Shown here: positions 1 through 43,568 of the stretch, piece by piece
How positions within the stretch are numbered: position 1 is the first letter of the stretch
How the letters are laid out: the number at the start of each line of letters is the position of its first letter
NCBI GenBank assembly: GCA_030608005.1
Contig: JAUWIX010000008.1
Coordinates: 1-43,568, forward strand
Reading direction: 5' to 3'
DNA from: Dehalococcoidia bacterium
GTDB lineage: Bacteria > Chloroflexota > Dehalococcoidia > Dehalococcoidales > BS750m-G39
DNA length: 43,568 bases
Notes under the pieces: model-generated
What the model saw: the letters and a program-made list of their open reading frames with translations, nothing else
The model's database searches: none
What the model was told of the DNA's origin: nothing
Made by a program: the position numbers and the translations under genes

Positions 1-128
1 ATGAGACTTTACCTCACGCATGATTACACTCACATGCACCATCCTCTTACAGAGACGCAATAGCGAGTCTTGTGATTAACCTTCAAGTATCGAAAATTCC
101 AACGACATAACACACAAACACATTCTAG

Positions 129-168
129 GGACATACACGGGCCAATTATCCTCGGCCCATGTATGTCC
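129..168 (-). terminator. Long hairpin downstream of the zinc-ribbon gene
   Basis: Positions 129-143 and 154-168 form a 15-bp stem with one mismatch around a 10-nt loop. It lies just after the stop of the minus-strand zinc-ribbon gene, so it may end or protect that transcript. The T-tract that would make it a classic intrinsic terminator is missing. Positions 1-128 show nothing I can support. Confidence 0.45.
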
Positions 169-186
169 TGAGGTCAAACCCCAGTA

Positions 187-486
187 TTACCTACTCTGTC
201 TGACTTTACGGTAGCAATCACTGCAGTAAACCGGCTTAACACCACGAGGTTCAAAGGGTACTTCGGTGGCTTTGCCGCACTCGGCGCATGTCGCAGGAAA
301 CATCTGGCGTCTGGACCCGTAGCTGTCATTTCCGTATCGTTCTGACTTCCTTGCCTGGCGGCATGAGGGGCAGCGCTTGGGCTCATTAGTATAGCCCCTA
401 GATTGGAAAAGTTCTTGCTCCTCAGCGCTGAAAGTGAAGGTAGTCCCACAATCGGAACACTGGAGGGATTTGTCCTCAAAGCTCAT
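187..486 (-). CDS. Small multi-zinc-ribbon protein
   Basis: A 99-residue protein with four CxxC pairs at C10/C13, C39/C42, C67/C70 and C88/C91. These are enough ligands for two zinc ribbons, the N-terminal one of the probable zinc-ribbon (trcl-like) type. Between them is a basic, Ser/Tyr-rich linker (about residues 44-62). It is probably a cytoplasmic nucleic-acid or protein-binding factor; the family has no firmly assigned reaction. The start is supported by a strong Shine-Dalgarno (AGGAGG) a few bases before the ATG. The mRNA has a long leader whose hairpin overlaps that site, so translation is probably controlled (see leader entry). It is transcribed alone, away from the IPT-protein gene. 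Confidence 0.75.
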   Translation of the reverse strand: MSFEDKSLQCSDCGTTFTFSAEEQELFQSRGYTNEPKRCPSCRQARKSERYGNDSYGSRRQMFPATCAECGKATEVPFEPRGVKPVYCSDCYRKVRQSR

Positions 487-536
487 TGGATGACCTCCTC
501 TCTTCTGAATAGTTGGTAAGAGTTAAGGTCATCCAA
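486..536 (-). promoter_or_regulatory. Leader hairpin masking the ribosome-binding site
   Basis: An 11-bp perfect inverted repeat, TTGGATGACCT at 486-496 and AGGTCATCCAA at 526-536, is separated by 29 nt in the leader of the zinc-ribbon mRNA. The 3' arm (in mRNA sense) starts in the Shine-Dalgarno sequence and ends at the start codon, so pairing would block initiation. The intervening loop has no obvious ligand-binding motif. Switching by temperature, a protein or the gene product itself is inference. Confidence 0.55.
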
Positions 537-601
537 AACTTGAGGAAACTAGAAATAGTTTAACTAAGTATGTAATAACCTAAACCAAAACCACCATGTG
601 T

Positions 602-630
602 ATTATACAATAAAGAGACCCTCTTTGCAA
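602..630 (-). promoter_or_regulatory. Sigma70 promoter of the zinc-ribbon gene
   Basis: On the minus strand TTGCAA (625-630) is followed by a 17-bp spacer and TATAAT (602-607). Transcription would start near 595, giving a leader of about 110 nt. The rest of 537-850 has no gene. Confidence 0.65.
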
Positions 631-744
631 ATGCCAGTACAAGCCTTCGAGTAGGAAATAACCACCTTCTATAGCGGACAGGTCCCTTTGCAGTTAACTT
701 TATGACGGAATGTTTAATGTTTCGTGGGGAGAGAAAGAAGAGAG

Positions 745-830
745 TTTAAGAGGGGCCAGCGCCCCTCTTTTATAACAAATACCCCCTCTCCTTGATAAGG
801 AGAGGGGGTCAGGTCGAAGACTCTTCGAGG
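745..830. repeat. Palindromic repeat cluster R1
   Basis: Three adjacent palindromes: 748-769 (AAGAGGGGC arms), 782-808 (CCCCCTCTCCTT arms, 3-nt loop) and 814-828 (TCGAAG arms). They belong to the same modular family as the clusters at 2.6, 11.2, 12.2, 13.9 and 24.5 kb. They follow the 3' end of the IPT gene, so they probably help end that transcript. Confidence 0.7.
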
Positions 831-850
831 GGAGAGGTTACCTATAATTT

Positions 851-2476
851 TTAATATTCAGCGCCGCCGCCCCTCCTGCCTACCCAAAAGCCGATGAAAA
901 AGAGCAAGATACCACCCAGCCCCATCAAGGCATATAGAATCCAGCCTGTCAGCTCAAAGACAAAGCCAACATAGAATGTGCCGGCACCAGTCCAATTGCT
1001 GGCATTGGAGGCACCATCTATAGCCTTTACCCTCCAGTAGTAAGGGGTTTCCTCAGTGGTTGACTCAAGCGCTTCCTCTTCAGTGAGGGTATATTCCGAG
1101 ATGGTCAGCCCCGTCTTCTCCAGCACCATGGTGGTGAAATTGGCATTAGAGGCGAGCTGGAGGGTATAGGTTACTGGCTTGCTGGGGTCGCTAACATCCT
1201 TCCAGTCAAAGTAGGCCATTGATGCTGCCTTATCACCCATGAGTGGTAGCAGCGGTGATGGTGTTAGAGGCGGTGTTGACTCCATATAAAAGGTGACCTG
1301 CATACTGCTGGTGCCGTCAGTGGCGGTTATGGTGTGAGCGCCACCCTCGCTGGGAGGCACGGTGAAGGTATAGGAAAAAGAGCCGTCAGCTAAACTGGTA
1401 ATGGTAAACACAACCGGGTCGGAAGTGTAGGTGATGGTTATCGTGGAGCTAGCCTTAAAGCCAGTGCCATTTATAGTTATTTGCGAGCCTACATGACCGG
1501 GTGAAGCCTCGCTAGTAACCGGGCTGATACTGATATTGGTAGTCATGGTGAACTCTGCCTTGGCGGAGTTGTCATCATCCTCTGCCTCAACATCATAGCT
1601 TCCTGGTCCGACACTGGGCACATCAAAGCTAGCCTCAAAGCTGCCATCTTCATCAGTCTCATCTGTCGCCATCTCCTCGCCATCAAAGTAGATGTAAACA
1701 TCAACCTTGTCGCCGAAGCCGGTGCCACTAACGGTTACACTATCACCGACTATGCCTGAAGTGGGGCTGATGGTTATGTCAGGCTCCACAGTGAACTCAG
1801 CCTCGCCCTTCTCCCCACCAAAGTCAGCGGTTATGGTGTGGTCACCGGCGGTGCTTTCGGGGATGTCAATTTTGCAGGTAAATTCACCATCACTATCGGT
1901 CTCATCATTCCCACTGGCTATATCAAGAGTAGCACCATCGTATTCCAGCTTAATACTCTTGTTTTTATCAAAGCCAAGGCCATCAATCTCAACCCTGGTA
2001 CCTACTGGACCCTTTTCAGGTTTAATGGTAATGCCGATAACGGTGAATTCATCAACGGTCAGTATCTTGCCCTCCTTGCTCTCGGTGGTATAGACAAAGT
2101 ATTCACCACCATGTACATCTTCATCTTCATAGCCATCGGTGAGTTCCTCAGGCACCTTGAAATTGGTATCTATATCACCCTCGTCGGGGTCGGTGTCACC
2201 CACATCACCGGCATAGGTTGTTTCTACCTCCTCCCAAACATCAAGGTCGTCATCAATATAATCGTCCTTGTCGGCTTCCTGGCTGGAGAAGTAGATATAG
2301 ACCTTATGAGCAGTGGTATAGCCAGAGCCAGTAACATCAATCGTGTCACCGATTTCACCCTCATCAGGACTGAGATGGAGCGACTCTGCCAGGGCTGGTG
2401 TAGCCGGTATGACCATCACCAGCAGGGAAAGGATAATGGCAAGAGCCAGAGTACGGAAAACCTTATTGTATTTCAA
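851..2476 (-). CDS. Secreted, membrane-anchored IPT/TIG-repeat protein
   Basis: A 541-residue extracytoplasmic protein. Residues 1-30 form a Sec signal peptide (basic start, hydrophobic core, ALA cleavage motif). About four IPT/TIG immunoglobulin-like domains follow (roughly 33-145, 150-230, 231-312, 314-395), each opening with a pattern such as ITISPTSGIVGDSVTVSGTG. Residues 396-500 resemble a fibronectin III-like module with YYWRV. A hydrophobic segment near 507-529 ends in a short GRRGGG tail, which would anchor the C-terminus in the membrane. The domains are acidic, as expected for a surface protein. The start is TTG with GGAGG upstream. A role in surface architecture or adhesion is inferred from domain type only. 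Confidence 0.8.
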   Translation of the reverse strand: MKYNKVFRTLALAIILSLLVMVIPATPALAESLHLSPDEGEIGDTIDVTGSGYTTAHKVYIYFSSQEADKDDYIDDDLDVWEEVETTYAGDVGDTDPDEGDIDTNFKVPEELTDGYEDEDVHGGEYFVYTTESKEGKILTVDEFTVIGITIKPEKGPVGTRVEIDGLGFDKNKSIKLEYDGATLDIASGNDETDSDGEFTCKIDIPESTAGDHTITADFGGEKGEAEFTVEPDITISPTSGIVGDSVTVSGTGFGDKVDVYIYFDGEEMATDETDEDGSFEASFDVPSVGPGSYDVEAEDDDNSAKAEFTMTTNISISPVTSEASPGHVGSQITINGTGFKASSTITITYTSDPVVFTITSLADGSFSYTFTVPPSEGGAHTITATDGTSSMQVTFYMESTPPLTPSPLLPLMGDKAASMAYFDWKDVSDPSKPVTYTLQLASNANFTTMVLEKTGLTISEYTLTEEEALESTTEETPYYWRVKAIDGASNASNWTGAGTFYVGFVFELTGWILYALMGLGGILLFFIGFWVGRRGGGAEY

Positions 2477-2519
2477 AATCCACCTCCATTACTTTTTTGC
2501 CAAATTGCAAAACTATCTA

Positions 2520-2549
2520 ATAATAAACCATAGCTTAATGCCATGTCAA
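2520..2549 (-). promoter_or_regulatory. Promoter of the IPT-protein gene
   Basis: On the minus strand TTGACA (2544-2549), an 18-bp spacer and TATTAT (2520-2525) lie about 45 bp before the TTG start. The -35 box abuts the outer end of a repeat module (see finding on repeats ending at -35 boxes). Confidence 0.6.
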
Positions 2550-2940
2550 TACCGTGTACTCGTTCAATACCTTAGTGACACCTCAACTTTCTGCACCTCA
2601 CCCCCTTAGACATTTACTTAGCAACCCACCCTCTTTAAGCACCCAGAAAAATCGAAGATTTTTCTGGGAACCCGCTTTGTCCCCCTCCCTTACAAAGGGA
2701 GGGGGAAATTGGTTATATAAGAGAGGCTTCGCCTCTCTTGGACTCTCCTTTTTGCTCCTCTCCATAATAGGGAAATGTATTCTTAGCATGAGGGCGAGGA
2801 ATAAAAAAGAGGGGGCGAAGCCCCCTCTTAAAACTACTTCCCCCTTCCCCTCTAGGGGAAGGGGGTCAGGGGGATAGGGTCAATGCCACAGAGAAACGAA
2901 ACATGATAATCTGTGTCACCTATCTATCTGAACTAGCTCA
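2545..2940. repeat. Left repeat cluster R2 with terminal inverted repeat
   Basis: The inner 60 bp (2881-2940) match the reverse complement of 12101-12160 at 56/60 positions, and similarity continues to about 2796. Outward come the palindromes at 2807-2829 (GCGAAGC loop), 2719-2739 and 2642-2668 (CCCAGAAAAATC arms), then the end module that meets the IPT promoter. This fills most of the gene-free stretch 2477-3024. A T-tract next to 2807-2829 reads on the minus strand, so it could stop transcription leaving the virus-like cassette leftward. Confidence 0.75.
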
Positions 2941-2966
2941 TACCATCAAAATACGACAAAATACTG

Positions 2967-2998
2967 TTGACTATAATAGAACATATGTGCTAATGTTC
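2967..2998 (+). promoter_or_regulatory. Candidate promoter and operator of the virus-like operon
   Basis: TTGACT (2967-2972), 18 bp and TAATGT (2991-2996) form a plausible promoter. An inverted repeat, GAACAT (2979-2984) and ATGTTC (2993-2998), overlaps the spacer and -10 and could be an operator. Neither half matches a LexA box well enough to call SOS control. Confidence 0.45.
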
Positions 2999-3024
2999 CA
3001 TCGCATCGTTTAGAGAGGTAAGCT

Positions 3025-3393
3025 ATGAGTCTGAATAAGGGTAAGCTGGATTTACCACCGGAGTATTGCCGCTATCGGGATGATGGATGCGAATTTGCCG
3101 ACTCCTGCCTTAACTGCCCGTTTCCGGAATGTATTTATGCCCAGCCTGGGGGCAAGCAATGTTGGCTGAAGAGGTTGAGAGACAAAGAGGTATTAAGGCT
3201 GTTCACCACCCAGGGTAAAGGGGTGAAGGAGCTGGCATTGATGTTCGGCGTTAGTCAGCGCACCATCCAGCGGATATTAAAGAATTATTCAACCCCACCC
3301 CCCGTGACTCCCTCTTCTCAACCCTCCAAGAGAAAAAATATAAAAACGGGGGCGAAGTCTCTCTTAGACACCCCGAATGTTGAGCCACAATAA
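3025..3393 (+). CDS. Cys-rich helix-turn-helix protein opening the virus-like operon
   Basis: A 122-residue protein with an N-terminal cysteine cluster (C15, C22, C28, C31, C36, C46) that could bind zinc. A helix-turn-helix follows at about residues 66-88 (GVKELALMFGVSQRTIQRIL), of the Sigma70-r4/Homeodomain-like kind. The last ~34 residues are Pro/Ser/Lys-rich and overlap a copy of the genomic palindromic repeat (3348-3365), so this tail is probably repeat-derived. Its place just before the portal is where phages keep a small terminase, also an HTH protein. That and a transcription-factor role are both possible. A good AGAGGT ribosome site precedes the ATG. Confidence 0.6.
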   Translation: MSLNKGKLDLPPEYCRYRDDGCEFADSCLNCPFPECIYAQPGGKQCWLKRLRDKEVLRLFTTQGKGVKELALMFGVSQRTIQRILKNYSTPPPVTPSSQPSKRKNIKTGAKSLLDTPNVEPQ

Positions 3394-3405
3394 AGGAGAC
3401 TAAAA

Positions 3406-4827
3406 ATGAATAAAACTTCTATTATCTCGCAGCTAAACCGCCATGATATAGAGCGGCTCAGGGGGTATAGAGAGCTACTTGACTTCTACCACGGTCGGCA
3501 GTGGGAAGGTAGGGAAAGGCGAGGGGAGAAACGCCTGACCTTCAACTATGCCAAGGTGTTCATAGATAAGGTCGCTTCATATCTAATGTCTGGCATTAAC
3601 TTTGCTGTGGAAGCTGTGGAGGATTCAGAGGAGGCTAAAGCCAGAGCCCAGAGAGCGGAGGCAGCCTTACACCAGGTTTATGAGGATAATAATCTGGAGC
3701 AGCTTGACCTTGAGACTGAGATAGATTGCGCTATCCTGGGCGATGCCTGCTATAAGGTGAGCTGGGATGCGGAGACAAAGAGGGTGAGGATTACCGCCCC
3801 CGATGTTCAAGGCATCTATGCCTGGTGGCTGGGGGATGATACCTCAAGAATATGGAGAGTAGCCTCAAAATACAGCCTAACCGCTGAAGAAACCGAGTTC
3901 CTGTATCGGGTGAAGCCTAAGGATAAGAAGGCGACCATTGTTGAGCTATGGACAGACGGGGAATTTGAGCTTTACCTGGATGATGCCCTGATTGAGAAAA
4001 AGCCCAATCCCTACGGTTTTATCCCGTTTATCATCTACCCTAACCTTAGAGAGCCAAAGAAGTTCTGGGGTATATCTGATTTGTCACAGATTATGGAGTC
4101 GCAGCGGGAGCTTAATCGGGCGATGTCGCAGCTATCCAGGATATTAGAGCTATCGGGCAATCCTATCGCCGTGCTGGAGAATGTGGAAGAATCTGAGGAT
4201 ATTGCGGTTAAGCCGGGGGCGGTGTGGACTATCCCCGAGGATGCCAAAGCCTATCTGCTTGACCTACTACAGGGTGGCGGGGTCAGGCTGCATATAGATT
4301 ATATCAATCTACTATATAGAACCCTGCATGATATAGCTGAATCTCCCCGGGCTGCCTTTGGTGGAACAGAGAGGGACTTATCGGGGGTAGCTCTTGAGAT
4401 TGAGCTTAACCCGCTACTTCAGAAGGTGAGACGAAAGAGGATTATCAGAACCGCTGTCTATAACCAGAGAAACAAGATGCTCCTTAAGCTCATGGAGAGG
4501 TACCGGGGTGAGAGGTTTGGCGATAACCGGTTACGGGTAATATGGAGTCCGATACTGCCTCAGGATTTAGCCAGGCTGGTTTCTAACGAGCAGACACTGG
4601 TTCAGACCGGTATCCACTCCAGGCGTAGGGCTATGGATGAGATGGGTATTAAAGAGCCAGAAAATGAGTTTAAGCGGTGGCTGGAGGAGAGGGAGGCTAT
4701 CCTCAGGATGAATAAGGAGCTTAGTTCACCCAGAGGGAACCCGCTTAACGCCAGGTCAACGAGAGGCAGAGAGGGGGAGAGAGCTTTAGCCACGGGGACT
4801 GAGGGCGTTGAGGAATCTTTGTCATAA
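3406..4827 (+). CDS. Phage portal protein (SPP1 gp6-like)
   Basis: 473 residues, the normal length for the SPP1-type portal family. Such proteins form the dodecameric ring at one capsid vertex through which DNA passes. The opening (YHGRQWEG, then NYAKVFIDKVASYLMSG at about residues 45-65), the central GFIPFIIYPN segment with GISDL, and the later IAESPRAAFGG/LSGVALEIEL region (about 305-330) follow the family pattern. The C-terminus is polar and low in complexity. AAAGGAG precedes the ATG. The small HTH gene ends 12 bp upstream and the scaffold gene starts 12 bp downstream. The usual upstream neighbour, the large terminase, is absent. Confidence 0.85.
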   Translation: MNKTSIISQLNRHDIERLRGYRELLDFYHGRQWEGRERRGEKRLTFNYAKVFIDKVASYLMSGINFAVEAVEDSEEAKARAQRAEAALHQVYEDNNLEQLDLETEIDCAILGDACYKVSWDAETKRVRITAPDVQGIYAWWLGDDTSRIWRVASKYSLTAEETEFLYRVKPKDKKATIVELWTDGEFELYLDDALIEKKPNPYGFIPFIIYPNLREPKKFWGISDLSQIMESQRELNRAMSQLSRILELSGNPIAVLENVEESEDIAVKPGAVWTIPEDAKAYLLDLLQGGGVRLHIDYINLLYRTLHDIAESPRAAFGGTERDLSGVALEIELNPLLQKVRRKRIIRTAVYNQRNKMLLKLMERYRGERFGDNRLRVIWSPILPQDLARLVSNEQTLVQTGIHSRRRAMDEMGIKEPENEFKRWLEEREAILRMNKELSSPRGNPLNARSTRGREGERALATGTEGVEESLS

Positions 4828-4839
4828 GGAGGATGAAAA

Positions 4840-5334
4840 TTGCCCAATAATAATGAGCAAAACCAAAATCCCAACGGGGAGGAGCTAGAGAGTTCCAGGG
4901 TTGTTGAGCTTGAGGGGTTAATAGCCGAGAAAGATGAGGGGCTTGCTTCCAAGGACTTGCACATCTCTGAGCTAGAGCAGGCTATAGCTGATAGGGATAG
5001 CCAAATTGCTGCCCTCAAGCAATCTTTGGCTGAGTTAGACCAGAGGTTGACCGACCTCGATAATAGTCGAGCTCAGGCGGTATCAAGCTACCGGGCTCTG
5101 GTAGTCGAATCAAACCCTGGGATGCCCGAGGAGCTGATAGCCGGGGATAGCATTGAGGCTATTGATAGGTCGGTGGCAGATGCCCAGACCCTGGTGGACA
5201 AGGTGAGGAAGGAATTGGAGGCTGAGATAGCGGGGGCTAGGGTGCCGGCTGGGGCTCCACAGAGGACACCACTAGACCTCTCAGCCCTATCCCCACGGGA
5301 GAAGATTCAATACGCAATAGGAGAAAGGAGATAA
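4840..5334 (+). CDS. Capsid scaffolding protein
   Basis: 164 residues. An acidic start leads into a predicted coiled coil (about residues 15-75, heptad-rich with Leu/Ile and Glu/Lys), then a C-terminal region with LSALSPREKIQYAIGERR. That organisation, the size and the position between portal and major capsid fit phage scaffolds, which shape the procapsid and bind the capsid protein through their C-terminus. The start is TTG, chosen because AGGAGG lies 7 bp upstream and the nearby ATG frame stops after a few codons. No maturation protease gene is seen that would remove it. Confidence 0.7.
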   Translation: MPNNNEQNQNPNGEELESSRVVELEGLIAEKDEGLASKDLHISELEQAIADRDSQIAALKQSLAELDQRLTDLDNSRAQAVSSYRALVVESNPGMPEELIAGDSIEAIDRSVADAQTLVDKVRKELEAEIAGARVPAGAPQRTPLDLSALSPREKIQYAIGERR

Positions 5335-5337
5335 ACA

Positions 5338-6258
5338 ATGGCTTTAACACTAGACGAGGCAGCTAAGCTGTCAACTGATATGCTACTTCAAGGGGTGGTG
5401 GAGACCATAGTCAAGGACTCGCCTATCCTTCAGCGACTACCCTTCATTGAGATTGTAGGCAATGGCTTGACCTATAACCAGGAAAAGACCTTGCCTACCA
5501 TCGATTTCTATGATGTTGGTGATACCTGGGCTGAATCGACACCAACATTTGAGCAGAAAACGGCAAACCTGAAGATTATGGGTGGTGATGCCGATGTTGA
5601 TAACTTCCTCAAGGCGACCCGAAGTAATCTCCAGGATTTAGAAGCAGCCGTGGTCGAGCTGAAGGCTAAGGCGCTGAGGGACAAGTTTGAGGAAGGCTTC
5701 ATCTATGGCGATTCTTCAGCTAACGCCAAGCAGTTTGATGGTCTCAGGAAGCTCATTGATGCCACCACTGCCAGCGACCAGGTAATAGCCATGGGGGCTA
5801 CTGGGGCTACCCTTACTCTGGCTAAGCTGGACGAGCTTATTGACGCAGTAAAGGGTGGTAAGCCGTATATTCTGCTTATGAGCCGACGCTCCAGGCGGAA
5901 AATAAATGCCTTAGTTAGGGCTGCCGGTGGAATGATAGAGAGCGATAGAGACAAGTGGGGTAACTTCGTCCAGCTGTGGGATAGCATCCCCATTGGTGTC
6001 AATGACTGGATACTGGATACCCATGTCCTTACCGCTGGTGCGGAGACAGCAACCACCGGAGGCACTTGCTCCACTATCTATGCCTTCCAGATGGGGGAAG
6101 GGGCTCTATGTGGCTTAACCAGCCCTGGTCACCTAACCGTGGAGCCTATCGGCTCGCTGGAGACCAAGGACGCATCACGAACCCGCATTAAGTGGTACTG
6201 CTCACTGGCTCTGTTCAGCTCAATTAAGGCAGCCGCTTTAATCGGGGTTAAAGACTAA
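5338..6258 (+). CDS. Major capsid protein (HK97-fold family)
   Basis: 306 residues. The opening LDEAAKLSTDMLLQGVVETI, the segments FIEIVGNGLTYNQEK and WAESTPTFEQ, the central LRDKFEEGFIYGD (about 115-127) with GLRKLID, and the closing region with VEPIGSLETKDASRTRIKWYCSLALFS follow the pattern of HK97-fold major capsid proteins of small tailed phages. It starts 3 bp after the scaffold stop with AAGGAG upstream, so the two are probably coupled. No HK97-style protease domain or delta domain is visible. A perfect palindrome follows the gene and may adjust read-through to the genes below. Confidence 0.8.
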   Translation: MALTLDEAAKLSTDMLLQGVVETIVKDSPILQRLPFIEIVGNGLTYNQEKTLPTIDFYDVGDTWAESTPTFEQKTANLKIMGGDADVDNFLKATRSNLQDLEAAVVELKAKALRDKFEEGFIYGDSSANAKQFDGLRKLIDATTASDQVIAMGATGATLTLAKLDELIDAVKGGKPYILLMSRRSRRKINALVRAAGGMIESDRDKWGNFVQLWDSIPIGVNDWILDTHVLTAGAETATTGGTCSTIYAFQMGEGALCGLTSPGHLTVEPIGSLETKDASRTRIKWYCSLALFSSIKAAALIGVKD

Positions 6259-6270
6259 AATCAGCGATTT

Positions 6271-6300
6271 TTTTGGGAGCCTCCTAGGAGGCTCCCAAAA
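6271..6300 (+). terminator. Perfect 30-bp palindrome after the capsid gene
   Basis: Positions 6271-6285 are the exact reverse complement of 6286-6300, with no loop and no mismatch. T runs precede it and AAAA closes it, followed at once by the GGAG ribosome site of the next gene. It could be a partial terminator or an mRNA-protecting hairpin that keeps capsid mRNA more abundant than downstream mRNA. Confidence 0.6.
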
Positions 6301-6310
6301 GGAGAGAAAA

Positions 6311-6826
6311 ATGGAAAGCAAAGATGTAGCTCGATGGATTTGTTACTACAAGCTCAGTAAATACCACCAGGACATTGAGCCCTATCGTGGTTCAGAGCAA
6401 GCCTTCTATGACCGGTTCAAGCCTTATGAGGTGATTGAGGGCGAGGGTAATTGCCTGCTTAATGTTGGCATTGGTGAGATGTGGGACTTGATTACCGGGG
6501 AAGTCTCCGGGGCTGACCATATCTTCGATAGTTCCCACGCCCAGATTGGTGTTGGTGATTCCAATACTGCTGCCGATGCCACCCAGACGGATTTACAGGC
6601 AGCCACCAATAAAACCTATAAGGGTATGGAAACTGGCTATCCTACCTCTGCCGCACAAAAGGTGACCTTTAAGGCTAGCTTCGGTGATAGCGAAGCTAAC
6701 TATGCCTGGAATGAATGGGTGGTGAAGCAATCCACCAGCGGCAAATGCCTCAATAGAAAGGTTGACTCTCTGGGCACAAAATCAAGTGGCACCTGGACTT
6801 TGGAAGTTAATATCACTTTGAGCTAG
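6311..6826 (+). CDS. Phage structural protein, head or tail accessory
   Basis: 171 residues, soluble, no signal peptide. The first ~55 residues contain a short helical, Tyr-rich segment (WICYYKLSKYHQDIEPY). The rest is a beta-rich domain with QIGVGDSNTAADATQTDLQA and a closing SLGTKSSGTWTLEVNITLS. These patterns recur in minor structural proteins of tailed phages, so a virion role (decoration, adaptor or fibre base) is likely, but no exact function can be assigned. The AGGAGA-type ribosome site lies at the 3' edge of the palindrome that follows the capsid gene. Confidence 0.55.
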   Translation: MESKDVARWICYYKLSKYHQDIEPYRGSEQAFYDRFKPYEVIEGEGNCLLNVGIGEMWDLITGEVSGADHIFDSSHAQIGVGDSNTAADATQTDLQAATNKTYKGMETGYPTSAAQKVTFKASFGDSEANYAWNEWVVKQSTSGKCLNRKVDSLGTKSSGTWTLEVNITLS

Positions 6827-6837
6827 CGAGGCAAGCG

Positions 6838-7134
6838 ATGAACCAAGTAACAGGCTCAAAGATTCTAGAAGGGCGTAAGGCGGTTGATGCTTATCGGGAA
6901 GCCCACCGCCAACTTCACAGCAAGCCTTGGCATAGGGGCATACCTGAAGAGCATACGCCGTTGCTGAATAAGCTGCTGGCTGAACTCAAGAAGCAAGGGG
7001 TTAATTCGCTAGCCGAGTTTTTTGATGCTAGCGAGGAACTAAATGCTAAGGAGCTTGGCTTTACCTCGAGGAATGATTTTGAGGCTAGAGCCACCGAAGC
7101 TGATAGAGAAGCCCTGGATAGGATGTGGCACTAA
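6838..7134 (+). CDS. Small helical protein of the virus-like operon, unknown
   Basis: 98 residues, mostly charged and predicted helical, with no cysteine and no membrane segment. I recognise no family. It sits between two structural genes, 11 bp after the first, and its TAA overlaps the ATG of the next gene (TAATG), which suggests translational coupling. A small structural or assembly role is inferred from position alone. Confidence 0.5.
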   Translation: MNQVTGSKILEGRKAVDAYREAHRQLHSKPWHRGIPEEHTPLLNKLLAELKKQGVNSLAEFFDASEELNAKELGFTSRNDFEARATEADREALDRMWH

Positions 7135-7997
7135 TGGCGACTGAAACATTAAGACCAAATGCTGCTGGTGATGAGGAAAATATACCCACTGTCGTTGGTG
7201 ATGGGGTCGGCGCTCATTACACAACAGTAGATGAGGAAACACCCGATGAAGATACTTCTTATGTTGGTTCTGGATATGCTGATGACACTTGGTATCGTGA
7301 CCTCTACAATGTAGCAGGCCACAGTGAAGGCAGTGGCACTATAAACCATATTAAGGTCTATGCCCGTTGTTATACTCCCACTGCTAGTCCTGTCCAGGCA
7401 GGTCTCAAAATCGCTATCAAATCAGGCACGGGAACAGGTGACCCCGATACAGTTGATGAAGGTTCTGAGGAAGGACTAACCAACAGCTATGCGGATTATT
7501 TTAACCAGTGGAGCACAAATCCTGCCACTGGCAGCGCTTGGACTTGGGATGAAATAGATAAATTGCAGATTGGTATTAGCCTAAGACGGACAAAAGATAG
7601 CTCTTGGGGGAAAAGTCGTTGCACCCAGGTCTATGTTGAGGTTGATTATACGGCGGTAACGTCAAAGACCTCATCTGATGCTGGCTCTGGCGTTGATGCC
7701 CTTTATTCACTGGAAACCCCGGAAGCTAAGTCATCATCTGATACTGGTTCTGGCATAGAGGGTGCGCCCGTGCAGAGCGCTGCCCTAATCGGCAATGAAA
7801 CCGGCTCTGGTATTGAAGCCCTTGTTGCCCGGCTGTTAGCCGCCGTTGACACCGGCTATGGTGTTGAAGCAGGTAATGTTGAAATAGAGGGTCTGCTCAA
7901 GGACCTGTTTGCCAGTGAACTGGGACTGGGCTCAGATTCCCTTATAGCCAAGATAGAAACACCAACCAAGGGGGGAGGTATGAAATTATGGAACTAA
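7134..7997 (+). CDS. Minor virion protein with beta-domain and GSG repeats
   Basis: 287 residues from the ATG overlapping the previous stop; an ATG at 7125 is possible. Residues ~1-175 form a beta-sandwich-like domain with a typical close (SAWTWDEIDKLQIGISLR, then CTQVYVEVDYTAV), seen in tail-fibre and decoration proteins. Residues ~180-255 hold about four degenerate repeats of the form D(A/T)GSG(V/I)(D/E)A, each 20-25 residues apart. The last 20 residues overlap the next gene by 10 bp. A surface or fibre function is likely; the binding partner cannot be told from sequence. Confidence 0.55.
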   Translation: MATETLRPNAAGDEENIPTVVGDGVGAHYTTVDEETPDEDTSYVGSGYADDTWYRDLYNVAGHSEGSGTINHIKVYARCYTPTASPVQAGLKIAIKSGTGTGDPDTVDEGSEEGLTNSYADYFNQWSTNPATGSAWTWDEIDKLQIGISLRRTKDSSWGKSRCTQVYVEVDYTAVTSKTSSDAGSGVDALYSLETPEAKSSSDTGSGIEGAPVQSAALIGNETGSGIEALVARLLAAVDTGYGVEAGNVEIEGLLKDLFASELGLGSDSLIAKIETPTKGGGMKLWN

Positions 7998-8581
7998 ACA
8001 CTATGAGAACCATAATCAGGCGTGACCTGAAGGATGAAGACCCGGGGAACTACCGCTGGAGCGATGAGGAATTGGACAGGCACATCGCCCACACTGTCAG
8101 GGAGTTTTCTGAGGCGGTTCCCTTGCCAGCAAAGGCTATCCTGCCTACCACTCCAGGCTCCAGGGTGATTGATATATCCTCCCTGACCGATAGGGTTATG
8201 GTGGAGACGGTGGAGTATCCGATGGACAAGTTCCCGCCCTGCTACCAGAGGTTCGCTCTATGGGGGCATGTCCTAACCCTGTTTGGCGATGAAGTACCTG
8301 ACGGCTCTAACTGCAATGTCTATTATGGCATTCTACATACGCTTGATGCTGAGGGGTCTACTATCCCTACCAAGCACGAGGACCTGGTGGCTACCGGCGC
8401 CGAGGGCTATGCCGTTATAGAGTGGGCTAACTATGCCATTAATAGAGTCAGCGTCGGCGGCACCGGAACCCCAAGGGAGTTCCTCACCTGGGGCAATGAG
8501 AGGCTAAAGCAATTTAGGAGCGAGCTGAAGAGGCTGGGGAGAAGAAACCGAGTCAGAATTCGTCAGCTCTATAGACAGTAA
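7988..8581 (+). CDS. Head-tail connector-like protein
   Basis: 197 residues. The opening (RTIIRRDLKDEDPGNYRWSD followed by EELDRHIAHTVREFSEA) is characteristic of a phage connector/adaptor group with a helical bundle like gp6 of HK97, which attaches to the portal ring. The middle holds VIEWANYAINR, and the C-terminus is strongly basic (ERLKQFRSELKRLGRRNRVR), suited to contact nucleic acid or an acidic partner. It may start at 7988 or at the ATG at 8003. It overlaps the upstream gene by 10 bp. The virion role is likely and the exact place in the neck is inferred. Confidence 0.6.
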   Translation: MELNTMRTIIRRDLKDEDPGNYRWSDEELDRHIAHTVREFSEAVPLPAKAILPTTPGSRVIDISSLTDRVMVETVEYPMDKFPPCYQRFALWGHVLTLFGDEVPDGSNCNVYYGILHTLDAEGSTIPTKHEDLVATGAEGYAVIEWANYAINRVSVGGTGTPREFLTWGNERLKQFRSELKRLGRRNRVRIRQLYRQ

Positions 8582-8589
8582 GGGAGGCT

Positions 8590-8922
8590 ATGATGACAGT
8601 GAAAGAAGCACTAGCTAAGACCAAAGAGGGCTTGCCTAAGGAGGCGTTTGCCATCGTCGGTAACCCTGATGACCCTGATACCTGGAAGCTGCCCCATCAT
8701 AAGAAAAGCATCTTTAGAGCCCTGAAGGGGAAGCTTGATATTGAAAAGACGGTTGACTGGGAGAGGATGCCAGCGGCGGTGGCTGCCCTCTCCCCGGGTG
8801 GTTACCGGGGGCAGAGGGTTGATGCCAGCCCAGAGGAGCTCCTCAAGGCAGCCAGACACCTGGCAAACCACTACCGCAAGGCAGATAAGCCATTGCCTGA
8901 TACCCTGGCAGCATTGGTGTAA
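8590..8922 (+). CDS. Small phage-type protein with a DPDTWKLPHH motif
   Basis: 110 residues. The motif NPDDPDTWKLPHHKK (about residues 25-39) and the later ALSPGGYRGQRV and AARHLANHYRKA are typical of a short domain found in phage head proteins, often beside or fused to prohead proteases. No protease active site is present here. It lies between connector and holin-like genes, 8 bp after the connector stop, with AGGGAGG upstream. Assignment to virion assembly is by pattern and position. Confidence 0.5.
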   Translation: MMTVKEALAKTKEGLPKEAFAIVGNPDDPDTWKLPHHKKSIFRALKGKLDIEKTVDWERMPAAVAALSPGGYRGQRVDASPEELLKAARHLANHYRKADKPLPDTLAALV

Positions 8923-8928
8923 ACGAAA

Positions 8929-9114
8929 ATGAAAGAGTGGATAGAGTTTATAAAAGCTACCATCAGACCCTTTATCATTGTCTGGGGGTTCTTAGTCTAT
9001 GGTGTCTGCATTATGTCTGGCGTGGAAGTGCCTGCACTTCTAGTCGGATTGGTCTCTGCGGTCATCATAGAATACTTTGGCGAAAGAGCCATCAAGAGGT
9101 TCAAGGAAAAATGA
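8929..9114 (+). CDS. Small two-helix membrane protein, holin-like
   Basis: 61 residues with two hydrophobic stretches (about 12-30 and 34-50) and a basic C-terminal tail (ERAIKRFKEK). This matches the layout of small class II/III holins, which make holes in the cytoplasmic membrane at the end of a lytic cycle. No endolysin is encoded nearby, and the host may lack peptidoglycan, so a holin could be enough for release. The stop overlaps the hub start (ATGA at 9111-9114). Any small membrane protein could look like this, so the holin role is inferred. Confidence 0.5.
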   Translation: MKEWIEFIKATIRPFIIVWGFLVYGVCIMSGVEVPALLVGLVSAVIIEYFGERAIKRFKEK

Positions 9115-11114
9115 GACAACTTAGTTCAACATTGCTTGCCGCCCAGAAAGAGGCTACCCATACTCCCTATGTCAAGGTGGAAGCCTCAAATAAGCACGCC
9201 GGGGCAGTCAACCTGCGGTGGGCAAGGCTCTATACCGGCTCGGAAGACGATTACTTTCACGCCGTGACCATGCCTGAGGATGGCTCCCTAATCAGGGTCA
9301 GGGTAACACCCACATCTGATTCCAGAAAGCTCTATCGCCAGAGGGTAGCTGACCCCAACCCAGAATCCGATTTCAGCCAGTGGGTCTACACCAACCAGTA
9401 TGATGTGGTTATTGTGGCTTGCTGCTCTCTAGGGGCTGAGGTCTCCGTCTTCTGGATTAACAGTGACCGGAAGCTCTACCAGCTAAAGAGCACCGACTAC
9501 GGGGTCGGCTGGGGAAGCCCTGAGCTCTTGGGCTATACCCCAACCACAGCCATTAATGGCATAGCTGCCAACTATAAGCCAAATGGCGATGTAGCCCTTT
9601 TCTTCGCTGACCAGGCGACCCTCTATGTGATGAAGTGCATAAATGGTAGCTGGGGTGATAGGGCTGCCTGGGACAAGTCAACCGGCGACCTGTCAGGCGT
9701 AGCCACAGTTTATAGTGGCGATTGGAACCTGTTTGTTACCGGGAAGGATGCTGATGGCGATTTTAAGCTGTGGTCATTGGTTTACGGCGATGGTGAGGAT
9801 GTAGCTGCTGGCACCTGGTCAGAGCTGAAGGAGTTTGCCTCAGCCCCATCAGATGGCAACTTTGAATACCGCGCAGCATTTATGGATAAGCCCGATGTCG
9901 AGCGCTGCTTCTTTGTTGAGAGGTTCACCGGAAGCAAGTCTTACGACCGCCCCTTCTGGTCACATTCGGCCTCGGATACCAAGTTTATTGATAATCTGTG
10001 GCATGAGCCGGTGCCTTTTAATCTTTCCAGCGAGTATGGCATGGCTATCGCCCACCATAGCCAATATTGCTGGCTATCTGCCCCCTATGGCGTGTGGCGA
10101 GCCAAGCTGACCCCGGGGAGCCTGGATTTAACCGCCGATGTCCTGTCATTGAGGCAGGGGCTCACTGGAACCAAAGGTGACCTTGCAGTTGAGCTAAGAA
10201 ACGATGATGGGAGGTATTCTTCGCCGGGGCAAGGAGACCTGTCAGCCCTTGACATTGGTTGTCAGTTGGAGTTCAGCCCTGGCTATGTTACCTCTCAAGG
10301 AAACGAGGTCAGCCCTGGTCAAGCCTTTACCCTCAATGCCTATGAGCATGCAAGCTCCGGCGGTAAGGCTAGCCTGGTTCTCCATGCCTCAGATGGCTGG
10401 AGCCTGATGGAAAACTGGAGAGCCAGACATCAGTTCCGATGGAACAAGGAAAGCGATGAGATGAGCGTAAAACAAATCCTCAAGTTCGTGCTGGCCAGGG
10501 TTGGGCTGAAGCTTGAGGTGAAATCCCAGTCATCGGTTGTAACTGGCTACTATCCCGATTTCACCATCAACCCCAATAATACCGGAGATACGGTTATCAG
10601 GAGGCTGCTATCGTTCGTCCCCGATGTTCTATTCATTGAGGGCAACAAAGCCTATATAGTAAATCCCTTATCCTCCGACGGCTCTGATTACTCCTATGGT
10701 TCATCTCATCCCCTAGTTGAGGGCAGGTATAGGATAAGAGCCCGGGGTTTCAACCGAATCCAGGTCGAGGGCTACGACCCAGCAGAGAGTGAGACAATAG
10801 TAGTTGATTCCTTCACCTGGGACGAAATAGATAGGCTCTATGATAGGCTGAGGCAGCTTGAAGACAAGAATATAGATACTGTAACCAAAGCTGAGCAGAT
10901 GGGAGAAGCCTATTTAAGACAGGCGGAGATAGAATCAGTCAATGGCTCTATCCTGACCCCGGTTAATTGTGGTCAGCAGCTATATGATGTCATTGATATA
11001 ACCGATAGCCGGGCAGGGCTGGAAGCAGCCAAGAGGAGGGTAAGCGGGCTAACCCTGGTTTATAGTCCACGCAGTGGAGAGTATCGGCAGCGGTTATTGC
11101 TAGGGGGAGTATAG
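9111..11114 (+). CDS. Tail hub protein with N-terminal propeller-like region
   Basis: 667 residues, translationally coupled to the holin-like gene by ATGA; an earlier ATG in frame would overlap that gene entirely. Residues ~70-330 contain repeated Trp/Gly/Asp-rich strands (GDVALFFAD, SGDWNLFVTGKDADGDFKLW) suggesting a beta-propeller. Residues ~345-667 resemble hub proteins of the gp27/gpD type: LRQGLTGTKGDLAVELRNDD, a long middle with LKFVLARVGLKLEV and PDVLFIEGNKAYI, and a conserved-looking end (GLTLVYSPRSGEYRQRLLLGG). A propeller fused to a hub could join receptor binding to the injection device. No tube, sheath or tape-measure gene accompanies it, which is unusual. Confidence 0.55.
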   Translation: MRQLSSTLLAAQKEATHTPYVKVEASNKHAGAVNLRWARLYTGSEDDYFHAVTMPEDGSLIRVRVTPTSDSRKLYRQRVADPNPESDFSQWVYTNQYDVVIVACCSLGAEVSVFWINSDRKLYQLKSTDYGVGWGSPELLGYTPTTAINGIAANYKPNGDVALFFADQATLYVMKCINGSWGDRAAWDKSTGDLSGVATVYSGDWNLFVTGKDADGDFKLWSLVYGDGEDVAAGTWSELKEFASAPSDGNFEYRAAFMDKPDVERCFFVERFTGSKSYDRPFWSHSASDTKFIDNLWHEPVPFNLSSEYGMAIAHHSQYCWLSAPYGVWRAKLTPGSLDLTADVLSLRQGLTGTKGDLAVELRNDDGRYSSPGQGDLSALDIGCQLEFSPGYVTSQGNEVSPGQAFTLNAYEHASSGGKASLVLHASDGWSLMENWRARHQFRWNKESDEMSVKQILKFVLARVGLKLEVKSQSSVVTGYYPDFTINPNNTGDTVIRRLLSFVPDVLFIEGNKAYIVNPLSSDGSDYSYGSSHPLVEGRYRIRARGFNRIQVEGYDPAESETIVVDSFTWDEIDRLYDRLRQLEDKNIDTVTKAEQMGEAYLRQAEIESVNGSILTPVNCGQQLYDVIDITDSRAGLEAAKRRVSGLTLVYSPRSGEYRQRLLLGGV

Positions 11115-11117
11115 GGA

Positions 11118-11345
11118 TTGTTTATCTACCTCACCCCCTTTAAGCACCCAGAAAAATCTTCGATTTTCCTGGGAACCCGCTTTATTCCCCTCTCCATAAT
11201 AGGGAGATGTATTCTTAACATGAGGGGGAAGTATAGGTTTTGAAGGGGATTTTAGGGGGACGAAGTCCCTCTTCAGAAAAAATCTTCCCCTTCCCCTTAT
11301 CAAGGGGAAGGGGATAAAGCGGGTAGGGTTATAAGAATATTTGAA
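11118..11345. repeat. Palindromic repeat cluster R3
   Basis: It separates the hub gene from the small gene behind it and fills the gene-free stretch 11115-11360. From the left it holds a CCCAGAAAAATC palindrome, a unit with CTCTCCATAATAGGGAGATG (like 2757-2793), a degenerate GGGGGACGAAGTCCC unit and a CCCCTTCCCCTT palindrome. The order differs from R2, so modules have been shuffled. Confidence 0.7.
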
Positions 11346-11360
11346 GGAGGTCTGGAGGAA

Positions 11361-11573
11361 ATGAGGCTGAGGAAAGCGGTGCTAAAGAGTTTCAACTCCG
11401 GCGACTATACTGCCACCGTCCAACTTGCTGGCAGCTACAAGGTTTACCTGGAAGGTATTGCTGTGGCGCGGAATCTGCCAGCGGCCGAGATGGCACTGGG
11501 CAGAAAGGTGGCGGTCATATTCTTTGATGAGCACAACGCCAAGGATGCGGTGGTGGTGGCAGTCTATACCTAG
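11361..11573 (+). CDS. Short OB-fold-like protein of the virus-like cassette
   Basis: 70 residues, predicted all-beta, opening MRLRKAVLKSFNSGDYTATV and closing with hydrophobic strands (AVIFFDEHNAKDAVVVAVYT). A small beta-barrel that follows a hub gene fits the OB-fold core of baseplate spike/gpV-type proteins, which cap the hub. The tip and beta-helix of a full spike are missing, so it could only be a hub-cap or an unrelated small beta protein. AAGGAGGT precedes the ATG. It is separated from the hub gene by repeat cluster R3, so the repeat probably entered the operon later. Confidence 0.5.
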   Translation: MRLRKAVLKSFNSGDYTATVQLAGSYKVYLEGIAVARNLPAAEMALGRKVAVIFFDEHNAKDAVVVAVYT

Positions 11574-11589
11574 AGGCTCATTTTTTTGC

Positions 11590-11973
11590 TCAGGCTCTAG
11601 ACAGTAGTTTTAACATAGTAAGGATGGCGATAACAGTCCGCTGAACCTCAACCGGCTCCCGGGCTAACACACCAGCCACATAAGGGTCTATTTGCCCATC
11701 AGTATGCCCTTGGTCAGTCTCAGCTTTGTCAACAGACTGAGGAGATAGGTAGCCGGCTAAAGTAAACAGCTCATCCTCCTCAAAGCCCAGGGGTTTGGCG
11801 ATTCTGCGCAGAACGCGAGCTGATGGGAAACGCTCCCCCCGCTCGATGCGACCCAGGTGGGAGGGGGATACCCCTGACATAGTAGCCAGCTCCTGCTGTG
11901 TCAGTGGCTTGATAACCCTTTGCCGCCTGATTATCCCGCCTAAATTGGTGCCATTTCTGTCAAGCATAACCAT
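11590..11973 (-). CDS. XRE-family transcriptional regulator beside the virus-like cassette
   Basis: 127 residues, convergent to the virion operon. Residues ~20-75 form a Cro/CI-type HTH (QQELATMSGVSPSHLGRIER, then the GERFPS and GFEEDE patches). The C-terminal third (DPYVAGVLAREPVEVQRTVIAILTMLK) is shared with the regulator at 33829, so the two are close paralogues. The gene starts at 11973 (or Met at 11967) with AGGAGG about 8 bp upstream. Inverted repeats in its 5' region (AAGTT at 12010-12014, AACTT at 12020-12024) could be an operator. Control of the cassette or of itself is inferred. Confidence 0.8.
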   Translation of the reverse strand: MVMLDRNGTNLGGIIRRQRVIKPLTQQELATMSGVSPSHLGRIERGERFPSARVLRRIAKPLGFEEDELFTLAGYLSPQSVDKAETDQGHTDGQIDPYVAGVLAREPVEVQRTVIAILTMLKLLSRA

Positions 11974-12100
11974 ATAATTTGCCTCCTGACAAGTTCTTTA
12001 CAGGAAGTAAAGTTGTTTTAACTTCCCTACAGTCCAATTTTAGGCTACCGAGATTAATTACCCATAAAACTGGCGTTAACATTTCATTAAAACCCATCCC

Positions 12101-12335
12101 TGAGCTAGTTCAGATAGATAGGTGACGCAGATTATCATGTTTCGTTTCTCCGCAGCATTGACCCCATCCCCCTGACCCCCTTCCCCTCTAGGGGAAGGGG
12201 GAAATAGTTTTAAGAGGGGGCGAAGCCCCCTCTTTTTTATTCCTCCCCCTCGCCTAGAAGGAGAGGGGGACTAAGGGGGTGAGGTGTAGAAAGTTGAGGT
12301 GTCACTAATCATATGAACGAGTACAGTTCCTTGAC
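12101..12335. repeat. Right repeat cluster R4 with terminal inverted repeat
   Basis: Positions 12101-12160 pair with 2881-2940 in inverted orientation. Next come the CCCCTCTAGGGG palindrome (about 12176-12202) and the GCGAAGC hairpin (12211-12233) followed by a T-tract on the plus strand, a good intrinsic terminator for transcription leaving the cassette rightward. The outer end reaches the -35 box of the FAD-protein gene. Bases 11974-12100, between the XRE start and this cluster, hold only the possible operator. Confidence 0.75.
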
Positions 12336-12359
12336 GACCAAAGCTATGGGTTATACAAT
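12331..12359 (+). promoter_or_regulatory. Promoter of the FAD-dependent dehydrogenase gene
   Basis: TTGACG (12331-12336), a 17-bp spacer and TACAAT (12354-12359). It begins where repeat cluster R4 ends. Transcription would start near 12366, just before the likely ATG at 12376. Confidence 0.6.
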
Positions 12360-12375
12360 GGCATGGCTAGCAAAA

Positions 12376-13767
12376 ATGAACAAGAAATACGATGTTATCA
12401 TCGTTGGCGGTGGTCCAGCAGGTGTTTTTGCCGCCATGGAACTGTCTCAGGCTTCTAACCTAGATATTCTGCTTATAGAAAAGGGGAAGGACATTGATAA
12501 GCGTCGATGCCCGGCTCAAGACACAGGTAATGCTTGCCCTCCATGCTCACCTTGCAATCTGGTCTGTGGTTTGGGCGGGGCTGGCGCTTTCAGTGATGGT
12601 AAGCTAACCCTATCATCGCAGGTTGGCGGTAGGCTCAGCAATTACCTGGGGGAGAGTGATGCTGAAGCCCTTATCAGCTATGTTGATGAAGTATACCTCA
12701 AGTTTGGCGCTCCAGATAAGCTATATGGCATTGGGGAGGGAGTTGATGAACTGCGTGGTAAGGCTGACCTGGCTGGATTGAGGCTGGTACCGATGCCTAT
12801 CCGGCACTTAGGCACTGAGCATTGTCGCTCTGTGCTTAAGGCTATGTGGGATTACCTTAGCCCACATATAGAATTCAGGCTTGAGACAGCGGTTTCCACT
12901 ATCACTGTTGACAAGGGCGAGGTTAAGGGAATTAAAACTGATGCCGAGGATAGCTTTGACTGTCGTTACCTAATTCTGGCTCCGGGTAGGGAGGGGGCGG
13001 ATTGGTTATCCAAAGAAGCTGACCGACTCAATCTAACCATGTATAGTAACCCTATTGATGTGGGGGTTAGGGTTGAAGTGCCAGTGGCAGTAATGGAGGA
13101 GCTGACTGATGTGCTCTATGAGTCAAAGCTGGAGTTCCTGTCAAAGAGCTTTGACGACCGGGTTAGAACCTTCTGTATGTGTCCCGGGGGTGAGGTCATC
13201 ATGGAGTCTACCGGTGGTTGTGACCCGGTAATCACGGTTAACGGGCATAGCTATGCCGACCGTAGAACTGGCAACACTAATTTTGCCCTGTTGGTGAGCA
13301 CGACTTTCACCAAGCCTTTTAACCAGCCCATTGCCTACGGCAAATATCTGGCCAGGCTAGCTAATATTCTCAGCGGTGGGGTTCTAGTGCAACGCCTTGG
13401 TGACCTGATGGAGGGTCGGCGCTCTACCCCAGCCCGCATTGAGCGGGGGTTAACTCAACCTACCTTGAAGAATGCTACCCCCGGCGACCTCAGCTTCGCC
13501 CTTCCCTATCGTTACCTCACCGGGATAGTGGAGATGCTCCAGGCAATGGATAAGCTGGCTCCGGGTGTTGCTTCACGCCATACCTTGCTTTACGGGATAG
13601 AGGTCAAATTCTACTCTTGCCGACCTCAACTCAGCCCCAGCCTGGAGACCGAGGTCAGCAACATGTTTGCTGTTGGTGATGGAGCTGGCGTTAGCCGTGG
13701 CTTAATCCAGGCATCAGCTTCTGGTGTGGTGGCAGCTCGTGAGATATTGAGGAGAAGCAGACATTAA
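12376..13767 (+). CDS. FAD-dependent dehydrogenase (COG2509-like)
   Basis: 463 residues from ATG 12376; upstream ATGs at 12313 and 12358 lie within or right at the promoter, so they are less likely. A Rossmann FAD-binding motif is at the N-terminus (YDVIIVGGGPAG, then LLIEKG), followed by a Cys-rich patch (CPAQ, CPPCSPCNLVCG) and GLGGAGAFSDGK, both typical of the uncharacterised COG2509 dehydrogenases. The C-terminus has the closing FAD contact (FAVGDGAGVSRGLIQASASG). The Cys patch could be a redox or metal site. It is a cytoplasmic flavoprotein; the substrate is unknown. Its position next to the virus-like cassette shows no functional link. Confidence 0.8.
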   Translation: MNKKYDVIIVGGGPAGVFAAMELSQASNLDILLIEKGKDIDKRRCPAQDTGNACPPCSPCNLVCGLGGAGAFSDGKLTLSSQVGGRLSNYLGESDAEALISYVDEVYLKFGAPDKLYGIGEGVDELRGKADLAGLRLVPMPIRHLGTEHCRSVLKAMWDYLSPHIEFRLETAVSTITVDKGEVKGIKTDAEDSFDCRYLILAPGREGADWLSKEADRLNLTMYSNPIDVGVRVEVPVAVMEELTDVLYESKLEFLSKSFDDRVRTFCMCPGGEVIMESTGGCDPVITVNGHSYADRRTGNTNFALLVSTTFTKPFNQPIAYGKYLARLANILSGGVLVQRLGDLMEGRRSTPARIERGLTQPTLKNATPGDLSFALPYRYLTGIVEMLQAMDKLAPGVASRHTLLYGIEVKFYSCRPQLSPSLETEVSNMFAVGDGAGVSRGLIQASASGVVAAREILRRSRH

Positions 13768-14078
13768 GATTGCTTATCTACCCTATCCCCTTTATCCCCT
13801 TCCCCTTCAAAGGGGAAGGGGATGCTAAATAAAGAGAGGCTAACGCCTCTCTAAAATCCCTTTCCTCTTTGTGAAGGAGACTAGCCTAACCGGGTGTCTA
13901 AGAGAGGCGAAGCCTCCAAACATATTATAAGTTTTAGAGGAGCAAAGCCTCCACAAACATATTACAGGGAGTCTTAGAGGGGCAAAGCCCCTCTTTTTTA
14001 TTCCTTTCCCCCTCTCCTCAAAGGAGAGGGGGATTAAGGGGGTGAGGTATCACTAAGGTATTAAACGAATGCAGCTGG
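13768..14078. repeat. Palindromic repeat cluster R5 with a short tandem array
   Basis: Contains a 14-bp-stem palindrome (13794-13823), an AGAGAGGC hairpin (13833-13852), then about 2.5 tandem units of roughly 40-50 bp between 13898 and 13997 that share TTAGAGG-AGCAAAGCCTCC and AAACATATTA. The last unit is followed by a T-tract, a likely terminator. It ends with the same end module as R2 and R4, abutting the rpsU promoter. It is the whole gene-free stretch between the FAD gene and rpsU. Confidence 0.7.
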
Positions 14079-14107
14079 TTGACAGGATGGCTTGAGCTGA
14101 CTAAAAT
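14079..14107 (+). promoter_or_regulatory. Promoter of rpsU-yqeY
   Basis: TTGACA (14079-14084), 17-bp spacer, TAAAAT (14102-14107). It starts where the R5 end module finishes and lies about 50 bp before the rpsU GTG. Confidence 0.65.
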
Positions 14108-14160
14108 GTGAGAGTAAAAAAGAATTACCGGCGAGGTTAGGGGAAGGAGGGGGATGCTAT

Positions 14161-14339
14161 GTGGCTAATGTAGTAGCTAGCGACAATGAGAGCTTTGAGA
14201 GTTTGCTCCGGCGGTTTAACAAGAGGGTATTCTATCTGAGGTGCGCCGTCGAGAACACTACGAGAAGCCTAGCATTAAGCGCAAGCGAAAGGAAGCAGCC
14301 AAGAGACGCAAGAGTGCTAGAATGGTGAGAAGACAGTAA
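14161..14339 (+). pseudogene. rpsU: Ribosomal protein S21 gene with an internal frameshift
   Basis: S21 binds the 30S platform near the 16S 3' end. From GTG 14161 (GGAGG upstream) the frame reads VANVVASDNESFESLLRRFNKR, the normal S21 start. After codon 22 (AGG at 14224-14226) the S21 sequence continues only in another frame, from GGT at 14226 (GILSEVRRREHYEKPSIKRK and on to VRRQ, stop at 14337-14339). Four residues expected between the halves are missing, which equals a 13-bp loss relative to an intact gene. The two GGTs flanking the lost stretch would be a microhomology for slippage. It may be a true mutation, an assembly error, or a copy backed up elsewhere. Its pairing with yqeY supports the identity. 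Confidence 0.75.
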
Positions 14340-14344
14340 ATATT

Positions 14345-14803
14345 ATGGAACAGGAAGGACCCGCATTAAAACAAAAGCTGTCAGATGACCTTAAGCAGGC
14401 GATGAGGGATGGGGATAAGGTGAAGCGTTCGGTTATCCGGTTGGCAATGGCAGCCATTAAGAATGCTGAAATCGCTCGCCAGGCTACTTTAGAAGATGCT
14501 GATGTTCTGGGCATTATCGCCAAGGAGGCCAGGCAGCGCAAAGAAAGCATTGAAGCCTTTAAGCAAGGAAACCGCCAGGACCTGGTGACTCAAGAAGAGG
14601 CGGAGCTAGCTATTCTTCAGCAATATTTACCCCAGCAGATGACTCGGGAGGAGGTTATAACTGAAGTCCGCCGAGTTATTGAGGAGGTTGGGGCGCAGGG
14701 ACTCAGGGATAAAGGAAAGGTCATGCCTAAGCTCATCGCTCAGCTCAAAGGCAAAGCCGATGGGCGAGAGATAAATGCGGTAGTAACTGAGTTACTCAGC
14801 TAA
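14345..14803 (+). CDS. yqeY: GatB/YqeY domain protein
   Basis: 152 residues, standard length. The N-terminal helical region has LKQAMRDGDKVKRSVIRLAMAAIKN, and the C-terminal region has LPQQMTREEV and DKGKVMPKLIAQLKGKADGR, both family landmarks. The YqeY domain is the tail of GatB in the tRNA-dependent amidotransferase and occurs alone in many bacteria. It may aid tRNA handling, but no precise reaction is known. It starts 5 bp after the S21 stop, so rpsU-yqeY is an operon, as in many bacteria. It overlaps the end of the convergent radical SAM gene by 4 bp. Confidence 0.85.
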   Translation: MEQEGPALKQKLSDDLKQAMRDGDKVKRSVIRLAMAAIKNAEIARQATLEDADVLGIIAKEARQRKESIEAFKQGNRQDLVTQEEAELAILQQYLPQQMTREEVITEVRRVIEEVGAQGLRDKGKVMPKLIAQLKGKADGREINAVVTELLS

Positions 14804-16401
14804 CGCTGAGCTAAGGCTCTATCTAGCTCAAGTTTAAGGTGAGCGGGTTTGGTGCCCAAGTCCAACATTCCCCAGGGTAGTCTTTGGTCGGTATCCCACC
14901 TTTGATGAACATAAAAATCAATATCTAGATGGCATTTCTCTACAGTTTTGCGCCAGCCGGATAGCGATACCTCTTCCATATTAGCCAACACCTCGGCTAA
15001 TTTGATGTCTCCTCGGGCTAATACCCCCTGAACTTGACTCCAGGCAGGGCTTTCACATTTAAGCTTGATTCCCTTTGGCATCAGGCTGTTTTTGAGTAAG
15101 GACAGACGGTGATTCAGGATAGAGGGCTGGGTCATAGGTAGCCATTGGAAGGGTGTGCCTGCCTTGGGCACAAAGGGAGAAATGCTAAGCACCAGGCGAC
15201 AGCCAGTTTGCCATCTATCAAGGATGCCTTTACAATTTAGGCTCAGGTTTATAATCTCCTCTATATCCTCCTCAGTCTCTGAGGGCAAGCCAATCATAAA
15301 ATAGAGCTTTACCTGCTTTATCCCTTGCTCAGCCACCTTATCCATCGCTTCCAGAATGTCGCCCTCGGAGATGCCCTTTTTAATCACCTGGCGCAGGCGC
15401 TGGGAGCCAGCCTCAGGGGCAAGGGCAATGGTTCTAGCCCCTCCTTTAGCCAGCTCTCTCAACACTATGCGAGAAAGGGGGCTCACCCGCAGTGAGCTGA
15501 CAGAGAGCTCAGCCCCCATTTGACCTAGCTTGAGCAGCAGTTCCTCGAGCTGGGGGTGGTCTGAGACAGCAGCCCCAACCAAACCCAGGCGCTTCCTGTA
15601 TTTGAGTCCTAGCTCAGCCTGTGATATTAGATTGTCTATAGAGCGATAGCGCATGGGGCGGAAGGCTTGGCTGACAAGGCAAAAGCGGCAGCCCCAGTTG
15701 CAGCCCCGCTCCACCTCAATGAGGTATAAGTTACCTAGCTCAGTGTCTGAGGTGAGTATGGCAGAGGCAACAGGAAAGTTATCCAGGTCTGCTGCCCATT
15801 GGCGAACCACAGGCTTTCCCGAATAGTATTGCGGGATGTAGATGCCAGGCAGCGAGGCTAGCGCCTTGAGAAGGTCACTTCGCTTGCCAGAAATACCCCC
15901 AGCTATTATAGGCAGCATAGCCGGGATTATTGGCTCCGCCTCACCGATACACAGGCAGTCAAAGAAGGGAGATAAGGGTAGGGGATTAGCTATGATGCAG
16001 GGACCTCCAGCTATAACCAGGGGATGCCTCTCATCACGGTCAGCAGAATACAGAGGTACGCCACTGGCTTTGAGAATGTGGACTACATTGAAGTAATCAA
16101 GCTCATAGGAGATGGAAAAGGCGAGGACAGCAAAGTCGGAGAGCGGTCGCTGAGATTCCAGGCATAGACTGGGTAGTTGTTTATCCCTACTGTCTATTTC
16201 CCAGAAGGCTCTCTCACAAACAACTTCACTATAGCTATTTAAGAGGCTATAGATGGCATGAAGTCCAAGGTTGGACATGCCTACATAGTAGGAGTTGGGA
16301 TAGACAAGGGCGATAGGGATTCTACCCCCCCAATCTTTGATGACGGTGCCTTGCTCCCTGGAGAGCCGCCGCCTGGCTTTTTTGATTTCATCCCAACCCA
16401 T
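14800..16401 (-). CDS. B12-binding radical SAM protein of unknown reaction
   Basis: 533 residues. The N-terminal ~160 residues resemble a cobalamin-binding Rossmann domain (VYPNSYYVGMSNLGLHAIY, LAFSISYELDYFN, VIAGGPCIIANPLPL) without an obvious DxHxxG histidine motif. The radical SAM Fe-S motif is at about residue 230 (ERGCNWGCRFCLVSQAF, CxxxCxxC). A LAPEAGSQRLRQVIKKG segment and a FMIGLPSETEEDIEEI segment follow, then a C-terminal tail. This fits the uncharacterised rSAM family that resembles MiaB-like/PhpK-type methylases in layout. The ATG lies 8 bp after the amidohydrolase stop, so the two are co-transcribed. The reaction is not predictable. Confidence 0.75.
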   Translation of the reverse strand: MGWDEIKKARRRLSREQGTVIKDWGGRIPIALVYPNSYYVGMSNLGLHAIYSLLNSYSEVVCERAFWEIDSRDKQLPSLCLESQRPLSDFAVLAFSISYELDYFNVVHILKASGVPLYSADRDERHPLVIAGGPCIIANPLPLSPFFDCLCIGEAEPIIPAMLPIIAGGISGKRSDLLKALASLPGIYIPQYYSGKPVVRQWAADLDNFPVASAILTSDTELGNLYLIEVERGCNWGCRFCLVSQAFRPMRYRSIDNLISQAELGLKYRKRLGLVGAAVSDHPQLEELLLKLGQMGAELSVSSLRVSPLSRIVLRELAKGGARTIALAPEAGSQRLRQVIKKGISEGDILEAMDKVAEQGIKQVKLYFMIGLPSETEEDIEEIINLSLNCKGILDRWQTGCRLVLSISPFVPKAGTPFQWLPMTQPSILNHRLSLLKNSLMPKGIKLKCESPAWSQVQGVLARGDIKLAEVLANMEEVSLSGWRKTVEKCHLDIDFYVHQRWDTDQRLPWGMLDLGTKPAHLKLELDRALAQR

Positions 16402-16409
16402 AAGCTAGT

Positions 16410-18158
16410 TTACCCCACTATTAAGTCAACAAACTTGTTTTGTCTGAGATTAAACAGCCCAGATTCGCATATTCGCAGGTGGGCTATAGCCGGGGTAGAG
16501 AGAACAGCCAGAGTAATCCGTATATCAGGTAAATTGCAGCCTAGGTTGGTAGCCGCCTGCTGGAGAGCATGAAGTTCGCCAGCTATAGTCTCCATAGGTT
16601 GGGTAGAGATTAGTCCTGCCACGGGAAGCGATATCTCAGCCAATATCCTGTTGCCAGCGCACACTACCATGCCCCCATCTAATTGTTTAACCCTGTTTAC
16701 TGCCTGCGCCATATCGGTTTCACTGGCACCGACTACTATAATATCGCCACAGTCCCAGGCAGCGCTGGTGGCAATAGCCCCGTGCTTGAGTCCAATTCCT
16801 CTAATTAAGCCAACGAAGCTCTTACCTGTCCGGTGAAACCTTTCAATAGCGGCTACCTTTAATATACCTTTACTGGCATCAGACTTGAGCTGACCATCTG
16901 ATACCGGCATATATGCAAAATCTTCCCTGGTGACTAAATTGGTAACCTGGTCTATCAGCCTAACTTTTACCTGACTGCGGCTGCTTTCTACAGGGATGAC
17001 AAAGTCACCAGCCTCAAAACTCTTGGCTAGATGTATGCTGTTTTGGATTGATTTGGGGTAATTGTGTTTTCTGGGCTGGACAACCGGTTGACCATTTTGG
17101 GCAACAACCTGCCCGTTACTGATAACATATTCAGCCTGAATAGTCCGCAGGTCTGGGATAATAACAATATCGGCATACTTGCCGGGGGCGATGCCACCGA
17201 TAAAGTCATCTAGAGCGAAGTGCTGGGCAGTATTTATGGTTGCCATCTGTATAGCCAGAATAGGACTGAAGCCGAGGTCAATTGCTTTTTGTACTACGAA
17301 TTCCATATATCCATCGTTAATAAGCTGGCGCGGTCCTATCCCATCGGTTGATATTGCCAGCCGGGTGAAATCGATATTTTCATGCCTTATCTGGGAAATG
17401 GCTTCCAGTTCCCTCCTTATTTCGCCTTCCCTTATCAATACAAACAGCCCCAATCTTAGCCTTTCCATAACCTCTTCTGCGCTGATTGGCTCATGGCAAG
17501 AAGAAACGCCGGATGAAATATAGGCTTGCAGCTTGTTGCCCCTAGCACCAGAGCTGTGCCCATCAACCTTCTTACCTAGCTTTAGTGTCTGAGTGATAAG
17601 GTCAAGGATTCTTTGGTTGCCATCAACCACCCCAGCCCAGTAAGGCTCGCCCAAGCCAATAACTTCCTTTCGTCCGAGTAGCTTGCGGAGTTCATTAACA
17701 GTAAGGGCATGTTCTTCAGTTACCGGGCTTATGGTGACCATCGGCGGAGCAGTAACAAAGATTTTTATCGGTTGGTTTTTGGTAGACCTTAAAAATTGAA
17801 TAACCCCCTCATACCCCAGAACGGCAGCAATGTTGGAAGTCTCGGTAATAATAGTGGTAGTGCCCCCCTTGATAGCATACCTTGATAGTTCACTTATAGA
17901 ATATGGCCAGTCTAAATGGGTGTGACCATCAATAAGCCCGGGTATCAATGTCTTACCGGCAGCATCAATGACCTTGGTTGAGGAACTAATAGCTCTACCA
18001 GCATCCTTGCCCACATAGGCTATTCTGTCACCTTTAATAAGGACGGTATCTCCTTTAAGCACCTCCCCGGTGTAAACATTCACCATAGACCCATTAACGA
18101 TGGCTAAGTCAGCCTCAGCTTCCCCCAAAGCCACTTTCATTAGTTCGTACCTTTGCAT
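16410..18158 (-). CDS. Adenine-deaminase-like amidohydrolase with altered active-site motifs
   Basis: 582 residues, the size of adenine deaminase (Ade), which converts adenine to hypoxanthine. The N-terminal metal motif is present (LIDGHTHLDW), as are GHSSGAR, SCHEPISAEEVMERLRLG and the closing GKYADIVI of the TIM-barrel part, and an Ade-type C-terminal domain (residues ~400-570). Two Ade signatures have changed: the usual CTDD is STDG here, and AHDSHN in the C-terminal domain reads AWDCGD. The enzyme is thus likely a hydrolase of a related purine or heterocycle. AAGGAG lies before the ATG. Radical SAM gene follows at once; the acyl-CoA synthetase gene is divergent. Confidence 0.65.
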   Translation of the reverse strand: MQRYELMKVALGEAEADLAIVNGSMVNVYTGEVLKGDTVLIKGDRIAYVGKDAGRAISSSTKVIDAAGKTLIPGLIDGHTHLDWPYSISELSRYAIKGGTTTIITETSNIAAVLGYEGVIQFLRSTKNQPIKIFVTAPPMVTISPVTEEHALTVNELRKLLGRKEVIGLGEPYWAGVVDGNQRILDLITQTLKLGKKVDGHSSGARGNKLQAYISSGVSSCHEPISAEEVMERLRLGLFVLIREGEIRRELEAISQIRHENIDFTRLAISTDGIGPRQLINDGYMEFVVQKAIDLGFSPILAIQMATINTAQHFALDDFIGGIAPGKYADIVIIPDLRTIQAEYVISNGQVVAQNGQPVVQPRKHNYPKSIQNSIHLAKSFEAGDFVIPVESSRSQVKVRLIDQVTNLVTREDFAYMPVSDGQLKSDASKGILKVAAIERFHRTGKSFVGLIRGIGLKHGAIATSAAWDCGDIIVVGASETDMAQAVNRVKQLDGGMVVCAGNRILAEISLPVAGLISTQPMETIAGELHALQQAATNLGCNLPDIRITLAVLSTPAIAHLRICESGLFNLRQNKFVDLIVG

Positions 18159-18225
18159 TTGACTCCTTACATCCAGGTCGTCTCATTATATAGTCTCTGG
18201 AATAAAATTGCGATTGTTGCTGTCA

Positions 18226-18255
18226 TAGACAGCCGGCTAGGGGCGATGATAAAAT
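18226..18255 (+). promoter_or_regulatory. Promoter of the acyl-CoA synthetase gene
   Basis: TAGACA (18226-18231), 18-bp spacer, TAAAAT (18250-18255). Its position supports a start downstream of it (TTG 18285). Confidence 0.5.
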
Positions 18256-18284
18256 GCCAGATAGCTTTGTTTACGGAGGGTCAG

Positions 18285-19721
18285 TTGAATAAGGACAGGC
18301 TCAAGGAGTTCGAGGCTATGTTCAATCCCCAGTCCATCGCCGTAGTTGGGGCTTCCTCAGGAAGGAAAATGGGTGGGTTGGCAGTTCGTCATCTCCAGCT
18401 TGCCGGCTACAAGGGCAAAATCTTCCCCGTAAACCCCACCGAGAGGGAAATCCTGGGGCTTAAGGCTTACCCCAGCGTCAGGGATATACCAGACCCGGTG
18501 GGCTATACCATTATAATGGTTCCCGCAGCGGCGGTGCTTAGGGTAATCGACGATTGTGCTGCCAAGGGGGTGAAGGTGGTTCAACTATTCACCGCCGGTT
18601 TTTCCGAGACCGGGGAGGCGGAACCGACAAGATTGGAAAGGGAGATGGTGGCTCGAGCTCACCGAGCCGGCATTCGCCTCATTGGTCCCAACTGCGCAGG
18701 TATTTCAGTTCCGGCTAAGCTGATACCGCTGGAGACCACTGGGGTTATCGGGCAACCCGGGGATATTGCCATACTAGCCCAGAGCGGGGGGCATACTGAG
18801 ACGCTGGCTGACATAGGATTAAGTCGTGGTATTCGCTTCAGCAAGCTCATCAGCTTTGGTAATGCCTGTGACCTCAATGCTATAGATTTTCTGGAGTACC
18901 TGAAGGAAGACCCGGAGACCAGGATTATAGCCCTCTATCTGGAGGGTATCACCGATGGTCGCCGGCTATATCAACTGCTAGCCGAAATTTCTCCAATTAA
19001 GCCGGTGGTGCTATTAAAGGGAGGCAGAACTGAAACAGGGAAAGAAATGGCCATGTCCCACACCAGCTCTCTGGCTGGCTCAGCAGCCGTGTGGACAGCA
19101 GCTATGAAACAAGCGGGAGCCATTGAAGTGTCCACCCTTGAGGAAATGGCAGACACCCTGATGGCGCTCCAGGAGCTACCACCGATAACGGGCAATAGGA
19201 TAGCAATCGTCTCCCAGTTGGGAGGTGGGGCGGGCGGGGCTGGGGTCTTAGCCGCTGATGTCTGCACCAGTCTCGGTCTGGAGCTACCACCCTTCACCGG
19301 AGAAATAAAAGACAAGCTCAAGTCTATAGTCAATGCTCCCGGCAGCATCCTGCGCAACCCGCTGGACATGAGCCTGATGGGGCGTCAGGCGGCACTGTTG
19401 CGGAAGGTGCTGGGAGTATTAGCTGGTCTTTCAGATTACGATTTAATAATGCTCAACGAGCGACCTACCTTTCTGCTGGCGCTGGTATCAGAGGCTGAGC
19501 TTCAAGCCATAAATGATGTGCTGGTGGACTTCCAGCATAGCAATAAAAAGCCTCTGGTGGTGGTATCACCGCCGGGCGGTGTGCATGAGAAGGAGCGGGT
19601 GGAGGTGGAGAGGAGGCTTACCCAAGCCGGCATCCCTATTTACCCTAGCTTTGAGCGCGCCGCAAAGGCATTAGCCAACATCATCTGGTACTGGGGGTTT
19701 AAGGATAAATATCAAACATGA
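18285..19721 (+). CDS. ADP-forming acyl-CoA synthetase, alpha-type subunit
   Basis: 478 residues from TTG 18285, preceded by GGAGG; an earlier frame opening (18153) lies above the promoter and has no ribosome site. Residues ~8-130 are a CoA-binding Rossmann domain (MFNPQSIAVVGASSGRKMGG), followed by succinyl-CoA ligase-like domains (GPNCAGISVP, LAQSGGHTETLAD, and AMSHTSSLAGSAAVW with the likely phosphohistidine). Such proteins convert acyl-CoA, ADP and phosphate to acid, CoA and ATP. The beta/ATP-grasp subunit is not encoded beside it, so a partner elsewhere is needed. Fits an anaerobe that gains ATP from acyl-CoA. Confidence 0.8.
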   Translation: MNKDRLKEFEAMFNPQSIAVVGASSGRKMGGLAVRHLQLAGYKGKIFPVNPTEREILGLKAYPSVRDIPDPVGYTIIMVPAAAVLRVIDDCAAKGVKVVQLFTAGFSETGEAEPTRLEREMVARAHRAGIRLIGPNCAGISVPAKLIPLETTGVIGQPGDIAILAQSGGHTETLADIGLSRGIRFSKLISFGNACDLNAIDFLEYLKEDPETRIIALYLEGITDGRRLYQLLAEISPIKPVVLLKGGRTETGKEMAMSHTSSLAGSAAVWTAAMKQAGAIEVSTLEEMADTLMALQELPPITGNRIAIVSQLGGGAGGAGVLAADVCTSLGLELPPFTGEIKDKLKSIVNAPGSILRNPLDMSLMGRQAALLRKVLGVLAGLSDYDLIMLNERPTFLLALVSEAELQAINDVLVDFQHSNKKPLVVVSPPGGVHEKERVEVERRLTQAGIPIYPSFERAAKALANIIWYWGFKDKYQT

Positions 19722-19786
19722 CCATTGCAGTAAAATTACGAACAGAGATAGTGTGTTACAATATAATTAACTAGAGGGACTACGCT

Positions 19787-20317
19787 ATGTATCATGAAAT
19801 GGATTTTGTAGTTCGTAATTACGCTTCAAGAGTAGAATTGCGTAAAATAGTAGTATCTCAGTTCCTCAAAGAGGAGCCTGGTTTAGGTGGAGGCAATGAC
19901 GCATCACATTACCGCTATAATGTAGAAGCTCTAAGCGACGGCAGAAGAATTTACCTGACACGTCCTGCCTACTTAAAGAAAGGATTTGACTTCCGCATAA
20001 ATGTAGAGGGAACCGTATTCCAAACTGGGCAGGAGTATCCTAAGCATGATGACATCTTTGATGACTTGATTGGGAAAAGAGCAGAAAATCCCACCATGTG
20101 CCGGAGATTGCATCAAGCGATAGAACGGGTTTACAACTGCGAAGATCCTGAGGACATATTGCCTGAATATGCGGATATCAAGTTTAATGCGGGGCATCCG
20201 GTTGACCTCATACTGAAGGTTATCAAGTGGTTCTTAATAGAGCAGGATATTAGAGACTGGAACTATTCAGGTCGCCAGATGTTTAAGAATGGGATAGACA
20301 CAATCTTGCTTGAATAG
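19787..20317 (+). CDS. Unknown protein paired with the DpnA-like methyltransferase
   Basis: 176 residues, no recognised family, no signal peptide or membrane span. Visible landmarks are a Cys in a helical stretch near residue 105, GFDFRINVEG (about 66-75) and an Asp/Glu-rich C-terminal half. It is convergent with the adenine methyltransferase (4-bp gap), and both are more A+T-rich than the neighbours. A cognate restriction or protection partner is plausible but no catalytic PD-(D/E)xK motif can be named with confidence. The ATG has GAGGGA upstream. Confidence 0.5.
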   Translation: MYHEMDFVVRNYASRVELRKIVVSQFLKEEPGLGGGNDASHYRYNVEALSDGRRIYLTRPAYLKKGFDFRINVEGTVFQTGQEYPKHDDIFDDLIGKRAENPTMCRRLHQAIERVYNCEDPEDILPEYADIKFNAGHPVDLILKVIKWFLIEQDIRDWNYSGRQMFKNGIDTILLE

Positions 20318-20321
20318 AAGC

Positions 20322-21158
20322 CTAGGATTTGGTTTGTCCCGCTAATTGTAATGGTAATCTAGGGCTTCTAAGCTCGTCTTCCAAACGATTTATCGTGAGG
20401 TCAAGATATTCTTCAGATATCTCGATGCCAACATATTTCCTATTTAGTCTTACAGCAGCTATAGCAGTAGTGCCACTTCCATTAAAAGGATCGAGAACAA
20501 CGCCTCCCTCACTAGTTGACGCTAGCAGGATTCTCTCTAATAACTTCAAGGGCTTTTGAGTGGGATGCTTGCCATGAATTTTTTCCTTCGGTTGTGGAGG
20601 TGAGATTTCCCAAAGGTTACGCATTTGCTTTCCATTACCAAGCTGCTTCATTAATTCATAATTGAAGGTATGTTTGCTCTTCTCGTTTTTGGCAGCCCAA
20701 ATTACTGTCTCCGTAGAGTGCGTGAAATACCTACAGCTAAGGTTAGGCGAGGCATTGGGCTTGAACCAGATGATGTCATTAAGAATCTTGAAACCTAGCT
20801 GTTGCATGGCAAAGCCAACAGAAAATATTACATGGGCTGTACCAGATACCCATATAACCCCATTTTTAGTTAACACTTGTTGACATTGGCTCAGCCAAGC
20901 TAGATTGAACTCATGATTTTTCTCTATTCCCAGGGATACATCCCACTTGCCTTTATTTACCGAGACCATTCTTCCGGCGTGGCAAGTTATGCCTCCGTTG
21001 GATAAGAAATAAGGGGGGTCGGCAAAGATCATATCGATAGAATTTTGTGGAAACTGTGGTAAGAGCTGTAAGCAATCCCCGCAAAAGAGCTTTATGGAGT
21101 GCTCTTTATCTTCATAATAAGGCTCTATTCCAATATTGAAGAAAGTATCTATACTCAT
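20322..21158 (-). CDS. DpnA-like DNA adenine methyltransferase
   Basis: 278 residues, beta-class N6-adenine/N4-cytosine methylase: motif IV DPPYFLSNGG at ~47-56 precedes motif I DPFNGSGTT (~228-236). The sequence resembles DpnA/M.DpnIIB closely (VVSVNKG-like, CRYFTHSTETVIWA, GKHPTQKPLKLLERI, ILAS), a family that methylates GATC adenine and works also on single-stranded DNA. Recognition of GATC is inferred by this similarity. No DpnM or DpnII gene is adjacent; the gene has its own promoter, an operator-like palindrome and no restriction enzyme of known family. Probably acquired laterally. It might act in an R-M or phage defence context. Confidence 0.75.
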   Translation of the reverse strand: MSIDTFFNIGIEPYYEDKEHSIKLFCGDCLQLLPQFPQNSIDMIFADPPYFLSNGGITCHAGRMVSVNKGKWDVSLGIEKNHEFNLAWLSQCQQVLTKNGVIWVSGTAHVIFSVGFAMQQLGFKILNDIIWFKPNASPNLSCRYFTHSTETVIWAAKNEKSKHTFNYELMKQLGNGKQMRNLWEISPPQPKEKIHGKHPTQKPLKLLERILLASTSEGGVVLDPFNGSGTTAIAAVRLNRKYVGIEISEEYLDLTINRLEDELRSPRLPLQLAGQTKS

Positions 21159-21170
21159 TTATCCTCTTTT

Positions 21171-21199
21171 ATTATACACGCTTCCGTGTATTTTGTCAA
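21171..21199 (-). promoter_or_regulatory. Consensus promoter with operator-like palindrome for the methyltransferase
   Basis: On the minus strand: TTGACA (21194-21199), exactly 17 bp, TATAAT (21171-21176). ATACACG (21174-21180) and CGTGTAT (21185-21191) form a perfect 7-bp inverted repeat with a 4-bp centre lying across the -10 box and spacer. A repressor bound there would block polymerase. The regulator is unknown. Confidence 0.7.
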
Positions 21200-21209
21200 G
21201 AGTTTTTAT

Positions 21210-23750
21210 CTAGCATTTAGTATACCCGCAGGAGGGGCAGATGAAGCACCCTTCTTGATAGACCAGCAGGTTGCCACAGTCGGGGCACTGCCCTGCCAGG
21301 TTCTTGGCTAAGCCATAGTCCTCCAGCCTGGGCTTACCATCATAACCGGTAGTATGTTTTTCCAGCACGCTGGCAATAGCGTCAGCACAGGAGAGGATAG
21401 ACTTGCCCTCTTCCCAGGCAATGGACGGGCAGCGGATACCGCGTAGCTGCCTTACCACCGAGGCAACATCTACCCCAGACCTCAATGCCAGGGAGATGAG
21501 TCGGCAGGTAGCTTCAAGTTGGGCTGAGGCACAGCCGCCGGCTTTGCCCAGAGTGGAGAAGACCTCGCATATTCCCCGCTCGTCAGAATTCACTGTTACA
21601 TAGATATAGCCGCAGCCAGTGGTTACCCTTTCGGTAACCCCTGTGGTTACCTTTGACCTTCTCCTGGGGGTAAGCACGGCACCTTCAACCTTCTCTTCCC
21701 TGCCAGTGGTCAATACCTGCGCTTCACGGCTCCTATCTCGGTAGATAGTTATTCCCTTCAACCCCTTTTCATAAGCCATCGTGTAAACCTTGGCTATATC
21801 TTCCCTGGTAGCCTCCTGGGGGAAGTTGACCGTCTTGGAAACAGCGTTGTCGGTGGACTTCTGAAAGGCTGCCTGCATCCTGACATGCCATTCTGGGGTT
21901 ACTTCGTGGGCAGTAACAAATAACCGTTTGATTTTATCCGGGACTCCCTCTATATCATGGAGTCTAGCCCCGGCAGCTAGCTGCTGCATAAGCTCCTCGG
22001 AGTAAAAGCCCTTGCTCCTGGCTACTTCCTCAAAATAGGGATTTACCTCAACTAGCTGGGCGCCATCAAGGATATTTCTTATATAGCTCAGGGCAAAAAG
22101 GGGCTCAATGCCGCTGGAGCAACCGACGATTATACTCAGGGTGCCGGTGGGAGCGATGGTGGTGCAAGAGGCGTTTCTCACCCTGAGACCACCAAACACA
22201 TCATAGATGCTACCACCAAAGGTGGGAAAGACGCCTCGCTCCTCAGCCAACTGCGCCGAGGTTTTATACGCCTTTTCATTTATAAAATGCATGATGTCGG
22301 AAGCAATCTGTAGTGCCTCCTCTGAATCATAAGGGATGCCCAGCTTGATTAGCATATCGGCAAACCCCATCACCCCGAGCCCAATCTTCCTGGATTTCTT
22401 GGTCATCTTCTCTATCTGAGGTAGAGGGAATTTATTGACATCAATCACATTATCTAAAAACCTGACCGCAATTTTCACTGTTTCAGCCAGCTTGGGATAA
22501 TCAATCTCGGTAGTTCCATTGGTGGTTCGCAGCATCCTGGCTAGATTTATAGAACCCAGGTTACATGACTCATAAGGGAGTAGTGGCTGCTCACCACAAG
22601 GGTTGGTAGATTCAATCTTGCCTAATTGTGGGGTGGGGTTATCTTTATTTATTTGGTCAAGGAAGACAATACCCGGGTCGCCCGTTCTCCACGCCATATC
22701 CACTATCTTATCGAACACCTCCCTGGCATTGAGCTTAGCCACCACCCCTTTGGTGCGTGGATTTACCAGATTGTAGTCAGTGCCAGCCTTGACTGCTTCC
22801 ATAAACTCAGTGGTTACCGCCACCGAGAGATTGAAGTTAGTAAAAGCAGTAGGCTCATCCTTGGCGGTTATGAACTTCATAATATCGGGGTGGTCGACAT
22901 TGAGGATAGCCATGTTTGCCCCCCGACGCGTCCCTCCCTGCTTGGTGACATCAGTGGTAGTGTCAAATACCTCCATAAAGGAAACCGGACCACTGGCAAC
23001 ACCTGAGGTGGACTTGACAAAGTCGCCTTCAGGTCGTAAGCGGCTGAAAGAGAATCCAGTGCCACCACCGCTCTTGTGGATGAGGGCAGTATACTTCACG
23101 GCGTCAAAGATAGACTCCATTGAGTCGTCAATGGGAAGGACAAAGCAAGCTGATAGCTGACCTAGCTCCCGCCCAGCATTCATCAGGGTAGGTGAGTTAG
23201 GCAGGAACTCCAAATCGGTCATCAATCGGTAGAACTCCTCTTCTCTCGCCTTGACATCTGCCTTGGGGTCATAAATAAGCTCGGCAGAGGCAATAGCTTG
23301 TGCCACACGACGAAACATCTCCTCCGGGGTTTCAATGACTTGCCCTTGTTTATCCTTCTTCAAATACCTTCTTTCTAAAACCTGAGCTGCGTTTTCGCTA
23401 AGATTGATGCCAGGCGTAGGCTGAACCCTGGGCTTGACTACAGCGGTTGATTCCATCTCGGGCTTGACCTCCTCTCGCTTGGTTGGCTCTTCAGCCATCA
23501 AGATTTCCTTGACCATGGCTTGGATTTCGGCATCGGTGGGCGGACGTTTCTGCCGGTGAGGCTTGGGCACAAGGTGTTCCATTCCCGGTAAGGGTTGTGG
23601 CTGCTCCAGCCGTTCAATCACCTGAGCGGTGAGCTGTTCTATCTTATTTCTATCCCGTATACCAATTGACTCAGCATCAGCAACAACAGCCCTGAGAATT
23701 TCAGTGCGATTGACCGGTGGTTTGTTCGCTGATTGATTAGCTGGTTTCAT
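21210..23750 (-). CDS. nrdJ: Adenosylcobalamin-dependent ribonucleotide reductase (class II)
   Basis: 846 residues, normal for NrdJ. It reduces ribonucleotides to deoxyribonucleotides using B12, without oxygen. Landmarks: an N-terminal region with a poorly formed ATP-cone-like part, FLPNSPTLMNAG and CFVLPIDDSMESIF (~190-215), the HKSGGGTGFSFSRLRP loop, the NPCGEQPLLPYESCNLGSINL active-site loop, and APTGTLS and SSGIEPLF. The C-terminus ends in a zinc ribbon with a redox tail (CPDCGN, CPSCGYTKC). nrdR overlaps its start by 14 bp, so the two share the NrdR-controlled promoter. It fits the anaerobic, B12-using host. Confidence 0.92.
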   Translation of the reverse strand: MKPANQSANKPPVNRTEILRAVVADAESIGIRDRNKIEQLTAQVIERLEQPQPLPGMEHLVPKPHRQKRPPTDAEIQAMVKEILMAEEPTKREEVKPEMESTAVVKPRVQPTPGINLSENAAQVLERRYLKKDKQGQVIETPEEMFRRVAQAIASAELIYDPKADVKAREEEFYRLMTDLEFLPNSPTLMNAGRELGQLSACFVLPIDDSMESIFDAVKYTALIHKSGGGTGFSFSRLRPEGDFVKSTSGVASGPVSFMEVFDTTTDVTKQGGTRRGANMAILNVDHPDIMKFITAKDEPTAFTNFNLSVAVTTEFMEAVKAGTDYNLVNPRTKGVVAKLNAREVFDKIVDMAWRTGDPGIVFLDQINKDNPTPQLGKIESTNPCGEQPLLPYESCNLGSINLARMLRTTNGTTEIDYPKLAETVKIAVRFLDNVIDVNKFPLPQIEKMTKKSRKIGLGVMGFADMLIKLGIPYDSEEALQIASDIMHFINEKAYKTSAQLAEERGVFPTFGGSIYDVFGGLRVRNASCTTIAPTGTLSIIVGCSSGIEPLFALSYIRNILDGAQLVEVNPYFEEVARSKGFYSEELMQQLAAGARLHDIEGVPDKIKRLFVTAHEVTPEWHVRMQAAFQKSTDNAVSKTVNFPQEATREDIAKVYTMAYEKGLKGITIYRDRSREAQVLTTGREEKVEGAVLTPRRRSKVTTGVTERVTTGCGYIYVTVNSDERGICEVFSTLGKAGGCASAQLEATCRLISLALRSGVDVASVVRQLRGIRCPSIAWEEGKSILSCADAIASVLEKHTTGYDGKPRLEDYGLAKNLAGQCPDCGNLLVYQEGCFICPSCGYTKC

Positions 23751-24321
23751 GTCTGACTCCTTGTTTTAACTTAGCCCTACCTTTCCTCTGGCTTGCCCTG
23801 CGACCATTAATTGCTCCAGCTAATTCCTCAGTGGGCAGTAAGGGCAGTTGGCCGGCAGGGGGAGATGTTTGAGCTCCAGCACTGAGTAGGGTATCTACTT
23901 CTTGTTTTAGGGCAGTGATGTCAGTAAATTCCCGATAGACGCTGGCGAAGCGGATATAAGCAATATGGTCCAGGCGCTTGAGACGCTCCATTACCATATC
24001 ACCGATGACAACACTGAGAACTTCTGCCTTGCCCAACTGGTAAAGCTCGGCTTCTATATCATCAACCAGCTTATCAACGGTGCCAGTAGGCAATGGTCGT
24101 TTTTCACAAGCCTTGCGAATTCCTGTTAGCAGCTTGTTCCGGTTGAATTCCTCACGTCTCTCATCCTTTTTAATCACGAACAGGCTAGCTGGGTGCAATC
24201 GTTCATAGGTAGTGAAACGAGAGCCACAGCTTAGGCACTGACGCCGACGGCGTATCCCGTCGTTCACCTCACGAGAATCTGTAACCTTGCAATCTGAATA
24301 ACCACAATAGGGACAATTCAT
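23737..24321 (-). CDS. nrdR: NrdR transcriptional repressor
   Basis: 194 residues. The ATG at 24321 gives the usual start MNCPYCG; earlier Met codons lie inside the operator. A zinc ribbon (CPYCGY, CLSCGSRF; about 2-35), then an ATP-cone (VIKKDERREEFNRNKLLTGI, ~46-136) that senses ATP/dATP, follow the family. It represses ribonucleotide reductase genes and works at paired NrdR boxes; two are found upstream (24331-24346 and 24361-24376). The C-terminal ~45 residues, including a basic run near the end, are longer than the common ~150-residue form. It overlaps nrdJ by 14 bp. Confidence 0.92.
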   Translation of the reverse strand: MNCPYCGYSDCKVTDSREVNDGIRRRRQCLSCGSRFTTYERLHPASLFVIKKDERREEFNRNKLLTGIRKACEKRPLPTGTVDKLVDDIEAELYQLGKAEVLSVVIGDMVMERLKRLDHIAYIRFASVYREFTDITALKQEVDTLLSAGAQTSPPAGQLPLLPTEELAGAINGRRASQRKGRAKLKQGVRHETS

Positions 24322-24330
24322 AGCAAATAC

Positions 24331-24383
24331 TACATTATATTGTGTAACGAAATTAAAATACCACAATATATAGTATTTGTCAA
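24331..24383 (-). promoter_or_regulatory. NrdR-nrdJ promoter with two NrdR boxes
   Basis: Minus strand: TTGACA (24378-24383), 17 bp, TATTTT (24355-24360). The boxes TACATTATATTGTGTA (24331-24346) and CCACAATATATAGTAT (24361-24376) have centres 30 bp apart, three helix turns, the usual NrdR spacing. The distal box covers the -35/-10 spacer and the proximal one lies just past the start of transcription. Confidence 0.75.
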
Positions 24384-24404
24384 GGGTTTTTACTTGAGAT
24401 TGTC

Positions 24405-24640
24405 TAGCACCCCATCCCCCTGACCCCCTTCCCCTCTAGGGGAAGGGGGAAGTAGTTTTAAGAGGGGGGCTTCGCCCCCCTCTTTTTTACTCCTCCCCCT
24501 CTCCTTTTAAGGAGAAGAACAAAAAAGAAGAGTCAAAGAGAGGCGAAGCCTCTCTTACATAATCATCCCCCTCCCTTACCAAGGGAGGGGGATAAAGGGG
24601 GAGGGTTACCTTAATGAAACTAATAATGGGGGTGAGGTTA
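24405..24640. repeat. Palindromic repeat cluster R6
   Basis: Carries the CCCCTCTAGGGG palindrome and the AGGGGGGCTTCGCCCCCC hairpin with T-tract (about 24410-24489), the AGAGAGGCGAAGCCTCTCT unit (near 24538-24556) and a CCCTCCCTTACCAAGGGAGGG palindrome (24568-24594). It shares the inner modules with R2 and R4 but lacks their 60-bp inner terminal sequence. This is the gene-free stretch between ftsZ and nrdR. Confidence 0.7.
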
Positions 24641-24661
24641 ATAAACAATCCCTTTACTTGA

Positions 24662-24705
24662 CTAAAACAAGAAGGCTGTAGGGCAATAAGACACCTACAG
24701 CCTTC
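24662..24705 (-). terminator. Intrinsic terminator after ftsZ
   Basis: A 12-bp perfect stem (24671-24682 with 24694-24705) and 11-nt loop, followed in minus-strand reading by TTGTTTT. It lies 37 bp after the ftsZ stop. Confidence 0.75.
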
Positions 24706-24741
24706 AGCCTAGTGCCAGGTTTAGTAGATTCCCAAGGAGCT

Positions 24742-25872
24742 TTACCGCCAGGGCGCGCCAGGCGGGGTCTGAATGAGTTTAGTTGACTGCGTTATTGCTT
24801 GGCGCCGATGGCTAAATAGTGGGCGACGCAGGAAAGCAGGAACATCCAGTTCCTCCTCGCTCTTCAAGCCCCTAAGCAGTTGGGTAAACTCATCTTCTCG
24901 ACTAACTCCCGCCAATCCTAACTTGGAAGCGAAGCCGGTGGCAATTAAGGTGATCCTTATCTCCTCCCCCATACTAGGGTCCTGAACCACGCCAAAAATG
25001 ATATTAGCCCCAGGGTCTACGGCTTGCTTTATTATTTCAGCCGCTTCATTAACCTCAAACAGGGTAAGCTCAGTGCCGCCAGCAACATTGAATAACACGC
25101 CCTTTGCCCCATCAATAGTAACATCTAACAAGGGGCTAGCTAGGGCTTCCTTAGCCGCGTCCACAGCTCGGTTCTTACTTGAACCAACGCCTATGGACAT
25201 CCAAGCTGGACCAGCATCCTCCATTACTGCCTTAACATCGGCAAAGTCAAGATTAATCAGCCCGGGGACAGTGATAACTTCAGCAATAGCCTGAACCCCA
25301 TGGCGCAGCACATCATCAGCTAGCTTAAAGGCATTATCCACCACAGTCTTCTGGTCACAGAGGTCAAGCAAGCGGTCGTTAGGGATAATGATAAGGGTGT
25401 CAACCTTGCCCAAGAGGCGAACAATGCCCTCGTCTGACACCTCAGTGCGGTGGATACCTTCAAAGGTGAAAGGTTTGGTGACTACAGCAATGGTGAGAGC
25501 CCCAGTTTGCTTACTTATCTCAGCTACCACCGGGGCTGCCCCAGTGCCGGTGCCACCACCCATACCGCAGGTGATAAACACCATATCAGCCCCTGACAGA
25601 AGTTCCTTGATTTCGTCACGGCTTTCTTCGGCTGCCTTCTGACCCATGACATGGTCACCGCCTACTCCTAATCCCTTGGTGAGCTTCTCCCCAAGCTGGA
25701 CACGGATAGGGGCTTCAGTAATGGACAGGGCTTGGGCATCAGTATTCACGCCAATGAACTCTACCCCTCGAATTTGCTCCCTGACCATGCGGGTTACAGC
25801 GTTGCAGCCACCACCACCCAGCCCGATAACCTTAATCTTAGCCGGGTTAGGACTGAAGGTTGTTTTTGCCAT
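24742..25872 (-). CDS. ftsZ: Cell-division GTPase FtsZ
   Basis: 376 residues, tubulin-like GTPase that polymerises into the Z-ring. The tubulin-signature GGGTGTG lies at about residue 107 (CGMGGGTGTGAAP), the N-terminal GGGGCNAVTRM at ~20, and the T7 loop NLDFADVKAVM at ~207. The C-terminal peptide VPAFLRR, close to residue 350, is the contact for FtsA. It follows ftsA by 42 bp with AAGGAGGAGG upstream, and an intrinsic terminator closes the unit. All four division genes here share one strand. Its presence without cell-wall genes fits division of a wall-less cell. Confidence 0.96.
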   Translation of the reverse strand: MAKTTFSPNPAKIKVIGLGGGGCNAVTRMVREQIRGVEFIGVNTDAQALSITEAPIRVQLGEKLTKGLGVGGDHVMGQKAAEESRDEIKELLSGADMVFITCGMGGGTGTGAAPVVAEISKQTGALTIAVVTKPFTFEGIHRTEVSDEGIVRLLGKVDTLIIIPNDRLLDLCDQKTVVDNAFKLADDVLRHGVQAIAEVITVPGLINLDFADVKAVMEDAGPAWMSIGVGSSKNRAVDAAKEALASPLLDVTIDGAKGVLFNVAGGTELTLFEVNEAAEIIKQAVDPGANIIFGVVQDPSMGEEIRITLIATGFASKLGLAGVSREDEFTQLLRGLKSEEELDVPAFLRRPLFSHRRQAITQSTKLIQTPPGAPWR

Positions 25873-25914
25873 CTCCTCCTCCTTTCTTTACTACTTATTG
25901 CTGAGAAATTACAG

Positions 25915-27135
25915 CTAGTGGAACAGATTCAAAACTCGGGAAACTAAGCGTCGCAAACCTGAGCCGAAGCCGTGACGCTGCCAGGTTTGCATTTCTCTGC
26001 GTTTTGCTCCCCAGAGCAACAGACCAACGCTGGTGGCATATGCCGGGTCATGAAGGGTTTCAGCGATGCCATATATATTGCTGGGAATGCCTACCCTTAC
26101 CGGGAGTTGCAATGTATTGCGCCCCAGTGCTTCTATGCCAGCAAGGTTAGCACTACCGCCGGTGAGCACTATACCATCAGGGACTAATGTTTCATATTCA
26201 GAGTTTGGCATCTCAAGCACGATAAGCCTCAGGATTTCCTCCACCCTAGCCCGGATAATGTCACACAGGTCTTGGTGAGAGACACCGTGTCCATTGGTCA
26301 TTAGGTTATCGCTACCTATACTCGTCTTTGCTTCATAAACTGGGGCAACACTGCCATACTTCTTTTTCATCTCCTCTGCTACATCGAATGGCAGCCCCAA
26401 ACCAATAGCAATATCTCTGGTGATTTGATAACCGGCTACAGGCAGAATAGCGGTATGCCAAATGCTCCCCTCTCTGAAGATAGCGATATCTGTGGTACCA
26501 CCGCCTATGTCAGCCAATATGATACCTACCTGCTTCTCGTCCTGGCTCAATACTGCCTCGCTACTGGCTAAAGGTTCGAGAATTAGGTCGTCGATATCTA
26601 TGCCAATGCCCCGGATGCACTTTACTAGATTCTGAATAGAAGTTATTGCGGCGGTGATGATATGTGCCTCCACATCCAGTCTGAAGCCGTGCATTCCCAC
26701 TGGGTTCTTGACTCCTGACTGACCATCAATAGCGTAACCACGAGGAATAACATGAAGCAGCCTTCTATCGGCAGGAACTTTAATGCTGCGGGCAGAGGTT
26801 AATACCCGCCTCAAGTCGTCAGAACGCACCAGCCTGTCATTACGAGTAATAGCTACCACTGCCCGGTTGTTCAGCGAGCTGATATGCCTCCCGGTTACAC
26901 CGACGAAGGCTGATTCCACTCTGTGACCGCTAGCTTGCTCTGCTTTCCTCACTGAGTCACGGATCGATTCTTTGGCATCATTGATGTTAACCACCAGTCC
27001 CTTGTGCAATCCCACGCATGGAGTGATACCCACTCCTATAACTCGGACACCACCGCCATCGTCCATATCTGCTACGGTGGTGCACACCTTAGTGGTTCCA
27101 ACATCGATAGAAGTTAAGATACTCCGCTTTTTCAT
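25915..27135 (-). CDS. ftsA: Cell-division protein FtsA
   Basis: 406 residues, actin-like ATPase that tethers FtsZ to the membrane. The opening SIDVGTTKVCTTVADMD holds phosphate loop 1, the SHVI-like 1C domain follows (HRVESAFVGVTGRHISSLNN), and ADIGGGTTDIAIF (~210) and GIVLTGGSANLAGIE (~330) complete the nucleotide-binding site. The C-terminus should be an amphipathic helix; here the end is RLVSRVLNLFH, suited to that task. AGGAGGTGGTAG precedes the ATG. rsmH lies 87 bp upstream, ftsZ 42 bp downstream. The usual neighbours ftsQ and mur are missing. Confidence 0.93.
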   Translation of the reverse strand: MKKRSILTSIDVGTTKVCTTVADMDDGGGVRVIGVGITPCVGLHKGLVVNINDAKESIRDSVRKAEQASGHRVESAFVGVTGRHISSLNNRAVVAITRNDRLVRSDDLRRVLTSARSIKVPADRRLLHVIPRGYAIDGQSGVKNPVGMHGFRLDVEAHIITAAITSIQNLVKCIRGIGIDIDDLILEPLASSEAVLSQDEKQVGIILADIGGGTTDIAIFREGSIWHTAILPVAGYQITRDIAIGLGLPFDVAEEMKKKYGSVAPVYEAKTSIGSDNLMTNGHGVSHQDLCDIIRARVEEILRLIVLEMPNSEYETLVPDGIVLTGGSANLAGIEALGRNTLQLPVRVGIPSNIYGIAETLHDPAYATSVGLLLWGAKRREMQTWQRHGFGSGLRRLVSRVLNLFH

Positions 27136-27222
27136 CTACCACCTCCTTATTGACCAGATTCTAAACTCCATTGAATGGTGTCGGTTTTCACATCTTCGAA
27201 CCTCCAATACCACAAATTTTTG

Positions 27223-28149
27223 TTAACCCGAAGCAAATTGCTCATCCGGTTCAGTAATGCGTTCAGCCGCTCTCAATTTGGCACTGCGGCTGCGAGGATT
27301 AAGCTCAACCTCGGCAAGGGAAGGAGTAATAACCTTCTTATTGATTAACCTAAGGCAGGCCTTCTCTCCGCTTGCCTCCTGGTGCATGAAACGTTTCACT
27401 ATGCGATCCTCCAGGGAGTGATAGCTAATAACAACCAATCTGCCCCCAAACCCGAGGAGCTCTATTGCCTGTTCTAGGGCTGATTGCAGGTGCTCAAGTT
27501 CCTGGTTAACCGCTATTCGTAGCGCTTGGAAGGTTTTGGTGGCAGGATGAATTCTACCCCTTCGGCCACCTATAGCCTGCTCTATCGTCTGAGTTAGCTG
27601 AAGGGTAGTTTTTATCGGGCGTTGCCGCACAATATAATGTGCTATACCGCGGCTGTGGCTTTCCTCGCCAAATGTTCTTATTAGCCCAGCCAGTTCAGCC
27701 TCTGAGGAGATGTTAACAATATCAGCAGCAGTAACCTCCTGACTGGGGCTCAAGCGCATGTCTAGAGGGGCATCATGCTGAAAGCTGAAACCACGACCAC
27801 CCCCATTGACCTGAAGGGAGGAGAGCCCCAGGTCAAACAAGATACCATGCACGGGGAGAAAGTTATATTTAATACAGATTGCCTTAAGATTAGCGAAGTT
27901 TTCGTTAATTAAAAGGGTTGAGCTGCTGTAGGCTTCAAGCCTTGCCTTGGCTACTTTTATAGCTTCAGGGTCAGCATCAATGCCCAGTAACTGTCCGCCA
28001 GGTGAGCTGTGGTATAAAATGGCAATACCATGACCCCCAGCCCCAATGGTGCAGTCAATATAGCGACCTCCAGGCTGAACTGCTAGCGCCTCAATGGTCT
28101 CTGCCAGTAATACCGGGGTATGAGTGGGTACTGACATGGTTAGATTCAT
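27223..28149 (-). CDS. rsmH: 16S rRNA C1402 N4-methyltransferase RsmH (MraW)
   Basis: 308 residues, standard length. It methylates the exocyclic N4 of C1402 in 16S rRNA using S-adenosylmethionine. SAM-binding motif at ~33-42 ([10 protein letters not shown]), [11 protein letters not shown], the family motif [14 protein letters not shown], and [17 protein letters not shown] and [15 protein letters not shown]. The ATG overlaps the mraZ stop by ATGA, so the two genes are coupled. It belongs to the reduced division cluster mraZ-rsmH-ftsA-ftsZ. Confidence 0.95.
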
Positions 28150-28574
28150 TGATGCCTCTCCAGGCTCTCTATAATCTGCCAGGCTTGCTCTTGGCTAATA
28201 GCCTTTTCTTCTTCCCAGCGCACTTTATTCCACAGTTCAAGATAATTGTTGGCTCCAGCTATAATTACCTCATCTACAATCTCAGCATATTGCTTTAATG
28301 AAATAGGTAGGGCTATTCTTCCCTGCCCATCTATCTTGATGCTAAAGGCAGTAGCAAAAAGGGCCCGATTTAGCCTTCTCAATTTACTGGGTGTGATTGG
28401 ACCGCTGGTGAAGGTATCAGCCAGCCTTTTCCACACAGGTAGTGGGTAGGCAGCGATGCACTTCTCTATCCCTGGTACCAATACCACTCCCCCCTTTAGC
28501 TCTTTCCTGAACTTAGGCGGGATAGGCACTCTGCCCTTCTCGTCAATCTTGTATTCAAATTCACCAAAGAACAT
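28146..28574 (-). CDS. mraZ: MraZ transcriptional regulator
   Basis: 142 residues, an AbrB-like DNA-binding protein made of two similar halves (residues ~5-50 [22 protein letters not shown] and ~80-125 [22 protein letters not shown]), which binds repeats upstream of its own gene and regulates the division cluster. Its promoter region has TGGG-rich repeats (28590-28620). It heads the four-gene unit. Confidence 0.92.
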
Positions 28575-28589
28575 GTTTAACTCTAATTA

Positions 28590-28654
28590 CACCCTATTTT
28601 ACCACAATCTCCCACTTCCCACCATTCTACAGCACATATACCCCCCTTTGTCAA
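28590..28654 (-). promoter_or_regulatory. mraZ promoter and TGGG-type repeats
   Basis: Minus strand: TTGACA (28649-28654) and a weaker -10 (TGTAGA at 17 bp or TAGAAT at 19). Immediately downstream are three GTGG units (GTGGGAA GTGGGAGATT GTGG in minus-strand order). MraZ boxes are TGGG-type repeats with about 10-bp periodicity; here the spacing is 7 and 10, so the match is partial. Confidence 0.45.
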
Positions 28655-28743
28655 GCCCTTTTGGGGCTAAATTGTCCAAATTGGCTGATTTTGCTATCTG
28701 CCCTATATAATGGTAAAATACAATCTGATGTGGGGGTGGTATT

Positions 28744-29250
28744 ATGCTCAATCTAGGCATCGTTACCATCAGCGATGGGGTGTGGCATGGGAAGCGCTCT
28801 GATGAGAGCGGCAAGGCAATTCGGGATAGCTTATCTCTGCTAAATAGTCGTGTGGTTAAGTATGAGGTCATTCCTGATGAGGTGGATATTATTGCCAGCA
28901 AGCTTGCTGAGTGGGCAGACGAAGGCGGTGTGGATATTATTCTAACTACAGGGGGCACAGGATTGGGTCCACGCGATGTTACCCCTGAAGCCACCATTTC
29001 TATAGTGGATAAGATTGTGCCTGGCTTCGCTGAAATGATGAGAGCCCGAACTTTCAGCAAAACACCTTTGTCCCTGCTGAGTCGGGCGGTGGCTGGTGTC
29101 AGGAGAAAGTGCCTTATCATTAACCTGCCAGGTAGCCCCAAGGCAGTTCGAGAGTGCCTTGAGGTAATTTTGCCTGCCATTCCTCATGCTGTGGAGATTA
29201 TCAAAGGAGAGGTAACTGAGCACATAGCTCCAGGCAGTGGGAAGGATTAG
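28744..29250 (+). CDS. Molybdopterin adenylyltransferase (MogA/MoaB type)
   Basis: 168 residues. The family motif TTGGTGLGPRDVTPEATISI (about 75-95) and NLPGSPKAVRECLEVILPAIPHA (~127-150) are clear. MogA activates molybdopterin with ATP prior to metal insertion. It is probably the first gene of a unit with trmD and rplS, separated by 4 bp from trmD. GGGGGTGG precedes the ATG. A promoter-like TTGGCT-17-TATATA lies near 28681-28710. Which of MogA or MoaB it is cannot be decided. Confidence 0.85.
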   Translation: MLNLGIVTISDGVWHGKRSDESGKAIRDSLSLLNSRVVKYEVIPDEVDIIASKLAEWADEGGVDIILTTGGTGLGPRDVTPEATISIVDKIVPGFAEMMRARTFSKTPLSLLSRAVAGVRRKCLIINLPGSPKAVRECLEVILPAIPHAVEIIKGEVTEHIAPGSGKD

Positions 29251-29254
29251 TTAG

Positions 29255-29983
29255 GTGCATATTGATATTTTGACTCTATTCCCTGAGATGTTTCAAGGTA
29301 TGTTCGGCTCTGGCATTTTCAAAAGGGCTATAGACCAGAAGCTGGTCAGCGTCGGCATTCATAATATCCGGGACTATACCCACGATAAACACCACTCCGT
29401 TGATGACTATCCTTATGGTGGTGGTGCCGGCATGGTACTCAAGCCCGAACCCATTTTTGAAGCGGTGGAGTCAATAAAAGGGGAGTCAGCTACTGTGCCC
29501 ATTATTCTGCTTACCCCACAGGGTCGCCTCTTCTCTCAACAAGTTGCCCAAGAGCTATCCCAGTATAGCCATCTCATTCTTATCTGTGGTCACTATGAGG
29601 GGGTTGATGAGCGGGTAAGAGAGCACCTGGCTACTGATGAGCTCAGTATTGGAGATTATGTGCTCAGTGGTGGTGAGCTGGCAGCTATGGTAGTAATAGA
29701 TGCCGTAGTCAGGTTACTACCGGGGGTTCTTGGTTCAGCGGCATCGCCGCTGGATGATTCTCATGTCGCTGGGCTGCTGGAGTACCCCCAATATACCCGC
29801 CCCGCTATATATCGGGGATGGTCAGTGCCCGAGGTTTTACTTTCGGGAAACCATGCCCAAATTGCCGACTGGCGCCGTGAGCAGGTTATTCTGCGCACCT
29901 TGGAGCGTCGTCCAGAGCTATTGGACAAAGCCAAGCTAAGCTCAGAGGAGAAAGGATTAGTACAGAAATTGAGGCAATCTTAG
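29255..29983 (+). CDS. trmD: tRNA (guanine-37-N1)-methyltransferase TrmD
   Basis: 242 residues. TrmD methylates G37 of tRNAs with a proline/leucine/arginine anticodon class and prevents frameshifting. Landmarks: [27 protein letters not shown], the trefoil-knot SAM site [11 protein letters not shown] and [17 protein letters not shown], then LEYPQYTRP. Starts at GTG 29255 right after mogA; rplS starts one base after its stop. rimM and rpsP, the common upstream partners, are missing here. Confidence 0.95.
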
Positions 29984-29984
29984 T

Positions 29985-30332
29985 ATGGATATTACTACGT
30001 TATTTACTAACAAACCAAATCCCAATATCCCTGCTCTTGCCCCTGGTGACACAGTAAAGGTGAATGCCAAGATTGTGGAAAGGGGGAGGGAACGCACCCA
30101 GTTATTTCAGGGGGTAGTAATTAGGGTCCGCCGTGGTGCTGATGGCGGAAACTTCACCATAAGGCACATTACCCATGGCGTAGGCGTTGAGCATACCTTT
30201 CCTTTTTCCTCACCACTGGTGGAAAAGGTAGAGGTAGTGCGGCATGGAAAGGTGCGCCGAGCCAAGCTTTATTACCTGCGTGGACTCGGTAGTAAGGCAT
30301 CTCGGACCAAGGAAAAGCGGGAAAAAGATTAG
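29985..30332 (+). CDS. rplS: 50S ribosomal protein L19
   Basis: 115 residues. L19 sits at the 30S-50S interface. The opening has [21 protein letters not shown], then [14 protein letters not shown], and the end has [20 protein letters not shown], all family hallmarks. trmD ends 1 base upstream; rplS and trmD thus form the usual pair. Basic C-terminal tail. Confidence 0.95.
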
Positions 30333-30359
30333 GGTAAGGCTACCTCGGTGGAGTACGGG

Positions 30360-32810
30360 ATGAGGTATGCTGAGGTTAGTGTCAACTCGCCAGGAGCACA
30401 GCGCAGGGCGTTTAGCTATGCTATACCCCTCGGTCTGGGTATTAATGTGGGGCAGGCAGTATGGGTTCCTTTTGGCGACAAGCTGCTCCAGGGCATCGTT
30501 TTAGAGCTAAGCCATTACCCCTCGGTGGAAGAAACCAAGGAAATAGCTGGTGTTATTGAGCCCCGCCCCCTGTTATCCCCACCCCATGTGTCGTTAGCTC
30601 GCTGGCTCAGCGAACACTATCTATCACCCCTTTTTGATGCTGTAGCTTTAATGTTACCACCGGGCTTTGAGCGCAAGACGGTCACCTTCATCTCCACCCC
30701 CCCAACCCCGCGTGAAGCAGAAACATTAGCTCTTACCAGGGAACAAAGGCAGGTTCTAAACCTGGTCCAGAGGCAAGGCAAGGTCAGTTTAAAACAGCTT
30801 GAGAAGGCGTTAGGCACCAGGCAGGCTAGGCTTACTACCTCCCAACTGGTCAATCAAGGTCTGGTAGTTAAGAGTCATGAGCTGGAGAAGATTAAGGTAA
30901 GACCAAAGAAGGTGTCTTACCTGTGTCTGGAAGCGGCAGCTAGTGAAGCTCAGCAAGAAGCAGTCAGGCTTCGTGAGCGCAGCCAGGCGAGCAAGCAAGC
31001 TCGCCTTCTGGAATATCTGTCTCAACAAACTCAACCAGTGTCTCTTTCTGAAGCCAGAAGAAGGGTTAACTGCTCCTCATCAGTGGTTAAGGCGGTGGTA
31101 AGCAAGGGTTTAGTCTCCATCAAGCAGGTTGAAATAAAACGGGAACCGATTTCCTATCAGGGCATTGCCCCTACCCATCCCCTCACCCTTACCCCAGCCC
31201 AAAAATCAGCTCTCGAGGCTATTAAATCTAGTCTGCCAAAGGGAGGAGCTAAGAGCAATACCTCGCCACCCGTCTTTCTCCTTCATGGGGTTACCGGGAG
31301 CGGCAAGACAGAGGTCTACCTTCAAACCCTAGCTGAGGTGATAAAACTGGGGAAGCGAGGCATTGTTTTGGTTCCAGAGATTGCCCTCACCCCCCAAACT
31401 ATAGAGCGATTTGCCTCTCGCTTCCCCCATAAGGTAGCTGTGCTTCATTCCAAACTCTCCCTGGGTGAGCAGTTCGACGAGTGGCAGCGAATAAGAGACG
31501 GGGAATTTGATGTCGTTATCGGCTCCAGGAGTGCTATTTTTGCCCCTCAACCTGACCTTGGTCTCATCGTTATTGATGAGGAGCAGGAATGGAGCTATAA
31601 ACAGCATGATAAGTCGCCCCGCTACCACACCCGTGATGTGGCGATAAAATTGGCTGAGCTAACCGGCGCCGTTGTCATTCTAGGCAGTGCTACCCCAGAT
31701 GTGGAGACCTTTTACCATGCTCAAAGGGGGGGCTATCGCCTACTTCAGCTTCCAGGGCGGGTTACTCCTCGTGACGGCTCGCCAATGCCACTGGTTGAGG
31801 TGGTAGATTTAAGGGAGGAGCTCAAGGCAGGGAACAGAAGCCCTTTCAGCCGCTCTCTGTCACAGGCCATGAGCAAAGCGGTGGCAAACGGGGAGCAGGT
31901 CATCCTGTTTCTCAATCGCCGGGGGGGAGCTACCTTTATCCAATGTCGCAGTTGTGGCTTTGTCCTCCGCTGCAGGCGTTGCGAGGTTCCCCTCACCCAT
32001 CATCTGGCCGAGGATGTCTTGGTCTGCCACCAATGCAACTACAGGATGCCAGTTCCTCCGATTTGCCCTCGATGCTTGAGCCGCAGGATAAAATTTTTGG
32101 GCATTGGTACCCAGAAGTTAGAGCAAGAGGTGGGGTACAGTTTCCCCCAAGCCAGGCTACTACGCTGGGATAGTGATGTTACCAGAGGGAAGCATTCACA
32201 CGGTGAAATATTAGGCAAGTTCCGTGCTCACCAGGCTGATATTCTTATTGGCACCCAGATGATTGCCAAGGGATTGGATTTACCCCTGGTTACCCTGGTG
32301 GGGGTAGTTAGCGCTGATATTGCTTTAAATCTGCCCGACTTCCGGGCTGGGGAAAGAACCTTCCAGTTGCTGTCTCAGGTGGCGGGGAGGGCGGGGCGGG
32401 GCGTCTTGGGAGGACAGGTTATTATTCAGACCTATGCCCCCGAGCACTATACCATTCGGGCAGCAGCCAAACACGACTATGCCTCATTCTATGACCAGGA
32501 GATTGACTATCGGCGCCAGCTTCACAATCCCCCCTTCACTCGGCTGGCAAGCCTGGTTTATAGCCATACTAACGATGCCCTCTGCCAGCGGGAGGCAGAA
32601 AGAATGAAGCGCCTTCTTCTCAATGAAATAGGCTCGCAAGGGATAGCTGACATCGAGCCGATTGGACCAGCCCCGGCATATATTCACAGGCTACGGGGCA
32701 GGTTTCGGTGGCAGCTTATACTTCGTGGCTCAGAGCTGTCTGCCTTTCTCTCCCCGATACCTTTTCCTCAGGGCTGGACAGTGGATATTGACCCGGTAGG
32801 TCTGGTTTAG
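30360..32810 (+). CDS. priA: Primosomal helicase PriA
   Basis: 816 residues. PriA reloads the replication machinery at stalled forks. From ATG 30360 (GGTGGAG just upstream; a GTG at 30348 is the alternative) there are the N-terminal DNA-binding region, the Walker A motif GVTGSGKTE (~310), the helicase motif II as VIDEEQEWSYKQHD (~405), a zinc-binding region with eight cysteines (CRSCGFVLRCRRC, CHQCN, CPRC; ~528-573) and C-terminal helicase motifs (GTQMIAKGLDL, QVAGRAGRG). Motif II is usually DEEH in PriA; here it is DEEQ. It is 28 bp after rplS. Confidence 0.93.
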   Translation: MRYAEVSVNSPGAQRRAFSYAIPLGLGINVGQAVWVPFGDKLLQGIVLELSHYPSVEETKEIAGVIEPRPLLSPPHVSLARWLSEHYLSPLFDAVALMLPPGFERKTVTFISTPPTPREAETLALTREQRQVLNLVQRQGKVSLKQLEKALGTRQARLTTSQLVNQGLVVKSHELEKIKVRPKKVSYLCLEAAASEAQQEAVRLRERSQASKQARLLEYLSQQTQPVSLSEARRRVNCSSSVVKAVVSKGLVSIKQVEIKREPISYQGIAPTHPLTLTPAQKSALEAIKSSLPKGGAKSNTSPPVFLLHGVTGSGKTEVYLQTLAEVIKLGKRGIVLVPEIALTPQTIERFASRFPHKVAVLHSKLSLGEQFDEWQRIRDGEFDVVIGSRSAIFAPQPDLGLIVIDEEQEWSYKQHDKSPRYHTRDVAIKLAELTGAVVILGSATPDVETFYHAQRGGYRLLQLPGRVTPRDGSPMPLVEVVDLREELKAGNRSPFSRSLSQAMSKAVANGEQVILFLNRRGGATFIQCRSCGFVLRCRRCEVPLTHHLAEDVLVCHQCNYRMPVPPICPRCLSRRIKFLGIGTQKLEQEVGYSFPQARLLRWDSDVTRGKHSHGEILGKFRAHQADILIGTQMIAKGLDLPLVTLVGVVSADIALNLPDFRAGERTFQLLSQVAGRAGRGVLGGQVIIQTYAPEHYTIRAAAKHDYASFYDQEIDYRRQLHNPPFTRLASLVYSHTNDALCQREAERMKRLLLNEIGSQGIADIEPIGPAPAYIHRLRGRFRWQLILRGSELSAFLSPIPFPQGWTVDIDPVGLV

Positions 32811-32845
32811 GTAAACTGTAACCAGATAAATTTCTGAGGGCTAAG

Positions 32846-33334
32846 ATGGCAGTTTTCCCTGTTCGCGTTGTTCCTGACCCGGTATTGAGACAGAAGTCAA
32901 AACGGGTCAGGCTTATTGATGGCTCAATCCAGAGGCTGATAGGCAATATGCTAGAGACAATGCACTCTGCTCCCGGGCGGGTAGGGTTAGCCGCCCCGCA
33001 GGTGGGTACCCTGTTGCGGGTGATTGTTATCGGCATGCCGGGGGAGGAAGATATAGCCCTGATTAACCCCGAGATAGTGCGGCGGACGGGCGAACGCTCG
33101 GTAACCGAGGGCTGCCTGAGTGTTCCAGGGTATTTTGGGGAGATTAAACGTGCCCAATCGGTCAGGGTCAAGGGGCGCGACCCAAGCGGGAAGGAGATAC
33201 GAATCAAGGCAGAGGAACTCCTGGCTCAAGCACTGGAGCATGAGATAGACCATCTAAATGGGGTGCTCTATATAGACCACCTGGAAAGCATGGACAAGCT
33301 ACACAAGATTGAACCTGAGATAGCTCAGCTTTAA
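32846..33334 (+). CDS. def: Peptide deformylase
   Basis: 162 residues, normal length. It removes the formyl group from the N-terminus of new proteins. The three metal motifs are present: GRVGLAAPQV (motif 1), EGCLSVPG (motif 2, with the metal Cys) and QALEHEIDHLNG (motif 3, HExxH). It begins 35 bp after priA, with GAGGG upstream of the ATG. It is followed by the small minus-strand regulator gene, whose end faces it. Confidence 0.95.
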   Translation: MAVFPVRVVPDPVLRQKSKRVRLIDGSIQRLIGNMLETMHSAPGRVGLAAPQVGTLLRVIVIGMPGEEDIALINPEIVRRTGERSVTEGCLSVPGYFGEIKRAQSVRVKGRDPSGKEIRIKAEELLAQALEHEIDHLNGVLYIDHLESMDKLHKIEPEIAQL

Positions 33335-33367
33335 GCGGTCTTTCGCCGATTTGCTTCCAAAGCTAAT

Positions 33368-33631
33368 TCACCGGCTCTCCTGCTTCTCCCCACCTGCTGA
33401 ACCTTGAATTTTAGTGCCAACTGGCACCTCCGGGACAAAATAAAAAAGGTCGTCAAATTTGCATCCGGGAAAGGCTTTTATCGCCCCGATAATGAATTTT
33501 CGATTGATGTTGCGTTTGCCTTCAAGTACCCGGTAAACCTGGCTTACTGATATTTCCATAGCGTAGGCTAGCTCAGATAGGTTCCTATAGTTCCTAATGT
33601 ATAAATCAAAAACCCTTGTTTTCAGTATCAT
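33368..33631 (-). CDS. Small Cro-like HTH regulator
   Basis: 87 residues, basic. A helix-turn-helix lies at about residues 18-48 (LSELAYAMEISVSQVYRVLEGKRN). No other domain is seen; the C-terminus is Gly/Glu-rich. It is transcribed away from the XRE gene at 33829 from a perfect-consensus promoter with a palindromic operator between -10 and start; a third operator copy (33416-33425) lies in its own 3' coding region. The pair resembles a Cro/CI switch. AGGGGA lies 5 bp before the ATG. Confidence 0.75.
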   Translation of the reverse strand: MILKTRVFDLYIRNYRNLSELAYAMEISVSQVYRVLEGKRNINRKFIIGAIKAFPGCKFDDLFYFVPEVPVGTKIQGSAGGEKQESR

Positions 33632-33645
33632 AATTCCCCTTATAC

Positions 33646-33687
33646 GCCAATTGGCAATATTATAGCCCTAAATTCGCCTATTGTCAA
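33646..33687 (-). promoter_or_regulatory. Promoter of the small HTH gene with operators
   Basis: Minus strand: TTGACA (33682-33687), 17 bp, TATAAT (33659-33664). The perfect palindrome GCCAATTGGC (33646-33655) sits at the start of transcription, and a degenerate copy GCCTATTGTC (33676-33685) overlaps the -35 box. Confidence 0.8.
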
Positions 33688-33790
33688 GCCCCCCCTATTT
33701 ATTTTCCCCTTTGTTTGAGTTTTTAGTCAAGATTGAATGCCTTTTTTATGAGCAATTAATCTCGGTACGCCAAGCTTAGTTCTGAAAGTA

Positions 33791-33819
33791 TTGACATTTG
33801 CCATTTGGCGAATTATAAT
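33791..33819 (+). promoter_or_regulatory. Promoter of the XRE gene, operator in the spacer
   Basis: TTGACA (33791-33796), 17 bp, TATAAT (33814-33819). GCCATTTGGC (33800-33809, 9/10 match to the operator above) is inside the spacer. The ATG at 33829 lies 10 bp after the -10, so transcription starts at or almost at the ATG. Confidence 0.8.
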
Positions 33820-33828
33820 TTAGTTATT

Positions 33829-34224
33829 ATGGAGCAGGATAGAAACATTAACTTAGGCGAAATAGTTAGGCAGGGGAGAGTTGCGCTGCGGCTGACACTG
33901 CGCGAGCTCAGTGCTATGTCAGGTGTATCTTCATCACACCTGGGTCGCATTGAGAGAGGAGAGCGTTTCCCTTCAGGCTCGGTTCTGCGAAAAATCGCCA
34001 GCCCTTTGGGCTTTGAGGAGGATGAGATTTTTACTCTGGCCGGCTATCTGTCCCCACATCCCTCCGGCATAGGTGAGGGTCATCCTCACTATGGCGGTAG
34101 GGAATTGGACCCCTTTGCGGCTAGGATGCTAGCACAGGAGCCTATTGAGGTGCAGCGCGCCGTCATCGGAATCCTCAGTATCTTAAAGAGCATTGCCACG
34201 AGCATGACCAAGGGAAGCCGTTAA
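33829..34224 (+). CDS. XRE-family regulator, paralogue of the one at 11.6 kb
   Basis: 131 residues from ATG 33829; an earlier start (TTG 33805) would lie inside the promoter. HTH at about 20-70 (LRELSAMSGVSSSHLGRIER; then GERFPS, GFEEDEIFTLAGYLSP), and C-terminal DPFAARMLAQEPIEVQRAVIGILSILK. Nearly every part aligns with the regulator at 11590-11973. The mRNA appears to be leaderless. It is divergent from the small HTH gene, and the 14-bp sequence AATTAATCTCGGTA (33754-33767) upstream also occurs upstream of the paralogue. Confidence 0.85.
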   Translation: MEQDRNINLGEIVRQGRVALRLTLRELSAMSGVSSSHLGRIERGERFPSGSVLRKIASPLGFEEDEIFTLAGYLSPHPSGIGEGHPHYGGRELDPFAARMLAQEPIEVQRAVIGILSILKSIATSMTKGSR

Positions 34225-34328
34225 CAGCACCTTTGAGCAATATTCACCCCCAACAATGGCTAATTAGCCTTTATTGAAGCTTTTCCCGAAAAAGAGCCTC
34301 TCTTGGCAACCTCTTATTGAATCCCCAC

Positions 34329-34357
34329 TTGATAACTGGGCAAACTGGTAGTATAGT
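34329..34357 (+). promoter_or_regulatory. Promoter of cca
   Basis: TTGATA (34329-34334), 17 bp, TATAGT (34352-34357), start of transcription about 26 bp before the TTG start. The stretch 34225-34328 shows nothing else. Confidence 0.6.
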
Positions 34358-34389
34358 GTAACCCTAGAGTGTTATTGGGTGAGTAAGAT

Positions 34390-35895
34390 TTGAAGTTACC
34401 TATTGAGCCTAGAGCTTCATCATTATTGACCACGGTAAGCAATTTTCTCACTGAGCAGGATATAAAGTCATATCTTGTGGGTGGATTTGTGCGTGATGTC
34501 CTACTGGGGAGAGATACGGCTGATATTGATATTGCTGTAGCCGCCGATGCGGTAGAGATAGCCCCTGAGGTAGCTAATGCTCTCGGTGGTAAGTTTGTCC
34601 TGCTAGATAAGGCGAACAGAGTGAGCAGGGTAGTTGTGGTTGATAAGGGAGCACCGTCTGGAGGTCGGTGGGAGCTGGATTTCTCCACATTTCAGGGTAG
34701 CATTGAGCAGGACCTAGCACAGCGCGATTTCACCATAGACGCCATAGCAGTTGACCTTGAGGAGTTGACCAAGGATTATGCCAATGTTCATCTCATAGAC
34801 CCGTTCAATGGTTGGGCTGACCTTCAACAGGGCGTGATTCGGACTGTCTCTGAGACAGCTTTTGAATCGGATGCGGCACGCTTACTGCGGGCGGTGCGTT
34901 TGGCTGCTGAGCTTGGCTTCGGTCTTGATAGCCAGACCGAGACTCTGGTTCGCCACAACTGTCACCTTATAGCTGATGTAGCTGGGGAGCGACTAAGGGA
35001 GGAGCTACTCCGGCTTCTGGCTGCCCCTCAATCCGAGCGATTTTTGCCCTACCTTGATGACTTGGGATTAGTCACGGCTATCATTCCCGAGCTGGCTCAG
35101 ACAAAGGGGGTCAAGCAACCTAAGGAACACTTCTGGGATGTTTTTGACCATTCCATAGAGACTGTGATTGCCGTTGATTTTCTTCTTCATAAGGGAAGCT
35201 GGGAATATACCAATGATGAGGTCTTGGCTATTGCTCCATGGTCAGAGGCGCTGGCTCAGCACTTCGCCCAGGAGGTCAGTAGCGGTAGCACCAGGAGGTC
35301 GCTGCTCAAGCTGGCGGCGCTGCTTCATGATGTGGCTAAACCTCAGACTAAAGCTATTGGTGAAGATGGTCGGACGCATTTTCTAGGGCACGCTAAGCTA
35401 GGGGCGGCTATGGCGGTCGATATTCTGGGAAGGTTGAGATTTAGTAGCAAAGAGGTAAAGCTGGTGGAAGTTATGGTCGGGGAGCACCTCAGACCGGGGC
35501 AGATGAGTCATAATGAACTTCCCACCCATCGGGCTATTTACCGTTACTTTCGTGACACTGGGGAGGCTGGCATTGATATACTATTCTTAAGCCTGGCTGA
35601 CCACTTAGCCACCAGGGGACCACAGCTAAATCTGGCTCAATGGCAGGAGCATGCCCAAATGGTGGAGTATGTGTTAGCCCAGCATTTTGAGCAGGAGAAG
35701 CTAGTTGTTCCACCTAAACTGGTTGATGGGCACGATTTAATCAATATCTTTGGCTTAAGCCCAGGACCCAAGATTGGACAACTTCTGGAGGCGGTGCGTG
35801 AGGCACAAGCATCAGGTGAGGTGGCTACCAGAGAGGAGGCTCTATCTTACATTCGTAAGAGGCTATATGGGATACAGGCAAATTCTAAATACTAA
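34390..35895 (+). CDS. cca: tRNA nucleotidyltransferase / poly(A) polymerase family with HD domain
   Basis: 501 residues. Adds CCA to tRNA 3' ends (or polyadenylates RNA). The polymerase palm is at ~30-60 (YLVGGFVRDVLLGR, TADIDIAV with DxD), followed by DFSTF, QRDFTIDAIAV and RAVRLAAELGF. A metal-dependent HD phosphohydrolase region follows (LLHDVAKP at ~313, HFLGHAKLGA). The length and HD domain match bacterial type II Cca fused to HD. The start is TTG with GGGTGAG upstream. Alternative: PcnB-like. Confidence 0.88.
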   Translation: MKLPIEPRASSLLTTVSNFLTEQDIKSYLVGGFVRDVLLGRDTADIDIAVAADAVEIAPEVANALGGKFVLLDKANRVSRVVVVDKGAPSGGRWELDFSTFQGSIEQDLAQRDFTIDAIAVDLEELTKDYANVHLIDPFNGWADLQQGVIRTVSETAFESDAARLLRAVRLAAELGFGLDSQTETLVRHNCHLIADVAGERLREELLRLLAAPQSERFLPYLDDLGLVTAIIPELAQTKGVKQPKEHFWDVFDHSIETVIAVDFLLHKGSWEYTNDEVLAIAPWSEALAQHFAQEVSSGSTRRSLLKLAALLHDVAKPQTKAIGEDGRTHFLGHAKLGAAMAVDILGRLRFSSKEVKLVEVMVGEHLRPGQMSHNELPTHRAIYRYFRDTGEAGIDILFLSLADHLATRGPQLNLAQWQEHAQMVEYVLAQHFEQEKLVVPPKLVDGHDLINIFGLSPGPKIGQLLEAVREAQASGEVATREEALSYIRKRLYGIQANSKY

Positions 35896-36002
35896 TTTCT
35901 AAACTATAAACAAGAGCAAATAAATAAAAACCTAAATGACCAAAACTGTTTTGAGTTTGGAGATTAGGAATTATTTAGGATTTAGTGTTTCGGATTTAGG
36001 AT
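35878..36002. repeat. A+T-rich dispersed repeat before secD
   Basis: Positions 35878-35904 match 43221-43247 exactly over 27 bp. Behind it at about 35955-36002 lies an imperfect inverted counterpart built of GGATTTAG-like units. In both places the first copy overlaps or directly follows a stop codon. No gene is in this stretch. Confidence 0.7.
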
Positions 36003-36009
36003 TTAATCT

Positions 36010-37344
36010 ATGGTTAGAAGAAATACGCTGGTTTTTATAGTAATACTAGCCCTCTTTGCCTCTGCCATTTGTGCCCTAATCTACCCTCTGTTTGGTAGGC
36101 AGGAAATGCGGCTGGGGCTGGATTTGCAGGGCGGCATTCACATGGTTTATAAGGCTGATTTGTCTGAGGTTGAGCCGGGTGAGGAAGCTAGTATTATGGA
36201 GGGGGTGATGGAGGTTATGAGTAACCGAATCAACCCCCTAGGAGTAACTGAGCCGGTTATCCAGAAGCAAGGTGAGGACCGCATACTGATTGAATTGCCT
36301 GGGCTCAGCATCACTGATAAAGAAAAGGAGAGGCTGTCACGGGTGGCGATATTAGAGTTTGGAGAACTGGCAGCCGATGAAGAAGAAGCGAAATGGGAAA
36401 ACGAACTGGGTAGATGGAAACCAGCTACGGCAGTGATTGACGGCGAGGAAAAGGCGCTAACCAGCAGGTATTTCAAAGAAAATACCTATGTAGACCGGGA
36501 TAACCTGGGTGGACTGTTACTGATTTTCGAATGGGATGAAGAAGGGAGCAAACTATCTGAAGCAATTACCAGTCGCCTGATAGATAAGCCTCTGGGTATA
36601 TTTGAAGGCGATGAACCGCTACTGGGAGAGGATGACAAACCCATTGCCCCTATTGTCCGCAGCACTATTAAAGACAGGGGGCAGATTGAAGGATTAAGCC
36701 TGAATGAGGCTACTAGTTTATCTAAACAGTTAAATGCGGGCCGCCTACCTGTGTCTCTTGAAATACTCTATGACCAAACGGTATCACCTCTACTGGGAGC
36801 TGATTTCATTGACATGAGCCTTAAGGCAGGAGCAATCGGCATAATACTGGTTATGCTATTTATGATTATTTACTACCGCCTGCCCGGGGTTCTCGCCAGC
36901 CTGGCTTTGATTTTTTATGGGGCACTGGTTCTGGCGATATTCAAGTTGATTCCGGTCACCCTGACCCTAGCTGGAATCGGGGGCTTTGTCCTATCCATCG
37001 GTATGGCGGTGGATGCCAATGTGCTTATCTTTGAGCGGATGAAGGAGGAATTTAGGACAGGACGAACCTTAGGCGCCGCTATTGAGGCTGGCTTCAACCG
37101 TGCCTGGACGGCTATCAGGGACAGCAATGTAACCACCTTTATTGTCTGTGGCATTCTCTATTGGTTGGGCAGCAGCATTGTCGCCAGTGCCCCGGTGATG
37201 GGCTTCGCCCTGACCCTGTTTATTGGCGTGGCAGTAAGCATGTTTACCGCCATTGTAGTTACTCGCACCTTGCTGCGCCTATTCGTGGGTACTCCTCTAG
37301 CCAAGAAGACCCAGCTATTCAGCCCATACTCAGGAAGGAAATGA
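36010..37344 (+). CDS. secD: Protein translocase subunit SecD
   Basis: 444 residues. Works with SecF and the proton motive force to pull exported proteins through SecYEG. N-terminal membrane helix (~5-25), then LGLDLQGGIHMVYKAD, the large extracytoplasmic P1 region, and from ~265 five membrane spans with the family motifs LNAGRLPVSLEI, VDANVLIFERMKEE and AIEAGFNRAWTAIRDSNVTTF. Its TGA overlaps the secF ATG (ATGA at 37341-37344). Confidence 0.95.
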   Translation: MVRRNTLVFIVILALFASAICALIYPLFGRQEMRLGLDLQGGIHMVYKADLSEVEPGEEASIMEGVMEVMSNRINPLGVTEPVIQKQGEDRILIELPGLSITDKEKERLSRVAILEFGELAADEEEAKWENELGRWKPATAVIDGEEKALTSRYFKENTYVDRDNLGGLLLIFEWDEEGSKLSEAITSRLIDKPLGIFEGDEPLLGEDDKPIAPIVRSTIKDRGQIEGLSLNEATSLSKQLNAGRLPVSLEILYDQTVSPLLGADFIDMSLKAGAIGIILVMLFMIIYYRLPGVLASLALIFYGALVLAIFKLIPVTLTLAGIGGFVLSIGMAVDANVLIFERMKEEFRTGRTLGAAIEAGFNRAWTAIRDSNVTTFIVCGILYWLGSSIVASAPVMGFALTLFIGVAVSMFTAIVVTRTLLRLFVGTPLAKKTQLFSPYSGRK

Positions 37345-38264
37345 TGTTTGATATTACCGGTAAAAGGTTCTTGTTCTTTCTTATCTCGGAAGTGCTCATC
37401 CTGATTGGCATTATTTCTTTGGTGGTTTTCGGTCTCAAGCCGGGGATTGAATTCAGTAGCGGCTCCATGCTGACGGTGAGCTTTGAGCAGGAGGTAGCCC
37501 AGAGTGAACTAAAGCAAGAATTGGTCAATTTGGGCTATACCAATGTTATTATTCAACGCACCGGAGAGGGCGATTTCCTTATCCGTACCCGCGAACTAAC
37601 CGGGGAAGATAAGACAGCCCTGGAGAGTGCCCTAATTACTAGATTTGGTTCTGCCACCGAGAGGGAGTTCTACTCGGTCTCACCTATGGTGGCTGCGGAG
37701 ACAGCCCATAATGCAGCTATTGCTGTGGCTGTGGCTGCAGTTGGTATATTGCTTTATATTACCTGGGCATTTCGCCGCATGCCCAAACCTTTCCATTATG
37801 GTATCTGTGCCATAATAGCTCTGGTACATGATGTGCTGGTGGTATTGGGGATTTTCTCCATCCTTGGTGCTATATTGGGCTGGGAAATAAACTTGATGTT
37901 TATCACCGGTGTTTTAGCCGTTATCGGTTACAGCATTAATAACACCGTAGTTGTTTTTGATAGAATACGCGAGAATTTGAGAAAGGGCATAAGTCCCGAT
38001 TTTGAGGTTATGGTTAATAACAGCCTGGTTGAGACCCTAAGCCGCTCATTGAATACCAGCCTGACCACCACATTTGTGGTATTAGCCTTACTACTATTTG
38101 TTGGGGCATCAATTCAGAACTTCGCCATAGTTCTGCTCATCGGTATCGTTGCCGGGACCTATAGCTCACTGTGTATTGCCCCCACCCTACTAATAGTCTG
38201 GGAGAGGAGAGAGTGGGGTAAGTTCATTCAGTGGCTGCCTCTACCCAAAGCCAAAGGGGTATAA
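37341..38264 (+). CDS. secF: Protein translocase subunit SecF
   Basis: 307 residues from the ATG that overlaps the secD stop; an upstream in-frame stretch inside secD is not used. An N-terminal membrane helix is followed by PGIEFSSGSML, then five further spans with VIGYSINNTVVVFDRIRENLRKG and SLVETLSRSLNTSLTTTFVVLALL. Works in the SecDF complex. The cation efflux gene starts 3 bp after the stop. Confidence 0.95.
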   Translation: MMFDITGKRFLFFLISEVLILIGIISLVVFGLKPGIEFSSGSMLTVSFEQEVAQSELKQELVNLGYTNVIIQRTGEGDFLIRTRELTGEDKTALESALITRFGSATEREFYSVSPMVAAETAHNAAIAVAVAAVGILLYITWAFRRMPKPFHYGICAIIALVHDVLVVLGIFSILGAILGWEINLMFITGVLAVIGYSINNTVVVFDRIRENLRKGISPDFEVMVNNSLVETLSRSLNTSLTTTFVVLALLLFVGASIQNFAIVLLIGIVAGTYSSLCIAPTLLIVWERREWGKFIQWLPLPKAKGV

Positions 38265-38267
38265 ATT

Positions 38268-39179
38268 GTGTTAGCCACTAAAGAGAACACTACTAAACTG
38301 TCTATCTTTGCTGTCAGCTTGCTGATACTCATGAAAGTGGCGGCTAGCATCGTTACCGGAAGTATTGCTATCAGGGCTGATGCCGTCCATAGCGCTATTG
38401 ACCTGTTCGGGGTAATCATTGGTTACATTGGCATCAGGATTGCCGGTAAACCCCCCGACGAGCGACACCCCTTCGGTCACGGCAAGGCGGAGAATATCGC
38501 TGGCGTTGTCATAGCCGGATTGATATTTATTGCCGCCGGCGCAATTGCCTATGAGGCAGTAAAAAGGCTAATTGTCGGCGGAACCATAGAGCTAGTAACC
38601 ATAGGCATCTATGTAACGGCGGCGGCAATAGCCATAAATGGAATTGTTTCTTGGTATGCATTGAGGGTAGCCCGCTCTACCGATTCTTTAGCTTTAGAAG
38701 CAATTGCTCGCGACATGTTTGCCGATGTGCTGAGTTCGTGTGCCGTCTTAGTTGGACTAATTTTGGTAAGGCTAACCGGACTTAGCATACTTGACCCCAT
38801 CGTTGCCCTGCTAGTAGCCATAATAATTGCCAGAACTGCCTACCTTACAATGAAGAAGTCATTTGGTGGCCTGATGGATACAAAATTACCTGAGTTTGAA
38901 GAGGGTGTCATAAGGTCATGTATTTTGGAGCATAGTGGTGAGGTGGTTGCTTTTCATGAACTGCGTACCCGCAAGGCAGGGAGCCAACGATATATTGACC
39001 TTCATCTGGTTATGCCTAAGAATGCTAGTGTGGAAGAAGCTCACCGGATGTGTGACCATTTGGAGCAGGATATAGAAAATAGGCTGCATTATACTAGTAT
39101 AACTATTCATGTTGAACCATGCACTATTGAGTGTGAGCAGTGCTCCGTTTCCTGTATTCTGCGTAAGAGGAGCCTTTAA
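38268..39179 (+). CDS. Cation diffusion facilitator (CDF) transporter
   Basis: 303 residues. Exports divalent cations (Zn, Fe or Mn) in exchange for protons. Transmembrane segments start at ~8; the metal site is at DAVHSAIDLFG (~40) and in ARDMFADVLSS (~148; HxxxD replaced by D/D), and the HPFGHGKAENIAG motif lies between. A cytoplasmic C-terminal domain follows and ends in a Cys-rich tail (CEQCSVSC), possibly a metal sensor. The start is GTG 38268, 3 bp after secF. The end overlaps the convergent HDAC-like gene by 4 bp. Confidence 0.88.
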   Translation: MLATKENTTKLSIFAVSLLILMKVAASIVTGSIAIRADAVHSAIDLFGVIIGYIGIRIAGKPPDERHPFGHGKAENIAGVVIAGLIFIAAGAIAYEAVKRLIVGGTIELVTIGIYVTAAAIAINGIVSWYALRVARSTDSLALEAIARDMFADVLSSCAVLVGLILVRLTGLSILDPIVALLVAIIIARTAYLTMKKSFGGLMDTKLPEFEEGVIRSCILEHSGEVVAFHELRTRKAGSQRYIDLHLVMPKNASVEEAHRMCDHLEQDIENRLHYTSITIHVEPCTIECEQCSVSCILRKRSL

Positions 39180-40210
39180 GGTAAGTTGTGTATTTCCTTT
39201 ATTGAGCTAATCAGACGGTCAATCCTCGGTGCCTCAAAGCTGCGTGGTGATTGACCCAGAGGGTCGTCTATAGTGCTGTTACCCAAGAGGATATCAAAGG
39301 TGGCTTTTACTGAGGCGGGCAAAGCGGTGAGATGGTAGCCACCTTCCAGGCTGAAGACCAGCCGACCGCCACACAGTTCATCGGCTAATCTCTTGATAAT
39401 CCTTACCATTTGACCAAAGCCGGTGACACTCACCTGCATCAGGGCGAGCCCATCAGCCCAGTGGGGGTCATAGCCAGCGGAGACCAGGATAAGCTGGGGT
39501 TGGAACCGCTTGGCGGCGGGGACGATAATTTGCTCAAAGACCGGTAGATATTCGCTATCCCCACAGCCAGCGGGCAACGGTATATTAATGGTGGCTCCCT
39601 CGGCGGCTCCGCTACCAGTTTCTTCAACGCTGCCTGTTCCCGGGTAGAAGGGATACTCATGAGTGGATATATACATCACCTGAGGACTATCATAAAAGGC
39701 TTCCTGAGTTCCATTGCCATGATGCACATCAAAGTCAATGATTAGGATATGTTCCAGCTTATATTTAGCCAGAGCATACTGGGCGGCAATAGCTATATTA
39801 TTAAACAGGCAGAAGCCCATAGCTCGCCGGGGAGTGGCATGGTGACCTGGAGGTCTGACCGCAGCAAAGGCGCTGTCTACCTCCCCACCCATAACCGCCT
39901 CCGTTGCCCTGATAATGCCGCCAGCAGCATAGAGGGCAGCCTCATAGGAGTCAGGTGACATTACAGTATCGGGGTCAAGCCAGCCACCACCTTTCTGGGC
40001 TACATCCTGGATATGCGAGATATACTGTCTTTGATGCACCAGCGATAATTCTTCAACGGAGGCGGCTCGGGGTTTGACCAGCGTTAGCTGTTGCCTGAGC
40101 CCGGTCTGCTCCAGGTGGGAGATAATTGCCTCCAGCCTTCTGGCATTCTCTACATGCTGACCGGTATCATGCTTGAGATAGATGGGGTCATAGACATAGC
40201 CTACTTTCAT
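39176..40210 (-). CDS. Histone-deacetylase-family hydrolase
   Basis: 344 residues, class II HDAC/acetoin-utilisation-like. Zinc-dependent deacylase. Landmarks: RPPGHHATPRRAMGFCLFNNIA (His pair), IIDFDVHHGNGTQEAFYD with Asp/His zinc ligands, STHEYPFYPGTG, and LVSAGYDPHWADGL. It could act on acetylated proteins, polyamines or small amides; the substrate cannot be told from sequence. Single gene, divergent from sufC. Confidence 0.88.
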   Translation of the reverse strand: MKVGYVYDPIYLKHDTGQHVENARRLEAIISHLEQTGLRQQLTLVKPRAASVEELSLVHQRQYISHIQDVAQKGGGWLDPDTVMSPDSYEAALYAAGGIIRATEAVMGGEVDSAFAAVRPPGHHATPRRAMGFCLFNNIAIAAQYALAKYKLEHILIIDFDVHHGNGTQEAFYDSPQVMYISTHEYPFYPGTGSVEETGSGAAEGATINIPLPAGCGDSEYLPVFEQIIVPAAKRFQPQLILVSAGYDPHWADGLALMQVSVTGFGQMVRIIKRLADELCGGRLVFSLEGGYHLTALPASVKATFDILLGNSTIDDPLGQSPRSFEAPRIDRLISSIKEIHNLP

Positions 40211-40276
40211 AGTGGCTCCACCCTGAGATGCTGGTTTGATGATACCAGATACAATGCTTGGTAGGCAAGACGGCGT

Positions 40277-40305
40277 TTGAGTTCACCACTTCAATGAATT
40301 ATACT
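40277..40305 (+). promoter_or_regulatory. Promoter of the suf operon
   Basis: TTGAGT (40277-40282), 17 bp, TATACT (40300-40305), about 50 bp before the sufC ATG. Confidence 0.6.
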
Positions 40306-40353
40306 ATAAGATGAGTGTTTCTATGCTGATGTTATGCTCAAGAGGTGGGTTCT

Positions 40354-41070
40354 ATGCTGCAAATAGAGAATGTCTCGGTGAAGGTGGAGGGAAAAGATAT
40401 CTTAAAGAGAGTTAGCCTGGAGATTGGAGAGGCTGAAATCCATGCCTTGTTCGGTCCAAATGCTTCGGGAAAATCCACTTTAGCTTACACCATAGCTGGA
40501 TTCCCCAATTATCAGATTACAGAGGGGGGAATTTGTTTTAGAGGAAAGGACCTGGGGGATTTACCCATAGAAGAAAGGGCAAAGCTGGGAATAGCCTTGG
40601 TCTTCCAGCATCCCCCAGTGATTAAAGGGGTAAAACTCTCCAAACTGTTAGAAAGAATCTCCAAGCAAAGGGTAGATGTAAGTGAATTTCCAATGAACCC
40701 CGAACTTTTGGGAAGGGAAATAAATAATGGTTTTTCCGGAGGAGAAAGGAAGCTCTCAGAGATAATACAAGTGATTAGCTTAAACCCCAGTTTTGTCATT
40801 TTTGATGAGTTAGACGCCGGGTTGGATATAGAAAACCTGGAGAAATTAACCTCGGTAATAAAAGATAAGCTGTGTAACAACGGCGTATCCATCCTTTTGA
40901 TTACACACAGGGGTGATATACTCCGTTTCCTTGAGCCTCATACTGCTCACGTCATGCTGGGCGGAGAAATCATAGGCTCCTCAGACGATTGGCGGAAAAC
41001 ATGGGACACGATTAAGGAGTGGGGATATGAGAAGTGTAAGGAGTGCCCGCTATCTCCAGCTAGACTCTGA
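40354..41070 (+). CDS. sufC: Fe-S assembly ATPase SufC
   Basis: 238 residues from ATG 40354 (AAGAGGTGG upstream; GTG 40345 is the alternative). ABC-type ATPase: Walker A GPNASGKST (~33-41), Q-loop FQHPP, signature FSGGERK (~128) and Walker B FVIFDELDAGLD with H-loop LLITHRGD. SufC drives Fe-S cluster formation on SufB/D. Here the partner is a single SufB/D-type gene, which matches the minimal SMS-type arrangement. The partner starts 44 bp before its stop, so the genes overlap. Confidence 0.93.
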   Translation: MLQIENVSVKVEGKDILKRVSLEIGEAEIHALFGPNASGKSTLAYTIAGFPNYQITEGGICFRGKDLGDLPIEERAKLGIALVFQHPPVIKGVKLSKLLERISKQRVDVSEFPMNPELLGREINNGFSGGERKLSEIIQVISLNPSFVIFDELDAGLDIENLEKLTSVIKDKLCNNGVSILLITHRGDILRFLEPHTAHVMLGGEIIGSSDDWRKTWDTIKEWGYEKCKECPLSPARL

Positions 41071-41983
41071 AATTTGCCAGATATCCAGCTATGAAGGGGT
41101 CATTATTTGGCCTAGCCGTAAGGCCTATGATGAGTTGGAATGGACCAGGGATTATTTCGAGCAGGAACCCGGTGAAGGGTATTTTATCTGGGTGAAGCAA
41201 TCAATTGCCCGTCCCCTAACCACTCGCATATCCATCTGCTCGCCACAGGTTTCCCAGCATCCCAGAAATTTGGTAGTGATAGAGGAAAATGTGGAAGCAG
41301 AGATAAACGGCGTCTGCAATGCCACCAAAAGGTATTTGTATGGAAGCCATATAGGACGCTCAAAGATTATCCTAAAGGAAAACTCAGGGCTAACAATGAG
41401 GCACTTCCACAAATGGGGGAAGGAAGACTTCGTTGACTTCTGTATAGACTTCTTTATGGGGAAGGGGGCAAGGTTATCCCATACCTACAAGTGCTTGGCT
41501 GTGCCAAAGACACTAAAAATGGAGAGTAACACCTTTCTGGAGTCGTATTCTTCAGCAAACTTTGAAGTGGTCGTCCTGGCTAAGGGTGGCGAGGTTGACA
41601 TGTACGACTCCACTTTCTTAAATGGAGAGAAATCTAACGCCATAACCAGGATAAGGATGGTTAGCGACAAGGGGTCCAAAATAATCTCCCATACCAAGAT
41701 GGTGGGAAATGAGGCGGGGACAGGACATCTGGACTGCATGGGTATATTGTTAGGCGAGGATTCAAGCATAAACGCAATACCAGAGCTGATAAATAGAAAT
41801 AATGGTGCCTCACTTACCCACGAGGCATCAGTGGGCAAAATTTCAGAAGAGAACCTGAATTATTTGAGAAGCAGAGGGCTAACCGAGGACGAAGCCATCG
41901 ACCTAATTGTGGCTGGTTTCCTGGGCGAAGAAAAGCCAACCATTATCAAAGGGCGTGCTGTGCCCTCTAGGCTTTATATGTAA
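41027..41983 (+). CDS. SufB/SufD-type Fe-S scaffold (minimal SMS type)
   Basis: 318 residues, shorter than SufB (~480) since the N-terminal extension is missing. The beta-helix core includes VVIEENVEAEINGVCN, SYSSANFEVVVLAKGG, KIISHTKMVGNEAGTGHLDC and the closing ALVTHEASV-like motif (LTHEASVGKI, His/Glu of SufB), then YLRSRGLTEDEAIDLIVAGF. Fe-S clusters are probably built on SufB/D homodimers with SufC. An internal ATG may be the true start if the overlap with sufC is not used. There is no sufS, sufU or sufE next to it, so sulphur comes from elsewhere or from sulphide. Confidence 0.82.
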   Translation: MRSVRSARYLQLDSEICQISSYEGVIIWPSRKAYDELEWTRDYFEQEPGEGYFIWVKQSIARPLTTRISICSPQVSQHPRNLVVIEENVEAEINGVCNATKRYLYGSHIGRSKIILKENSGLTMRHFHKWGKEDFVDFCIDFFMGKGARLSHTYKCLAVPKTLKMESNTFLESYSSANFEVVVLAKGGEVDMYDSTFLNGEKSNAITRIRMVSDKGSKIISHTKMVGNEAGTGHLDCMGILLGEDSSINAIPELINRNNGASLTHEASVGKISEENLNYLRSRGLTEDEAIDLIVAGFLGEEKPTIIKGRAVPSRLYM

Positions 41984-42013
41984 AGGATATACTGAGGTAG
42001 TCAGGTAACCGGG

Positions 42014-43219
42014 GTGTCGCTAGATTTAACCAAGGTAGCTTCGCAGGTTGGGAGTATGGTCGCCAGGCTAAAGGCTGGCGGTGAGGAAAGGCGAAAGCGT
42101 CTTCACCATGCCCTGGATGTTCTCAGTAATAAGGCTACCGACCTGGATAGTTTAAACAGGAAAATCGCCTCCAGCAAGACCACCTGGTTGGTGGCTGGTC
42201 TAGTTGATGGACTCAGCCAGCATTACCAAGCACCACCCCTCCCCTTAGAGTTCACGGTCATTGCCACCGATGGCTCCCATATTGATGTTGACCGGCATCG
42301 CTCAACCAGATGCTACCTGATAAATATAGGCACTGTCATTCTTCGCTACGGTGCCCAGCCCAATGCTCTCCTTGATAGTTTCCCATCGCTCTATTTTGGG
42401 GATGAAGACCTGGTTATTGCGCCCGATGGGGCTAAAGGTCGTGAGCAGCCAATAGAAGGCGTCCTTTTGGGCATCAAGCGCAGTGTTGACGAGTGCCACC
42501 GTTTGGCTGAACTGGCGGCAGAATCGCCACCAGATAGTTCAACTTTGGCACTGCTTGACGGCTCGCTTATTCTCTGGGGTCTGGCGGGACAGGTCTACCC
42601 CGAGTTTGTCATTGAGGCACTACTACATAAGGGCTTTCTAAGCTCTCTTGAGCAAATAAGGAAGCTTAATACTGATAAGCGCCTTGCTCTTGCCAGCTAC
42701 ATCAGCTTTCCCCGCAGCACCGATGTAGTCAATGCCCTGCGTGTCGCCATCTGCCCTCATGAGGTGCCTGATTGCGACCGCTACTGCCCGACTAATAAGG
42801 CAAGAGACTGCGATACGGTGGCTGGCGTTCAGGACAGGGAGCTATTTGCCAATATATTAGGTCAGGGAGAAAGGTCAGCCCTGTTTACCAGTCAGTCGTC
42901 CATAGTCCAGAAGCATTATGGAGTGCATCAAGTCTATTTCTTCTACCTCAGGGTGGATGATGAAATAGCCAGGGTTGAGATTCCCCGCTGGGTGGCAACG
43001 GATGAGGACCTGCTCAATTTAACCCACGGTCTGGTTTTAGACCAGTGCCGGCGGGGACAGGGATATCCGGTGGCGTTAAGCGAAGCCCATGAGCAGGCGG
43101 TGGTAACCGGGGCTGATAGAGAAACCTTCTGGCAATTGGTAGAGTCATTATTGGTGGATGAGCACCTACCCAGCCCCAGCTCAGCCAAGAGCCAAAGCAA
43201 AAGAACAAGGTGGGTATAA
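42014..43219 (+). CDS. NurA-type 5'-3' nuclease
   Basis: 401 residues. NurA resects DNA ends with the HerA ATPase in archaea and some bacteria. The catalytic Asp lies in the N-terminal ATDGSHIDVDRHRS motif (~75-88); the C-terminal motif VYFFYLRVDDEIARVEIPRW is also typical. Several cysteines (CPHEVPDCDRYCP) are near the middle. The start is GTG 42014, 30 bp after the sufB/D stop. No herA is within the window. An A+T-rich repeat and a GCGAAGC hairpin follow its stop. Confidence 0.8.
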   Translation: MSLDLTKVASQVGSMVARLKAGGEERRKRLHHALDVLSNKATDLDSLNRKIASSKTTWLVAGLVDGLSQHYQAPPLPLEFTVIATDGSHIDVDRHRSTRCYLINIGTVILRYGAQPNALLDSFPSLYFGDEDLVIAPDGAKGREQPIEGVLLGIKRSVDECHRLAELAAESPPDSSTLALLDGSLILWGLAGQVYPEFVIEALLHKGFLSSLEQIRKLNTDKRLALASYISFPRSTDVVNALRVAICPHEVPDCDRYCPTNKARDCDTVAGVQDRELFANILGQGERSALFTSQSSIVQKHYGVHQVYFFYLRVDDEIARVEIPRWVATDEDLLNLTHGLVLDQCRRGQGYPVALSEAHEQAVVTGADRETFWQLVESLLVDEHLPSPSSAKSQSKRTRWV

Positions 43220-43220
43220 A

Positions 43221-43294
43221 GGCAAATTCTAAATACTAATTTCTAAATTCTAAACAAATTCAAATGACAGAAATACAAGGGGGCGAAGCCCCTT
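43221..43294. repeat. Repeat pair after nurA
   Basis: The first 27 bp (43221-43247) are the same as 35878-35904; at 43277-43294 is a GGGGCGAAGCCCC unit of the palindromic family. Bases 43295-43375 show nothing else. Confidence 0.7.
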
Positions 43295-43390
43295 CAAGCT
43301 ACCCTTGATAAATGAGTTCGGAGTAAAGTAAGTAAGTGGAAAAAGTTCTAAAAAGGTCGAGAAACCAGAACAATCATAGGAGGATGAACT

Positions 43391-43568
43391 ATGGCTAGGC
43401 AAAAGTTAGATAAAGAGACTCGGAAAGCGATACTAGATGCACGAAAGATGATAGAAGAAGTTGCTAAAAGGGATGGTAATGAGGCTGAAACGCGTGCACG
43501 TGTACGTCACATCTTTGGAACGATTATGGGATACGATATTTTCAAGCATATTACAGCGGAATATGCAA
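43391..43568 (+). CDS. 5' part of a gene running off the window (possible restriction-type protein)
   Basis: From ATG 43391 the frame stays open to the last base (59 complete codons). AGGAGG lies just upstream of the ATG. The residues begin MARQKLDKETRKAILDARKM and contain AETRARVRHIFGTIMGYDIF, which resembles the N-terminal part of type I-like restriction or nuclease proteins (HSDR_N-like). The truncation prevents a firm assignment. Confidence 0.5.
   Translation, partial: MARQKLDKETRKAILDARKMIEEVAKRDGNEAETRARVRHIFGTIMGYDIFKHITAEYA

Follow-up and report, generated by a model that had tools for sequence, protein, structure and literature searches.

Most of the gene transfer agents (GTAs) that have been studied in detail are alphaproteobacterial (PMC12946183). 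RcGTA, BaGTA and CcGTA consist of domesticated phage head and terminase genes that descend vertically under purifying selection and are not accompanied by an integrase. The loci of an alphaproteobacterial GTA may be hundreds of kb apart, and the small terminase of known GTAs has no detectable DNA-binding domain (PMC11841831). Outside the Alphaproteobacteria, a GTA-like element that is probably podovirus-like and is encoded at two separate loci, FpGTA, was described in Faecalibacterium prausnitzii (PMC12946183). No description of a GTA from Dehalococcoidia or Chloroflexota was found in the literature searched. The head-and-hub operon described here is probably a domesticated, vertically inherited, gene-transfer-agent-like system of the class Dehalococcoidia, without a recognisable tail tube, which would package and transfer DNA. 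It resembles the alphaproteobacterial GTAs in its domesticated head and terminase genes, vertical descent, purifying selection, lack of an integrase and possible separation of the cassette from its large terminase gene (TerL), but its capsid, portal and terminase belong to other families, its hosts belong to another phylum, and, unlike the RcGTA-like systems, it has no recognised tape measure, tail tube or protease. With FpGTA, compared by description, it shares a GTA-like character, a non-alphaproteobacterial host and two separate loci, although FpGTA is supported by proteomic and packaged-DNA evidence and the present system by comparative genomics.

Among phages, those with an epsilon15 gp7/SU10-type capsid are similar in two components: the capsid protein is 38-40% identical over its full length to those of Gordonia phages Meyran and Phishy, and the adaptor is SU10-like. 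However, these are complete replicating phages of at least 41 kb, the cassette portal is only ~25% identical to that of any phage in the collection searched, and the hub and spike resemble those of myoviruses and contractile systems, unlike those of the epsilon15/SU10-type capsid phages.

The window, the whole stretch of 43,568 nucleotides that was analysed, is the entire contig C25 of a draft Dehalococcoidia genome (38 contigs, 87% complete, 1.1-Mb assembly). A sequence-only reading had placed portal, scaffold, capsid, connector, holin-like, hub and small hub-associated genes in one intact operon, and family matches and open reading frames agree with it in coordinates and in the openness of every frame; every cassette gene is on the plus strand. 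The cassette is real and intact, with an HTH protein, portal, scaffold, epsilon15-type capsid, adaptor, hub and OB-fold spike. The features are as follows.

851..2476, minus strand: TIG/IPT-repeat surface protein (TIG, E 2.9e-18)
2790..2940, plus strand: copy of a dispersed 151-bp repeat, the left 'inverted repeat'
3025..3393, plus strand: HTH protein, Cys-rich at the N-terminus, first in the operon (HTH_23, E 1.1e-5; phrog_836 late activator, E 5.9e-7)
3406..4827, plus strand: portal protein (SPP1_portal, E 3.6e-28; phrog_64, E 4.4e-41)
4840..5334, plus strand: scaffold-like coiled-coil protein preceding the capsid gene (coiled coil; weak Phage_scaffold and phrog_233 matches)
5338..6258, plus strand: major capsid protein, epsilon15 gp7/SU10-like (NCBIfam NF045672, E 3.9e-60; phrog_212, E 4.9e-70; no sequence match of the capsid profile in the PDB)
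6311..6826, plus strand: accessory structural protein, conserved in part of the order, possibly a capsid decoration (phrog_23653, E 2.4e-43)
6838..7134, plus strand: small lineage-specific gene, present only in a few close relatives
7125..7997, plus strand: variable protein, possibly a surface or fibre protein (phrog_2448, phrog_14065)
7988..8581, plus strand: head adaptor, SU10-type (SU10_adaptor, weak, E 5e-4)
8590..8922, plus strand: conserved 110-aa accessory protein of no known family, 74-86% identical in close relatives
8929..9114, plus strand: small membrane protein, hydrophobic, 61 aa, holin-like (weak match only)
~9111..11114, plus strand: tail hub with an N-terminal beta-propeller and a C-terminal gp27/gp44-type hub (predicted structure, Foldseek)
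11361..11573, plus strand: OB-fold spike-type protein, 70 aa (predicted structure, Foldseek)
11593..11973, minus strand: XRE-family regulator facing the cassette, in an identical position in several relatives (HTH_3, E 4e-13)
12101..12251, minus strand: inverted copy of the same 151-bp repeat, the right 'inverted repeat'
12313..13767, plus strand: FAD-dependent oxidoreductase (FADox), housekeeping flank common to relatives, including a compact class-level locus (L363)
14345..14803, plus strand: YqeY, housekeeping flank common to relatives, including Dehalococcoides-like genomes

The variable protein is 51-63% identical in close relatives, in contrast to ~80% for its neighbours, and the hub gene is joined to the membrane-protein gene by an ATGA overlap. 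A search by predicted structure, which had been proposed from the sequence alone, was productive for the hub and the spike. The AlphaFold model of the hub (pLDDT 93) matched Mu gp44 (1wru) and the VgrG, PVC and AFP hubs, and its propeller part matched the PLL lectin (5c9o), whereas the best Foldseek matches of the spike-type protein (pLDDT 92) were P2 gpV (3qr8) and the Mu baseplate spike (9ki1_V), with the R2 pyocin spike (4s37) also matched. Because structural searches with the OB protein also return unrelated OB folds, such as those of proteasome ATPases, the spike assignment uses only the phage-spike matches together with gene position. The hub C-terminus and the 70-aa OB protein are similar in fold to Mu gp44/gp45, P2 gpV, VgrG and contractile injection hub-spike assemblies, but the cassette has no recognised tube or sheath gene, its hub bears an N-terminal beta-propeller, and its assembly is linked to a head and portal.

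The cassette had been thought to be bounded by 60-bp inverted repeats. The 56/60 identity of the arms (2881-2940 and 12101-12160) was confirmed, while the boundary role was not. The arms belong to a longer match between 2790-2940 and 12101-12251 (151 bp, 92%). This intergenic sequence has 71 matches in the assembly, and at least 12 of these are nearly full-length with an identity of 86% or above; because it is dispersed in this way, the repeats mark no element ends and were rejected as att sites.

The capsid gene was found in 28 of the 61 nearest relatives and, across 112 of 226 genera of Dehalococcoidia, in 169 of 393 genomes. It is usually present once, at full length and free of stops. Over half of the class genomes sampled gave no match, owing to incomplete metagenome-assembled genomes and real losses. 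Core gene order was retained at 76 of 80 loci, the head adaptor was detected at 73 of 80, and portal, capsid, adaptor and spike were single open reading frames at nearly all internal loci. Among compact relatives, the order of the unit is TerS-TerL-HTH-portal-scaffold-capsid-adaptor-hub-spike (~7.7 kb in L363, which leaves no room for a protease, tape measure or tail tube); the HTH gene lies between TerL and portal in such relatives, directly after TerL in L363, L240, L147 and L149, while in many genomes TerS-TerL are apart from the remaining genes. The FADox-YqeY-radical SAM flanks recur in different families, and the TIG gene is a conserved neighbour at many loci. Many 4-12 kb pieces of the cassette have been entered in IMG/VR as viral contigs. 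Elements inserted in the capsid gene of other genomes are separate elements.

Median dN/dS was 0.10 for the capsid, 0.13 for the portal, 0.15 for the adaptor and 0.17 for the hub, compared with 0.115 for YqeY; it was ~0.28 for the scaffold, ~0.14 for the 6311..6826 gene and ~0.17 for the 8590..8922 gene, and the TIG gene was fast evolving (0.46). By these substitution ratios the structural genes are under strong purifying selection (dN/dS 0.10-0.28). Distances correlated with those of rpoB (rho 0.86 for capsid and portal, 0.75 for TerL, 0.79 for hub; Mantel p<=0.0005), and the median capsid/rpoB distance ratio of 0.80 indicates that the capsid has diverged more slowly than rpoB. The capsid and portal tree recovered 14 of 15 well-supported rpoB splits, and the two trees had 15 of 22 splits in common, in contrast to 0.26 in shuffles. 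This congruence and the shared flanks argue for vertical inheritance with the host.

The simpler alternative offered from the sequence, that the cassette is the decaying remnant of an ordinary prophage whose integrase, terminase and tail genes have been lost, has therefore become improbable. It would account for the fact that integrase, replication and tail-tube genes were not recognised at the locus, and true decay does occur at the homologous site in Dehalococcoides-like genomes, which have lost the capsid gene and keep decayed cassette pieces at the YqeY/radical-SAM site; the idea that Dehalococcoides has no trace of the system was rejected for this reason. However, the intact members fit this explanation poorly, since their structural genes are constrained, their order is kept, their phylogeny follows rpoB, and genes identical in kind are found class-wide in different families. 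Neither an own integrase and attachment sites nor the sporadic distribution expected of a prophage was found, and nine single-contig genomes had no integrase or large serine recombinase closer than 25 kb to the capsid gene. A complete prophage with terminase and integrase at this site and signs of relaxed selection with random loss had been named as what would overturn domestication, and the undescribed, domesticated, gene-transfer-like system suggested by the sequence-only reading is instead supported by selection, gene order and host-congruent trees.

Between 2.9 and 12.1 kb, the window has no recognised gene for a terminase, integrase, tape measure, tube, sheath or lysin, in agreement with the earlier description of the cassette as terminase-less; this is, however, a property of the window contig only and not of the system. 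A divergent TerL was found in 20 of 23 capsid-bearing relatives tested, usually behind TerS; it was identified in class-level relatives as the neighbour of the HTH and portal genes, and then with a profile built from it. It has conserved Walker A (RQGGKNE), Walker B (LLExDExQD) and nuclease (D281/D361/HDD) motifs and PDB matches to terminase nucleases. Searches with Pfam PF03354 and PF03237 gave no true match and phrog_2 gave strong matches in only two genomes (G044 and G049); these misses are false negatives because the TerL is too divergent. TerS (109-135 aa) has no Pfam match and matches TerS PHROGs only (phrog_1889). In complete chromosomes TerL lies 9 kb to ~0.8 Mb from the capsid gene, consistent with the suggestion that a terminase might be encoded elsewhere; for the TerS-TerL pair, the distance outside the close relatives reaches ~0.7 Mb. 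TerL and TerS were absent from searches of the window's assembly (G000), of G019 and of the complete chromosome G063. In three close relatives (G001, G003, G004), the TIG gene separates the cassette from TerL, and both terminase genes lie beyond it, a few kb away and in the orientation of the cassette. Contig C25 ends ~0.85 kb past the TIG gene; the TerL and TerS of the window organism are most likely just beyond the contig end or in the unassembled 13% of the genome. In several genomes the TerL or capsid gene is interrupted.

The terminase also bears on whether the capsid genes now work without one, in a DNA-free nanocompartment or an injection device; an empty or DNA-free particle and an injection device had both been proposed for this cassette. 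The three genomes lacking TerL and TerS in our searches and two loci at which only capsid and scaffold were recognised (L261 and L262) could be read in this way. Yet 20 of the 23 genomes, including that of L261 (G146), encode both the cassette and a TerL whose catalytic motifs are intact, and a strongly constrained portal makes little sense without DNA packaging, so both proposals are left unsupported and this explanation is slightly less probable still than a prophage remnant; an encapsulin-type HK97 shell would have neither portal nor terminase, whereas here the portal is conserved and TerL co-occurs. Least probable is that the cassette belongs to a capsid-forming phage satellite (cf-PICI-like) or to an active prophage family widespread in Dehalococcoidia. 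This would suit head genes and terminase without a tail module and the IMG/VR entries, but not the lack of an integrase or large serine recombinase near the locus, where a satellite would have its own integrase and regulatory genes, nor the conserved chromosomal flanks, a copy number usually of one, the congruence with rpoB, or a nearest phage capsid only ~40% identical.

We therefore return to the domesticated GTA-like system. The host chromosome carries its capsid, portal and adaptor genes in intact form, the locus has neither an integrase nor an excision module by the survey of the nine single-contig genomes, and a TerL with intact motifs belongs to the system, although none was found in the window's incomplete assembly; the protease, tape measure and tail tube of the RcGTA type were not recognised in the window cassette. 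The compact unit from TerS-TerL to spike may be the ancestral arrangement. Portal, scaffold and capsid would form a small icosahedral head, which TerL with TerS would fill to capacity with chromosomal DNA by way of the portal. Adaptor, propeller-hub and OB spike would form a direct closure of the head, without a recognisable tail tube. The beta-propeller, whose fold also occurs in fucose-binding lectins, may bind to the surface of the recipient, and production might be limited by the HTH and XRE proteins. Long retention and inheritance across a class of soil, sediment and groundwater bacteria suggest use as a gene transfer agent.

More tentatively, all of these observations might be joined in a functional, ancient GTA of Dehalococcoidia, perhaps of much of Chloroflexota, with a capsid more conserved than RNA polymerase beta, a minimal head to which the lectin-propeller hub and OB spike are joined directly, with no tail tube, and a terminase supplied from a separate locus. 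Serine-recombinase elements repeatedly invade its capsid gene at a single codon and would thereby shut down particle production. Such a particle could be the missing carrier of reductive-dehalogenase islands that move without transfer genes of their own.

Complete genomes that are presumably those of Dehalogenimonas isolates carry both cassette and terminase, and the particles are therefore open to direct search. Metagenomic virus databases are listing host loci of this type as viruses. A packaging locus inherited vertically throughout the class would extend the GTAs to a further phylum and to a very small architecture, and would provide a measurable case of a capsid protein under tighter constraint than RNA polymerase. 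In Dehalococcoides, vinyl chloride reductase islands move although they have no transfer genes, and it has been proposed that the host or a phage encodes their carrier (PMC3146451); a Dehalococcoidia particle would bear on this question.

The interval 3025-11573 of the window is a single forward operon in which all frames are open, and profile searches and structure models agree with the sequence-only reading of it as an intact set of portal, scaffold, capsid, connector and hub genes.

Features of the cassette recognised by profile searches
First gene, + strand: HTH protein
Cassette, + strand: portal (SPP1_portal profile match, E 3.6e-28)
Cassette, + strand: scaffold-like coiled coil
5338-6258, + strand: major capsid protein, epsilon15 gp7-type (NCBIfam E 3.9e-60; PHROG E 4.9e-70)
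Cassette, + strand: SU10-type adaptor (weak profile match, E 5e-4)

Sequence searches gave no useful match for the hub or for a 70-aa protein, so the structures of both were predicted from alignments. In the hub (model pLDDT 93), a beta-propeller whose fold resembles that of fucose-binding lectins precedes a gp27/gp44/VgrG-type hub. The 70-aa protein (pLDDT 92) adopts an OB fold; Foldseek ranked the spikes of P2 (gpV) and Mu highest among its matches and R2-pyocin spikes lower. In five Dehalogenimonas-like genomes (loci L248, L250, L251, L253 and L254) the end of the hub is encoded in a separate frame that overlaps the rest, which suggests a shared gene fission or frameshift, not random decay.

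The survey of relatives recovered the same block widely. The capsid gene was found in 28 of the 61 nearest relatives and in 169 of 393 Dehalococcoidia genomes, mostly drafts, usually as one full-length copy, and the core gene order was kept at 76 of the 80 named loci that were fetched, nearly all labelled Dehalococcoidia or Chloroflexi. A complete unit of TerS, TerL, HTH, portal, scaffold, capsid, adaptor, hub and spike occupies 7.7 kb in a class-level relative (L363), flanked by transaldolase and MeaB and, downstream, by FADox and YqeY as in the window; another locus (L240) carries TerS-TerL-HTH-portal-scaffold-capsid without the TIG gene. Genes for capsid, scaffold, portal, adaptor and TerL also occur, in scrambled order, in other classes of the phylum. 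The site in Dehalococcoides-like genomes, which adjoins YqeY and radical SAM, has no capsid gene: a truncated portal and a partial hub are found there together with TerL and TerS, or else TerL-TerS alone. At two loci (L261 9600-11144; L262 9042-10570) only capsid and scaffold were recognised among ordinary genes; their portal may lie elsewhere or be too divergent, and TerL of the L261 genome (G146) is on a different contig. Two transposase-like ORFs interrupt the operon between scaffold and capsid in G184 (L250 7341-9559). Many 4-12 kb "viral" contigs of IMG/VR (L161-L240) are pieces of this locus, some including the host neighbours TIG or FADox.

Standard terminase families gave no match in the window's genome or in three complete chromosomes. 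Such an absence is weak evidence, as a terminase missed by these families was later found: the gene immediately upstream of HTH and portal in class-level relatives bears TerL motifs, and a profile built from it detected the gene in order-level relatives as well, where it lies on the cassette strand past the opposite-strand TIG gene(s). Walker A, Walker B and the nuclease residues D281, D361 and HDD are conserved across 27 members that span several classes of the phylum, the two Walker motifs reading RQGGKNE and LLExDExQD in the majority; the nuclease part matches solved terminase nucleases and TerL PHROGs, and a TerS-like gene lies upstream. TerL is present in 25 of 29 genomes searched, including 20 of the 23 that bear the capsid gene, so the description of the cassette as terminase-less holds for the window's assembly, in which neither TerL nor TerS was found, but not for most of its relatives. 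Since this assembly is 87% complete and the contig stops about 0.85 kb past TIG, on the side that carries the TerS-TerL pair in close relatives, the missing terminase is most likely a contig-end effect. The proposal of a particle relying on a terminase elsewhere gained support, as in single-contig genomes the distance between TerL and the capsid gene ranges from 9 kb to about 0.8 Mb. In one complete chromosome (G062), TerL is in two pieces with a short overlap at distant sites (L311 9902-10666; L312 9442-10227), and hub and adaptor are split too.

Selection on the cassette is not relaxed. Median pairwise dN/dS (NG86, 0.1<dS<1; non-independent pairs, metagenomic fragments included) was 0.10 for capsid and 0.13 for portal, with most other genes at 0.14-0.17 and scaffold at 0.28, compared with 0.115 for YqeY and 0.46 for TIG. 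The TIG-repeat surface protein (851-2476, - strand), a conserved but fast-evolving neighbour often present in at least two copies, may serve as a receptor or in release. Protein distances correlated with those of rpoB, with rho values of 0.86 for both capsid and portal, 0.79 for hub, 0.75 for TerL and 0.74 for adaptor (all Mantel p<=0.0005, and still significant without the deepest group), with a median capsid distance 0.80 of that of rpoB. The capsid+portal tree recovered 14 of 15 well-supported rpoB splits, against a mean of 0.26 shared after taxon shuffles.

The inverted repeats taken to bound the block, although identical at 56 of 60 positions as counted by hand, do not define an element. 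Their arms run on to 151 bp at 92% identity (2790-2940 and 12101-12251), and this sequence has 71 matches across many contigs of the 1.12-Mb assembly. At least 12 of these matches span nearly the whole repeat at >=86% identity; with a repeat so dispersed, two adjacent copies in opposite orientation are expected. It is intergenic and palindrome-rich, with a further window copy at 24409-24501. Nor did a complete prophage emerge at the site: in nine single-contig genomes, the distance from the capsid gene to the closest integrase or large serine recombinase ranges from 25 to 214 kb. The nearest phage capsid and portal are about 40% and 25% identical. The capsid gene is itself a recurrent insertion site (5470-5482, codons 45-48). 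Stubs cut at one codon (..LTYN^QE..) in G001, G008 and L134 abut differing large serine recombinases, downstream halves are seen in other genomes, and such elements would silence the capsid until excision.

Capsid-insertion loci
L079: 8367-10017
L080: 1931-3725
L134: 2031-10876
Also L131, L133, L138, L141

An empty or DNA-free particle, which the sequence-only reading had also entertained, is disfavoured because portal and TerL are both conserved. Beyond the observed genes, their order, constraint and descent and the TerL catalytic residues, we infer a mechanism in which portal and TerL would load the capsid with chromosomal DNA by headful; adaptor, propeller-hub and OB spike would seal the head, no tail tube being recognised in the cassette; the propeller may attach to recipients; and HTH and XRE proteins would regulate. 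Judged from its genes, the system would work like a gene transfer agent, having most of the testable features of that class, and is not of the RcGTA type. Our literature search, which covered few subscription papers, found no description of one for Dehalococcoidia. A host- or phage-encoded carrier has been proposed as needed for reductive-dehalogenase islands (PMC3146451), and the cassette system may, as a hypothesis, be linked to these islands.
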